Under the pieces are notes generated by a model. The model saw only the letters and a list, made by a program, of their open reading frames with translations. It was not told where the DNA came from and searched no databases. The translations under genes were made by a program, and so were the position numbers. DNA of 64,000 nt from Bolinopsis microptera (taxonomy: Eukaryota; Ctenophora; Tentaculata; Lobata; Bolinopsidae), in assembly GCF_026151205.1 (NCBI RefSeq), contig NC_087076.1:21012828-21076827 (forward strand), given 5' to 3'. Below are positions 1 to 64,000 of the stretch, piece after piece; within the stretch, counting starts at the first letter, position 1, and each line of letters starts with the position of its first letter.

Positions 1-20
1 TCATTTTTGGTATGTTTCAG

Positions 21-156
21 ACGAAGTATTAGGAAAGCTTGAGGGATTAAATTATGCTACTAATAAAGAGAAGCACAATGAATATCTTATGTGTAATCCT
101 CATATTGCTAAAAAACGCTTTATCAACTTATATAGTAGTGGAAAGTATGTAAATTA
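21..156 (+). CDS. Last exon of an unidentified upstream gene (partial)
   Basis: A pyrimidine-containing acceptor (TTTGGTATGTTTCAG) ends at base 20 and an open frame follows to TAG at 154-156. The exon starts with 2 bases of a split codon (phase 1). It encodes about 45 residues starting DEVLGKLEGLNYATNKEKHN and ending SSGKYVN. The tail is Lys- and Asn-rich, with no Cys pattern or membrane segment. I do not recognise the family. The rest of the gene lies left of the window. The splice acceptor plus uninterrupted frame is what supports it; no homology is claimed. Confidence 0.45.
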
Positions 157-269
157 GATTCATTTTAACTTGAGTGTTCAGGCCAATAGATTTTAGATAA
201 TTTAAAACTTTAGTAGATATATTTTGATGTGTGTGATCCATTCGACTGAAACATTTTAGCAGCGAGTTT

Positions 270-340
270 GGAGCTGAGTTTGTAGGTTTACAACCTACCA
301 GGACGCGCGCCGAGTTGGACTCGTCGACGGTCCTGAGTTT
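270..340. repeat. Structured dispersed repeat, copy 1
   Basis: It contains a hairpin (GTAGGTT-TAC-AACCTAC) followed by a nested stem: CAGGAC pairs with GTCCTG, and inside it CGAGT pairs with ACTCG. Further copies lie near 2378-2480 and 27638-27745. Both stems are intact in copy 1. Confidence 0.6.
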
Positions 341-916
341 GTAAAGCTTTCGTACACTCGCCTTTGACGTTTCTCTGAACAGCTCGCACTGGGTGTGCTT
401 TTCAAAGTTTTGTTAATTTCTTTTAAAATATTCCAAGTATTTAATATTTGAGTGCATATATCATATAATATAGATTCTGAATCATATAATTTTTTATAAA
501 ATTATTCAAACAATATACACATAATATAGCAATGACCCTATATAAAATCTACCCTTTAAGAATTAAAAAAAGTTTCCTAAACAATCAAAAATTATTAAGA
601 TCTAGACTGTCTCTATCAACAATGGTTTTTCTCGCACCTCTGTCTCCACGGAGAGAAATCACTGTTGTTTTTAGGATTTCAAAGCGAAGGCGCTTTCTAA
701 TGTATCATACAGCATCCGAGTACCTCTGGCCAGTGTGGTACTCCATCTTACTGGCAAACTTTCTGAATCATATAACATATAATCATATTGCACATAGAGT
801 ACAGGAATCCGCAAAGTTAAAATTGCAATCTTTTGATCGGCCCAAAATGAGACTTTTCTGGAGCATGGAGATTTTGAGATATCTCAAAATCTAAGTTGTC
901 TCATGAATTTCCTCCT

Positions 917-1006
917 GCAGCAGTTAGCAGCAGTTAGCAGCAGTTAGCAGCAGTTAGCAGCAGTTAGCAGCAGTTAGCAGCAGTCAGCAGTAGTTAGCAG
1001 CAGTTT
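917..1006. repeat. 10-bp tandem repeat (CAGCAGTTAG)n
   Basis: About nine head-to-tail copies of CAGCAGTTAG with a few substitutions (one GTCAG variant) lie directly before the GC-richer foldback zone. Confidence 0.85.
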
Positions 1007-1039
1007 CTTTGCACTATAGTCCCCATGTGTTTTGATTGA

Positions 1040-1215
1040 CAATGTCAATCCGTCGAGATCGTTGCTTTGCGAAGCAGAGCAACGATCGACGACGATGCGA
1101 AGCAAGAATGCTAGAACACATGGTTGGAGGACTTCGCCGCTTCGACGCGCCGCGCAAACTAGCATTCTTGCTTTACATCGACGATCTCGATGGGTTCATA
1201 TCGTCAATCATATCA
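1040..1215. repeat. Foldback (inverted-repeat) element
   Basis: Two nested inverted repeats are visible: GATCGTTGCT (1057-1066) against AGCAACGATC (1078-1087), and AGCAAGAATGCTAG (1101-1114) against CTAGCATTCTTGCT (1159-1172). The order of arms suggests a small hairpin-type non-autonomous element or its remnant. Short open frames across it are side effects of the GC content. Confidence 0.55.
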
Positions 1216-1489
1216 AGCCCCAGCCAGTTCTGTTAATTGATGATGTCAATTCATGGCAGCTCGGCGCGGCACAGTAGCGCATCTCGCCGATCTAGCCTCA
1301 TTGAGTGCGCGGCGCGGCACAGTAACGCACGCGCATCGCGCTACAACCAGTTCTGTAGATTAAAGGGTTTAAGGCAGATGTTCTTTTTGAAACAAATTGT
1401 ATAATTTGTCGTGTGCGCTGCATGCGCTTAATATAACTTATTAGGTGCCATTGATCTCTTGCTAGCGGTGCTTAGAAGTTAAATAAATC

Positions 1490-1830
1490 ACGCGCCTGCC
1501 AACGCGTTGCAGGTTGCTCTATCCAGAGCCCTTGCGCTTGCATTAGCGCGCGCCCGCAGTGGCGCGAAAGCACATGGTTAGGTGAAGCCAACGCGTAGTG
1601 CGTATTTACTTACCATGGCCTGGTACTTCACATAGCCATGCCATGTGTATACGCGTACTGCGCTTGTTTCATGTCACAAGCTTCACATAGCCATGTGCCT
1701 ACGCGTACTACTGCGTGACGCGCTTGTTTCACGGTCGCGCGCTACTGCAAGCGAGAGGGCTCTGGTTAGAGCAAGTCACAAGCTACTGCAAGTGAGAGGG
1801 CTCTGGTCAGAGCAAGCCTGGTACTTATGG
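1490..1830. repeat. GC-rich inverted and tandem repeat block
   Basis: A segment near 1509-1545 (TTGCTCTATCCAGAGCCC, then TTGCGCTTGC) recurs inverted near 1745-1775 (GCAAGCGAGAGGGCTCTGG). The inverted copy is itself duplicated in tandem near 1782-1818. CpG- and GCGC-rich composition differs from the flanks. Probably a non-autonomous mobile element; the ends were not resolved. Confidence 0.45.
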
Positions 1831-2377
1831 GCGGCGCTCAGCCGAATCTCTATTCATATGTTTATGAACATATAGGTAATATATAACAGGACACAAAACG
1901 TACTTGGAAATAAAACACATCCGTGAAATAGAATTTAAATAAATACGATAATAATAACTCATTAGTCATAATCAACAATGATAGCGAATATAATATTTTT
2001 TATATTCTATTATTAAATTCTAACCATAATAAATCACGTCGGAGTTTTGACTGGCAAGCACCAATTAACTAGCTGACCATAACTTCGCGCGCGCGCAATT
2101 GAAACTTATGCGCGCGCACGCAATACTTTGGCACACAAGCTGTTGAAAAACGTTTTTTTACATAAAATTGTCAGTTGTCGCCAAGAGCTTCAAGTGTTAC
2201 TAGAAGACGCCGAGTTATGTCAATAACTATTTCTTATCTTCATCAAAGTTTTGTTGATGCAATATATCGCACTTCTCAGAATGTCAACAATAATGAACAA
2301 ATATCAAACATAAGAATTTTACAATAATTTCAAGGTTTCTGGCTGTGTATTGACTATTAAGTCGACAACATACCTTG

Positions 2378-2480
2378 TATGTTTACAACCTACCAGGACG
2401 CGCGCCGAGTTGGACTCGTCGACGGTCCTATATATGGAACAGATATTTTACGAGTATCACCCGTTAACAACATACCCTGC
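2378..2480. repeat. Structured dispersed repeat, copy 2
   Basis: It has the same nested CAGGAC/GTCCTG and CGAGT/ACTCG stems as copy 1. Its downstream flank (GATATTTTACGAGTATCA, then CCGTTAAC) is shared with copy 3, so the element is longer than the hairpin. The first hairpin is altered (TGTATGTTTACAACCTACC). Confidence 0.6.
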
Positions 2481-4735
2481 CGAACTAATGTCTTTAGTCG
2501 TGATATTGCAAGTAACAGAAAGAGAACTCTGACTTCTCACACGTGTTACTTCTCTGCCGTCGCTCTGAGTTACAAACTTGGGGTCTACAAACTCAGGTCT
2601 AGTGCCTAACAACCAGCTAGTGAACTTTTGGAGTAGCGAGGTGGATTCATGCACAAACATAGGCATCTGAAATTTATTGTACGGTTAAGAAGGTCATGAG
2701 AAACAATTCACAAATAATATATACTTCACTAAGACCATCTTGTTACTTGTTGGCTGAAACGATTCATTAAAAGTGAGTAGTAGTTGTAGTAGTAGTATCT
2801 CCCTCACTAACTAAACCTGTATTTTATGAGATCCAGGAATAAGAGGAAAGAGAATGCTCCCGTATCCGCGAACTACATCCCTCCCAAAGGCGTCCAGGCC
2901 GTACACGGCTATCACCAGCCTCGGCCATCCGTACGGGTTAGTACCCTTCAGAGTAACCTGTGGTGTTATTATTTTAACATTCAGAAGCTCGCGACGTTTA
3001 TAATATAATTTCATTGATTACAGGATAGTAAATACTCGTACCTTTCAAAAGTACGGGAAATGTTTGAGATCTACTGCGAAATGGTTGTTTTGTCGGTATT
3101 TCATTTTCTTTGAATCTCAGTATTTGGGTCTCTATACAGTTACTTTCAGGGGTGTAGGAATGGTTTTCTTCAAACAACAAACTTTGTTAAAGATTTTGCT
3201 CATGCAAAAAGCCTAGCTGAGCAATTTGGCCCTAGAGATCATTTTTAAACACAGTTTCAAGAACGATTCGAATAATACGATATTAAATGCATATTAGAGC
3301 CTGCCAGCAGCTCTTGCTCTTGCTAAATAAGTGTGATTCGAAAAAGGGATGCATAGTGTATCCATAATCTCAACAAATTAATTTTAAATTGGGACATGGA
3401 TACTAAATTATAATTTATTAAAACATCCGATAACTGCATGAGATAGTACTCCAATGTTATAACGTTCATTTTAGAATTGTTTTTATAAAAGTAGTTGTGC
3501 AGTTTATTGCAATTAAAATGCAATTAAAATGGACGATCGTTTTGTTTAATTGGGAGCTCTCTACAGTTAATCTTCAATGTGGCCTCAAATTATAATTTCT
3601 CGTTGTCCTGTTATAATTGCTTACAACACTTATACTAATTGATGAATGCAGTTGATAATTTAGGGGGATGCATTCAACAAAGAGTTTGCAACAACAAAGT
3701 ATTCCGTCCTCGCGTTTTAATTCCTTACCTCACTCGTTTGACTATTGAGAAAATAGTGCTATTATAATTATCAAAAGTGTGGTATTACTTAACTAAAGGA
3801 GCAAAGCACGTGCCCTGGAGCACCAATCACAACACAGAAACTACTCCCGTGCACGTGGTGTGCACGTGCTCTAATGAGGTCCAGGAATCAGTCGAGTATT
3901 AAGCACTAACGGTCGTGGAGACCCTATCAGTTCTTTCTCTTGAGCTCTTGCTACGGGTTATAGCCATAACCAGCAATGTTAATCTATAGCTCTTGCTACG
4001 GGTTATCATACTATATATAAAGCGAGACGATAGTTTTCCGTGCCATTTTACTGACACCACGGCATCAACTTTAACGCGACTTTCCGCAAAAACCGTAAAA
4101 GATATACAACTGAAAATTTGTTGACTGGGTTAAATGTTTTAATGGCCTTCAAATCAGCATGAAAATTTTAAAAATAGGCCAAGGAATAGTGATTTTAGTG
4201 CCCAAAATTTGGACCCCCAAGTGGTGTCAAAAACGCGAATAAAATAGGTAATAATTATTTTAGTCTCTTGAGTCTTGACACCGTTTAGGGTTATATTATA
4301 CGGGTTCCTGCTAAATCGACATTTTTTTCATTTCTTTTGACGTTTTTTTATACCAGCAAATGATCTTAAAATCCATTTTTATACAATAGCATATAATATA
4401 AGCATCTCAATATTCAACACTCAATATATTACATTGCAGTGCCGACCGCAATACAGAACAGTTTCAAGTTTTACATTTTATTGTTACGAAAACGTACTAT
4501 TTATTGTTACTAAAACAAACTATTTATTGTTACTAAAACCTTTTACAACGGTAACTTAATCTCAATACTCAACACTCAATATATTAGATTACAGCAGCCG
4601 ACCGCAGTATAGAACCTTTTTAAGTTCAAAAATTTATTATCAAATTTACTTACTTAGTTTTATCATTTGTTGCCACTATATACTATTACTATCGGGTTCA
4701 AAGGACAATAGACGGCGCGGAACTTATTGACATTG

Positions 4736-5433
4736 ATTGCGGAGTGGTGAGACGATTGCGGAGGGGTGAGATGATTGCGGAGTGGTGAGACGATTGCGGA
4801 GGGGTCAGATGATTGTGGAGGGGTGAGATGATTGTGGAGGGGTCAGATGATTGTGGAGGGGTGAGATGATTGTGGAGGGGTCAGATGATTGCGGAGGGGT
4901 GAGATGATTGCGGAGGGGTCAGATGATTGTGGAGGGGTGAGATGATTGTGGAGGGGTCAGATGATTGTGGAGGGGTCAGATGATTGTGGAGGGGTCAGAT
5001 GATTGTGGAGGGGTGAGATGATTGCGAAGGGGTCAGATGATTGTGGAGGGGTGAGATGATTGTGGAGGGGTGAGATGATTACGGAGGGGTCAGATGATTG
5101 TGGAGGGGTGAGATGATTGTGGAGGGGTGAGATGATTGTGGAGGGGTGAGATGATTGTGGAGGGGTGAGATGATTGCGGAGGGGTGAGATGATTGTGGAG
5201 GGGTGAGATGATTGCGGAGGGGTGAGATGATTGTGGAGGGGTGAGATGATTGCGGAGGGGTGAGATGATTGTGGAGGGATGAGATGATTGTGGAGGGGTG
5301 AGATGATTGTGGAGGGGTGAGATGATTGTGGAGGGGTGAGATGATTGTGGAGGGGTGAGATGATTGTGGAGGGGTGAGATGATTGTGGAGGGGTCAGATG
5401 ATTGTGGAGGGGTGAGATGATTGATGATCCCCA
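4736..5433. repeat. 19-bp minisatellite, about 36 copies
   Basis: The unit is GATTGTGGAGGGGTGAGAT, with variants GCGG for GTGG and GTCAGAT for GTGAGAT. Because 19 is not a multiple of 3, the long minus-strand frame here (SHPSTIISPLHNHLTPPQS-type repeats) comes from a three-unit cycle and is not a gene. One strand is G-rich (runs of GGGG). Confidence 0.9.
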
Positions 5434-5526
5434 ACCGAGACTGTTTCATAATACTCAATCTTTCTCGATTTACTAAGTTCAGTAGAATGCAATCAGTCAT
5501 CAGTAGTGCGTCACATGTATTAAAAA

Positions 5527-5672
5527 ATGTATAATGTATAATGTATAATGTATAATGTATAATGTATAATGTATAATGTATAATATATAATGTATAATGT
5601 ATAATGTATAATGTATAATGTATAAGGTTTACAAGGTTTACAAGGTTTACAAGGTTTACAAGGTTTACAAAG
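5527..5672. repeat. 7-bp (ATAATGT)n and 9-bp (ACAAGGTTT)n arrays
   Basis: About 14 copies of ATAATGT run to about 5623, followed directly by about five copies of ACAAGGTTT. A second short ATAATGT array lies at 5799-5850, just upstream of the proposed first exon of the secreted gene, so AT-rich repeat DNA makes up its likely promoter region. Confidence 0.85.
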
Positions 5673-5884
5673 ATAGATCTGTATATTACAGTATTATAAC
5701 GTTAGATCGGCGTTGCTAAAATAAATCCAAAATCCGTAATCCAAATGGGAGAGAAAACCATTACCAAAATGTCGTGGTGTCACTCTACAAGCCATTATAT
5801 ATAATGTATAATGTATAATGTATAATGTATAATGTATATTAATGTATAATGTCCTATTAGCTGATGGGAATCTAAATACTGGAG

Positions 5885-5987
5885 ATGAGAAAGCACGGTC
5901 GAATGTGTTATGCTATGTTTATCATGATCGTACCTCTGTCAGTAGCTTACGCAGAGGTAACTTATACCGACCTTCCTCAATCTCAAG
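5885..5987 (+). CDS. Exon 1: signal peptide exon of the secreted gene
   Basis: ATG at 5885 is the first Met after an in-frame TAA at 5873. The peptide starts MRKHGRMCYAMF, has a hydrophobic core IMIVPLSV and a likely signal-peptidase site after AYA. It continues EVTYTDLPQSQ plus one base and ends at the donor CTCAAG|GTTAGC. In-frame Mets at 5903 and 5915 are alternative starts. The phase-1 end matches exon 2. Reading past the donor gives a stop at once (CAA GGT TAG). The donor is the first unit of the 31-bp array. Confidence 0.6.
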
Positions 5988-8900
5988 GTTAGCACTTGGT
6001 TCATATAATATCTCAAGGTTAGCACTTTGCTTCATATAATATCTCAAGATTAGCACTTTGCTTCATATAAAATCTCAAGATTAGCACTTTGCCTCATATA
6101 ATATCTTTAAGGTTGGCACTTTGCTTCATATGATATCTCAAGGTTAGCACTTAGCACTTTGCTTCATATAATATCTCAAGGTTAGAACTTTGCTTTGTAT
6201 AATATCTCAAGGTAAGCACTTTGCCTCATATAATATCTCAAGGTTTGCACTTTGCCTCATATAATATCTCAAGGTTAGCACTTTGCTTCATATAATGTCT
6301 CAAGGTTAGCACTTTGCTTCGTATAATATCTCAAGGTTAGCACTTTGCTTCATATAATATCTCAAGGTTAGCACTTTGCTTCATATAATATCTCAAGGTT
6401 AGCACTTTGCCTCATATAATATCTCAAGGTTAGCACTTTGCTTCATATAATATCTCAAGGTTAGCACTTTGCTTCATATAATATCTCAAGGTTGGCACTT
6501 TGCTTCATATAATATCTCAAGGTTAGCACTTTGCTTTGTATAATATCTCAAGGTTAGCACTTTGCTAGTCATATAATATCTCAAGGTTAGCACTTTGCCT
6601 CATATAATATCTCAAGGTTAGCACTTTGCTTCATATAATGTCTCAAGGTTAGCACTTTGCTTCGTATAATATCTCAAGGTTAGCACTTTGCTTCATATAA
6701 TATCTCAAGGTTAGCACTTTGCTTCATATAATATCTCAAGGTTAGCACTTTGCTAGTCATATAATATCTCAAGGTTAGCACTTTGCTTCATATAATATCT
6801 CAAGGTTAGCACTTTGCTTTGTATAATATCTCAAGGTTAGCACTTTGCTTCGTATAATATCTCGAGGTTAGCACTTTGCTTCATATAATATCTCAAGGTT
6901 AGCACTTTGCTTCATATAATATCTCAAGGTTAGCACTTTGCTTCATATAATATCTCAAGGTTAGCACTTAGCACTTTGCTTCATATAATATCTCAAGGTT
7001 AGCACTTTGCTTCATATAATATCTCAAGGTTAGCACTTTGCTAGTCATATAATATCTCAAGGTTAGCACTTCGCTTCATATAATATGTCAAGGTTAGCAC
7101 TTTGCCTCATATAATATCTTTAAGGTTAGCATTTTGCTTCATATAATATTTGTTTACTTGGAACGATTTGAACACAAATATTCCTCTTCAAAACGCATTG
7201 AACCTTGAACGATACTACTTAGGATAGGTTATTTTCAGAGTTTAAATGATGATTATTATAATTCCTCTCAGGTTGGGAAGCACCGGTAGCAGGGAAGAGG
7301 TTTGCACTAAGTCAAGATCAGACTCTGGCGATACAAACTACACCTGATTTTGAGCGGGAAGGGATAAATCCTTTATTCGTGTTCTCAGATGGAAGCGTGT
7401 CTCCGTTAAAATTCTTCAAAAGCAGAAGAAAAGGCTGGTACTACCGAGTGGATTTCTGCAATGAACTGCAATCACTCAAACGGGTCCCAAACGGCCACAA
7501 GAAATGGAGACTCACGCTCACACTAACTAGCTTGGTTCTGGAGTGCAACGGAGAAACTCTTCTTAATTTTAACTTCGCTGAAGATGGGCGCGGTGATATG
7601 TGTGAACAGACTTGGACTAACAAACAAATATCATCTATAATGTTCAGCAGGTTAAAACACTTTGTCATCCGAGCTGAAGGTTAGTAAAGTTGCCTTACAA
7701 CTGACAAATTTGACAGATGAAAAATATGGATAAAATTGTCGCATAATCTTTTGCATGAATGAATTGCAAATACCTTGTTCTGAAATTTACAAGTAAATAA
7801 AGTAATTGTTATTGCTGGTCAAATAATAAACATAAAAAATTGTTCCAAAACAGAAGCTCTATCCCCCAAGTAGTGTATATGATATATATATATACTACTC
7901 CCCCAACAATTTATCTCCTTCTATCCCCCAACAATTCATCCCCTTCAGAGAGTATTTGTGTAGTAGAAAGGACAAAAATAAAGAAAGGAGAAAAGTTGGG
8001 CTTCGGCTGCCCCCGTGGACTAACCAACTATGGGAACAGTGAGGGAACCTGTGTGGTAGCAGACCAGTTCAACTTTACAAGGAAGCCACCTCTCTGTAAA
8101 TATGGTAAGTGCAGTTCACTATATAGTGACAACACTATATAGTGACAAGCACTTTATAAGTGGAGTGGATAAGTTGGTTAGCAAAGGGTGAAAACTAAGG
8201 AATGTACATTTTTAACAGGCTCGTAAGACCCACTCACTCTTTTTAGTGTAAACTAAGTATATGTAACCTACCTAAGTGACCTAGGTATAAGGAATTTATC
8301 TACCAAAGTAAAATAGGTATCTAGATGCAATTTTAAAATCCTCGATCCCATCGCCATATTCCATGTGTACTTGAGGCTTCTCCAAAAAATGATACATTTT
8401 ATAATTTATAGTTATTTATAATTTATAGTTATTTATAATTTATAGTTATTTATAATTTATAGTTATTTATAATTTATAGTTATTCATAATTTATAGTTAT
8501 TTATAATTTATAGTTGTTTTTTTAAAATCGCGATTCCGTACATGCCGCGATTTCCTTTTGTCCCTGGTGGAGTAGTAGCAAGAAGGTATCGTATATATTT
8601 TAATTTGTTCTCTTGATTATTTATTTATGATTTTATGTAGGGTCGGCACCAATGTAATTATGGTTTTCACCACCGTGTTTTGGTTCAGCCGAAATAAATT
8701 TTACTATGATATTTACATAATGTTTCTCACTCCAGCTGCAGTCTGGTAGTGTTGAGTCTCATGAATATTCTTCTAGCTCTCATTTTCCATGTTTTTGCCT
8801 CACAGGAGATATTGTGGTCTTTTCTAAATATAACTGTAATATCAAATAACGGAGTAGTTCGCTGTTTATTAGTCTCATGATTGAAATACTGATATCTGGA

Positions 8901-11900
8901 TATTATCCGGTTGGAAGAGACAAGGACAAGTGAAACAAGGAAGTTAGGAGTAAGGGCAAATTTTCGGCGTCAACGCCATCTTCAGGCTCAAATTATTTGT
9001 TATATAGTAGTGTTGAAAGTATTAAAACTATTTTAATAGTTATTTATAATTTAGTTATTTATAATTTATAGTTATTATATTTCGGAAATTTCATTCATCC
9101 TAAACTTCATGCCAACTTATGAAGTTGGCTATGATTGTTGTCTTAAGACAGACAAATTCTCACAAATCTGCTTGCAGCTTCCAGGTAACCAGGTAACCAG
9201 GTAACCATGACACGCCACCATTTCAGCTTCCAGAACCTGGACGAGTTGGTCACACTCAGGATCAGAAGGGATAAAGATGGCTAAATCCTGTCCTCAAGGG
9301 TTCTACGTATTGGATATGGTTTGGCTCTACCGATCAGGACATGGAGTCATAGATCTTGCGTTAAAATGCCACGATCCTGATAGAAGATCAAGCCAGTTTG
9401 TAGATTTTGTGGGACACGAGCGATTGATAGAAGATGGATTAGCAGACAGAAAACGGCCAGACAGCAGTGATATCTGGGGCTGGTTCCCCAGCTTCACAAC
9501 TCTCCTCGACCTTGATGGAAGTGAAGCTAGCAATTATGTAAACAAACCAGACACTGAGTGGTTCGATGACGAACTTTCCGCAGGGGCGAAATGTTCTGGG
9601 AAAGGTGGAATTGACTCTTTCTTGGGACATAGCCAGAGCTGTTGCGGGCTGGTGAACACTAGCTTCAGATGCACTGATAGCGTGTCATGGTATAAGACTG
9701 GAACAAACATAAATGGAAAGCAAAACAAGAAGATACAGTGTCCCGCAGGACAAGCCTTCGTAGGAGCTGAAGTGGTGTACGGAGAGACAACAGAGTTTAA
9801 CAAAATATTCAACAACAATCATCCAGGCATCACAGATGTACGCTTCCAGTGTGAAGAGTCAAAATATCCGCCAGTTGCAGCTTGTGTAGGATTACCTTCT
9901 GGGTGGAAGTCCGTGATAACCTCCGCAAGCTTTCCTGTTGAGATTGGAAAAGTTATCCAAGTGTCCTGCTCACGTGGCTACATTAACATGGGGGATATAG
10001 AAGTGACATGCGTGAGGAAGGATCAGTTCTCCTACACAGAGGAGCCTTTCTGTAAAGACGGTAAGTTCTCCTACACAGAGGAGCCTTTCTGTAAAGACGG
10101 TAAGTTCTCCTTCACAGAGGAGCCTTTCTGTAAAGACGGTAAGTTCTCCTACACAGAGGAGCCTTTCTGTAAAGACGGTAAGTTCTCCTACACAGAGGAG
10201 CCTTTCTGTAGAGACGGTAAGTTCTCCTACACAGAGGAGCCTTTCTGTAGAGACGGTAAGTTCTCCTACACAGAGGAGCCTTTCTGTAAAGACGGTAAGT
10301 TCTCCTACACAGAGGAGCCTTTCTGTAGAGACGGTAAGTTCTCCTACACAGAGGAGCCTTTCTGTAGAGACGGTAAGTTCTCCTACACAGAGGAGCCTTT
10401 CTGTAAAGACGGTAAGTTCTCCTACACAGAGGAGCCTTTCTGTAAAGACGGTAAGTTCTCCTACACAGAGGAGCCTTTCTGTAGAGACGGTAAGTTCTCC
10501 TACACAGAGGAGCCTTTCTGTAAAGACGGTAAGTTCTCCTACACAGAGGAGCCTTTCTGTAGAGACGGTAAGTTCTCCTACACAGAGGAGCCTTTCTGTA
10601 GAGACGGTAAGTTCTCCTACACAGAGGAGCCTTTCTGTAAAGACGGTAAGTTCTCCTACACAGAGGAGCCTTTCTGTAAAGACGGTAAGTTCTCCTACAC
10701 AGAGGAGCCTTTCTGTAGAGACGGTAAGTTCTCCTACACAGAGGAGCCTTTCTGTAAAGAAGGTAAGTTCTCCTACACAGAGGAGCCTTTCTGTAAAGAC
10801 GGTAAGTTCTCCTACACAGAGGAGCCTTTCTGTAAAGACGGTAAGTTCTCCTACACAGAGGAGCCTTTCTGTAAAAACGGTAAGTTCTCCTACACAGAGG
10901 AGCCTTTCTGTAAAGAAGGTAAGTTCTCCTACACAGAGGAGCCTTTCTGTAGAGACAGTAAGTTCTCCTACACAGAGGAGCCTTTCTGTAAAGACGGTAA
11001 GTTCTCCTACACAGAGGAGCCTTTCTGTAAAGACGGTAAGTTCTCCTACACAGAGGAGCCTTTCTGTAAAGACGGTAAGTTCTACTACACAGAGGAGCCT
11101 ATCTGTAAAGACGGTAAGTTCTCCTACACAGAGGAGCCTTTCTGTAGAGACGGTAAGTTCTCCTACACAGAGGAGCCTATCTGTAAAGACGGTAAGTTCT
11201 CCTACACAGAGGAGCCTTTCTGTAGAGACGGTAAGTTCTCCTACACAGAGGAGCCTTTCTGTAAAGACGGTAAGTTCTCCTACACAGAGGAGCCTTTCTG
11301 TAAAGACGGTAAGTTCTCCTACACAGAGGAGCCTTTCTGTAAAGACGGTAAGTTCTCCTACACAGAGGAGCCTTTCTGTAAAGACGGTAAGTTCTCCTAC
11401 ACAGAGGAGCCTTTCTGTAGAGACGGTAAGTTCTCCTACACAGAGGAGCCTTTCTGTAAAAACGGTAAGTTCTCCTACACAGAGGAGCCTTTCTGTAAAG
11501 AAGGTAAGTTCTCCTACACAGAGGAGCCTTTCTGTAGAGACAGTAAGTTCTCCTACACAGAGGAGCCTTTCTGTAAAGACGGTAAGTTCTCCTACACAGA
11601 GGAGCCTTTCTGTAAAGACGGTAAGTTCTCCTACACAGAGGAGCCTTTCTGTAAAGACGGTAAGTTCTCCTACACAGAGGAGCCTTTCTGTAAAGACGGT
11701 AAGTTCTCCTACACAGAGGAGCCTTTCTGTAAAGACGGTAAGTTCTCCTACACAGAGGAGCCTTTCTGTAAAGACGGTAAGTTCTCCTACACAGAGGAGC
11801 CTTTCTGTAAAGACGGTAAGTTCTCCTACACAGAGGAGCCTTTCTGTAAAGACGGTAAGTTCTCCTACACAGAGGAGCCTTTCTGTAGAGACGGTAAGTT

Positions 11901-14900
11901 CTCCTACACAGAGGAGCCTTTCTGTAAAGACGGTAAGTTCTCCTACACAGAGGAGCCTTTCTGTAAAGAAGGTAAGTTCTCCTACACAGAGGAGCCTTTC
12001 TGTAGAGACAGGTAAGTTCTCCTACACAGAGGAGCCTTTCTGTAAAGACGGTAAGTTCTCCTACACAGAGGAGCCTTTCTGTAAAGACGGTAAGTTCTCC
12101 TACACAGAGGAGCCTATCTGTAAAGACGGTAAGTTCTCCTACACAGAGGAGCCTATCTGTAAAGACGGTAAGTTCTCCTACACAGAGGAGCCTTTCTGTA
12201 AAGACGGTAAGTTCTACTACACAGAGGAGCCTATCTGTAAAGACAGTAAGTTCTCCTACACAGAGGAGCCTTTCTGTAAAGACGGTAAGTTCTCCTACAC
12301 AGAGGAGCCTTTCTGTAGAGACGGTAAGTTCTCCTACACAGAGGAGCCTTTCTGTAAAGACGGTAAGTTCTCCTACACAGAGGAGCCTTTCTGTAAAGAC
12401 GGTAAGTTCTCCTACACAGAGGAGCCTTTCTGTAAAGACGGTAAGTTCTCCTACACAGAGGAGCCTTTCTGTAAAGACGGTAAGTTCTCCTACACAGAGG
12501 AGCCTTTCTGTAAAGACGGTAAGTTCTCCTACACAGAGGAGCCTTTCTGTAGAGACGGTAAGTTCTCCTACACAGAGGAGCCTTTCTGTAAAGACGGTAA
12601 GTTCTCCTACACAGAGGAGCCTTTCTGTAAAGACGGTAAGTTCTCCTACACAGAGGAGCCTTTCTGTAAAGACGGTTAGTTCTCCTACACAGAGGAGCCT
12701 TTCTGTAGAGACGGTAAGTTCTCCTACACAGAGGAGCCTTTCTGTAGAGACGGTAAGTTTTCCTACACAGAGGAGCCTTTCTGTAAAGACGGTAAGTTCT
12801 CCTACACAGAGGAGCCTTTCTGTAAAGACGGTAAGTTCTCCTACACAGAGGAGCCTTTCTGTAAAGACGGTAAGTTCTCCTACACAGAGGAGCCTTTCTG
12901 TAAAGACAGTAAGTTCTCCTACACAGAAGAGCCTTTCTGTAAAGACGGTAAGTTCTCCTACACAGAGGAGCCTTTCTGTAAAGACGGTTAGTTCTCCTAC
13001 ACAGAGGAGCCTTTCTGTAGAGACGGTAAGTTCTCCTACACAGAGGAGCCTTTCTGTAGAGACGGTAAGTTTTCCTACACAGAGGAGCCTTTCTGTAAAG
13101 ACGGTAAGTTCTCCTACACAGAGGAGCCTTTCTGTAAAGACGGTAAGTTCTCCTACACAGAGGAGCCTTTCTGTAAAGACGGTAAGTTCTCCTACACAGA
13201 GGAGCCTTTCTGTAAAGACAGTAAGTTTTCCTACACAGAGGAGCCTTTCTGTAAAGACGGTAAGTTCTCCTACACAGAGGAGCCTTTCTGTAAAGACGGT
13301 AAGTTCTCCTACACAGAGGAGCCTTTCTGTAAAGACGGTAAGTTCTCCTACACAGAGGAGCCTTTCTGTAAAGACGGTAAGTTCTCCTACACAGAGGAGC
13401 CTTTCTGTAAAGACGGTAAGTTCTCCTACACAGAGGAGCCTTTCTGTAAAGAAGGTAAGTTCTCCTACACTGAGGAGCCTTTCTGTAAAGAAGGTAAGTT
13501 CTCCTACACAGAGGAGCCTTTCTGTAGAGACGGTAAGTTCTCCTATACAGAGGAGCCTTTCTGTAAAGACGGTAAGTTCTCCTACACAGAGGAGCCTTTC
13601 TGTAAAGACGGTTAGTTCTCCTACACAGAGGAGCCTTTCTGTAAAGACGGTAAGTTCTCCTACACAGAGGAGCCTTTCTGTAAAGACGGTAAGTTTTCCT
13701 ACACAGAGGAGCCTTTCTGTAAAGACGGTAAGTTCTCCTACACAGAGGAGCCTTTCTGTAAAGACGGTAAGTTCTCCTACACAGAGGAGCCTTTCTGTAA
13801 AGACGGTAAGTTCTCCTACACAGAGGAGCCTTTCTGTAAAGAAGGTAAGTTCTCCTACACTGAGGAGCCTTTCTGTAAAGAAGGTAAGTTTTCCTACACA
13901 GAGGAGCCTTTCTGTAGAGACGGTAAGTTCTCCTACACAGAGGAGCCTTTCTGTAAAGACGGTAAGTTCTCCTACACAGAGGAGCCTTTCTGTAAAGAAG
14001 GTAAGTTCTCCTACACTGAGGAGCCTTTCTGTAAAGACGGTAAGTTCTCCTACACAGAGGAGCCTTTCTGTAAAGACGGTAAGTTCTCCTACACAGAGGA
14101 GCCTTTCTGTAAAGACGGTAAGTTCTCCTACACAGAGGAGCCTTTCTGTAAAGACGGTAAGTTCTCCTACACAGAGGAGCCTTTCTGTAAAGACGGTAAG
14201 TTCTCCTACACAGAAGAGCCTTTCTGTAGAGACGGTAAGTTCTCCTACACAGAGGAGCCTTTCTGTAGAGACGGTAAAATTTCCTCAGACTGTGGCAAGA
14301 TGATTTGCAGCTCACTATTATTCTGCAATTTGATATTCAACCATCTAATAAAGTAATAACTAGACATCTACAGTTATACAATATACATACTGTAGGTACA
14401 TTAGGGCCAATAAATTTGGTTCACAACAAATTTGGTTACCATAATTTTGTTCACCATAATTTTAGTCACAAATTTCGCAAATTTTTAGTCTGCAACAATT
14501 TTAGTCGCATTTTTCGACTTTTCGAGACCATTTTCCATTCCATTTACCTTAAGAATGACAAATTTAGTCTACCCCGTCTGAGCGAGCATTACAGATTAAG
14601 TTGCAATGCATAACTCAGGAATTTCAATAACATCGGATCCAGAGTTTGTGACTCTGTATCACTAAGTTCTTCAGTACACTGTTCAGTGTTCAGTTTCTTT
14701 TTCACCCTTTTTCGACTTGACCATTTCTGTCGGTACGACGTAGTTTATGTCGATATGATTCGATTAATTTAAATGGAAATCACCTAACATAAAGCATTTT
14801 CTCAACTTATGTCCATGACTTCGCTTTGACTTGATCAAACATTTTAATGTCACCAAAATGTAAACCAAAATCGGACTAATGCTATTCTGATTCTTTGACT

Positions 14901-15226
14901 TTTCCTTACTAAAGTTTTAAATTATAAACTGCGATCATATATATATAGACACGGTACGCAAACGTATCTATAATATATTTCAGGCTGTTATACAAGCTAC
15001 GAGATGAATGTTGGTCTGTTTCCTGACTCCCAGAAATTAGCACAGAGTGAGTTCAGGAGTTTTGAGAGTTGTCAGGAATGGTGTGATGATACTCCCCTCT
15101 GTAAAGGAGTAGCCGTCAGTCCTTGGAATTGGGCCCGTGAGTCCCGAGAGTGCTTTCTGGTGGGCACTATGCACATAACAGCAAGGAGTGGATGGACTGC
15201 GAGTTCTCTAAGTGATTGTGACCAGG
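5885..15226 (+). CDS. Secreted multidomain gene: signal peptide, FA-methyltransferase-like, sushi-like, PAN/Apple (5-exon model)
   Basis: Gene-level model: exons 5885-5987, 7272-7679, 7949-8104, 9227-10060 and 14984-15226. Every junction is phase 1 and the joined frame is open, about 581 codons if the first donors are used. Order: signal peptide (1-23), FA-methyltransferase-like beta domain (about 35-170), short sushi-like module (171-222), Cys-rich domain (223-435), second sushi-like module (about 437-500) and PAN/Apple (501-581). Phase-1 borders are typical of shuffled extracellular modules. The product is inferred to be secreted and to bind ligands or adhere. It is unfinished at the 3' end: exon 5 ends in a donor, and a possible terminal exon (15616-15653) is weak. 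Introns 1 and 4 begin with minisatellites built from the exon-intron junction. The exact start is supported by an upstream in-frame stop. Confidence 0.7.
5975..7145. repeat. 31-bp minisatellite built on the intron-1 donor, about 37 copies
   Basis: The unit reads ATCTCAAGGTTAGCACTTTG followed by CTTCATATAAT, with CTTTGTATAAT, CTAGTCATATAAT and CCTCATATAAT variants and a few internal 'GCACTTA' duplications. The first unit is the real exon-1/intron-1 junction, so each copy carries CTCAAG|GTTAGC. The array fills most of the 1.3-kb intron and stops about 125 bases before the acceptor of exon 2. Confidence 0.9.
7272..7679 (+). CDS. Exon 2: farnesoic-acid-methyltransferase-like (Methyltransf_FA-type) domain
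   Basis: The acceptor TTCCTCTCAG ends at 7271 and the donor GAAG|GTTAGT follows 7679. It encodes 136 codons in phase 1-1, so the exon is symmetric. The motif series KKWRLTLTLTSLVLECNGE, LLNFNF and QISSIMFSRLKHF resembles the C-terminal core of the extracellular domain family named after farnesoic acid O-methyltransferase. In animals that family is usually found in secreted or matrix proteins, without proven methyltransferase activity. A WYYRVDFCNELQS segment precedes it. Assignment is from motif memory only; the exon itself is well supported. Confidence 0.65.
7949..8104 (+). CDS. Exon 3: short sushi/CCP-like module
   Basis: The acceptor CCCCTTCAG ends at 7948; the donor TATG|GTAAGT follows 8104. 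52 codons, phase 1-1. The pattern ICVVERTKIKKGEKLGFGC, then GTCVVADQFNF and PPLCKYG, matches the second half of the sushi-like module in exon 4 (VSCSRGY, VTCVRKDQFSY, EEPFCKDG). It looks like a shortened or diverged CCP domain with Cys-x-Cys spacing kept. Just after the donor, a 16-bp piece (CACTATATAGTGACAA) is duplicated in tandem. Confidence 0.65.
8396..8516. repeat. 17-bp AT-rich minisatellite in intron 3
   Basis: About seven copies of TAATTTATAGTTATTTA. A short related stretch recurs at 9038-9078. It is not attached to a splice junction, unlike the arrays in introns 1 and 4. Confidence 0.85.
9227..10060 (+). CDS. Exon 4: Cys-rich domain plus sushi-like module
   Basis: The acceptor CCACCATTTCAG ends at 9226 and gives phase 1 (A-S-R-T-W). 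A second AG at 9233 would break the phase. The exon carries a Cys-rich part (CPQGFYVLDMVWLYRSGHG, SQSCCGLVNTSFRC, KIQCPAGQAFVGAE, DVRFQC). Then comes a sushi-like module beginning ACVGLPSGWKS and ending VTCVRKDQFSYTEEPFCKD. The Cys-rich part is not recognised; the repeated C-x-x-G/A-x-F/Y spacing vaguely recalls dermatopontin-like folds. The first consensus donor, AAAGACG|GTAAGT after 10060, matches the phase of exon 5. The frame stays open through about 50 more 39-bp units to a stop at 12013-12015, so longer forms of this exon are possible. Confidence 0.75.
10025..14277 (+). repeat. 39-bp minisatellite of the exon-4 end with its 5' splice site, about 109 copies
   Basis: Each unit is 39 bases (13 codons, GKFSYTEEPFCKD) and contains the consensus junction GACG|GTAAGT. 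Units are highly alike; variants include AGAGAC (Arg for Lys), AAAGAAG, AAAAACG, GACAGTAAG and GGTTAG. The forward frame is open from exon 4 through about 50 extra units. It then breaks at about 12010, where an extra A (GACAGGTAAG) shifts the frame into a stop. Later units read in another frame, with stops where GGTTAGT occurs (about 12675, 12987, 13610). Homogeneity implies recent expansion or ongoing gene conversion. Confidence 0.97.
14984..15226 (+). CDS. Exon 5: PAN/Apple domain
   Basis: The acceptor TAATATATTTCAG ends at 14983; the donor CCAGG|GTAAAT follows 15226. 81 codons in phase 1-1. The motifs GCYTSYEMNVGLFPD, FRSFESCQEWCDDTPLCKGV, ECFLVG and SDCDQG follow the PAN/Apple pattern: a central C-x-x-x-C helix, C-x-G, and a late C-x-L. 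Joining exon 4 through the split Gly codon gives CKD-GCYTSYE. The domain usually binds proteins or carbohydrates outside the cell. It lies about 700 bases past the end of the 39-bp array. Confidence 0.72.
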
Positions 15227-16560
15227 GTAAATTACAAAACACATTTTTCCTTTTTAAGCTCTAGAGTTTTTATCGTGCATGGTTTTCCGTGGGCCTCAAA
15301 GTGGTGCCTCAAGGACCTCAGTTCCTCAATGCGTCACAAGGTTATCTGGATCTTGTATGATCCAAGTACAACAGTCCTAGACATCTCACTTCGTGACTAA
15401 ATTTATGGTAGACTAAATTTGTCGTTCTTAAGGTAATTCGGTTATTTGTCGGTCGACACTTGAGGCACAATTGAGACACGGATAAGGCACGGATTACACA
15501 CACGCAAACTTAAGGCACGCTTGATGGCCCCTGCATATATCGACAATCTGTTGTAAAACAGGGGTTCCAAAAAAACCCTTTCCCGATACTCCTGATACTT
15601 GAAATTATTTTGCAGTCGACACAAAATTGATTTCCAGGAGAGGAGACTCTTGAGACTCTCACTTCGTCAACTACAATTCAAAAAATTTACAGTATAATTA
15701 CAACACTACAAATCTATTACATTTATTGAGAATTATGTTGTAATTTTGTATGAAAAGCATTAATACAGTAGTTCAACTATATCCTATTTCTGAACACTTA
15801 AGATAATCAAGTTATAACTGCTTAAATTGTTGTCATAAGTATCATCAAATATCGTCAATACTCTCATTATCATGCCCTAAATTCTCAATTTTAGGGAGAG
15901 GGCTACACAAAACCACAGCAATTACCAAGCAAGCTTAACCGTTGCCTGACAAGGAGAACAACACATGGACGAAGATATGATAACGTTAACTATTAAAGCT
16001 AAAGGAGCATGGTATTTGAGTATTTGGGATTCACGATTTAAGGTTATATAGCAAAGGATGAAACAGTCTGGAACAATTTTTTGAACTACAGTTTTAGCAT
16101 GCATGAAGAATTTAAACCGGGAATATTTTACTTTTGGGTTTAGTAATTATTTAATTTTTCTTCTTACAAATTTAAGTTAGCGTGCAGAATGTTAAAATGT
16201 TGATTCTTAAACCATTACATAAAATTTATGTTGTAATTAGAAACCATCAAGATTAGTCGACTTCGGCAGTGAAATGTCCATATCTAGATGTTCTAGTGGA
16301 ATCGTTCTGTGGAAAAAGTCTACAGTAATTTAAGTAACTAGTAACTACAGCTCAATGAAACAATAAATTTTTCAATGAAACAAACAGCTGCGGACGAGTG
16401 AATGCTGCAGTCAAGTGCAGTGATGTTATTGTACATGGGAGAAAAAACATAAGCGGGTAATATCCTGTCCAAACCCAGAATACATAACATGAAGACTTTG
16501 GTGTAACTTTGTATTATTGTTATTATAAAACAGGATCTTACCGACAAAAATGATTCTTAA
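15227..16560. other. Intron or intergenic, no clear gene
   Basis: Apart from the weak exon at 15616 I see no supported coding exon. An oligomer, TGTATGAAAAGCATTAATAC, occurs at about 15748, again inside the LINE relic at about 17116 (where on the minus strand it reads GINAFHTKLF), and nearly identically at about 32183. Pieces of the same retroelement are therefore scattered. Confidence 0.4.
15616..15653 (+). CDS. Possible short terminal exon of the secreted gene
   Basis: The acceptor TTATTTTGCAG ends at 15615. Reading in phase 1 from exon 5 gives VDTKLISRRGDS and then TGA at 15651-15653. Phase agreement is the only support; no domain and no clear AATAAA follow. The true 3' end may lie elsewhere. 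Confidence 0.2.
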
Positions 16561-16567
16561 AAATACC

Positions 16568-17152
16568 TTAATGCGGTAAACTGTACCCTTGAAAAAGATT
16601 TTCCCAACATCTGTTGCATGCAGCTATATCTTTAATTTCGTTCAATTCATACAAGTTGTCCATTTGCAAACTTCTACTATTTAAATCACTTCTTAAAACC
16701 AATAACAAGTTCATTCTAGGTCTCCCCAATCTTCCAATGAATAAATTATCTGATTCAATAGAAAATGAGAGAGCCGTTTGGGCTGGGGTGTTCTCCATAC
16801 TCCTGAGAATGTGTCCAAACATTTTCCACCGCTGGTGTTCAATACGCTTGGATAACTTTTCAACTTTGCACCTTTCATACAATGCTTTGTTGCTTATCAT
16901 ACCTTTAGGCCATTTGATGTTTAAAAAGGACCTGAGGTGTCTACGATGGAGTGTGTCCATTTTCTCCATGGTTGCTTTCTTAGGACTCCAACTATTTGAG
17001 TTGTAAATCAATACAGATACAACTTGAGCATCGTATAACCTCAGCTTTCTTTCAAGGGATATTTTCTTACCAGACAGCCAAACTTTTTCAAAGTTCTTAA
17101 AAGCAATAAATAACTTTGTATGAAAAGCATTAATACCTACAGACAAATACAT
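16568..17152 (-). mobile_element. LINE relic: C-terminal part of an RTE-like non-LTR retrotransposon ORF
   Basis: A 194-codon frame encodes the region after the reverse-transcriptase core. Features include KLRLYDAQVVSVLIYNSNSW, a block of basic residues around LHRRHLRSFLNIKWP, ALYERCKVEKLSKRIEHQRW and MFGHILRSMENTPAQTALSF. These are hallmarks of the tail of many animal LINE proteins. No upstream catalytic part is adjacent, so it is truncated. Stop at 16568-16570. Confidence 0.75.
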
Positions 17153-17606
17153 AGCATATTGTATTTGTTGAGGTTTATTTGTTGAGGTTAAAGTCAGTCA
17201 CGATACTGCAAAAGCAATACATCAGCACTGAGACTATCCCTCATCTCCTCATCAACAAGGCATCATCAATGTACGCTTCTAGTTCCAGGATTTGTCACAT
17301 TTAAGGATGGATTGCCGTCAAGTAGAGTTAATTATTAGAGTTAAACACATTTGCCTGATTTTGGTCAGAAAACAGAAGAAATGGGAAACGAAATAGAACT
17401 AAGGTGGAAAGACAACCCCATTTTGCCACAAACCCCAAATTTGATCATTACATGATATAGTAAGTTTGATGTTGATAATTGAACTGTGAAAACAGCAAGA
17501 AAACCTGGCAAATTATTAACGAACTCAGGGGCAAAAGCCAAAAAGAAGAGGCAAACCAAGCCCCCATTTATCATTGATAACCAAAGAATAGTTGATAGAA
17601 GAATAG

Positions 17607-18315
17607 TTGATAGAAGAGCTTAGAGCAATTGCTAATGGATTCAATGCTTGGTTTGTCTCTATTGCACCAAAGCTGAATGAGACACTGAATAATCTATCTA
17701 ATGGCCTGCCTATATTACCCATGAAAACTTTCTATGACTTCCTGAACCCAAGAAATGAAAAAAATATTAGGCTAGAAGATTGCTCCTCGAACGAAATATT
17801 GAAAATCATAATGAGTTCGAAAATGGTAAAGCCAGTGACATTCCCATAAGTGTAGTAAAAAGGTCATCTCATGTAATTGCACATGTATTATCGAATTACT
17901 TCAATATCCTTATGACCAAAGGTATATTTCCTGATGTCCTGAAAACTGGTAAAATATAACACCTGTATATAAGAAAGGTAACCCAGAAGAAATCGAGAAC
18001 TACCGTCCTATCTCCACACTGTCCGTCTTCGGTAAGATATTTGAAAAGCTCATATATTCTAGAATATACGGATTTGTTAGCTCCCAGGGAGTTATATCGA
18101 AGACACAGTTTGGATTTAGGAAATCTCACTCTACGTCTCATGCAGTCAATTACTCTGTAGATTTAACTACGAAATCTCTTAAACTTAAGAATCATGTTTT
18201 AGGAATATTCATTGACCTAAGCAATTAAGCTTTTGACACCATCAACCATTCAAAACTTCTTATAAAATTAGAGGGATGTGGAGTAAGAGGAGTTGCAAAT
18301 AATCTCATTAAAAGC

Positions 18316-18330
<15 letters not shown>
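17607..18330 (+). pseudogene. Decayed CR1/L2-like reverse transcriptase fragment
   Basis: Three frames have to be combined. The first, from 17607, reads LRAIANGFNAWFVSIAPKL. A frameshift near 17830 leads to a Ser-Val-Val-Lys-Arg segment. The third holds the motifs ENYRPISTLSVFGKIFEKL, TQFGFRKSHSTSHAV and GIFIDLSN. An in-frame TAA then replaces the usual Lys before AFDTINHSKLL. These are RT motifs up to the first catalytic block. It ends at a (AAGT)n tetranucleotide run (18316-18345). Clearly dead. Confidence 0.75.
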
Positions 18331-18345
<15 letters not shown>

Positions 18346-18347
<2 letters not shown>

Positions 18348-19900
18348 GATTATGACATAACATCATCACAAGTGTCTACAAAATATCATTGCACTAAATA
18401 AAAAATAATTTAAATAAATATATTTTCCATCAACACATTAATAATTTATCAAAATCAATTTTATCATGGGGATACGAAGATATAACTGCCCCACTATTAA
18501 CTCAAGGAATATTGAGTTTGTTGACTCAAATATAAAACTTAAATTTTTACATTCTGTAACAGTACAGGTGAAGGTGAAAGTAAAACTCGGGATAAAATGT
18601 ACGACTCTATCTGCCCAAACGATCTGTCCCCATTACGTCAATGGGTTATTGACCTAAATAATCAACCAATAGAATGGGTGGTCGTTCGATCGGCTCATCA
18701 TGATACTGATAGCATGATCAGGGTAGCATGAAACGTAGAGAAAAGTGTTTTCTAGGAAAAAAGTCAAGGAGGGGGGGGGTCAGGTCATGATTACGTAATA
18801 TTGCTGTCAGGAGGGGAGGGGGTTGGGTCTTGATTACGGTTGATTACGGAAGGGGGGTAAAAATTGCTAAAATATTGATTACGTAATATGTGAACGACCC
18901 CTTAGTATTATCATGGTTCCCGATACGACCCCGTATCAAGTGATTTACCACGTATAACGTGAATCACAATGTATTGTTCTAGGATGTAAATTTGAATTAT
19001 TATATTAATATAAATATTATGATGAATTTAAAAATGATTGAATCATTAATGATAATATACAAAATTGAATATCCAGCATAAAATTATAATATCGAAAGGT
19101 TTTAGAAACTTAATAATCTTTGCGTAATTCATTTTCGTTGTCGTTGGTACGTGGTCGTGTTTAAAGTTTATTAAACTCGAACATCGAATGTAGATTTTTT
19201 TGAAATTGTATGAGTGTGACTAAATTACTTAATAGTAAATAACACTTGTAACTCGTATTTCGGCCAGCACATTATTTCGGAAACAATCAAAAAGTTATAT
19301 TACTCCCCATATATATAACAATTTTGTTGAAATTTGGTCAGCTTACGTAAACACTTATGTTTTATTGAACCTAAATTAGTTTGAGCAATTTCAATGGTCA
19401 GAATTTGAGTTTTCTACGAATTTATACCTATTTTGTCATTTTTAGACCTTTTAAAGTTAATCAAGGCCAATTATCTCTCCCAACTAATTTAGGTTCGGCA
19501 GTTAAGTATGATTGAAAGGTTTTGACAAATTTTCAGCATGATTGATGTTCAGGAACCGAAGATATGACAGGATAATACGACAAAAATCAACGAATTTCGT
19601 CAAATTACGCGACTTTTACACGTACACATAATTTTGCTCCAAAAGCCGCGCACCATCAAATATGGCACCTAGGCAAAACTCACTGATCATTCCAAAAAGG
19701 TATGACAAATTTGGTACTGTGAAAATTCTCACAGTCTCTAGAAAACAATGATACAAAAATTTTGAAAATCCGAGCAAGTTTATTTTTATCGTGCACCCCC
19801 TAATTCAGGGCCACCTAGAAGTAGAGAACGGGTTAAATAAAAAATTCACGCAACAGTCGAGACCGAGTATAGAGTGATTAATCATCATCCATTAATGCAG
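18346..19900. other. Non-coding, repeat-derived upstream region of the MFS gene
   Basis: 18,750-18,895 holds G-runs and repeated TGATTACGTAAT words, ending GTGAACGACCCC, typical of a degraded terminal-repeat element. 19,560-19,800 is a diverged copy of 26,670-27,030, including a shared GACTTTTACACGTAC-like core and TTTATTTTTATCGTGCACCC. No coding exon was seen. Confidence 0.5.
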
Positions 19901-19904
19901 GACA
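19885..19904 (+). promoter_or_regulatory. Probable 3' splice acceptor just before the MFS start
   Basis: CATCCATTAATGCAG precedes GACAATGG. This AG is 4 bases from the start codon, the geometry expected for a 5'-UTR intron or a spliced-leader acceptor. The carbonic anhydrase gene at 28.87 kb has the same arrangement. Confidence 0.4.
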
Positions 19905-21143
19905 ATGGCCGAGCCAGAAACAGCGCCCCTCCCAAATACTACGAGATGGAGCAAAAAAGATTACAGGTTTCTTATACTAGCGATGCTGATCAAGTTTGGT
20001 GACGCAGTTGAACTTTACCTGCCCGGCGTAATCACACAAAAAGTTTCCTGTGAGCTTGGGGTCTCCTTTTTCCAGGAAGGGACTTTAGCTATTATCCTTT
20101 ATGTATTTGAAGGTTTAGCTACACTAGCTGCTGTTCCAATGGCGAGGATATGTGGAGATAAGACCACTTTGCTCTGTTCACTGTATGGTTCCATCATCTC
20201 TACCATAATCTGCTCGGTGGTCCCCAACTTCTATACGTTTCTACTTTCTAGAGCTCTCATAGGATTTGGCTGTGGATTAAACATGACAATAATTGGAGTT
20301 TTTGGTGCGAAACAAATTTCTTCTAATGAGATTCTACCAACATTTTCTTTCATCCATGACTGCATTGCATTTACTTTTGGAAGTGCCTGGGCTTCGCTAC
20401 TGGGTTGGCTTCTTCTTGAAACACTAGGCTGGCGGATGTTTGTCCTCTTAACATCCATTCCTTTGTTCATCCCACCAATAATCATGCTACATTGTTTCAT
20501 TGAGGAAGAAGGCAGAAATACTGAATCAACGACCCGGAATGAAACTCAGTCCGTTAAACACTTTCCTGTGAGAGTTCTAAAGGCGAGCATTTTCGGGTGC
20601 TTCAGTAGCTTCATAGGGTATGGAAGTATCATGCTTCTTCCAACACTTATCAGGAATTACAATTTAACCGACGAATCTGTAGAGGTCGATAAATGTGAGC
20701 AAATCGTACATGGAGATCAATATATGATCCTTGCTGCGGTCAACGGCCTAGCCAACATCTTGGGAAGGCCGATAGGATTTTTTCTTAGGCCACACTTCAA
20801 TTTCATGCCCCTCCAAACCACCTTTATGCTTGGATTTGCCATATCTTACGGGATCATTCTAGCAAGACCTGGCTTACTCATAGAATCGCTAATGATGGGA
20901 ATAGGAAAATTATGTTATTCGATGCAGGGGGCAGAGAAGACCATCCTAAATTACGATGTGGAGTATTTTGGGCTGTCTGGCCTTTCTTTGGGTGGTGCCC
21001 TGATGGAGGTGGGCAGTCTTATAGGTGATGTGATAAGTACTACTCTCGTTGTTTTTCTTGATCCGTATCATTCTGTTATAGTCTGCTTGATAGTGAGTCT
21101 CGGAGAGGTCGCTGTGATTTGGTCATTCATTGAACGGAAGTGA
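19905..21143 (+). CDS. Major facilitator superfamily transporter, single exon
   Basis: 412 residues with about 12 hydrophobic segments. Examples: residues 25-48, 58-85, 87-107, 109-134, 145-170 and 175-197, then a charged central loop (EEEGRNTESTTRNETQ). A second set follows: about 223-245, 268-292, 297-318, 322-340, 355-380 and 385-408. MFS signatures include a charged 2-3 loop (ARICGDKTTLL), LLSRALIGFGCGLNM in helix 4 and LGWRMFVLLTSIPLF in helix 6. The layout recalls SVOP/SLC22-type carriers; the substrate is unknown. The whole CDS is in one exon. Four bases before the ATG is an acceptor-like CATCCATTAATGCAG|GACA, so a 5'-UTR intron or trans-splice site is likely. Alternative: a retrocopy. 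Confidence 0.85.
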   Translation: MAEPETAPLPNTTRWSKKDYRFLILAMLIKFGDAVELYLPGVITQKVSCELGVSFFQEGTLAIILYVFEGLATLAAVPMARICGDKTTLLCSLYGSIISTIICSVVPNFYTFLLSRALIGFGCGLNMTIIGVFGAKQISSNEILPTFSFIHDCIAFTFGSAWASLLGWLLLETLGWRMFVLLTSIPLFIPPIIMLHCFIEEEGRNTESTTRNETQSVKHFPVRVLKASIFGCFSSFIGYGSIMLLPTLIRNYNLTDESVEVDKCEQIVHGDQYMILAAVNGLANILGRPIGFFLRPHFNFMPLQTTFMLGFAISYGIILARPGLLIESLMMGIGKLCYSMQGAEKTILNYDVEYFGLSGLSLGGALMEVGSLIGDVISTTLVVFLDPYHSVIVCLIVSLGEVAVIWSFIERK

Positions 21144-21843
21144 CAAAAGGACTTGACGAGAGTTATTTTAAAAACGTAGTAACTTTGGTTATTTAAGAAT
21201 TTTTGAATCAGGAAAATCGAGTTTTGTGAAAGGAAGTAATCTTGACTTGATTTCTTCCTCAGAAAACAATAGATTTAATTTTGTTAAGACGTGTTTCTTT
21301 TAAATTTGAAAAAAAGAAAAAAAGATTAAAAAAGAAGAAAAAAACGGTGTTTCTGTCTTCATTAAAATGTGCATGTAGCTTTTACTGAAAAAATTTCTTT
21401 CGTATGACTCACATCCTTATTAATCAATTTACAAAGATTGGTTCATTTTTCATATTCTTTTTATTCTATATTATCTATAAAAGTTAATTTATAACTTTAT
21501 ATTACCAGACTTAAATTTCTCACGAGGGTTCTACATTCTGTTTTACTCTGCGGCCGTTGCATATTTCTGTAACCGTCTATTCTTTTACCTTTATAGTTAT
21601 ACTCGACTTCACTATAATGCACCTCATCAATTAGTATGATGCTTTGACTAATTTTACTACGATAAAATATTTGCCAAAAGATTTAGTCATTGGTGATAAA
21701 TTTATGAGGAACTAATATTATATAGGGGTCATTCATAAAGTTACAAGTTTTGTTTTATTAAATAATTTCCCACTGTTCGTAGTTAAAATTATAGTCAAAA
21801 TTATTCGTGGTATCTCAGAGTGCTTAACTACATTATATATTTA
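21144..21843. other. AT-rich 3' flank of the MFS gene
   Basis: No exon was seen. A purine tract (GAAAAAAAGATTAAAAAAG) lies at about 21310-21345. No canonical AATAAA was found close to the stop codon. At about 21723 a GGGGTCATTCATAAA word recalls transposon ends. Confidence 0.4.
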
Positions 21844-22400
21844 CTAGTGTAACCCGGCCTTCGGCCGGGATTTCACTGCCGCAGTTAAAAAGGGTAGGAG
21901 TAATTACCCGCTGAGTCAAAGCCCGCATTAGGCGAGCAATTCTATTTGGAGTTCCCTCACGTATCCAATAGTATCTGTACCACGACTATTACACCTCATC
22001 ACTCCCGTCTTAAACCGATTCAAATCGTTTTAGAAATTAACCCTTATTAACTCCGCACCACACCCGCCTTATATTTGAAAACATGCATTACATTGTCGTA
22101 TGAAAGTAAACAAACAGACCGCAATGAGTGGCTCCCCCCCTCCTAATAAGCTGATAGTATTACACGCATAAACATTGTCGTATGAAAGTATGAACTGTCT
22201 GTACAGTTTAAACAGACCGCAATCAGTGCCCTATTCTCCTAATATCACTTGCGGAGCTAACCTAATTACCAAAGCTACAATCTACAGTGCAGTAATAGAA
22301 AAGAGAGCGAATAGGAAGAGAAAGTGAGCCATTTTAGTGGCTCACTCCATAATGTTGCATTAATAGTACAAAACCATCAATTAAGCCACTTACCGCTGGC
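21844..22400 (-). mobile_element. Probable Helitron 3' end (minus strand)
   Basis: On the minus strand a GC hairpin, CCCGGCCGAAGGCCGGG, is followed by TTACACTAG and then T. This is the Helitron 3' terminus pattern: hairpin, short spacer, CTRR, inserted before T. The terminus is at 21844. The matching 5' TC end and total length were not resolved, so the 22400 limit is arbitrary. Inside are partial duplications (GTCGTATGAAAGTA and AACAGACCGCAAT each occur twice, about 22,095-22,215). Confidence 0.5.
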
Positions 22401-22759
22401 CGATTTAAAAAAAATTTGCATATGGGCTTCGTCAGAGTTTTGTCGACACTATACCGAAAAAACCAGTTCCGTAACTCTTACCATTTTCTTTGTATAACCG
22501 TTCGGAAATTACACACGAACGATCAGACACACATTCTGGTGTTATTAAGTTGATCATTGCTTCAATCTTACCCTTTAACTGATGTAATATGCTTTCTTAC
22601 AAAAATCATAATTTCAATCTAAACTTTGTTTTTTCCCACAAATTGTGTCTTAGAGTTATAGAGCCACTCCGTGCTAATAAACTTAGCTACCTCGACCAGA
22701 CACTTCTCATGCTTCTAGTACATATATATGTATAAGAACATCATGTTTTTAAGCATACA

Positions 22760-23085
22760 CCAAAATCCATGCACCATGACGCCGAATCTAGGCCTATCAT
22801 ATCAATTGACCGGGTTAAATTTAAATGCTGTTGATTTATGAAAGAACCGTAAGACTTTCTTTATTCACTGATCCACAAAACTAGCACAAGCTTGTTCCAG
22901 CAAATCATCAAACATTTCGGTTTCTCTAACTAGATCGTAGAAGATACTTTCAGGTCTCCTTAAAAGCACAGCTGGGTGGTCGAACTGATCAACCAATCTA
23001 CCCGCCTCTAGCACACGGTCACTATCGATAATAGTGTTTATTCTATGTGCTAATGCTATGGTGAGAACTGTGCAGTCGGAGAACT
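22760..23085 (-). pseudogene. ABCC-type ABC transporter C-terminal fragment, copy A
   Basis: The minus strand reads [20 protein letters not shown], then [20 protein letters not shown] and [19 protein letters not shown], ending VDQ and a stop at about 22868. This covers the H-loop region and tail of the second nucleotide-binding domain of MRP/ABCC exporters. The normal run before the H-loop is altered (IALAHR, two extra residues). No Walker A/B or signature motif adjoins, so the fragment cannot be functional alone. Its 3' flank is shared with copy B. Confidence 0.7.
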
Positions 23086-24014
23086 TTTTGTCGGAGAGTC
23101 CGCTTGATCAACTGATCTGTTTTCTGGAAGACAAGAAGTCGTTACTAATATTTACTGATAATTTTGATATCTCATTGATATGAGTTGGGCCAATTAATAA
23201 AGTTAACTATTAGAGTGGTGCTCACTGCTCACAATCACATTACACCATTTTAAGAACATTTGACCAGCTGATAGATTCCGACCGCCCTGGCCAGTGGCCT
23301 CCTGCACCATCAGTCCATTAAAAAACAATAAAAAACCTCTACCTTCTCTATCGCGCCCCACTTAAGTGATCATCACCGAACTCAAAGAACGGATCAAGGT
23401 TCGAGCGTACTTAATCACTGTACAGTTGATCTTTGAGATTGTTCTAAAAGGCCCCCGACAGTTAAAACCAACTGCAATCGATGTATTTTCGGACGCTAAT
23501 TCCGAATCACCCCACATCACATATAAGGGTTAAAATGCTCCCCTGACGAGATATTGGCGAAAAACTGTCTCGATCACGTGATATGACCGTATAAGGAAGT
23601 TAGTCTAATTTTTCGTTAGGGTTAGAGTTTCAGCATATGCTTTTGTTAAGGATTGGGTTAGGGTTGGGATCAGATTAGAGGGTTAGGGTTTCGAATAGTC
23701 GTTCCGGACCAGCTAAATAACGGGTTGAAAAAGTCACGTGACAGTCGAGTGTAGAGTGATTAATCGTTCATCCATCAAGGTTTGCTCGCAGAGTCCCCGA
23801 AAACAAAAGACGTTCTTGAGAGATTATGGTTATAAATATAAATTATATCAATACGAGTTCGTAAACTCCATCTCTCGAGTCAACATTCCATCCAACAGTA
23901 TTTCTCCTTTTGGCTCAACCATACTGAAGAGAGCCTGCAGTAGTGCAGTATGGTGCTTTCACCTGCATCCGTTCGAACCACTATTCCAATCTTCTCTTTT
24001 TGCCGGGTTATAAA

Positions 24015-24200
24015 GGATAAGTATCGTGAAGGATGTTCTCAGCTTCAGGGTTCGGATCGTACTTAAATTTAACGTTTCTTAACTCTATGACACCCGTGGT
24101 AACAACATTGCCGTTCGAGATGGTTTCGCATTTTTTCCTCTGTCGTGACAATCTAGAGGAGTTTCTGGAGGCAGCTCGGCAAACATCATAACCCTCACAA
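24015..24200 (-). pseudogene. ABCC nucleotide-binding-domain start fragment
   Basis: On the minus strand, TTGVIELRNVKFKYDPNPEA and ENILHD match the opening beta-strands of an ABC nucleotide-binding domain ('G-x-I-x-x-x-N-V-x-F-x-Y'). An upstream part in another frame reads LPPETPLDCHDR, so a frameshift separates them. A stop follows at 24008-24010. Probably from the same parental ABCC gene as the tail copies at 22.8 and 26.5 kb. Confidence 0.6.
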
Positions 24201-24339
24201 CGAAAGAGAAAGAGATCACGGAAGAGGAACATCCTATGGTACAATCCCCCATTAATTCAGCGCAAACGTTTCAACCAACATCGGAAGAAAGTTCTTCGCC
24301 CTCATTGATTAGCATTTCCCGAAAAACCTACCGTTACAC

Positions 24340-24600
24340 AAAATCATCAATAGGAATTCCTGTTAAAATAAGCTATTGCTGCATGCCCAGTTTGGAAAGG
24401 CTACTCAAAAGACACAACAAATCAGTCCTAGAGAAGCAATCTGAAAAGAGAAAAGCTTTCAAGACACGATGGTACAATCACCGACAAAACTTCAAAAATC
24501 CTAAGCACAGACTGAGTACCGGACTATCAAAAGTGATATATATGGGACCTCAAGGATGAAAACATTGAATATACTTTATATAGCCAATAGCATAGTCATA
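24340..24600 (+). mobile_element. Penelope-like element fragment (region before and within the GIY-YIG endonuclease part)
   Basis: The frame holds VKISYCCMPSLERLLKRHNK, then KAFKTRWYNHRQNFKNPKHR, LSTGLSKVIY and a shifted IWDLKDENIEYTL-like tail just past a frameshift near 24535. This combination is found in Penelope-like retroelements carrying a GIY-YIG nuclease. The GIY-YIG core between the two blocks is missing (deleted after HNKSVLEKQ). Truncated and dead. Confidence 0.55.
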
Positions 24601-24641
24601 GACTGGAAGATTTAGACAACAATAGTCTCGACTTACTCGAC

Positions 24642-26045
24642 TTAGGGCGGCTTCAGCGTCCGAACAGAAATAGTCTTCTTCCAAATCTGTCTATCCAGCA
24701 TGAGTTTGTTAATCTCTTTGCTGTCGTCAAGCCCCGTGTCCTTCCGAAGGATGTCAATGTATGTGAGATGTAGTCTTCCCCTTCGACGATGTCCTAGAAG
24801 GGGTTCCCAGAAGAGAAGTTGATGACACAATAGTTCTTCATGTCTGGCTAAATGACCTGCGAGTCTCATCCTCCGTGCAGCTATCTTATCAGATGCTCTG
24901 ATGAGGTGTCCATACACCTTGGCGTTAGTCTGCCGCTCTTTCCAGTCAATGTTCAGTGCCATCCTCAGCATTCTCGTATAACATCCATCAATACGTTTTG
25001 CGAGGGTCTGGCTGACAGTCCATGTTTCAGAGCCATATAGAAGAATGGACTCGACTGTAGCCACGAACAGTCGTATCTTGAGATCTCTACGCATATCCGA
25101 CTTCCATACAAGCTTCATCTGGTCACACGCTCCCCATGCCTTAGCTTTCCTCACTTCGAAGTCCTTCTCCGAACTCTTCATTCTACTACCCAAATATACG
25201 AAGTCATCGACTTTCTCAATGTTCTTCCCACTCCCAGCAACCAGAGTCGGGTTATCATCATCTCTTATGTTGATTCCCATGTTGAGGTGGAGTCCAACTG
25301 AGTTGGCTGCCAGTTCCAGACTCCTGAGGAAATCTTGTGCCTCCGCAACACTATCTGTTATAAGAGCAAGGTCGTCAGCAAAGTCCGCATCAGTGACCTT
25401 GACTGCCGGATAGCGACGGCTTCTTCTAGGGTGTAGAGTAAACCAAAAGTCCCTACCCTCTAGGGACACCCTCATAATGTAGTCAATTACGATTATGAAT
25501 AGGTAGGGCGCCAAAGTGTCTCCCTACATCACTCCTGCTAGAATGAAGAATGCTTCACTCAGACCATCCTCGGTAATCACACGAGCAAATGTATCTGCAT
25601 AAATTCTTTGTATCAAGCCTACAATCTCCTTGGGAATTCCATATGCCAGGAGGATCTTCATGAGGAGTCCACGGTGCACGCTGTCCATGTCGAATGCCTT
25701 CTTGAAATCATATTACAACTAGTCATATTCTTAGGCCAAGAATATGACTAGTTGTTGACCTACTCTCTCTGAATCCGTTCTGATTGATCCTTAAGATGTC
25801 TTCCATGGCAGGTGTGATCCTGTTCAGTATCATCTTATTGAGAGTCTTACTCACTATAGATGTCAGTGAAATACCTCTATAGTTATCTACTTTGGTCAAA
25901 TTCCCTTTCTTTGGAACAGGCACGATGTTTAGGTACTTCCATTGGTCAGGAACATCGCCATCAACTAGTGCTTTATTGCAGAAGTCAAGGATCAAATCAT
26001 CAACATCAACAACAATAGATGTGATTCCAAATTATATTATTTTGC
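24642..26045 (-). mobile_element. RTE/CR1-like LINE reverse transcriptase, nearly continuous but broken
   Basis: On the minus strand: an N-terminal RT part (VPDQWKYLNIVPVPKKGN, VDNYRGISLTSIVSKTLNKM, NQNGFRESRSTTSHILGL, 25723-26045), a disrupted AFDM-DSVHRG block, then a 290-codon part. That part carries the catalytic motif FADDLALI, the thumb-like LHLNMGINI and FVYLGSRMKSSEKDFEVRKA. It continues with SILLYGSETWTVSQTLAKRI and a Trp/Arg-rich tail. A stop at about 25523 and a roughly 25-codon deletion at an inverted-repeat scar (25706-25747) inactivate it. Confidence 0.8.
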
Positions 26046-26137
26046 CTAAAAAATCCTAGTCAGTAAGTAAGTACGCCCATATGGGCATTTTCTTAGAAAT
26101 TTCGTTAAGCCTTGATTTCATTATAGGTAGGGGGAAA

Positions 26138-26158
26138 GGGGGGGGGGGGGGGGGGGGG
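26138..26158. repeat. Poly-G run
   Basis: About 20 G residues follow GGGGGAAA. Similar runs occur at 45119-45137 (G), 45702-45718 (C) and about 50719-50736 (G). They are prone to sequencing or assembly length error. Confidence 0.9.
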
Positions 26159-26391
26159 TAAAAGTCAGTTCCCATTATGTTGGGTCTTATACAACCACCG
26201 TGTTTTATATTTCAGAGTTGTTGCTTCCAAATGGCATACTGTACCTACTTGTTCGATGATTCCGTCACCAAAATTCCGTCACGATTTTTGGGGGCCACAC
26301 CCAATCAACATTACATTGCAATTAAACTGGTGACGGTGTTTGTGAACATGTTAGAGACTCATATGAAGATATAACAGAATAATACAACAAA

Positions 26392-26662
26392 ATCCATGCA
26401 CCATGACGCCGAATCTAGGCCCATCATATCAATTGACCGGGTTAAATTTAAATGCTGTTGATTTATGAAAGAACCGTAAGACTTTCTTTATTCACTGATC
26501 CACAAAACTAGCACAAGCTTGTTCCAGCAAATCATCAAACATTTCGGTTTCTCTGACTAGATCGTAGAAGATACTTTCAGGTCTCCTTAAAAGCACAGCT
26601 GGGTGGTCAAACTGATCAACCAATCTACTCGCCTCTATCACACGGTCACTATCGATAATAGT
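26392..26662 (-). pseudogene. ABCC tail fragment, copy B
   Basis: Near-identical to copy A from [10 protein letters not shown] to the stop, plus the shared 3' flank. Substitutions include V-I-E-A-S for V-L-E-A-G. It is bordered on both sides by a direct repeat of about 43 bases (left about 26348-26391, right about 26661-26705: GACTCATATGAAGATAT, GACAGAATAATACAAC). The segment was therefore inserted or duplicated into that site. It starts inside the coding sequence, so it is truncated at its 5' side. Confidence 0.65.
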
Positions 26663-26841
26663 GTTAGACTCATATGAAGATATGACAGAATAATACAACA
26701 AAAATCAACAAATTTCGTCAAATTACGCGACTTTTACACCTACTTTTGCTTCAAATGCCGCGCACGATCAAATATGGCACCTAGGCGAAACTCACCGATC
26801 TTTCCAAAAAGGTATAACAAATTTGGTACTGTGAAAATTCT

Positions 26842-26953
26842 TTGTATCACGTTGCGACCCCCACGGTCGTTTCACCGTTATACCCTTTATCGTTCTGACG
26901 ATACAGGGGGAGCCGCGCACTTCATGCGCGGCGGGTCATACAACGTATGACAA
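26842..26953. mobile_element. hAT-type MITE, 112 bp, copy 1
   Basis: Flanked by a perfect 8-bp target duplication, AAAATTCT (26834-26841 and 26954-26961). Termini: TTGTATCACGTTGCGACCC, and GGGTCATACAACG plus TATGACAA, an imperfect inverted repeat. The related sequence at 19.7 kb (AAAATTCT at 19722-19729) lacks the insert and so shows the empty site. Confidence 0.8.
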
Positions 26954-27446
26954 AAAATTCTCACAGTCTCTAGAAAACAACAATGGTACAAACATTTTGA
27001 AAATCCGAGCAAGTTTATTTTTATCGTGCACCCCCTATGGTTAGGTGAACGTCAAAGCCATTTAGAGAACGTGTTAAACTTAGTACGTCACGTGATCGTC
27101 CAGTGTAGCTGGTAGTAGCGCATGTAAAGTGATGATCCAGATTATGATTAATATCATCATCAACCTACCACCTACACAGCTAGTACACTATAATACTAAA
27201 CATGTTATACTTTGAATGACGTTATCATTTATATGTTCTATGTTTTGAAACCTAATATGCTCTCCAGCTTCAGATAATTTTATAACAATGCAGCTACAAG
27301 GTCAACGGTACTCGTTCAATAGTACACACGGCTGATTTAAAATTGGTGGTCAGGATTGAGAACTACTGTAATACTTATAATTATACTTATATTTATAGCA
27401 TGTAGAGCTTGCATACTGATATGGCAATTGCAGAATTATCAAAACT

Positions 27447-27536
27447 TTGTATCACGTCGTGACCCCCTTTTTCATTTCACTTAGTGTTTCGGTCGGAAAG
27501 GGCACTTGCGTGCGGCGAGTTTACAACGTGTGACAA
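27447..27536. mobile_element. hAT-type MITE, 90 bp, copy 2
   Basis: Flanked by an 8-bp target duplication, TCAAAACT (27439-27446 and 27537-27544). Termini TTGTATCACGTCGTGACCCC and TTTACAACGTGTGACAA match copy 1; the centre has diverged and is shorter. Confidence 0.8.
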
Positions 27537-27544
27537 TCAAAACT

Positions 27545-28868
27545 ATAGAAAACGGTATCACTTTATAAAAATCTTAACCGCTAATTTTTAAATTGTTGTG
27601 TTCTCAGTTTTTAACATTTCATTTTCAAGTTGTTTGTAGGTTTATAACCTACCAGACGCACACCGAGTTGGAGTTGGACTCGTCCGTCGACGGTCTAATA
27701 TTTGGAACAAATATTTTACGAGTATCATCCGTTAACAAGTTAATGTGAACTGAATTTGAACTGAGTTGTACAGTTTACTATAGTTTGAATTACATTAATT
27801 ACATTATATTGTTCTATTTTGTCGAATATTACCTATTAGTTACTAATAATTGCAACTGACGTTTCTTCATTTTTCGATTTCTGTTTCAACCGACTTTTCA
27901 ACCGACTTTCAAAGTCGATAAAATTTAAAAAAGACAAGAAACGCGGGAAAAGGTAAAACTAAATTGTCGTTTGGCTATAACATTGGTGATATTTAATTAA
28001 AACGATTACTGTTCTGCAGACAATTACAAATTATTTCGTGCCCAATATTGCAGTATGTTCACCGCCATTCATATATCACAAAACACATTTAAGCGGACTG
28101 CACAGCTCAAAAATGTGATTTATTAACTGAGTGATAACAAGCAACTGATAAAACTTAGATTACAATCTTAACCTTGCAACAGCTAAAATAATTTACTTGT
28201 TATCTTTCAAAATGTGGTATTGTTCTTATCGCTAAATTCTTTTAGTTTTAGTGCTATTACATCGTTGCTTTTAAATCTCACTATATTTTTTGTAATTGTA
28301 GTTTGTACTGCATGGCATCGTGGCTATGATGTATGAGAGCAATTTCGCTGGTTATAATTTTCGTACTTTAAAAAAATTCGTCGTTGTTAATCAGAAATAT
28401 GTCAAATATGTATTATTAATATTTGACGAATAAGCCGTTCAAACTGCTAAAACTTTTGAATTCATATTCCCCAACACTGATATAAATATAATAATTAATG
28501 GTGTCGTTTAAGACTACGAATGAGTTTTGTCAATTTTATTCACGATTAAACTAAAGCTGTGAATATACTATTACTATTTTTCCCTGCAAATTATATCATG
28601 TTAAAGCTCCAAGCCAACCATTTGAATTACTGCGCCATCACTCAGTTTCGAAATTTTGGCCCATCTGACCATTGTCGATTGCCGAATGCTGATCGACAAG
28701 CGGCTTGAAATCGAACGTGTCAAGCCAAAAGTTGTTTCTTAGGGAATGTAAAACACTAATCGCTTTTGTGTTATCATAACCGACAACAGATATCACCGAG
28801 GCCTATTTTAAGGACTATAATTAAAATATTTTCGTTCGGATCACGTTCACAAAAAATATGTTTTCCAG
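27545..28868. other. AT-rich upstream region of the carbonic anhydrase gene
   Basis: Holds copy 3 of the structured dispersed repeat (27638-27745) and otherwise no supported exon. Any promoter or upstream non-coding exon of the carbonic anhydrase should lie here; I cannot place it. Confidence 0.4.
27638..27745. repeat. Structured dispersed repeat, copy 3
   Basis: Starts with the GTAGGTTTATAACCTAC hairpin. The central stem carries small internal duplications (GAGTTGGAGTTGG, CGTCCGTCGACGG). The downstream flank (AATATTTTACGAGTATCATC, then CGTTAAC) matches copy 2. Confidence 0.6.
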
Positions 28869-28871
28869 GAA
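28858..28871 (+). promoter_or_regulatory. Probable 3' splice acceptor before the carbonic anhydrase start
   Basis: TATGTTTTCCAG|GAAATGG: an AG 3 bases ahead of the ATG, after a T-rich stretch. Suggests a 5'-UTR intron or spliced-leader trans-splicing; same geometry as the MFS gene. Confidence 0.4.
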
Positions 28872-29900
28872 ATGGCATCGAACGTACCTTCTTGGCTACT
28901 TCTCCTGACTGCCATGTCCCTTATCAGTATTACAATCGGCGATCAGACCCAGTACAGTTACTTTGATCAAAGTAGCTGGCCAGAGCTTTGTCAGTCAGGT
29001 GAACAGCAGTCTCCAATAGACATTGACCTGATTGAGGATACAGTTCTCCACAGTAGCTCCCTTCCTGACCTGGGAGAGGTACAGCTAACTTACACTAACA
29101 GCAGCTCTATTAAATATGGAGTAAAAGATGGCCCCTTGGTCGTCATGCCTGAAGACTGGCCGGTGGGTCACACAGATGGTCTCCAGCTGCTTCAGATTCA
29201 TTTTCACTGGGGAAGCAACAGCAGCAACGGGGCTGAACACCATCTCTACGGCAAACAGTTCCAGGGTGAGATGCACCTTGTTACCCGGAACTTGGACCAG
29301 CTCGACCCCTTATCAGACGATTTTTACGCTGTATTCGGAGTTTTCCTTGAGGAGGATTCGAGTCAGGTCGGTTCAGAGAAAAACGAGGTCATTAAAAATC
29401 TGGTGAGCGGAGGTGTCATCAACAACGAAGTGACAGTGCCCCTGTCGCAACTCTTCTCCACGGAGACAACAAGTGTTTACACTTACGAGGGAAGTTTAAC
29501 AACGCCAGGATGTGCTGAGCACGTCTTCTGGATGGTTCTTGAGGAACCCATTAAACTGACACCAGGAGTAATGGGCACAATGAGGCAACATCATAATGTT
29601 AACCGAACATTCAGGAACACCCAACCTCTCAACGGTCGGCCAATCACCCACCGAGTTTTGGGAGAACAGCTCACTAGCGCTCCTCTGGACAACTTGGAGT
29701 TGGCAGAAGGTGAAGAACCAGTAGTGGAAGAAGAACCAGTAGTGGAAGAAGAACCGGCAGATTCCAACGAGGGTGGCGAAGAAGTTGAAAAGAAGAATGA
29801 AGAGGTGAACGAAGAGGAAAGTGAACCTAACTCAAGCAACATTGTCTCTGTTGAGATGGTTTTTCTGGTTTTGTCAATTTGTGAATTGCTCTTTCTTTAA
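28872..29900 (+). CDS. Alpha-class carbonic anhydrase, secreted, acidic tail and hydrophobic C-terminus
   Basis: 342 residues. The signal peptide is MASNVPSWLLLLTAMSLISI, with cleavage around residue 22-24. Alpha-CA landmarks: GEQQSPIDI (43-51); the three zinc histidines H110 and H112 (QIHFHWGS) and H135 (GEMHLV); the gate-type E122 (AEHH); and SLTTPGC with the catalytic Thr. C40 and the Cys of TTPGC likely form the usual disulfide. The residue aligned with the proton-shuttle His64 is Ser (about S78, TNSSSIKYG). After the domain comes an acidic EEPVVEEEPVVEEE repeat and then a hydrophobic end (VEMVFLVLSICELLFL), consistent with a GPI signal or membrane anchor. The CDS is intronless, unusual for animal alpha-CAs. 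An acceptor-like TGTTTTCCAG lies 3 bases before the ATG. Confidence 0.92.
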   Translation: MASNVPSWLLLLTAMSLISITIGDQTQYSYFDQSSWPELCQSGEQQSPIDIDLIEDTVLHSSSLPDLGEVQLTYTNSSSIKYGVKDGPLVVMPEDWPVGHTDGLQLLQIHFHWGSNSSNGAEHHLYGKQFQGEMHLVTRNLDQLDPLSDDFYAVFGVFLEEDSSQVGSEKNEVIKNLVSGGVINNEVTVPLSQLFSTETTSVYTYEGSLTTPGCAEHVFWMVLEEPIKLTPGVMGTMRQHHNVNRTFRNTQPLNGRPITHRVLGEQLTSAPLDNLELAEGEEPVVEEEPVVEEEPADSNEGGEEVEKKNEEVNEEESEPNSSNIVSVEMVFLVLSICELLFL

Positions 29901-30130
29901 GCAGGAAAGTATTAAATTGTAAATGTAGCTCTGTGAGACGATCGAAGAATGGGATTTTGTAATTTGGTATGTTTTTGTTCATTAACATTTTAAAACTTTA
30001 TGAATATGAGTGGGAATCAAATTTTTCATTATTTTATGGTTTTATTGTAAGTTGTACTCGTGAGAGCTTAAATTAAAGTAAAAAGATGTTTAATATGAAT
30101 GACTTTTCTTTATCAATTTTAGTCAACTGA

Positions 30131-31527
30131 ACTGAGTTTTAAATACTGTACAGACATGGGTTAAAAACAACGGTCTTAAACTTAATGTAGGAAAAACTAA
30201 ATACATGATATTCAGTTTCACTAACAGATTACCAGAGGATATAAATATTAGTATAGAAGGACAGCGACTAGTGAAAAGTGAAAATGAACGATTTTTAGGT
30301 GTCATTATTGACTCAAAACTTAGCTGGAGCCAGCACATTAAACAGTTAAACTTAAAGACTAAAATATAATATCCAGAAATGCAGGCGTAATGATGAAACT
30401 TAAAAGTTCCATTCCGAATAAAGCTCAAAAAATGCTATACAATAGTTTAATTCAATCTCACCTGTATTACTGCGCTACTGTTTGGGGTACTAAATTTTTA
30501 AATTCCATTCAGTCTTTATTCTCTGCTCAAAAGAAAGCTATTCGCGCCACTGATTCAGAATATTATAACTATTTTTACGACAAAGAAAAACGTAAACTAC
30601 CATCTCACACAAAATCCATCTTCAACAAAATAGGAATTTTGGCTCTTCCTAATCTCATTGCTAAAAGCTGTCTAACTTTGATGCACAAGGTTTATATGGG
30701 AGTAGCACCATCGAGTACCTTACAAGACTTTTTTGTGGCGGACCAATTTGCGACGACCGAAATTTTGGCGGTCCGAAAATACGGCGAAATTGAACAAAAA
30801 CCGTCAAATTTCGGACGTCACAGAAAATAAGGGTATTTTTCATCATTTTTTGTGACAGTAAGCAGTAAGGAAATTTCTGAAATTCGGTAAAATCATGTTC
30901 AAACTTAGTCTGTATTAAGACTGTAAGACTTTCATGTTAGCACATATATGTATTTTAATGCAAATTTAAACTGTATTGCTTGACATTCGATTCGTCATTG
31001 GTGTGGTGATAATTTGTCCCAAGATGCCAGAATTTATTTATTTATTTTACTTGATATTACTTTTTAGAAACAAAATAAAGCAGTGAAGGCACAGTCATTG
31101 AAATAAGCTAAAAGATAATGCGACGGATTCTATTACGACGACCGAAATTTTGGCGGTCCGAAAATATGGCGAAATTTTCGGAAAACCGCCACATTTCGTA
31201 CGTTATAAATATGTCTTGTAAGGTATCTGTAGTATATTTGAAAAATCACCGCTTAGACAAACGGAAAGGAGAAATCCAAAGTATTTTGAAATTAAGTTCA
31301 ACAGATTACGGATCACCGATTATAGCATCTCTAACGTAGGACCACGATTATATAACAACACGATAAACGAAATAAACAAAATCCTTCCCTTCAACGTACC
31401 TAAGTTACAAGATAAGTTTATTAATTCATACAAGGACAACATTGTACGTTACTTACTGGACAAACAAAAACTTGACCTAGAAAACCTTTCGTGGACGGAC
31501 GAGAAATTTGTCCTTTACAACTTTTAA
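30131..31527 (+). pseudogene. CR1/L2-like LINE 3' portion, broken by an insertion
   Basis: Post-catalytic RT region: NGLKLNVGKTKYMIFSF, FLGVIIDSKLSWSQHIKQL, then a frameshift or stop. It resumes with NSLIQSHLYYCATVWGTKFL, SAQKKAIRATDSEYYNYF, THSKS-like KLPSHTKSIFNKIGILALPN and MHKVYMGVAPSSTLQDFFV. At about 30738 foreign DNA starts. The LINE resumes near 31240 (HRLDKRKGEIQ) and in another frame with SISNVGPRLYNNTINEINKI, ending KFVLYNF and TAA at 31525-31527. Lies 230 bases after the carbonic anhydrase stop. Confidence 0.75.
30738..31215. mobile_element. Insertion inside the LINE relic with flanking direct repeats
   Basis: Two direct copies of a block of about 70 bases containing ACGACCGAAATTTTGGCGGT (about 30750 and 31136) and a CCGAAAATA..GGCGAAATT stretch bound about 330 bases of AT-rich sequence. 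Within each block, GCGGTCCGAAA and TTTCGGACGT form inverted parts. It separates two parts of one LINE frame. Class not identified. Confidence 0.5.
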
Positions 31528-33212
31528 ACAAAATATTAGCAAAATATAACAGCTGTAAGAATCCTAAAGTCTAAACGTTAGTGCAGTCAAATAAATTAAC
31601 TGCGATAATGCATTTGACAGTCAGTCACTGCAATTTATTCTGCAACTTATTTTTCAATTTTCACTGCCACACTTAGGCTTATCTTGCCTACACATTAAAA
31701 AAAAAACGAAATTCCTTGCGCACCGCGTACTAAAATTACTTGGATTTCTACCGCTTTGATAAATTACTACAAGAAGATGGGGAGTTAATATTGTTGATTT
31801 ATATAATATAGATTATTTATTCTTTAGTGTAGATTAACTTTATTTTTATATATTTTACCAAGTGTGAAGGATAAACCATACGTTATTGATATTTTTGAAA
31901 TATTTAACGATAAATTGATATAATAATAAATGATTGTAATATTTTTATTGAGGCACATGCCACCCCATCGCAGGTTTACTACTAGATAAGCAATAAAAAC
32001 CATTACAAAAATGCTATCCTTGAATTATGAACTTAGAAAGCAGTGACATGGTTCATCAAACTAAACTGGCGTCACACAAGGCAAACATTTTATAAATAAA
32101 TCTATGCACGATTCTTTCGTTTGACAGAAAAGTCCAAACCCTGGAAACATGACATAAAAGATTCGTTTTCACTTGTTTGCATGAAAAGCATTAATACAAA
32201 ATCAGCAGTTCCACAAATAGAATGTGTAAACTTACTTTGAAAATGTTCGGTTGCAAAATGATTTGTAAGATATATCGCCAGCAGAGTTTTTAAAGGTTTG
32301 GAAGTGAGCTTAAGGTCATGTACATTGTACATTGTACATTGTAAATTGTACATTGTACGTGCTATTAACATCAATTAGAAAGAAAAGGGCAACAAAGTGA
32401 AACAATAGCATTATCGTCTGTAACAATTACATAGGAAGTTGTTATTTTAAAATTACAAATACAATTCATGTCAAATCGGTAAAACTTAAATTATGAACCA
32501 GCTCATTCAGTCGTTCGCTGAAATTCTGTTTAAGTTTTCAAAAACAGTACAAATTAAACAAATTTACAATACAACCGTTTTTAAAAGTTAGAACCAGATT
32601 CAGTAACCTTTGAGAAAGTGATTTTAAGAAAAAACAGCAGACAGACCTCATGTGCACTGTCATGTGTCTAATCAATTGCATAGCATTTTATAAAGTCATG
32701 TTGAGTACCTAGATTTGTAAAATATGATTTATTTTGGTTAAGATCTGACTGAATCCGATTAACAGTTCCAAAATGAAAACATAATTAACCAGCATTTCAA
32801 AAAACCAGCTTGGTTCAAAAGTAGAAATTCAATAAAATCTGCTATACCAACGAACGTTGATTTTCAATTGTTGATTGCGAACTAATGTTTCAGTTTATCA
32901 GTGGAGGACAGGTAAATTGCCAGGGGTATAAGAGTCATCCCGATCCTTTGCAGGGAACACTGAACATGAATATAAAAGAACATCAGATAAAAGCTCATCG
33001 AGGTGAAAGTAATATAGTTTAGTAAAAAAAGTAAAAGGAGATGATGATGTTGACGCCATTGATCATGGTCGTTGATGATTGTCGTACAAAAATACAAATT
33101 CTGACACCGCACCAAAAGGCTCTGAGTCTATCAGCGACCTCTCTCTCTCTTGTGAAATTATACCAAATACCTAGTAGCACAGCTAGGCTATAAACAACAT
33201 CGCTCTGAATCT
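31528..33212. other. Intergenic between convergent LINE relic and RhoGEF 3' end
   Basis: No supported coding exon. Contains a short TGTACATT tandem run (about 32327-32358) and another copy of the scattered oligomer GCATGAAAAGCATTAATAC (about 32178). The RhoGEF 3' UTR must lie at the right end; no clear polyadenylation signal was picked. Confidence 0.4.
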
Positions 33213-33586
33213 TCATGAGGCCGACCGGCAACGCTTAGGAATCTTCTGCAGGACTGAGACTGAGTTGTTTGATTTAAAGGACTGAGAATGAGCAGGTTTC
33301 TTGTTTGAGCCTGGCAGACCAGTTGGAGTGTCAGGGTTCTCGTTAAAACTACTGTTACCCGAGTTAAGGCTGATACTGTCCCCGTTATTTATGTGCATAC
33401 TGTCTACTCGAGGACGCCGGTTTATGGGGGTCGCTGGGTTACTCGTACGGAAATCTTCAGACGTTTTCCGGAGTTTCTCGATCCATTGTCGCTTGTTGTC
33501 GGCAGAAACGGCGTTAAAAGTATAAAGTCCAGTGCAACATTTTAATCGGTTATAAGTAGTTACTGCGAAACAGTGCCTACATCCAC
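33213..33586 (-). CDS. RhoGEF terminal exon: end of PH domain and tail
   Basis: Acceptor CTTTCTACAATTTCCAG, phase 1 entry (Gly codon). Contains CRHCFAVTTYNRLKCCTGLY, then TFNAVSADNKRQWIEKLRK, the C-terminal PH strand and Trp helix. A low-complexity tail follows (NNGDSISLNSGNSSFNENP, KIPKRCRSAS). Stop at 33213-33215. The tail has several Ser-rich basic motifs that could be phosphorylated. Confidence 0.8.
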
Positions 33587-36500
33587 CTGGAAATTGTAGA
33601 AAGTTTAAATCACAATTCATACCTTCATTAACATTTTGGTATGTAACGAATTTTCACTTGTATTTAAAATTAAACAAAATTTGAATCATTGAGATAGCTA
33701 AAATCAACGAGAGCTGATTAATTGGTTCGACAGAAAATAAAATTTGCACATACCGGGAGAAGTGGTGATATCGTGAACTCTAGTCTCGTCCAGTGCTATA
33801 GGTTGTTTATACACGATATACCTCTGATCGGGATCGTACAGCCCTCCGCTCGTGTCGAATGCGTCAGATGAACTTGATGGTGATACCAGCTGTTCTAATT
33901 TGCTGTTATACCGCTGAGAGAAGTTAAGGTTAAGGTTAGGGTTAAGGTTAAGGTTAGGGTTAAGGTTAAGGTTAAGGTTAAGGTTAGGGTTATGGTTATG
34001 GTTAAGGTTAGGGTTAAGGTTAGGTTTAGGGTTAAGGTTAGGTTTAGGGTTAAGGTTAGGTTTAGGGTTAAGGTTAGGTTTAGGGTTAAGGTTAAGGTTA
34101 GGTTTAACTTTAGGGTTAGGTTTAGGGTTAATGTTAGTTTTCTGATGTACCGCTCAGAGAGGGTTACTAGAGGGTTTCAGGGTTGCGTTACGACGTGGAG
34201 GCTGATGAGTAAAATTAATCTGCGTAATCGTAGGGTCTTAATCGATTTTCATTGTTAGTAATTGAATAAGAAGCACCGAAAAGGACCCTTAGAATATTCA
34301 TGAAATAGTCCCTTTTTAAGTTAATGTCATAGTTAATTGTCGTTAGGATGGAAGATTTAATCAAAATAGAGGTAAAGTACGTCACTAACTTTTCGCATAG
34401 TTGAATTAGTTCTGGCTATGAGTAGCATATCGTTAAACAGAAAGCAATACGTCTCAGAAGATTTCGGGTTCTCTGAAAATAATAACGTAAATAAGATTGA
34501 ACGTAGATGATACAGAAAACTTCCCATGAAAACTTGATAATTGAAGAATTTCTCATGATTTGCTATTGAGACAAGACTGCAACTGACCGAGTAACAATAA
34601 AGCACCAGCGTGTAGGATATGTCTCCCATCTGAACAGAGTGTCGACTGATCTTCTGATATTATCTCCTTTAGTTCCTCAGGTATAACTATCGATTTGTCG
34701 ATAGTATCAATTTTAGGCCAAATAAGGATGTTGTCCAATTCCTGAAGTCTCTGGAAGTTTTGAAGCGTTGCCAGCTTCGACTCCAACGAGCCTGAGCGAG
34801 GTTTGTGTTATCGTTTATTAACGAGATTAATTTTAATGTTAACCTGAAGAAAATATTCAGCGACACCGTAATTTAATGAAAACTGAAAGAGTAGTTGAAA
34901 ACGATCATTACAGGCGCCAATGACATTAATACGTAAAATCTGAAGAATTGGAGATCTCTTACGTAAGGATTCCTGAATAGCTTCAATAGTTTCACGCAAA
35001 TCGTCCCGGCCATCTTCAGGCACATGTTTCTGTATATCCTGCGAATTAATTATCTAATTATTATTACATTGTATATTTATGATTGAATGATACCTACTTT
35101 CATATGAGCCCAAAAATTAAAGCCAATGAATGTGCAGATCCAAATACTTAACGGAACCACGCAACTCGTCAGTAGCTGAATTAATTTAAAATAGACTTAA
35201 AGAATCAGACACAGAAACTTCTAGATTAAAAGAAAGAGACTATACTAATTAAGCAGCAGACGGTATGTTAGTATGTACCTGCAGGAGTATGACGTATGGT
35301 ATGTTAGTACGGTATGTTAGTATGTACCTGCAGGAGTATGACGTATCTCATGAGATGCTGCATCGGGCAGATAAGCAGGTCCGAGAGTTGACGCTTCTTG
35401 CATCTTGAATCCTCCAAGCATAACTGAAGATAAGGTAAGAAGTAAATGTAGGTAGAAAGTGTCCCGCTTTGGCTAAATTAATAAGTGGAATTTAGTATCA
35501 TTGGTTCAGAACGGTCACATGCCATGAAAAAGTTGGTGATAAGAAACTTGATTCCCTCGAGACAAGCAGTTTTAATAATATGCCCAAAAAGGAATGTTTC
35601 TAGTATCCTGAAATAGAATATCTAAATTGATATTCATCTCACCTTTTCATACTCCCTAAAATCGCTTCTTTCCTTTTTGAGAGTTTTAAGGTATTTAACA
35701 GCTCTAGTGTAGTTCAAGCAGTACCGCTGGTAAGGGTGATGAAACTTCTTGGAGAACTGAAAACATCCTGTTTAAAACAGACTCCAGTACGATTATAAGA
35801 GATAATTATTGTGCTGAATTATCTAAAGTATTATTCGTCATGTTTCCTTTCTAAATACTTCCTTGCTTCCACCTAGAATATTGATTACTTGACCGTATGA
35901 GTAAAGTAGTTTATTTATAACGAGATCGCAATATTTTGATTTGATAATTAACCAAATATGGTATATATGCGGTATCAAATTTAAGTTACTTTGACTATGA
36001 GAATTAAAGTGGTTTGACTAACACTTCATTGTAAACGTTCGACAAGCAACGATTGGCAGGTCACCAAACTCTTGAAAAAAGATCAAATGGTACCTACATT
36101 TTAAATTATTTCACTGTTTTCGCAGATTAAAACAATGGAATTTGGGTGAAGTGTATATACTATATCATATATATATATTATATTATGAAGATGAATTAAA
36201 CCACTAAAAAGAGGAGCTATGGCGACTATAAGATAATTTTACCTCTTGCAATGCCTCAACTACAGCCTCATCACTAGCGTTTCCTTCTTTGAACATTTTG
36301 TAGAGGTCCAGAGAGAAAGCATTGCTAACCTGAAAATAAGGTTCACATTGTACACCCTGTTTATTGATTATTCCTAATATTCTAATATTTATTGAAATTT
36401 CCTTGTTTGAAATCGGGAATTTTACGAGAAAATGTACATAAACATTCTTAGTACGCGTACGTGTAATATAACTATAAAAACAAGTTCAGTAAGTTGATAA

Positions 36501-39500
36501 TAATAATGAACCTTGTATAACTTGTTGACATTGGGAAATAGCAGACTCTCGTCTATGTCGCATAACATTCCGTTATCTTTTGCTATCTTCAGTGTTCCTT
36601 GAAACACCTGTAAAATTATTTGTTATCTTCAGTGTTCCTTGAAAAACCTGTAAATTATTTTTTCAATATAAAAAGAACTATTGACAATTAATAATTGAAT
36701 CATTTTGGCACAAAAAAAATATAAAAAACTAAAACAAGGTAAAAAGCAGATCAGTACCACTGGCATAACACCACTGTAACAACTGTTACACTTGTGTAAC
36801 ACCAGTGTTACAACTGTTACACTTCTGTAACACTACAGTAACTCACATCTCTGATAATCTTGAGTTGATCTATCAAGTACACCAGCTCAGCTCGGAAGAG
36901 GCCCCAGAGTGCGTCTCTGTGCTTGTACTCAACACTGTCTATGTGAGGTCTGTCCTCCATCAACTCGGACCAATGAGACATCTGGGAGACAATACTGGGT
37001 TGGAGACAGGAGACAACTTGACAATACTGGATTAGAGACAGGAGACAACTTGTCAATACTGGGTTAGAGACAGGAGACAACTTGATAATACTGGGTTAGA
37101 GACAGGAGACAACTTGACAATACTGGGTTAGAGACAGGAGACAACTTGAGGGACAATACTGGGTTAGAGACAGGAGACAACTTGAGAGACAATACTGGGT
37201 TAGAGACAGGAGACAACTTGAGAGACAATACTGGGTTAGAGACAGGAGACAACTTGACAATACTGGGTTAAAGACAGGAGACAACTTGAGAGACACTACC
37301 AGGGTACCACCACCCGTGATCCGGCTTTGACGAAAATCTTTATTACGAAAAAAACCATAATTTTTCATTATACTATACTTGGGCATTGCTTGTCCCCTCA
37401 TGCATTGTACTTGTATGAAAAGATAAATTACGAAATTTTTGAATATTCAAAGCATCTACAGCAGACAAGAATTTTGAGAACATGCTGTTAAAGTATTGAG
37501 CTGGAAGTATTTTCTGTACCATTAGATCGGCGAGTGGGTGCGTTCTATCGTTAGAAGATTCGCTTAAAACAGAGTTAAGTTCAGTCTTACTCCACTTCCT
37601 GTCCTAGAGAGAGAGAGAGTGGTTAGTCACCATGACAACCCCCCATGTGGTGTTCACAACATTTGGCTTGTTAGGCATGTATTTATTATACGTTATAATG
37701 TTACCATTAAGTGCAGCACCACGGATATACAATCCCGTCACGTACACCAAACGTTACTATAAACTCATGAGTAGGCTGGATGTTTCCAATAAAAACATAA
37801 CGTGAATATATAAAACATAATGATATGTAATACATGCTCATAATATATAAGCGGGGCGATAGAGCGCAGGTCCCTCACGCACAGCGAGGTGTTTATCAAC
37901 TCCGGAGTATTTCAACACAGTCCGGACCATGACTAGTAGCTCCCTGCACTAGTTATAGCTCCCTGCAGCACGCGGCTATATTAAACTCACATTCTTCCGC
38001 TTGGAGAAGAATGGCATCTTGAATTTGTCCTTAGGATCTGCAATGATAACTGCTGTGTGTACTGCACCCCTCCGGGACTGCAAACTTGACAATACACCTG
38101 TAGGGATGTGATCATTACTAGATATGTTATAGCTTTGTAGGGATATAATCATTACTAATATCATTATTACTGATATGATCATTAAAACATAATATCTATT
38201 ATCAGACACACAAATAGACTATTCTTTGTCGACCATTAGTCTGCAGTGTGGTCCCTATATTCCTACTATTTTGTCAGAAGCCTAACCTTTTATGAGAAGA
38301 AAAAAAACTAGATAGACATTAGATATACAGGTATGTCTATTGTCTAAATGGAAATGTCTATGACATGTTCAGCAATGATGGATAATTCAATATTATTTAA
38401 TAAAACTCCTATGTTTTAATAGTTAAATCGTCAAATAAACTCGGTGTCGGTTTGTTCACATTTTCGTCAAAATGATCAAAATTTGGTCTCGTTACTTGAA
38501 AAAGAAGTGAGCTCTGATAAATCACATGATTGGCCAAAAACGTGCTACAAATTGGGAGGAGAACGGCGAAATAAGGTCCAATGTATGGAGCGGCGCGGTA
38601 TAGAGAGGTTTTACTGTTTCTATTTAACAGGAGTAAGGGATTTATGTGTAATTTAGTTTTACTGTTTCTAGAAAGGTTCTAATCTTCTACGTTACTTAAT
38701 TAATATTAGTGATTACCGTATGTGGGTCTTCTACTATGTTTAACCTTTATTTGGCTAATTCTCATAACTTAAATTACTTGGAATATCTGGTGATTGGTAC
38801 TCCAAGTACCTGTAATTGAGTGCTAAATTTCCAAGAAGCTTCATACTTTCGTCGTGAAAGCCTGATCATGCAACGCAAATATGCAAAGACTGAGGCCAGT
38901 ATCGGATTCCAAATTTCCAAGTATTTGTTGTAGTTTATAGTTATTTAAATTTTAAAGATTAAATCGCACTAATATATATATATATATAAAATATATATAA
39001 TATATTATATATAATATATAAAACAAATCTAATCGCATTTATGCGAGAGTCCTAAATTATACGACAGTTCTTAACTGTTTAACTCCTTAACTCTAATTCT
39101 CCGTCCCTACAAATTACACTAAATAATAATAGATGACAGTTCTGACTTACTCTGGATGTTGCCATCAGGTTCCTGACACACGTCATCTTGATTCCGCACT
39201 GAAATAAATCGGGGTAAATTATTTGGATCATAACCATGATAACATGATCACCATATTATGCATATCATTAGGACATGATATCTTGAAATTCATGATCAAT
39301 TGGGGTTTGTGACGTTTGTGTGATAGTTGGGGTTAAATGTTAATACTGTGACGTTAGTGTGACAGAAAAAGTGCATTCTGCGGTAAAATAAATACCCAGA
39401 TATAATTGTCTAAATATTTAGGATGATGTGCTAGCTGCTTGTCTCTTAATATTATCTAAAAATTTACTGTATCACGTTCCAAACACTCCGGAAAAAAAAG

Positions 39501-42500
39501 GCGCTAAAATATTTACTGAAAAGCTCAAACGGAAGCGATCAATTAGTATAATAGTTTTTAACTTATATAAGTCAATATTTCATGTTAAATCGTATAGGCC
39601 TAGTCTCTGGTAATTACGTTGTCATGTCATCAATTTGTAGAATTAAAGTATTAAATCATTCGCTAGTTGCTGATAGTAAATATCATTATATCGCTTATTT
39701 GTGCAATACAGTTTACACTTCATAATAATCCGAGAATTAAAATAGTGTTAGAAAAATTAGCTTTGTTTGTTAGGTATGTAGGATATACAGTGTGAGGGAG
39801 ATATTTGAAAAAATGCTGCAAGCATTATATCACACACAGTCTACGCAAATTCAAAGAGACGAATCTGACAAAACGAAGTGTAATTTCAAAATGAAGTGAC
39901 GCTAACATCGTAAAAATGAAGCTACAACTACATATTATTGAAATACAGAAGTAAATTTGTCGTGATAAGAAGAACTAACGTCTGTACTGATAGCCTGCCT
40001 CCTCAGGTTCCACAGGACAGGAAACCTCTAGATTCTCAGAATCGGAACCAACGTCGTCCTCGTTTTCTTCCTGAAACCAAGTTTAACGTAAGTGATGACA
40101 AAGCTAACAGAAATCAGCGTCTTTATGACTACCATAAAGGTAAGGACTGTCATGATGATGATAGAAAGATAAGGAGCGTCGTCATGACTACAGTATAGAG
40201 TAAGGATAAAAGGTTGTCGTCATGACTACAGTATATAGTAAGGATAAAAGGTTGTCGTCATGACTACAGTATATAGTAAGGATAAAAGGTTGTCGTCATG
40301 ACTACAGTATAGAGTAAGCTTATAAGGTTGTCGCCATGACTACAGTATAGAGTAAGGATAAAAGGTTGTCGCCATGACTACAGTATAGAGTAAGGATAAA
40401 AGGTTGTCGTCATGACTACAGTATAGAGTAAGGATAAAAGGTTGTCGTCATGACTACAGTATATAGTAAGGATAAAAGGTTGTCGTCATGACTACAGTAT
40501 ATAGTAAGGATAAAAGGTTGTCGTCATGACTACAGTATAGAGTAAGCTTATAAGGTTGTCGCCATGACTAGAGAAATAAAATGGTCAAAGGAATTAGGTT
40601 GTCTTCATGACCGCAGTATGAAGGGTTAAGGAAATGTTATGATAGTATTGATCTTAGTAAAGTATTGATAATGTACATGTCTACACACTCCACCGTTGTT
40701 GTTTCGCACAAAGCCTGACGGTGCGTAGGCTACAACAATAAAAGGGTGAAATAACCTAGGAATTTGCAATATTATAATCGGTACAACGCAAGGAAAAAGA
40801 AATAGTTGTCATCATGACGACAGAATAAAGAAAGATTAAAGATAATATTGTTATCATGACGACGGAATAAAGAAAGATACTGTTGTTATCATGACGACAG
40901 AATAAAGAAATATTAGACGAAAGGTAATGCTGAGAGATGTAGTACAGTTCACAATCTCAATGATCCCTTCTATTAACAAATGGTTTACATCTAAACGGTT
41001 ATTTGTTGGCACAACACCTCACAGTGTACGTGCAGTGTGTGTGCAGCAGGCTACAACAATAAAAACACCACGGAAACTCCAAAAACTCACAAACCAAAAT
41101 ATCGGAGGGTCTTCGATCCCGGGACAAACGCATCACATCCAATCAAGGGGTTTATGTGTAAGGAGTAAGGATCTGTGTTTACAATCCCCCTCTCCCTCTC
41201 TCTCTCACACCAAACGAACCGACACAATTCTAGCAGTGCTGCATAACTGGGCACACAAATAAGACTAAAGCTTTGGAAAGTTATACATTATCAATGGTTA
41301 CATGATACCCTGGCTTCTCGTTTTTTTGCTTTGTAGAAGCTTCTAATATGCTCCATGTGCAGTTTAATACGAGTCGTTAATAATGACTGGAGCTCCAGTC
41401 ATTATTAAGGCATGATTTTTTCAGTAAATGAAAGTTATAAGCGGAGGTGTAGAAGTATTCATTGTCTTAATTAATAATTGCAACACTAATTACAACTGAT
41501 TAAGTGCACCTGTAGTAATTAGATGATGAAAAAAAGTAAGTCAAGAATGTGGACCAAGTAAAGCGTACAACACCGAATAAAAGCTTGGTTTCCTTCATGC
41601 TTTAAACGGCTTAGTTTTAGTATGAGGCCGACTCTTAGTGTGAGGCTGACAAATAATTCAGGAGTTCACCTGGACTTCCAGCTCAACTTTAAACAGGCAG
41701 AGAGAGAGAATTATTATGTGGAGGCAATGAAAGATTGAACTTTATATTATCAAACTATTACTCTGCTATACATGTCTGGCACGTGCAAGGTCATGATGTC
41801 CAGAATCTTTTTATATTGACCGGTTCTCTCTTATTTAGATCAATTAAGGGCATATCATTAATATTTATGTGCATTGATAACTCTCATTGAATTCAATGCT
41901 GTCTTGAATAGTTTCTTTTGTAATTTGTTGATAGACATAACTTTCCAAACGCACGTTATTTAACGACACAGGCGACAGATCGGTATGGTTGCATTGGAAT
42001 TCACGGAGAAGCATTATTGAAAGGTTGTTTGGAACGGCACATAGGCTGCAGACTGCACAATTACATGGTCTTACACAAAACTTGCTGAAATCTTTTCAAC
42101 AGCTTGAGAATGAGCAGAAATTTTGACGGAACAAACAATAAACTCCGTCGACAAATGTTTTTTTGCTAGAATTTTGCATTTCAGAGAACAAGCTCATTTA
42201 TTGTATACATCAAGGCTGAATATTATATACTTGCGGTGAAAGGTTACGGGTAAAAATGCCAAATCTTACAATCACAGAGACGAGGGCCTGATATCTGTTC
42301 ACCATTAGTTGTCAGGAAAGGTAATTAAATATTTAAAATATTAAAATAGGTCGTGTAAGCCACATGAAGCCTATACATGAAAATTTATGTCGCAGATTTT
42401 TAAAATGTTTTTATTTTAGAATACTTCAGTGATTGTGTAAGCCACAATTTGAAATATTCATTGCGGATTCCCTCCCTCTTCGTACGCAAAATTAAGTATT

Positions 42501-45500
42501 ATTATCTTCACGAATAACTATGTGAGCATTTGAAGGAGTCGCTTATTATAATATTCACACAACTTTAGGAAAACCGCGACTCTTCATTTGCATAAGTATG
42601 ACATACCCCCTCCTTTCCCTTCTTTTGTAGAAACTGTACGTGTTAAATACGCATTCATTCTTAGCCTGCTAACTAAATAACACGTCAATTTGATATCTCT
42701 TAAAGTACTTTATAATCTTTCTAAAATTAAAAGTTATAGATAACACATCATTCCATCGAGTAATAAACCTGGTGGAAAGGCAGCGAGGAGGTGACATTAT
42801 CCGCAGCGAACTTAGTATCAGAGAGCATGAAGTTGTAGAAAACATCACAGTCAATAGGAGCAGGAGGCTCCAACTTGAACCCCTCACCCCTCTCACGAGC
42901 CAGCACCTTCTTAGACCCCTCCTCTCCCAGAGTTGTGGGACACACGTTTATAGCATGCAGCACTTTCTTCCACCAGACTAGTTTGTAGGTGGCTTCTACT
43001 CCGGAATTGAAGGGGGGATCTTGTGTTATCCGGGGAGGATCTTGTCGCTTTCTCTTGCTGCTGTTGTTCATCGGAATCATGGGAACCAACACTGCTGCTT
43101 AACAGAGGCAAAGGGAACGTTAGAGGTGATACAATTAATGTTGTTACTCAAATCATTATAAACTGTTTAAGCAGCACATAGATACAAGGAGAAAGGAAAT
43201 TAAAGGAATTGTGACGTGAATGGTTTCCTTAATACCTAATATGGTTATAGTCATACTCAAAACGAGTGAAAGCAATGCACTAAATAACGGGGTTAAGAGA
43301 AAGACTACGAGACTATAACTTAATAAATATCGAAAAATCGGTAGAAATTCAAATTAAATTCAAATTAAATTTCTATTGCCATGACCTCAACGACAGTTCT
43401 GAAGTTTTGCGTGATAAATATATTTTACATGGTTATAATGCAACATGAATGAGCCAGTGGGGCGTAGTTTTTTAAAGGAAAACCTTTAAAATGTGGGTTT
43501 TAAAACTCGGAATAAAGCCAAAGTTCTCAGTATTAGATGTGAACCAGAATCATGGCGTGTCTAACTTACTAAACATAAAACTGTGCCTGTATGCGAGGCT
43601 TGTGGTGCAGTGAGGGGCTATCTGGACCACTCTTGAATCCTAAACTTGGCACCATTTCTACATGACGAACAACAAACGAAGTACTTGAGAGTTCCTGTCA
43701 AAAGGAGCTACCGATATGCTTTCTTTTAAGATTTAATTTCAGACTAAAATGATTCTCAAATTTAGAACTATAAAGTACTTGCTAGAATTTAAAGAACGGT
43801 AGACATTGTTGCTTTCAACATGAAATGCAACGTTTCCTTCACCGATATTTCTGTGCAACTTTTGAAACTATGTAATATGTATCAGAAAATCCACACAAAG
43901 CCGGAAGTATGACAATTACTAATTTAACAAGTGGAACTGGATGTAACAGCTATAAAACAGGTACGTTTCCAATTCAACGAATAGAACTGAGAGGTGACGC
44001 ATGGCTCAACCTGATATCAGCCGCAAATTATATCTACACTTTGCTACGATATCATTTGTTATCTAGCAAAACCGATATCTTGTAAGGATTCAGTACTTAT
44101 AAAGACACACTAATTTCTAATTTGAAAGGAATTGTCAAGGCTCAGGTCTATTACCACTCAGCTTCACAAACAGATCCTAATTCATTTAAGTTTTATCACT
44201 GTTTTCCTTTGATAAGTCTCTTGATTCGCAGTCTCAGGGTACTTTACTTAAAATAGGAACAAGCAAAGAGCTAGACGTTATACTCTTGTAGACCCAGCAT
44301 TTCTAAATTAATTAAGTAGCCCAAGTTAAAAATAATTATCACAATGGGCCCTGGTACAAAGGGTAGCATGGTTCCTGGCTCCCTCTGTTCCGATGTTAAA
44401 GTAACTTATATCTTAATAACAGTTATACCAATATCTTATAACTGTTATGTTAACTGTTATGTTAACAGTCATACCAATATCTTCCTTAAAAATACCACTA
44501 ATCCGCTGTTTACATATTAATTTAGAGACTTGTAACAGTTTATTATTAATCGACTTGATCGTAGACGTCTAAGGCTCCTGCAGACGTGTAAGCCTCCAGC
44601 ACGTGACAATCAAATAAGTCGAGCTTCGAAGGTGGTCCCACGATATTTCTTTAGTTGACACCAACAAGCACGAAGTATAGGGGGCCTAGAATACAATTAG
44701 CTGACACAAAGTTTATGTCCTTTGCACCAAGTATAATACAAAATTAGCGGGCTATTGGAAATTGTTTCAATAATCTCCAGAAAATTGAAGAAGAGATGAG
44801 GAATGAGACGATCCAATGTAGATTTATGATTTAGTCTGTTGAAACCATCAACTCGAAAAAAATGTTAACCGGGAATTGAATTCCTTTTATGGTCAGGACA
44901 TAGGTGCAGATTTCGTTTTGAGGTGAACTTTTAAGTTCCCGAGAAATTTTCTTAAGTTTGCTTTTTTTTCCTCCTCGGGCACATTCGTAACCTACGGGCC
45001 AGGTAAACCTAAACTACATATTGACCGTTATGTACGTCGGTATCTGTTGAGGAGCCAAATCATCTGAAAAGCCCTTAACCTATATTTTGCTCAGGCACGT
45101 AGCCAGGATTTTTCTTTGGGGGGGGGGGGGGGGGGGGCTGTCGGCGAGCGAAGCTGCAAGCTGTGGCAGGGGTCTGGGGGCGCGGCCCCCAGCTGGGTCC
45201 AGGTAAGGGGCGGTCCACATTGGCGGGGGCTAGGGGGGCGCAGCCCCCCGGAAAAATTTTGCGAAATAGGGTGTTTTACCAAGGGTGTTTTACCAATTTA
45301 CAAAAATGTAATATGGTTTGGCATAATCATTGCCTACAATCCTGACCTGAGTAATTTACCCCTTTGAGACTTTATTTTGGGTTGAAAATTAAGTTTATCG
45401 AGAGGAAGTGAAAAATCTCTGGTTCAAATTTGGATTTGAAGCCATGTTTATTTTTTTCTGTTGAGGTCAATTTTTTGCGCAGAAAGCGTTCGATTTTAGG

Positions 45501-48500
45501 GGAAAAAATTGATGTTTTTAATTTTCATGGTGCCGACGGCACCTGAAATCGACGAAATCTGCAGGGGTGGGTCAGGAAGTATAAAGATGATTTATATCGC
45601 ATCATGATACTAACCTGTCGAAGAGGTTAAATACTAAACTCAAGATATTATTACAAAGCACGTTATCTAACGAAGAAAGATAAATCAGAAAGTTTCTCCT
45701 CCCCCCCCCCCCCCCCCCATTAAAAGCCTGAACTACTGAACCAGTAGACAACGGACATAACCTATCCAAATATAAGCTATCCAAATATAAGCTATCCAAA
45801 TATAAGCTATTCAAATATAAGCTATCCAAATATAAGCTATCCAAATATAAGCTATCCAAATATAAGCTATCCAAATATAAGCTATCCAAATATAAGCTAT
45901 CCAAATATAAGCTATCCAAATATAAGCTATCCAAATATAAGCTATCCAAATATAAGCTATCCAAATATAAGCTATCCAAATATAAGCTATCCAAATATAA
46001 GCTATCCAAATAAAAGCTATCCAAATATAAGCTATCCAAATATAAGCTATCCAAATATAAGCTATCCAAATATAAGCTATTCAAATATAAGCTATCCAAA
46101 TATAAGCTATCCAAATATAAGCTATCCAAATATAAGCTATCCAAATATAAGCTATCCAAATATAAGCTATCCAAAGCCCCTCCACACTACAAGCTTACAA
46201 GACAACCTTTAGGGTAATCTTAATGTAGCTTCACGCAGCATTAATTTCAGGTCTGCCTATGGAAAGGTAATATTGTAACCGTCAAGGTAGAGGTAGTCAG
46301 CCCTAATCGCCAAATTGGTAAAAGGTCATGAAATTGTAAAGGCAAAGAAGTATAGAGGGGACCATGCAGGGCCTTCAGTGACGGGTAAACGTCAGAGTCC
46401 ATTTTGACCTTCTATGGCACGCATATTTAACCATGAACATATTATATCTATATACTATATAGTGTATTGATATTGAGTCATCGGTTGAAGGATGCATTCC
46501 CATTTTTGTAAGCCCTGATTCTTCAGATTACAGTTGTGTACGTACACACACAGCACACTACGTCGGAGAATACGTCAACTACCACGTCACAACCACGTCA
46601 CTACCTCAGTAGAACAGGTCTGCGGTCAGAAGAATGCGTCAAACTGATAAAATGCCTAGTTGTTATTGCAGTAACCTCCAACACCTGCACTCACACTATC
46701 ACAATGACGCAAAATCAAATTAGCATTGCACCTTAGATAAATTTGAGGTATTTAAAAACAAACGAATGTTTTGTCGAGATCAAGAGAAAAATGCGGTACA
46801 TTCTGGGGTATTTCGTTACCAAATACCACTATTTTGGGATAAATCATAAAATCATATAATGCGTCCCGTACAGCTGGGATCAAAACGAATGCCAGTAAAC
46901 ATAATCCTATTTGCGTTGTCATGCGAGCTAGAAACTCACACTTAAGATAATCTAACTATTGGACTTTAACTCTTAGTCTATAACGTAAAACGTTATAACG
47001 GAATGAACGGTTCCTGACTGTAGATACTGTTCCTGTGCACTAAATAAATTGTCCTCAGATTACCAATACAAATCTTGTCATGCTTGAACTAATATTTCTG
47101 GGTAAGATGACTGTTTAACAGCGAAATAAAGGCATACAGAGCCACAGAGGACAATATTTTTCTGTGTAGACTCGATGATCACAATTTTATTACAGAGGGA
47201 AGGTTTTATTTTTGTTTACAACGATTACTTGTTAATTAGACATGATTTTATTGGTAGGCTTGAATGATAAGAGGTATTTTGTTTAGGATTCAAGACTTGT
47301 AAAACGACATGTTCTTAACCGAATTATGTACTAACAAGTGATTATGGTAATGCAGTTTTTAGCTATGCCTTTTAAAACGACTGTTCGTAATCAAATTACT
47401 AACAACCGATAAAAGCAATGCCAAAAAGTGACATAACAAATTTAAACTTTTAAACAAGGTCCGAATGTTTTAAACTTCAGAGTATGTCGGGAACAGTATT
47501 AAAATCAAGGTGCCTCAAAATGATGAGCACCACCATTCAAAACCAAGACTTCCATCATTCAAAAATATGGAGTAAAATGTTTAAGTTGCAACTATGCAAG
47601 TTATCAAAAAATCACAGGCCAGAACTTCCTGCTTAACTAACACATATAATAATAAACACTCATAAACACCTGTTAAGACGGAATAACCATTTAGTTTGAC
47701 ACCATTTCAATAACCAATAACCATTTAGCTTAATACCATTTTAATAACCATTTAGCTTAATATCATTTTAATACCCATTTAGCTTAACAGCTGTTACCAA
47801 AGCATCGTACGTGTCACAAATATAACGAATCGTAAGTTTAAATCTAAGATATGATTTTAAATTCACCATGATGGTAGTAATGAAAGGACTATAAACTTGA
47901 TGACGTAAGAAGTTGGTAGATACAAGGCTTGTGCAGGTCCATTTATAATTTGAACACTCATGGATTCCCTGCATTATTCAGCTAAACAATAAAAATAAGT
48001 TCATTTGTTAATTCGCGCTGTCATTAACGTAAGTGGGGGTGGTGATGTTAATTCTGCACAATGTCTGGTTGTCGCTGATTCAATTCAGCAAGGTAACCTA
48101 ATACAGAACATATTAATATCACGTCAGTAAATTGTTGCGGCTATGCTGGTAGAATTGCCACCCCAACCAGCATTAAGGTTGAGTGAATATTTGTATAATA
48201 ACAGTGTTATATTATGTGTTATAGTAATAACTGTCCAAGGTATTCTGTTTATGCATTTCTGATGAATCAGAATAGTGTTCTGTGAATTCGTATGAAAGGA
48301 TTAATCTCACTAAACTTTGACATCTAGATCCGATCTAAATCTCTAAAAGAAGAATGTATTGTCATTTTAAAGCCATAATAATAATAAATTGAAATTTAAT
48401 AACACCGCTTTTAAGATAAAACTTATACTCAGCAGTGTTTGAACTAGTCATCCCAGAAAATATCATGAATACTGAGCTAAAAGATAACTTATGCTTGAAA

Positions 48501-51500
48501 ATATAACGTCAATACTAAAGCCCGAAAATGGTAATTAAATTTATTATGCAAAGACCGAATATTAAGTATGACCAGAATAGTTATCGATAAAGTTTTTCAA
48601 GTTCAACTGGGGACAGTTTGAAAAGGTACGTTTTAAGAAAAGCTTTAAAATATTCCAAAGATTGAGCTGAGGTGATGGTAACAGGCAGAAGATTGTAGAT
48701 CTTTGGAGCCACTACAGAGAAGCTACGCTCACCAAACTTTGAATTACAAAAAGGAACAATAAGCTTCAATGAGTGACCATGATGAGCATACTTGAGCATG
48801 TCTTGCAGATAAGTTGGTGCCAATCCTAACAGTGACTTGTGAGATAGTACTAAGATTTTGAAGACAATTCTTTTCTTTACATCTAACCATAACCTAACTC
48901 AATAAAAGTAAAAGCGGTCAAGAGTCAACGATCCAAAGAGAGATCACTGTCACAAAGCAACAGCAACATTAAATAGGTTAACAAGCTGACAATACACAAC
49001 AAATCTCCGGAGCTAAATACATTATCCAGGACGAACAAAGAGGATGATACGGCACAAACACCGAAGTATTCTTTACATTATGTGGATTGTGGCTTTGTAA
49101 ATACTTCTTGATATATTTCTGTTAAAGCGGTTAGCCATGTTTCCTGGCTTCCTCTTCAAAGTTTGATATTTTGCAGAGTTAAACCAAATTATTTGAGATG
49201 GTTACCTAATTACATAATTACTCAACATTTAACCAATATAACCATGTTCAATCCTAATATCGATTTTCGTCTAGTATGGGAGGAACCATTTAGTTAAAGT
49301 TGAATCCTAGGTTTAAGCAAATCTTGTAACTGGTTTCACTAAAAAAGTTATATAATATTACTCAGGGGCAAAGGCACTTAAAGGCACTTAAAGCTCTAAA
49401 TATTAATTAGGTTGGTCTAAAGTAATAGGTTCAAGCAACGTCTATAATACTTCCTATGTCACGTGACTATCTAACAAGCTCTCTATCCGGACTATCAGTG
49501 TATAAGAAGTGCCCACGTTGATCAAGTGACATAGGAAGTATTACAGCTGTTGCTTGAACCAATTATTTTAGACCAGCCTAATTAATATTTAGAGCTTGAA
49601 GTGCCTTTACAAGTAATATTATAGAACTTTTTCACTGAAACCAGTTAACCTTTCTGGTAGTAAGGAAATGTTTAGCACATCCCTTATTTGGAGTGGTTTG
49701 GGATGAAATTTTACTGTTAAGGACATGGACAGGGAAATAGTTGAAGCGGTATAAAAGCATATATAAGTAAACAAAGCATAGTCAAGAGATTTTTAAACAG
49801 TTTCAAAGAATCCATCACAGTTTTCTGCGAACGACCGCTTTGAAAATGGTCAGGGTTATAAAATATAGCCGGTTATTAAAATCAAGCAAGCACAGACAGA
49901 GCAAACACGTTGAGACACAGTTTATCAAGTAGCCAATCTGCACAGAAACTAATGAATATATCTGTTACCCTGGGGACAGCTGCACAGAAACTAATGAATA
50001 TATCCAACCATTGGTTCGTGCTGGATTGGAAGGCTTCATCTCTCGACTTTAATCAACAACAGTACCAAGGACACACGTCCACAGCTCCAAACAAAAGACT
50101 CAATCAAATCGAGCAGCCCAAATTAGACGTTTCTCCCTGGATAAAACACAAACATTGCGTAATCTGGCGTGTAGGTATAAGCTCTCTGAAAACACTCCTA
50201 ATTGAGGGTACTCCATCTATATTACCAACATGTCTCCTTTACCCGGCAGTGCCGGGACTAAATTTGATCAAAATGGCAGATGGACTAATTTCATTTTCGG
50301 AAGGACGAAGGTAGGATGTCACAACATCTGAAATCATTAGTGGATTATATTGCCAGGATGCATGCTAAGAGACTTAGAATCTTAGATGACCAATTGATTA
50401 TTGAGTTTTTATCGAGTTAGAACTATGGAAGAACTAGGTTAACGTATGAAGGTCCTATTGGGCGTCCCCGGCAAGAATTGTTGTTAAGGTACCTAATAAC
50501 AATGGCCAGGATTATAATTATTATTAATACCCTGTACCTCTCCTGATGGTACGCCAGGAGAGCTACAGGAAGCCTATTTCAGATCTAAAGTAAACAGTAC
50601 ATCCATTAAATACTGAAAATAAACATTACCAAGCCTGGGAAGCTAAACAAAACCCAATGCGGGTGTAACCACACGGATATTAACGTTTGGAGGAATGACA
50701 GAGAGATCTCCTCTCTGTGGGGGGGGGGGGGGGGGCTACGATGTGATGGCCCTGTTAAAGCTTCACAAATCTCAACATAAGTAACATAGGTACTTAGGTA
50801 ACAACATGTGCATAACTGTGTTACCCTTTGTACGATAACAAAGACAGGTCCCTTAAGAACCCTAAGAGAGTTACTATGGAAACGATTATAAAGATGAGAA
50901 TATGTTCTAATGAGCTAGCATTTCTAGCTTGCTTAAATAGTAAAATAAGTAAAAGGTTCAACTTGATTACTATCAAATTATGTGGTAAATCGTAGATCCT
51001 ATCACGCTGTAACGACAAAGGAAAACAATTGATCCTTTTAGGAAATGTAAAGTGTTATCCTTTGTCGCAACGACTTGATAATGAGACATTATGAACACTT
51101 ATCATTGTAAATACGAGTTATTGATTATGTTCATATCCGGAAATTACGTTTATTGTTGCTGTAATTATTGAAAAGTAGTAATCGATAATTATCTACTAAT
51201 ACCCAAGCCAACCTAGTGGATTATCGGCAACTTACTCTACTCTTAGCAAGTTAGCAGCAGTCAAAACCCGATTAACCGGGATAATTTGGGAAGAAATGTT
51301 GCTCTTCTGGTTGAACGCTATTGAATGAAGAGCAAGTCTTCGCAAATAAATCGGGGTTTGGGGATTGGGGAAGCGAACATCATGTTAAATCAGGGTTCCC
51401 AGGGTTTTAATGTACTACTACAGCTAGGCACTACTATACTGGAACTTGGAAGTATACTGAATTTGTTTACACCAAACGGTAGTAAAAAACCAAAGGTGGC

Positions 51501-54500
51501 TCTGCTGGCTCTGATTAAATACCAAACATAGCCAGCTGCTGGGGTTTTGCGCGCTGATTAAATAAAAGCGAAGACAACTTACCGGGCAAGTTATTGTTAT
51601 TACGTCTACACAGTTAATTGAGTTGATTTAACGATTTTAACCTATTTAATGTGGTGAGCTTATTATTGCGCTTAGATAGCAAAAAACATGTACATCATGT
51701 GCATTGTGCACAGTAAATGAAAAACGAGCCGCATTTAGAAAAGTTGAGAACAGAAGTCAAAGTGGAGTGGAAATTGCTGTAAAAAAATGAGAAGCAATAT
51801 GAGTGCTGTATAGCACACATTAGTTTGATAGTGATTCGCTTCAAAACTGGCTCAGTGGTGTAATAACTTAATAACTGTACAGGAAATAACCTGAACAGTA
51901 AAATACAATAGCTCTGGTGAAAGTTAAGGTATTAACGGACAATTTGCCTCCGCAGTGGAATGGAAGATTTAAAGTGTCAATGAAACCAAATATGGGGACT
52001 GAAACTGATATAAGGGATATAAATGGAGAATCTGGTGGCACCGATAATGGAGGACCGGCTCTGTAAACCGGGACTAACGGAAGGTGGGTTATAAAGAACT
52101 GTCCGCACATTGAGAATTATAGGACTCATATTAGGAGTTAGGACTGGAGCTGAGGGACTCAACACATTTAGAACATAATTGAGGATCAGATAATAAACTG
52201 CAGCTGCCTGCTCTCACTGGAAACAGGGCTGCACCCCCCTCTCTCTCTCTCTCTCTCTCTCTTACTACCGGTCCTTGATCGGTAACATGCTGCTAGATGC
52301 TAGATAATGTAGCACCAATCAAGGCCCTCTCAGCGTGCAACAATAATGGATTCTAAGAAACAAATTAGGAAGCGTGGGCTGAGATTTAGTCTTATTGCGA
52401 CGAGTAGCGTCATCCAGGCGCCCCTTTATTTGATGTCACTAGTAGCACACTAAACCATCGAATAGTAAATAAACAACTCCAGCTCGCACGATAATCAGTG
52501 TAGAATGATAAACAAAGGGAGCATTATCATATATATTGGCAGCAAATCATAGGCCATCATAATAATTATTATACGCTTACCTTTAACGGGGTGATGTTAT
52601 TTTTAGGCGGGATGATCTGTACGTTCATTTGAGAGGAGGAGCTCGATAGTGTACACAACTACTCACCAAAATTATACGAGATTAATAGTAATTACACCAC
52701 CGTCCACCATGGTGCACAATGATTATCATAATGGTATATTATCATCGTCATTAAATATAGTGTTCTATTGACGCTCTGTCATTGTCACCTATTCGCTATT
52801 CTTATCCTCATTAAAGTAAGTATTAATATTGGCAACGTGTGACAATACAATTATAACAGTTTGTCTCCACTTTGTCTCTACAACGTGTGACAATACAAGG
52901 ATAACAGTTTGTCTCCACTTTGTCTCTACTTTGTCTCCACTTTGTCTCCACAACGTGTGACACGACAAGGGTAACAGTTTGTCTTCACTTTGTCTTAACC
53001 TTAGAGCAAACAGTCGGTCCCTTCGATGCTTGCCTGACGCCTGTTGATAGGGGCAACAGGGGCAGATTCGAACAAAATATCAAACTTCTAGCATAAAATA
53101 TTTAGTTGGTGATTGAGATTGACTATAAAGGTATCTTTAAAATTATGAGTTAGGACCCAGTCAACCCTAGAGTTTTGAACAGGATATGAACAGTTTTAAA
53201 CAAGACAAGTTTGCACGTGATGAGGACAAGTAAAATATTGAACAGAGCCGGTAATATTACAGGGTCTCACTTGTTACTTGTCAGGAAACCTATTTTATAT
53301 AAAAAGAGCGCAATCTGGCAGATGAAGTAAAGGATAACATCAGTCTCGACTAAATGCACGTGCGACCCGTCACGGACTTTTAGCTACAAAGAAGATAAAC
53401 TTTGTAACTTAATAAGTTAATATAAAGTTGTGATTAAGGAACCTGAGGATAGCTTTAGGTGCCTACTGTCCTGACAGATCAAAGCAAGTCTAACCTGACC
53501 TTTCTAGTTCTGCGGTTACTTTTACAGGCAATCTGCTAGTAATCTTGGTTTTAATGTTAAACTGCACTTAATAATTTGTATTATTCCTTTGCAAAACATT
53601 CCTTACATATTATCTCCATTCCTGGCGCGCGCTGAGCGGTAACTGCACGCTGGTAGCCACGTGGGCTGATAAAACAGATTCTAGATTGATTATAAGACTA
53701 ACATCTTGACATTTACTATGACAGTTGGTGAGGCACGCGATAATGTCAAAGGAAAATATCACTTTGCATTTATTTTGTACATATACTGAGCCATTACAAC
53801 GACCATTTCCCGTGATAGCGACCATTTCCCGTGACAGAATACCATTTCCCGTGACAGAATACCATTTCCCGTGACAGAATACCATTTCCCGTGACAGAAT
53901 ACCATTTCCCGTGACAGAATACCATTTCCCGTGACAGAATACCATTTCCCGTGACAGAATACCATTTCCCGTGACAGAATACCATTTCCCGTGACAGAAT
54001 ACCATTTCCCGTGACAGAATACCATTTCCCGTGACAGAATACCGAGTTGGAAAATAATAAAATGGTCAGATTAGTATTTACACAGTTTAAAGTGAGCACA
54101 TAATGCGACCAATCACAGATAATACAGATAATACACAATACACATGATAATGTGACCAATCACTAAAACAGCATAAACTAACAGGGAGTACTAGAAAGTT
54201 ATTTAATAACGTAATGAAAATAATCAATGATTGTAAATATAATATATTTACGCGATAAAAGCCCGATCTATAAGCGGGTTAAAAAAATATAAACGGATTA
54301 AACAGCCTAGTTTCATAGATTTATCGTGCTGGGTTTATGTGATCCAATTCTAATCGATGAAATCATATGTTGAGAAAAATCATTTATATTCCTACACTGC
54401 AGATCGAAATTATAATGGAAATATGATTGGTTTGTGGATACCGAATAGGTTATAAACTTGTTTGACGGAAGAATGAGACTTCCTTAACCTATTATGTAAG

Positions 54501-57500
54501 AAAATAAAGAGAGTATATGATTGGTTTGTGGATACCGAATAGGTTATAAACTTGTTTGACGGAAGAATGAGACTTCCTTAACCTATTATGTAAGAAAATA
54601 AAGAGAGTATACTCTAATAAACAACAAGAAGAGGTAACTCATTATTTACAACCTCGCTCATATGTATGCCAGATATTCTGTTAATATTAACTAAGCTTTT
54701 ATTTCCTATGCTTCGATCTCTCTCTCTCTCGCTAAAACGAGGAAGTGTCGAATCCTCCAGTTTAAATTAACGGGCACCTCAAGTTGCAACCTCTTAGCAA
54801 AGCAAGTTATTAGGTTGACAAATTTTCTAGTTTAACCATCACAAAATCGAGGAAGCATACAGTTAGATGATATATAAGGGATGCTTACTATAGGTAATCT
54901 ATCATCTAACTGTTTGTGTAGTAATCAGACATACTGCTATATTAGCGTACAGCATATGCAGCCTGGATCCACAGAAAGTACTGTATGTTTCTGTGATGTA
55001 CTGTTTAGAGATTTGGGTAACTTTTAGCATCATCAGTTCCTTCCTATGGTAGAACTTGCTAATTAGCAGTGCACCATTTGGGTAGCTAGTCATGTCTAGA
55101 CGATCTCCAACAGGTTCTTTAAACAGGAGCTCGGGAGAACTTACAAAACCATCAGAAATACCATCATGATTAAAATCAATAACTTACCATTTTATAAAGA
55201 GAAGAGTAACCAGCCTTCTGTAACTAGGATTGCTATTTATACTACTGCTGCACTGCAGGAACCTTCAAACAAACGACAATCACTCTTTTTGTGACAAACC
55301 GGAAGATTCAAGATTTTGCAAAACTCAACTGTTTGAGTGAAGAAGCAACAGGGTGAACATTCTCGATCAAATTAATTTACTTGTCACACCTTAATGACTA
55401 CTCGCGTGCGTAATCAAGGTATTAATGCACTCTAGAAAGTAGTTCCCCTGATTGCACACGGCTTGAGTAACTTTTGACTAGGCCTCCAAGATACAATAAA
55501 GCGGTAGGTTTAATAATGAATTAGAACTCTACCGTAGTACCTTGTGTGGCCCACTGGCCCTGCTGGTACTTCATTACACACTCTGATACTGGCAATGTTA
55601 TGGTCCTTCAAATAACAAACTTCCCAGAATGAATCATTGATGGAGGACCCTAGTTAGACGATACTAACTACAACACTTAGGTCATTCCACTATTTGTATC
55701 AAATCAGCTAACAAAAACGGGAACAAAACCACACAACTATCAGCAATAAAGTGGACCAGGGCCAGATAAACTCTAGTCCGGCTACTTTGTATAGGTACTT
55801 AGGTACTGCAGTACATACTACATACAGTCTAGCTAGAACAAGGCCACATCAAATACACGAACAGTGCAGTACCGTCCAGCTAGGACAGCTAAACTGATTA
55901 CGTAACTAAGTACCGAACTCTGTACGTCTGTCGTCTAACTAAGTATCGAGCGCTGTACGTCTGTAGGGTCTTAGTCAGCTTAGAATACTGAGTTAAAAAG
56001 TTCACAGCTGATTTCTATATGAAAATAGAAATGAGAAATCCTAAAGTACGTCCGCCACAAGGATGTTAATATAGAGCTTATAATAAGATTGCTTGCAAAT
56101 GTTGCTAAATTGTTTACGAAAGTTACTGTTTTATCAAACTATTTCAAGCACAAACGAAAACTGCTCATCAAGAACTAATCAATCAATAACCGAACCTCAT
56201 TTTCGTATGTGAGATTTTTAAGTGGTCCGCGGATGCTTATGAAAGTATGTAACGTGTAGGATAGAAAATCACGGACAAACAAACCGAAAACCTTCGTCTG
56301 CATTCTGAACGTGTTGAACTGAGAATCACGAACGAAAAACCGAAAAATGTCTTCAGCTGCATATTCAATGCGGTCAGGACAATTCTAGTGAAAGAGATTT
56401 CAGGTTTCATCATACGCCCAACAACAACAGCCCGAACTAAAACCCCACCTTGATACTAAGGTACATGAGCAAAACTTACTTACAGGCTATACGGGGCAAG
56501 ATTCTAAGAAATATCTTACAATCAGTGCACTATTGAAACACCTTTAGAATTGCCCACGTGGGTCTTCATGTTACATTTCACATGTTACCGTAATAATATG
56601 TGGCATTATTACGTGTTATCTTATCAGTTACGTGATTAATTGGGAGCAAATGAGAAGAGTAACAATTAAAAATCCGGACGATAAAATGTTACGAAAATAC
56701 TCAAAATAACTTTAAAGTTTAAATAACAAACTGGATAAATAACTAATGATCCGTGATGGGAGGGACTTACATAGAACTTAACGTTATGAAACTTGAAGTT
56801 TATGTAATATATAAGGATCACGGAATTAAAACGTAACGCGATCCAATATAATGTAATAACATTTAAATTATGTTTATAAACATAATAAAACTATAAAATA
56901 AGTTTTAATGCGAGTGTGGGTCGGGGAGTCACATACATTTTTCAGGGGGCATACAAAAATCACAAAGGCCAGCAATAAGCCTGAGAGTTTTGAAGGTTAA
57001 ATGTACTCCGATGTACGTGAATCGACCGCAATTATGACTTTAAAAAGTAACGCAGCCGCATCAGATTAGATAATAAGCGATAGGTAATAATGACAATTTA
57101 ATTCATGCTGACTTTAATTTCGTCACATGCTATTAGTCTGAGAGCTAGCACCTACCTCTTACCCTCTTAACATACAAAGTACCGAGAAAGATAATTTTAT
57201 TAACACAACTAAATCGCACAAGAATGATCAATATTGATTTGGTTGTTGACAAATTATTGACAAATGCTCATAACTATAACTTCTCAAAAGATCATAAGAA
57301 ATGGTTACCCAATCAGTGATGCGTTATCCCACGACTACACAAAACAATAAAAACACAGTATGCTACATTAACGTCAACACCCTGTACAAGTAATTGTAAA
57401 CCCTCCCAAGAACCACACTAATCAACTCACACAGAACCGCACAGTAAGTCACATGCAAACTCACAATAGGGGGGTCTAGTGTGCTCTCCACCATGGAGGC

Positions 57501-59193
57501 GCTCCGAGAGGCCGCGTATCTTACTGGTGCTCTCCGGTTCAGATGGTAGCTGTCCGCCCACAGGGGGTCCTGGTTGGGGTCCGACTGTCTGCCGGACATG
57601 TCCGGATATTTGTCCGGAGTGGGGTCCGAGCAGACGGACCAGGCGGAACCGACTCCGCGTATCTGCAACATAACGTCCTAGTCGGATCACGAAGGGACAG
57701 GGGAAAACAGCGCTCACGGACAAATAACGGGTTCTCAATTTTACGATTATTAGATTTAGCGAAACGCTATTGTAAACTTGACAGAAGATGCTTTTGACCA
57801 ATGACCAGTCATTGTCCGGTAAAGAGATTTTTATGAATATAATATGGTTTAACAATTCCCTGTCATGAACGTCATAAACAGTGCGCGATTTCTGTCATTG
57901 TAACTAAGATAATATGTCAAACAAAGGAGAAACAAGTTTATAAAATCAATGACACCAATTTTCTGGTACAAAAAACTTTTAATATTACAATGCAGTTGAG
58001 GGTAGATGAATTAAGAAATTAACCACCAAAACATTTTGTAATTTATAACTGCACTCTCCAAAGTTGGTAACTTTAGGATGTTAAACTGTAAACGATTGTA
58101 GCTGTATTTCGTGGATACAAATATGTTATTTTACGTGAATTAATGCAATATTTTCGTATATTTAGTTTTTTGTATCTTTAGTTAACTAAAGATCGTTCCG
58201 CAGTATGGCGGAAGACCCCAGTAACCGGACAGCCCAGACACAGGCCAATCCAGGGTGGTGACCGTAGAGACTGACACTACTGGTACTACTGGCACTAGAG
58301 ACTGGTACTACTAGCAGTACTACTACTGGCACTAGAGACTGGTACTACTAGCACTACTACTACTGGCACTAGAGACTGGTACTACTAGCACTACTACTAC
58401 TGGCACTAGAGACTGGTACTACTAGCATTACTACTACTAGCACTAGAGACTGGTACTACTAGCATTACTGGCACTATCCTACCTAACCCGGACAGTAGCT
58501 CGACACTCACCAAAATGGAACAATCCCTCGTATCACAGTTGGTCAAACTTCCTGTAGAAACTACAGTACGTGAATCTAACACGATCACCTTGCCAGCTAT
58601 AAGCACGTTTTGACAAATAGACTACAACTATTGCCTGGTATGAGGTATTACAATAGACCACTTTGAATCGAACGGATTATATTTATTGAGTCAGGACTCA
58701 GGAGCGAAGATAACGTGTGAAAGCATTATGACGGATTTATGGGATATTCTTGAGAATATTTATTGTAAAAGGTATTGACACAGAGCTTTGTTCGAGTAGG
58801 CAGAGCATGGCACTATAGCTGCTTTTGAACTATAGCAACTCTCCGTGTAAATTTATAAATATTTACTCTTTATACTCGGGAACTAATGTGCATACTTTGG
58901 TTACATTCATCAATTTATTGCTTGACGAATTAATTATTTAATCACCTTTTTTTAACTATTCAAATGTCCTTATCAAAATGTCTCTAAAATTTTCCTGACT
59001 TCAGTATTCCACACACTACCTTGAAGAGTGAAGAAAAGAAGCTCTCACCCCTATTTCCCTGCAACTTACCTCAGGAACGGAGGAGAGGGAAGTGGAGAAA
59101 GTGGAGAGGGTGGAGTTGTAGTGGGTAAACAGAGAGTCCCTGTTAAGCAGCGTGTGGGAACCCCACTTGCGGCGCGACTCAATAAACATAGTA
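33213..59193 (-). CDS. RhoGEF gene with DH-PH module (PLEKHG5/G7-like), at least 14 and probably 16 or more exons
   Basis: Minus-strand gene. Joined exons from 43094 down to 33213 give one open frame of about 740 codons with matching phases at every junction. Order: Lys/Arg-rich N-terminal part, acidic linker, DH (RhoGEF) domain over exons 36981 to about 34650, PH domain from about 34640 to 33450, and a Ser/Asn/Pro-rich basic tail. DH landmarks: YKHRDALWGLFRAELVYL, LLFPNVNKLYK, PYQRYCLNY and DLLICPMQHLMRYVILLQ, which corresponds to the conserved helix normally ending 'rYplLL'. PH landmarks: HAGALLLL-ENPKSSETYCFLFND-MLLIA and a terminal helix Trp in NKRQWIEKL. Such proteins activate Rho-family GTPases at membranes. 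The spacing of DH motifs resembles PLEKHG5/PLEKHG7, a subfamily call from memory. Exons at 57.5 and 59.1 kb are likely 5' coding exons, but the link to 43.1 kb is missing. Confidence 0.8.
33754..33913 (-). CDS. RhoGEF exon: PH domain middle with variable loop
   Basis: Acceptor TAACTTCTCTCAG, phase 0; donor CCCG|GTATGT, phase 1. Encodes RYNSKLEQLVSPSSSSDAF, GLYDPDQRYIVYKQPIALDE and TRVHDITTSP. The telomere-like array ends directly upstream of this acceptor. Confidence 0.75.
33920..34135. repeat. Telomere-like (TTAGGG/TTAAGG)n array next to a 3' splice site
   Basis: On the plus strand about 30 hexamers of GGTTAGGGTTAAGGTTTAGG type run from just past the acceptor of the 33754-33913 exon to about 34135. 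On the gene's strand it reads CCTTAACCCTAACC, so it supplies many CTAAC/TTAAC branch-point-like words and pyrimidines just upstream of CTTCTCTCAG. It may be an interstitial telomeric tract or a slippage product. A weak related patch lies at 23,620-23,690. Confidence 0.85.
34390..34472 (-). CDS. RhoGEF exon: PH domain beta strands
   Basis: Acceptor TTATTATTTTCAG, phase 1; donor CGAAAA|GTTAGT, phase 0. Encodes NPKSSETYCFLFNDMLLIAR and TNSTMRK, the classic PH strand pair. Confidence 0.8.
34588..34791 (-). CDS. RhoGEF exon: DH end to PH start
   Basis: Acceptor CAAACCTCGCTCAG, phase 1; donor TACTCG|GTCAGT, phase 1. Encodes SLESKLATLQNFQRLQELDN, ILIWPKIDTIDKS, VIPEELKEIISEDQ and RHILHAGALLLL, the last being the start of the PH domain. 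Confidence 0.82.
34963..35038 (-). CDS. RhoGEF exon: DH helix
   Basis: Acceptor AATTAATTCGCAG, phase 0; donor CTTAC|GTAAGA, phase 1. Encodes DIQKHVPEDGRDDLRETIEA and IQESL. Joins SLESKL in the next exon through Arg (CGC). Confidence 0.82.
35261..35346. repeat. 49-bp tandem duplication covering a RhoGEF donor
   Basis: A 37-bp segment (35261-35297: CGGTATGTTAGTATGTACCT, then GCAGGAGTATGACGTAT) recurs at 35310-35346. It includes the last 19 coding bases and the 5' splice site of the 35328-35423 exon. The copy in the intron preserves a second exon-end|GTACATAC. Confidence 0.85.
35328..35423 (-). CDS. RhoGEF exon: conserved DH helix (QRxxRYxLL-type)
   Basis: Acceptor CCTTATCTTCAG, phase 0; donor CTGCAG|GTACAT, phase 0; 32 codons. 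Encodes LCLEDSRCKKRQLSDLLICP and MQHLMRYVILLQ. The usual 'PvQRi.rYplLL' has Met-Gln-His here: the Arg after Gln is His and the Pro after Tyr is Val. Confidence 0.85.
35643..35756 (-). CDS. RhoGEF exon: DH helices
   Basis: Acceptor CAGGATGTTTTCAG, phase 0; donor GAAAAG|GTGAGA; 38 codons. Encodes FSKKFHHPYQRYCLNYTRAV and KYLKTLKKERSDFREYEK. Confidence 0.85.
36243..36329 (-). CDS. RhoGEF exon: DH helix
   Basis: Acceptor CCTTATTTTCAG, donor CAAGAG|GTAAAA, both phase 0; 29 codons (VSNAFSLDLYKMFKEGNASD, EAVVEALQE). Confidence 0.82.
36512..36607 (-). CDS. RhoGEF exon: DH domain (FPNV motif)
   Basis: Acceptor AAATAATTTTACAG, phase 0; donor TACAAG|GTTCAT, phase 0; 32 codons. Encodes VFQGTLKIAKDNGMLCDIDE and SLLFPNVNKLYK. 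The donor is weak beyond GT. Confidence 0.82.
36581..36659. repeat. 40-bp tandem duplication covering a RhoGEF acceptor
   Basis: 36581-36620 and 36621-36659 are near-identical (TATCTTCAGTGTTCCTTGAA, then ACACCTGTAAAATTATTT). The segment is the acceptor plus the first 27 coding bases of the 36512-36607 exon, copied into the upstream intron. Confidence 0.85.
36847..36981 (-). CDS. RhoGEF exon: start of DH domain
   Basis: Acceptor GTATTGTCTCCCAG, phase 0; donor AGAGAT|GTGAGT, phase 0; 45 codons. Encodes MSHWSELMEDRPHIDSVEYK, HRDALWGLFRAELVYLIDQL and KIIRD: the first DH helix, with the Glu-Leu-x-Tyr pattern. Confidence 0.85.
37003..37292. repeat. 32-36-bp minisatellite upstream of a RhoGEF acceptor
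   Basis: About eight units of GACAATACTGGGTTAGAGAC, then AGGAGACAACTT, with or without GAGAG. On the gene's strand each unit reads CTGTCTCTAACCCAG, a branch-point-like CTAAC followed by an acceptor-like CCCAG. The array ends about 20 bases from the true acceptor of the 36847-36981 exon. Confidence 0.9.
37379..37603 (-). CDS. RhoGEF exon: pre-DH region
   Basis: Acceptor CTCTCTCTCTCTCTAG, phase 0. Encodes DRKWSKTELNSVLSESSNDR, THPLADLMVQKILPAQYFNS and MFSKFLSAVDALNIQKF. The donor AATGCCCAA|GTATAG gives the needed phase 0, but the 3' boundary is uncertain (other phase-0 GTs exist upstream). Confidence 0.65.
37991..38097 (-). CDS. RhoGEF exon: basic pre-DH segment
   Basis: Acceptor CACATCCCTACAG, phase 1; donor AAGAAT|GTGAGT, phase 0. 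Encodes VLSSLQSRRGAVHTAVIIAD and PKDKFKMPFFSKRKN. Confidence 0.72.
39151..39198 (-). CDS. RhoGEF micro-exon, 48 bases
   Basis: Acceptor CCGATTTATTTCAG, donor CCAGA|GTAAGT, phase 1 both sides; RNQDDVCQEPDGNIQ. The two other frames do not fit the neighbouring phases. Confidence 0.65.
39980..40070 (-). CDS. RhoGEF exon: acidic linker
   Basis: Acceptor TTAAACTTGGTTTCAG, phase 0; donor CAGAC|GTTAGT, phase 1. Encodes EENEDDVGSDSENLEVSCPV and EPEEAGYQYR, strongly acidic. Confidence 0.68.
40195..40565. repeat. 38-bp minisatellite, about 10 copies, in a RhoGEF intron
   Basis: Unit: AAGGATAAAAGGTTGTCGTC, then ATGACTACAGTATAGAGT; variants TATAGT, GCTTATAAGG and GTCGCCATG. It lies about 125 bases upstream (gene sense) of the acceptor of the 39980-40070 exon. 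Related GTTATCATGACGACAG pieces continue to about 40,905. Confidence 0.9.
40600..42768. other. RhoGEF intron, no exon seen
   Basis: Contains dispersed words shared by 40,700 and 41,030 (GGCTACAACAATAAAA), perhaps a short element present twice, and a perfect 32-bp palindrome (41377-41408). No supported coding exon. Confidence 0.45.
41377..41408. repeat. Perfect 32-bp palindrome
   Basis: Arm TTAATAATGACTGGAG is followed at once by its reverse complement, with no loop. Within a RhoGEF intron. Confidence 0.9.
42769..43094 (-). CDS. RhoGEF exon: N-terminal region
   Basis: Donor CACCAG|GTTTAT, phase 0, joins the acidic-linker exon. The acceptor is a triple NAG (AAG, CAG, CAG at 43098, 43095 and 43092, last bases), all keeping phase 1. 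Encodes MIPMNNSSKRKRQDPPRITQ, VEATYKLVWWKKVLHAINVC, FKLEPPAPIDCDVFYNFMLS and VTSSLPFHQ. A second open frame on the same strand (SHDSDEQQQQEKATRSSPDN) exists but gives no fitting donor. A 'WWKK' and Cys pattern is visible; no known domain recognised. Confidence 0.55.
45092..45270. mobile_element. G-rich dispersed element fragment
   Basis: GGCACGTAGCCAGGATTTTT is followed by a G-run, then GGGGGCGCGGCCCCCAGCTG and GGGGGGCGCAGCCCCCCGG. This layout is common in animal interspersed repeats. Long GC stems (GGGGGCGCGGCCCCC) are present. No coding capacity. Confidence 0.5.
45760..46173. repeat. 15-bp minisatellite, about 27 copies
   Basis: Unit CTATCCAAATATAAG, almost invariant (TTCAAAT and AAATAAAAG variants). 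On the minus strand it gives an uninterrupted LDSLY pentapeptide frame, because 15 is a multiple of 3. It lies about 40 bases from a poly-C run. No promoter, Met context or splice support. Confidence 0.95.
48581..48900 (-). mobile_element. CR1/jockey-type LINE 3' end fragment
   Basis: 80 codons plus upstream remnants. HHGHSLKLIVPFCNSKFGER, SFSVVAPKIYNLLPVTITSA and SLEYFKAFLKTYLF are the usual C-terminal block of non-LTR retrotransposon ORF2 proteins ('R-x-FSVxAPxxWNxLP'). Stop at 48581. A 5'-truncated copy. Confidence 0.8.
49327..49648. mobile_element. Foldback MITE-like element with long inverted repeats
   Basis: Left arm TAACTGGTTTCACTAAAAAA ... AAAGGCACTTAAAGCTCTAA ... ATACTTCCTATGTCACGTGA pairs with the right arm read inverted (TCAAGTGACATAGGAAGTAT ... 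GAAACCAGTTA). Arms are about 130 bases with scattered mismatches, around a spacer of about 60 bases. A target duplication was not clear. Confidence 0.75.
53809..54042. repeat. 20-bp minisatellite, about 11-12 copies
   Basis: Unit ACCATTTCCCGTGACAGAAT, nearly perfect, with one GATAGCG variant at the left end. Three minus-strand frames are open because 20-mers cycle through frames without a stop; none is a gene. Confidence 0.95.
54423..54610. repeat. 94-bp tandem duplication
   Basis: 54423-54516 and 54517-54610 are essentially identical (both start ATGATTGGTTTGTGGATACC). A recent duplication, or an assembly duplication. Confidence 0.9.
57465..57662 (-). CDS. Candidate 5' exon of the RhoGEF gene
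   Basis: A GC-rich island of 66 codons in phase 0-0: acceptor CGTTATGTTGCAG, donor CCTATT|GTGAGT. Encodes SAWSVCSDPTPDKYPDMSGR, QSDPNQDPLWADSYHLNRRA and PVRYAASRSASMVESTLDPP. An internal Met (MSGRQS) could be a start. RSAS looks like a basophilic phosphosite. A second minus frame is open here too. The join to the 43.1-kb exon (which needs phase 1) is not explained, so at least one exon is missing or this is another gene. Confidence 0.5.
58272..58462. repeat. 37-bp trinucleotide-rich minisatellite
   Basis: About five units of ACTAGAGACTGGTACTACTA, then GCACTACTACTACTGGC. Near it, on the minus strand, lies a possible micro-exon (about 58516-58556: acceptor TAGTTTCTACAG, donor TTTTG|GTGAGT), which does not match the phases of its neighbours. 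Confidence 0.85.
59070..59193 (-). CDS. Candidate first coding exon of the RhoGEF gene
   Basis: Strong donor CTGAG|GTAAGT, phase 0, matching the 57465-57662 exon. Encodes MFIESRRKWGSHTLLNRDSL and FTHYNSTLSTFSTSLSSVPE. The start is either this Met (ATG in TACTATGTTTATTGAG) or an upstream exon. A possible upstream exon has its donor at about 59365 (CTCTTCA|GTAAGT) after ATGGCGGCTGTG, in a phase that would fit the acceptor-like ATATCGAG. Confidence 0.45.
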
Positions 59194-60406
59194 CTCGATA
59201 TGAAACATACATTCGCTATCTTTACCTCTACCAACCGTCAAACCACCCGACAATTACAGCTCCGTATAAATGAGGTTTATGTGACGCGAGAGGGCCTGGA
59301 AATGTGATTACGTCTGTTGAAAGTGGAGGCTCGAATGTTGGAGACTTGATGGAAACACTTACTGAAGAGGAGCATGCACACACACAGCCGCCATTACTAG
59401 TCCCCCTCCCCCGAGAGGGAGTTAGTGTGTTAATTCTTGTAAAATAGGTTTTATGTAGCATCAGTAGTAAGTACAGCTGGTCACAGACCAAAATAAAGAT
59501 GAGCTAAATATTCAGGGCCAATGAGGCCTCTCACGTACACGCATTCGAGCAACTTTTGAAACTTGAGAATCGGCTGCAGCTGGTATATTCGATAACCGGA
59601 ATCAAGAATGTCAATTTGCAAAGTTATCAAGTTATGAGAATGGTACAGTTGTTACATGTAGATTGCAGGTATTTAATCATGAATAGGTACTTTATCATCA
59701 CTAGAGCACTAGTTCCCATGTAAATGGTATAATTAGATTTACATATTTTTCACATGGTATATTTTCATTTTCTCCCGGACAAATGAAAAATATCCTCCGC
59801 GAACTTTAAATATAAAGGAAAGACTGGATCACAGCGATAGCACTGTAGTAAAAGTGAAGATGATGTTCTAAAATTTAACCGCAGCAGCAAGAAGCCAACA
59901 GTGCTTACCTTTTTTAGAATCGACATTAATTTATTCGACAAAAAATGAGCGTGAATATATACGAGCAATTTGAGGTGCTATCGAGTATTCGAAGAAGGGT
60001 TGATCTAGACGAGAGAATGTTAGAATGTCGGGCATCTTAATCTGTTCACACTCTGCACGACTCAGCAAATAGCAACCATCTCCGAATTTAATCAGTGATT
60101 AATATCGTACCTTTCTGATATTCGAAAAGGTGTCCTCTCTTTCAGGTCATGAAATCTAGAATCTTCTAAAGGTGCAGAAAGAGGACGCGAAGTGACTGCT
60201 ATTATTAATCACGAGACTTAATTAAAGCGATACTTCAAATTTTACCAAATTTGGTGAAACAAACTTACTGATGGAGTAGTCTGGATTTAAGAAATCTGGA
60301 GCAAATCAAAAATAGTTTATAAACTAAATGTTTATTTATAAATAAACATGAAACCAAACCAAATTAGGTAGTTGAGTAGATCGCTGTCTAGGAGTCGCAT
60401 AGCGTA

Positions 60407-61567
60407 TAGGGTAAGGCACATAATTTTGTCAGGGTACCTAATTTTGTCATTTTGCTCTGAAAAACTGCCTCGGCTCGGAATTTCAGCTTGAAAGAAAAGG
60501 ATTGTGTATAAAAAGAAAGCTTAGACTTTGCTGAAACTGCTCGTACAAAGTTTAAGTTTCTAGCTCTTTTGCATCTGTGTCAAAAATGAAGGCGAAACTG
60601 TTAACCCGAAAAATAAATAAGATCCTTAAGGTTTTCTTAAGGAATTTTCAAAATTTTGATTAATTGCTATTTCAAAAGTAATTGAGCTAGCTTCATGCCA
60701 TTGCATATTTCAAATATCTTCTACATCAGAAGTATACGTACAAATTTTCAAGTCTCTAGCGCAATTATTGTTCAAGTTACAGAGGGTGACAAAATTAGGT
60801 TCGATTTTGCCAGAAGTACCTAATTTTGTCAAAAAAATCGACCTTTCTCAAATTTCTTGTAAATCACAGATTGTGTTGAAAATGGCCTTATACAACTATT
60901 CTGAAGTTTTTTTGCCCATAGGATATGTATAAGGCACTTAAATAATAGTATAACACTTATAATAGCATATTTTCGCCGAGAAATATTAGGTGGATAATCT
61001 GATTTTTTCAATCTAAAATGACTAAAAAAATATTTGATGAAATTACTAAGCAAGTGATCTATCTACAGACATGACAATTTCAACCTAGGCCTAGAACCAA
61101 TCGTTTTTCAAGATGCCAGTGGTTTCAGGGGCATTTGGGGCTATTTTCTAAGATTAGATACCCAAAAAGTGTCATCTTTTCATCAAGCTACAAAACTATG
61201 AAAACATCATATCTTTGGGATTTTTGAGGTCAATGTTGGTAAAAAAGCGCTCGAATGATGCATCCAGGTAGTCTAAAATACCGAGAAACGGTTACTTTTT
61301 GCACAATCTTCAAGTGACAAAATTAGGTTCGGGGTGACAAAATTAAGTAAAGTCACCTAATTTTGTCATTTTTTCAAAATAATTTTTTTTAACATCTTCA
61401 ACCCCAGCAATTTCGATCATTTTTGTGTTAGAACTTGCCTAGACTGTCTACTATAACATGGTGGAGGTTTCATCTAAATCGGAATTTCAGACGAGGTTAA
61501 AACCCATGGTTTATATCAGGCAGTCGGAAAATTGCCAAAAAATGACAAAATTATGTGCTTTACCCTA
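60407..61567. mobile_element. Non-autonomous TA-flanked DNA transposon (mariner-like), 1.16 kb
   Basis: Ends: TAGGGTAAGGCACATAATTT at 60407 and the inverted counterpart (AAATTATGTGCTTTACCCTA) at 61567, about 25 bases with one mismatch. TA dinucleotides border both ends (60405-60406, 61568-61569), the Tc1/mariner target-duplication pattern. Inside, CCTAATTTTGTCA or its complement recurs about five times. No transposase frame (longest about 74 codons). Confidence 0.75.
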
Positions 61568-61569
61568 TA

Positions 61570-64000
61570 ACTGGCAAGGTGTAAATTTTAAAATCGAACG
61601 TATTTATGCGTTAAAGATATGAATGGAGTCTGGACAATAATATAACGCTGAACGGCATAACAGGTAAATATGAGTCAAGTAGTTTTAACCTTTAACTCTA
61701 AACAATAAACATCTGTGTTTGTGAAACTGGGAAGGAGACAACATAGTTTCACTGAAGATAATTACTTGCTCCCTCGATTAGGCAGAAGAGGACAATAGTA
61801 CCCCAGTGTGTAATGTAGCAAAGAAAGAGCTTATTTAAGGCTTCTACTACATTTGAAGTAATTAAAACACTTTTAATTCTAATTCATACAAGGATCATAA
61901 TATATACAATATGTTAATTGTTAATTATTATTAACCAGTGCCCAATGCCAATGTTGTGAGGAGTACAGAATTTCCAAATTAGTTATTGGCTATTGCTCTG
62001 TTTACTGAAATAAATTGCATCAAATTGGTACCTACAGTACAGGGTTACAAAGAATCAATAGTTCGTATCTAGTTTCTAAACTACCCAGGTTATTCTGATT
62101 CGAGACCGTAAAGCTACGAAGCTAAAGGAAATAGGAGTCGTACTATTTTACAGCATAGTACTATTATAAGTGACCATCCAAAAATAAAGGTGCAGTAAAT
62201 GGAGCTATTCAAAGTAGGGCAATGCGAAACGGTCAGATTAGGCCTACCCCCGGTATTGAGGTTAGTACTTAGGTGTTTGATTTCACCGAGATCATGACCA
62301 TAACATTGAACCAACACCATTAAGTAGAAGAACTTTTAAAATGAGTATGTTGTTTATATACGACAAGAGGCGTGTTCGTGACGCACATCTTCGTGACGCA
62401 CACGTGGCACTTCGTGAACCACATGACAACTGATACAGGTGCATATTCTTCAAATCCCACCACTAAGATTGGGCTTGAGAGCGAAGAGCATACCCGACTA
62501 GCGGGTCTTTTGTTTTAAAATCATGTGGGTGAGTTTGCCATTGAGCGAGGGGGTCATATTAAAAATAAGAGTAAGAGACGCTGTTGCCATTGAGCGAGGG
62601 GGTCACATTAAAAATAAGAGTAAGAGACGCTGTTGATTGTAAAGACAAAACTACGGCTTGTGGTAGGCTGATAGCAATAAGATTACAGCTTGGTCCAGTG
62701 GACAATGACTCTTAGATTGCAGTTTTAAGAGACATTGGCCACTGAATCGCAATAATATTACAGCTTGGTCAAGTGGACAGTGACTCTTAGATTGCAGTAT
62801 TAAGAGACATTGGCCACCGAATCGCAGAGTTGCCCTATCACTTTGTGACAAGAAATTAGCAGTCCACTCACAAAGAGCTTATAAGAATTGGATAACTCTC
62901 AGAGCGATGAGATGATGGTGCATCAACAAATCAAATGAGAACACCTTGGTGCAATGAGAAATTATTCACTCATTTTTCATTATTCCAGAAGGTCAAATTT
63001 AGACTTGTCTGAGAAAATGATGCTAATATTGCCCGAATAAAATGTCTAATTACGAAACTATTCAGTGTTAATCAAATTAATTAATTGAACCACAGCGTTA
63101 CCAGAAAGAACTATGAACAACTGATAAAATGCACGATTCCTTGTATACGAGTCACGCACAGTCAATTAATTTCGTGTCAGTCGAGCAACAGATACAATAA
63201 GTGAGCCTACGGAGTGTACAGCATCAGCTGACATTACACACAGTACACCCAATGCATGTGAAACCGCGCTCTGTGATGCACCCTGATTGGCCGAGTAAGA
63301 TACAACGTGACTTGTAGCGCGCAGTTTGATTGGAGGAGGATTTGGTGGGACACGCGCTGACCGCGAATGTACATTCCACACTCAATCTATTCCTAGTTGA
63401 AGTTTCAGTGTCCATTCCCAGTTTCCCGTTTCCCCCGGTTTTTTTTTGAGGTGGTTTGATCGCCCAGCACGACGGGTTTGACTTTCTAAACTAATTATAG
63501 GTTTTGTATATCATGGACATTTGCTAGAAGCTTAGTATCATTACCAATTAGTTTCATTAAATCGATCTGCTCGTTCAAAGTTTAAGTTTTCTACCCAATT
63601 AGAATCTGGGCCAAGTAGCAAAATAATGATATAATGGTTGTCTAAGAGTCGAATCAAAATGAAAAACATTAGTAATAATGTTTCACAAGTCAGCAAGTGT
63701 TTATGTGAATATTTTTCCTTTGATAGGTCAGTCGCATCATGATCTTCATGGTATAAAGATGGCGTAATAGAACGCTTGACAAGTAAATTCGTCACTAAAG
63801 TAAAGGCGTCATTATTTCATTTGATTCTTTTCTTTTGTGTATCAAGCGAGCACACCTCTTTCAATTCTCAAAAATCTCAGAAATGTGGAGCTTTGTATTT
63901 GCAGTACTGGATGGAGGACCCTTTAGAGATTCACGTTCGCACGTGTGCCCGCACGTGGAGGTGTTTTTATTTAATATCAATAAGGCGCCCTGGGATTAAT
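61570..64000. other. Non-coding right end with small tandem duplications
   Basis: A 49-bp duplication (62536-62584 and 62585-62634, CCATTGAGCGAGGGGGTCA) and a 75-bp duplication (62674-62748 and 62749-62823, ATTACAGCTTGGTC) are visible. Minus-strand frames at 62.65-62.85 kb are products of the second. No supported exon. Confidence 0.5.
63275..63345. promoter_or_regulatory. CCAAT-box-like pair in a CpG-richer patch
   Basis: Two TGATTGG words (about 63283 and 63328) 45 bases apart within a locally GC-rich stretch (TTGTAGCGCGCAG). Could be a promoter for the minus-strand RhoGEF gene or for a gene beyond the window. Only motif-level support. Confidence 0.25.

Follow-up and report, generated by a model that had tools for sequence, protein, structure and literature searches.

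Amphioxus mirage minisatellites were reportedly described by Canestro in 2002, as cited by a later paper. These repeats occur in Adh3 and in the globin genes BflGb6 and BflGb9, have units of 10–160 bp at several loci per genome and carry splice signals in many of their copies (excerpts of PMC3087553). The same excerpts judge them harmless to regular splicing, with RT-PCR support. Human segmental duplications hold internal tandem repeats at exon–intron boundaries, the variable ones averaging 30 bp × 4 copies, whose splicing effect is backed by RNA (excerpts of PMC2812944). Introns derived from tandem arrays, and intron gain by duplicated AG-GT sites, have also been discussed (Rogers; Zhuo 2007; cited in the excerpted text of PMC2812944 and PMC3087553). 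Finally, prawn Rlec lectins are secreted proteins whose exon 2 contains variable coding repeats of 30/33 bp (PMC7536079, in part).

Here we analyze a 64,000-nucleotide stretch of the Bolinopsis microptera genome (contig NC_087076.1, positions 21,012,828 to 21,076,827), called the window throughout. It contains a 39-bp array of 109 copies at the donor of a modelled exon 4, a second array at exon 1 of the same gene, and a counterpart in a second gene elsewhere in the genome. As in mirages, the unit spans an exon–intron boundary in all three cases, the exons being modelled from sequence, and the unit lengths of 31, 39 and 45 bp fall within the mirage range given in the excerpts of PMC3087553. There are also differences. 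BflGb6 haplotypes have 3 and 6 copies (PMC3087553, in part) whereas these arrays have 26–109, the 13-codon unit at exon 4 keeps 50 donors in phase, and the host is a ctenophore rather than amphioxus. In the human repeats, too, a boundary minisatellite has expanded to different extents in recent paralogues; they average 4 copies and are RNA-backed, and the genome sequence here shows 109 copies. A duplicated segment with splice signals also links the locus to the intron gain of Rogers and Zhuo, though here an existing intron was lengthened at its 5′ end. The prawn lectins share a secreted product and variable, codon-multiple repeats; in the excerpts of PMC7536079 those repeats are internal to an exon, so that the DNA itself fixes the length, whereas here the repeat contains the splice site. 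The original prediction knew of no described system like this one, a statement that needs qualifying in view of the published boundary-spanning arrays (PMC3087553, PMC2812944).

The gene and the origin of its 39-bp array

The exons of the gene, models built from sequence and paralogue comparison, lie between positions 5903 and 15226 of the window on the + strand. Exon 1 (5903..5987, 85 nt) encodes a signal-peptide-like MCYAMFIMIVPLSVAYAEVTYTDLPQSQ (judged by eye) and ends in a phase-1 donor, CAAG|GTTAGC; it is open, with an identical donor, in window and paralogue. Exon 2 (7272..7679, phase 1-1) holds a domain without a Pfam match and is open in both paralogues, with a dN/dS of 1.11 between them (135 codons). 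Exon 3 (7949..8104, phase 1-1) is half a sushi-like module by eye, again without a Pfam match. Exon 4 (9227..10060) has a sushi-like module at its end (Pfam Sushi, 21.7 bits; cut-off 20.7), followed after 10060 by the natural donor ACG|GTAAGT. Its dN/dS of 0.52 against the paralogue (277 codons) makes it look constrained. The acceptor region in front of it is duplicated (9175..9226), with CAGCTTCCAG present twice and 8-bp AGGTAACC repeats between, whereas the paralogue has one exon-4 acceptor. The last modelled exon (14984..15226, phase 1-1) is PAN-like, scoring 15.8 bits for PAN_4, under the cut-off of 27. It occurs at 25 places in the genome including the window's own, 15 of them with E < 1e-24, and sits within a dispersed repeat (14393..15436); neither the exon nor the repeat was found in the paralogue's neighbourhood. 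Joined, the five exons give 575 codons and zero stops.

The array (10025..14277, + strand) runs from the end of exon 4 towards the PAN-like exon. TRF reports a period of 39, 109.0 copies and 97% matches, and a walk along the units finds 108 full units beyond the exon's own copy, in 18 unit types with at most 2 differences from the consensus. Each unit is GKFSYTEEPFCKD plus a donor, made of the final 34 bases of exon 4 (36 counting a shared AG) and the initial 5 bases of the intron. The original prediction had given this extent and copy number and described the unit as 13 codons of exon end plus donor in phase 1; both descriptions hold.

The paralogue (C1:8820160-8820999, − strand) has the exon-4 end/donor junction once, so the window array is an expansion. 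Both array edges match the paralogue, and the 3′ edge (14273..14290) retains the ancestral intron start, GGTAAAATTTCCTCAGAC here and GGTAAGATTTCCTCAGAC there. The edges fit an initial join of GTAAG to TTCTCC over a 2-base AG match, which turned the ancestral donor GTAAGA into a form with T at +6; 108 of the 109 donors have this T. Slippage or unequal exchange would then have expanded the segment. Copy number has turned over: units 67-73 equal units 75-81, units 21-26 equal units 36-41, and the count is 109 here versus 1 in the paralogue. A chance or simple repeat is ruled out, as the exon origin is visible in the paralogue.

Copy number and a single-base insertion at 12010 could instead be long-read assembly errors in a repeat. 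In an array of 97% identity, polishing with short reads should work poorly. The B. microptera assembly was made with wtdbg, and short reads served to polish it (excerpts of PMC10232365). Against an artefact stand the structured order of the 18 unit types and the matching edges, which limit doubt to length and single-base indels and leave the existence of the array safe; we regard even this partial artefact as very unlikely.

Donor choice within the array

All 109 array donors keep GT (counted by regular expression, with 2 spurious matches removed). The motif is GT(A/T)AGT in 108 and GTAAAA in the last. For 50 of the 109, exon 4 and the PAN-like exon read through in frame without a stop, which allows in-frame extensions of 0 to 49 units. 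The first failure is the donor at 12011, behind the 1-bp insertion (12009..12011) that both breaks the frame and creates CAG|GTAAGT. A frame break near 12010 that limits usable length had been predicted and is borne out, as are the roughly 50 in-frame donors; the predicted range of 0-50 extra units is corrected to 0-49. If the insertion were an assembly error, the cap would shift to a TAG in the unit at 12674.

The U1 RNA of this genome starts with AUACUUACCUG in all three loci read, of 10 found. Its pairing with the ancestral donor, now the last (GTAAAA), scores −5.5, compared with −8.2 for the paralogue donor and −9.3 for the common unit. Nine AAG|GTAAGT donors out-pair the first donor (−10.6 vs −9.3), and the out-of-frame CAG|GTAAGT donor pairs most strongly of all (−12.1). 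These stronger-pairing donors could win over the first.

The reading we favour, and hold to be probable, is that the array is a mirage-type, donor-spanning minisatellite that is neutral and nearly all intron. The spliceosome would mainly take the exon-adjacent first donor after 10060, leaving nearly the whole array in the intron. The array would be tolerated because an early wrong choice of donor still leaves the message in frame. Longer in-frame isoforms may occasionally arise, unselected.

The same donors admit a functional reading. About 50 in-phase donors could yield a secreted protein with 0-49 Cys-bearing GKFSYTEEPFCKD units, and this variability could serve a role such as binding or cross-linking. 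Fifty stop-free, in-phase donors, with internal donors mostly out-pairing the ancestral one for U1, are what usable alternatives would look like, and most donors are identical and pair better than the paralogue's. Nonsense changes are confined to the 3′ half of the array (one kind, 3 units), which is also expected from selection on the 5′ half. All seven distinct change types in units 1-50 are missense, where about 76% missense is expected at random. In this sample of seven changes, too small for a test, synonymous change is not in excess and a purifying signal is not seen. AlphaFold, given the sushi end plus 10 units as a single sequence (192 residues), returned no confident fold (pLDDT 47.8), an uninformative outcome given the single-sequence input. 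We consider such use of the variability quite improbable, and put no higher the related idea that stochastic choice among about 50 near-identical, in-phase donors yields isoforms graded in length by 0-49 13-residue Cys units, the number of copies in an allele adding a second, heritable level of variation.

Splicing could also be noisy without function, with donors taken at random to give a smear of isoform lengths, those from 12011 on being out of frame and probably degraded. An identical 11-base site is shared by 87 of the 109 donors, so the sequence offers the spliceosome little basis for choice. Random choice at the exon-1 array described below, however, would ruin most transcripts, yet exon 4 looks constrained and the five exons are open. 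On balance this is unlikely.

Splicing within the array would need the acceptor-like TTCTCCTACACAG|AGG found in each unit. Paired with the donors, it would give introns 18+39k nt long and microexons 21+39k nt long, every one in phase 1 and divisible by three. That site scores 2.7 bits on a matrix of 10 acceptors, which places it at the 91st percentile when compared with 3722 AGs from beyond the array. The score is no better than that of the weakest acceptor among the ten (leave-one-out, 2.8-11.6), the matrix being tiny, and we give this course almost no credence.

Sister arrays in two genes

The second array in the window gene (5980..7149, + strand; 31 bp × 37) has a unit that holds the exon-1 end and donor, TCTCAAG|GTTAGC, single-copy in the paralogue. 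Its 31-bp unit breaks the frame, and a TAG follows immediately past the first donor (read-on ...PQSQG*). From this sequence, protein could be made from the first donor only, an argument that assumes a functional protein from the gene. The second gene (C3:20832217-20833342) has 45 bp × 26 at its exon-2 donor. An in-frame TAG lies in or after 17 of the 26 units, and only the first two donors are usable. Length variation is thus unworkable in both sister arrays. That such arrays exist where variation cannot be productive favours neutral expansion with splicing mainly at the first donor. The original prediction had left a length-variation generator and a neutral array side by side; the neutral option is better supported, by the frame-breaking exon-1 array, the TAG-rich array of the second gene and the all-missense changes.

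Of the three arrays of at least 5 copies in the window gene, two include a donor; the probability of this by chance is 0.003 (post hoc), or 0.05 taking the first as given. Together with the second gene, this prompts one to ask if minisatellites in this ctenophore genome originate preferentially at splice donors. With three arrays in two genes, mirage-type arrays would reach well beyond lancelets, into ctenophores. The 109 and 37 copies of a gene's own donors also make a natural competition test for the spliceosome, asking how one site is picked when dozens of nearly identical 5′ splice sites compete, and whether position alone is decisive. Iso-Seq libraries are reported for the B. microptera genome study (excerpts of PMC10232365), and the existing reads may already hold the answer.

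Genome-wide surveys

Tandem GGTAAGT triplets number 4229 in the genome versus 26 in a reversed control and, among the matches listed, cluster in few arrays. Ten GTAAGT arrays were examined, of which one (L091) extends past its stretch and has an unreadable 5′ edge. None of the nine readable arrays, two pairs of which share repeat families, has a convincing exon end at its 5′ edge. This rules out that every GTAAGT array in the genome is an exon end. At the GTAAGT array C7:5575175, a 13-codon unit is open by chance, a cautionary case.

The survey of sushi-type exons covers 17 readable exon ends out of 145 matches besides the window's own. One is that of the paralogue (L011), and 16 come from L012-L029, a set of 18 loci from which L016 and L027 were left out, their matches running through stops with no exon end. 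All 17 have a phase-1 donor at most 4 codons past the last Cys, a count that is neither blind nor independent since donors were chosen by visual inspection and several loci hardly differ from one another. None of the 17 has a further copy of the junction next to it, which rules out that sushi exons in general carry such an array. Among exon-2-type relatives, tandem copies were found in 0 of 10 from −100 to +400 of the match end, which may differ from the true exon end. The single near-match to a junction copy, at L025 (+706, 1 mismatch), most likely stems from duplication of the entire exon, as another sushi exon is located at a distance of 729 bp. Five of the 18 sushi loci read have open 48-bp arrays adjoining sushi-type exons (16-residue Cys-bearing units, about 5–19 copies). 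The presence of such codon-multiple, open and putatively coding arrays near the sushi gene family is a point in favour of used length variation.

The exon-4 donor array

The gene model comprises five forward-strand exons and was built from the sequence and a paralogue, not from RNA. Exon 1 (5903-5987) is signal-peptide-like and is followed by exon 2 (7272-7679), exon 3 (7949-8104), exon 4 (9227-10060) and a putative exon 5 (14984-15226). Every modelled split is in phase 1, and the joined exons give 575 codons with zero stops. A Pfam Sushi match at the end of exon 4 lies barely above cut-off, and the PAN match of exon 5 lies below it (15.8 bits versus 27). The exon-4 acceptor is duplicated at 9175-9226; the paralogue has one acceptor.

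A tandem repeat search places a 39-bp unit, present 109 times, at 10025-14277 of the forward strand. A unit walk resolves this into the exon's own copy followed by 108 units, with 18 types and at most two changes per unit. Read in the exon-4 frame, the unit is 13 codons, GKFSYTEEPFCKD, and includes the donor G/GTAAGT (slash, splice junction). Donors were tallied by regular expression, leaving out two spurious matches. The form ACG/GTAAGTTC accounts for 87 of the 109, followed by AAG/GTAAGT (9), ACA/GTAAGT (5), ACG/GTTAGT (3), ACG/GTAAGTTT (3) and CAG/GTAAGT (1, the insertion at 12010). The last donor is ACG/GTAAAA, and GT is kept in all 109. Splicing to the PAN exon from 50 of the 109 donors would keep the frame and meet no stop; the donor at 12011 is the first to fail. 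The original prediction of a repeated exon end and donor, a 13-codon unit, and about 50 in-frame donors ending in a frame break near 12010 is thus borne out. PMC10232365, which probably reports this assembly, describes the use of wtdbg and short-read polishing, so single-base indels in the array, the frame break included, call for caution.

Origin of the array and choice of donor

The window corresponds to C5:21012828-21076827 of the genome searched (264.65 Mb in 232 contigs). That search returned only one close relative of full-length exon 4, at C1:8820160-8820999 on the reverse strand (84% DNA and 73% protein identity). This paralogue and the window gene are collinear over the stretch that runs from an upstream 19-bp array to the intron behind exon 4. 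Both genes have the 19-bp array, with 36 copies in the window (4734-5423) and 19 in the fetched paralogue region, L009 (7185-7546). The paralogue junction is single, GATCAGTTCTCC...AAAGACG/GTAAGATTTCCTCAGAC, and the array in the window is bordered by GATCAGTTCTCC on the 5' side and GACGGTAAAATTTCCTCAGAC on the 3' side. Because the paralogue junction is single and these edges match it, the array is an expansion of one exon-intron junction. The first join would have linked GTAAG to TTCTCC over a 2-base AG match, which fits the edges and would have turned GTAAGA into GTAAGT. The ancestral exon-4 donor, now the last in the array, is GTAAAA.

Between the two genes, exon 4 has dN 0.149 and dS 0.285 (ratio 0.52, 277 codons) and exon 2 a ratio of 1.11 (135 codons), so that of these two only exon 4 appears constrained. 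Paralogue exon 3 (L009, reverse) is 155 nt versus 156, losing its last Cys and the phase; either the gene is broken or the assembly contains an indel here.

Exon 1 ends in CCTCAATCTCAAG/GTTAGC, and a 31-bp unit that includes TCTCAAGGTTAGC is repeated 37 times at 5980-7149 (forward strand), single copy in the paralogue. Since the unit shares the exon end and donor, this is a second array of the same kind. The unit length does not divide by three, and read-through of the first donor immediately gives PQSQG and a stop. To make a protein, the window gene would have to splice its predicted exon 1 at the first donor of this array. By analogy, exon 4 is most likely spliced at its first donor too. A donor lies inside two of the three window-gene arrays of at least 5 copies. 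Random placement on the unexpanded paralogue gave this in 0.3% of trials, a post hoc figure; with the first array taken as given, a donor falls in one of the other two by chance in 5%.

The main array belongs with the mirage minisatellites of amphioxus (PMC3087553) and human exon-intron boundary repeats (PMC2812944), differing from them in its extreme copy number and its run of 50 in-phase donors. The original remark that no described system like it was known needs qualifying: boundary-spanning arrays have been described (PMC3087553, PMC2812944), and none with as many donors appeared among the titles and abstract openings of a literature search. The array is real and unusual in degree. In amphioxus, mirage repeats are reported to leave regular splicing undisturbed (PMC3087553). 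According to PMC2812944, the human repeats differ between recent paralogues and can give alternative transcripts. Such arrays may therefore affect splicing, which counts against a purely silent reading. The original prediction offered two options, a neutral array or one in which donor choice varies the length of the protein. Units 1-50 hold seven kinds of change, all missense, and units 51-108 hold ten (one nonsense, in 3 units; four synonymous; five missense). Units 1-50 show no sign of being kept coding by purifying selection, although the counts are too small for a test. We consider a length generator improbable. Most likely the array is a neutral minisatellite that spans the donor, with splicing at the first copy.

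Arrays elsewhere in the genome

A second gene, on C3, carries 26 copies of a 45-bp unit made of its exon-2 end and donor (C3:20832217-20833342, reverse strand; loci L084 and L016). It looks like a secreted-protein gene: one exon is signal-peptide-like, and exon 2 is a relative of the window gene's exon 2 (pairwise E 7e-9, with 28% identity across 108 positions). This exon 2 ends VYVRKSG/GTAAGT. TAG directly follows the donor in 17 of the 26 units, and no donor after the second is open; such arrays therefore persist without usable frames.

In small samples of genome matches, adjacent junction copies were absent from all 17 sushi-type exon ends that could be read and from all 10 exon-2-type ends. 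On the former sample, the array is not a general sushi-exon feature. Nor are GGTAAGT arrays generally exon ends (0 of 9 with a readable 5' edge, 10 fetched). One GGTAAGT array, L083 (C7:5575175-5575688), has an open 13-codon unit, and no exon was seen at its edge; its opposite strand has open frames of a cysteine-rich gene, SRCR-like by eye. Open 48-bp arrays of about 5-19 ECEAGKYSAAGSATCS-like copies, free of stops, adjoin sushi-type exons at L015, L017, L019, L023 and L024.

The PAN-like exon and other window features

The PAN-like exon and its intron flanks lie in a dispersed forward-strand repeat (14393-15436) common to loci L073-L079. All seven of these loci carry about 0.5-1.0 kb of it at 87-91% DNA identity. 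The genome search gave 25 PAN-exon places, counting the window's own, 15 of them at E < 1e-24. Across seven copies (the window and six of the seven loci, leaving out L075), pooled dN is 0.076 and dS 0.143, a ratio of about 0.5, and lengths vary by whole codons. The exons therefore look coding, and a coding PAN-like exon appears to have spread within the repeat. The paralogue lacks the PAN repeat and, slightly further along, has other exons (L009, reverse display 4746-3713) where the window has 55 bp. Judged by eye, these may encode a fucolectin-type domain, making exon content reciprocal between the two genes.

Two reverse-transcriptase-like remnants lie on the reverse strand, at 24642-25523 (RVT_1 and DUF6451, both below cut-off) and 16568-17197 (DUF6451, below cut-off). 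A carbonic anhydrase gene at 28821-29900 (Pfam, 135 bits) contains, towards the C-terminus, a short coding repeat of 18 bp, EEPVVE.
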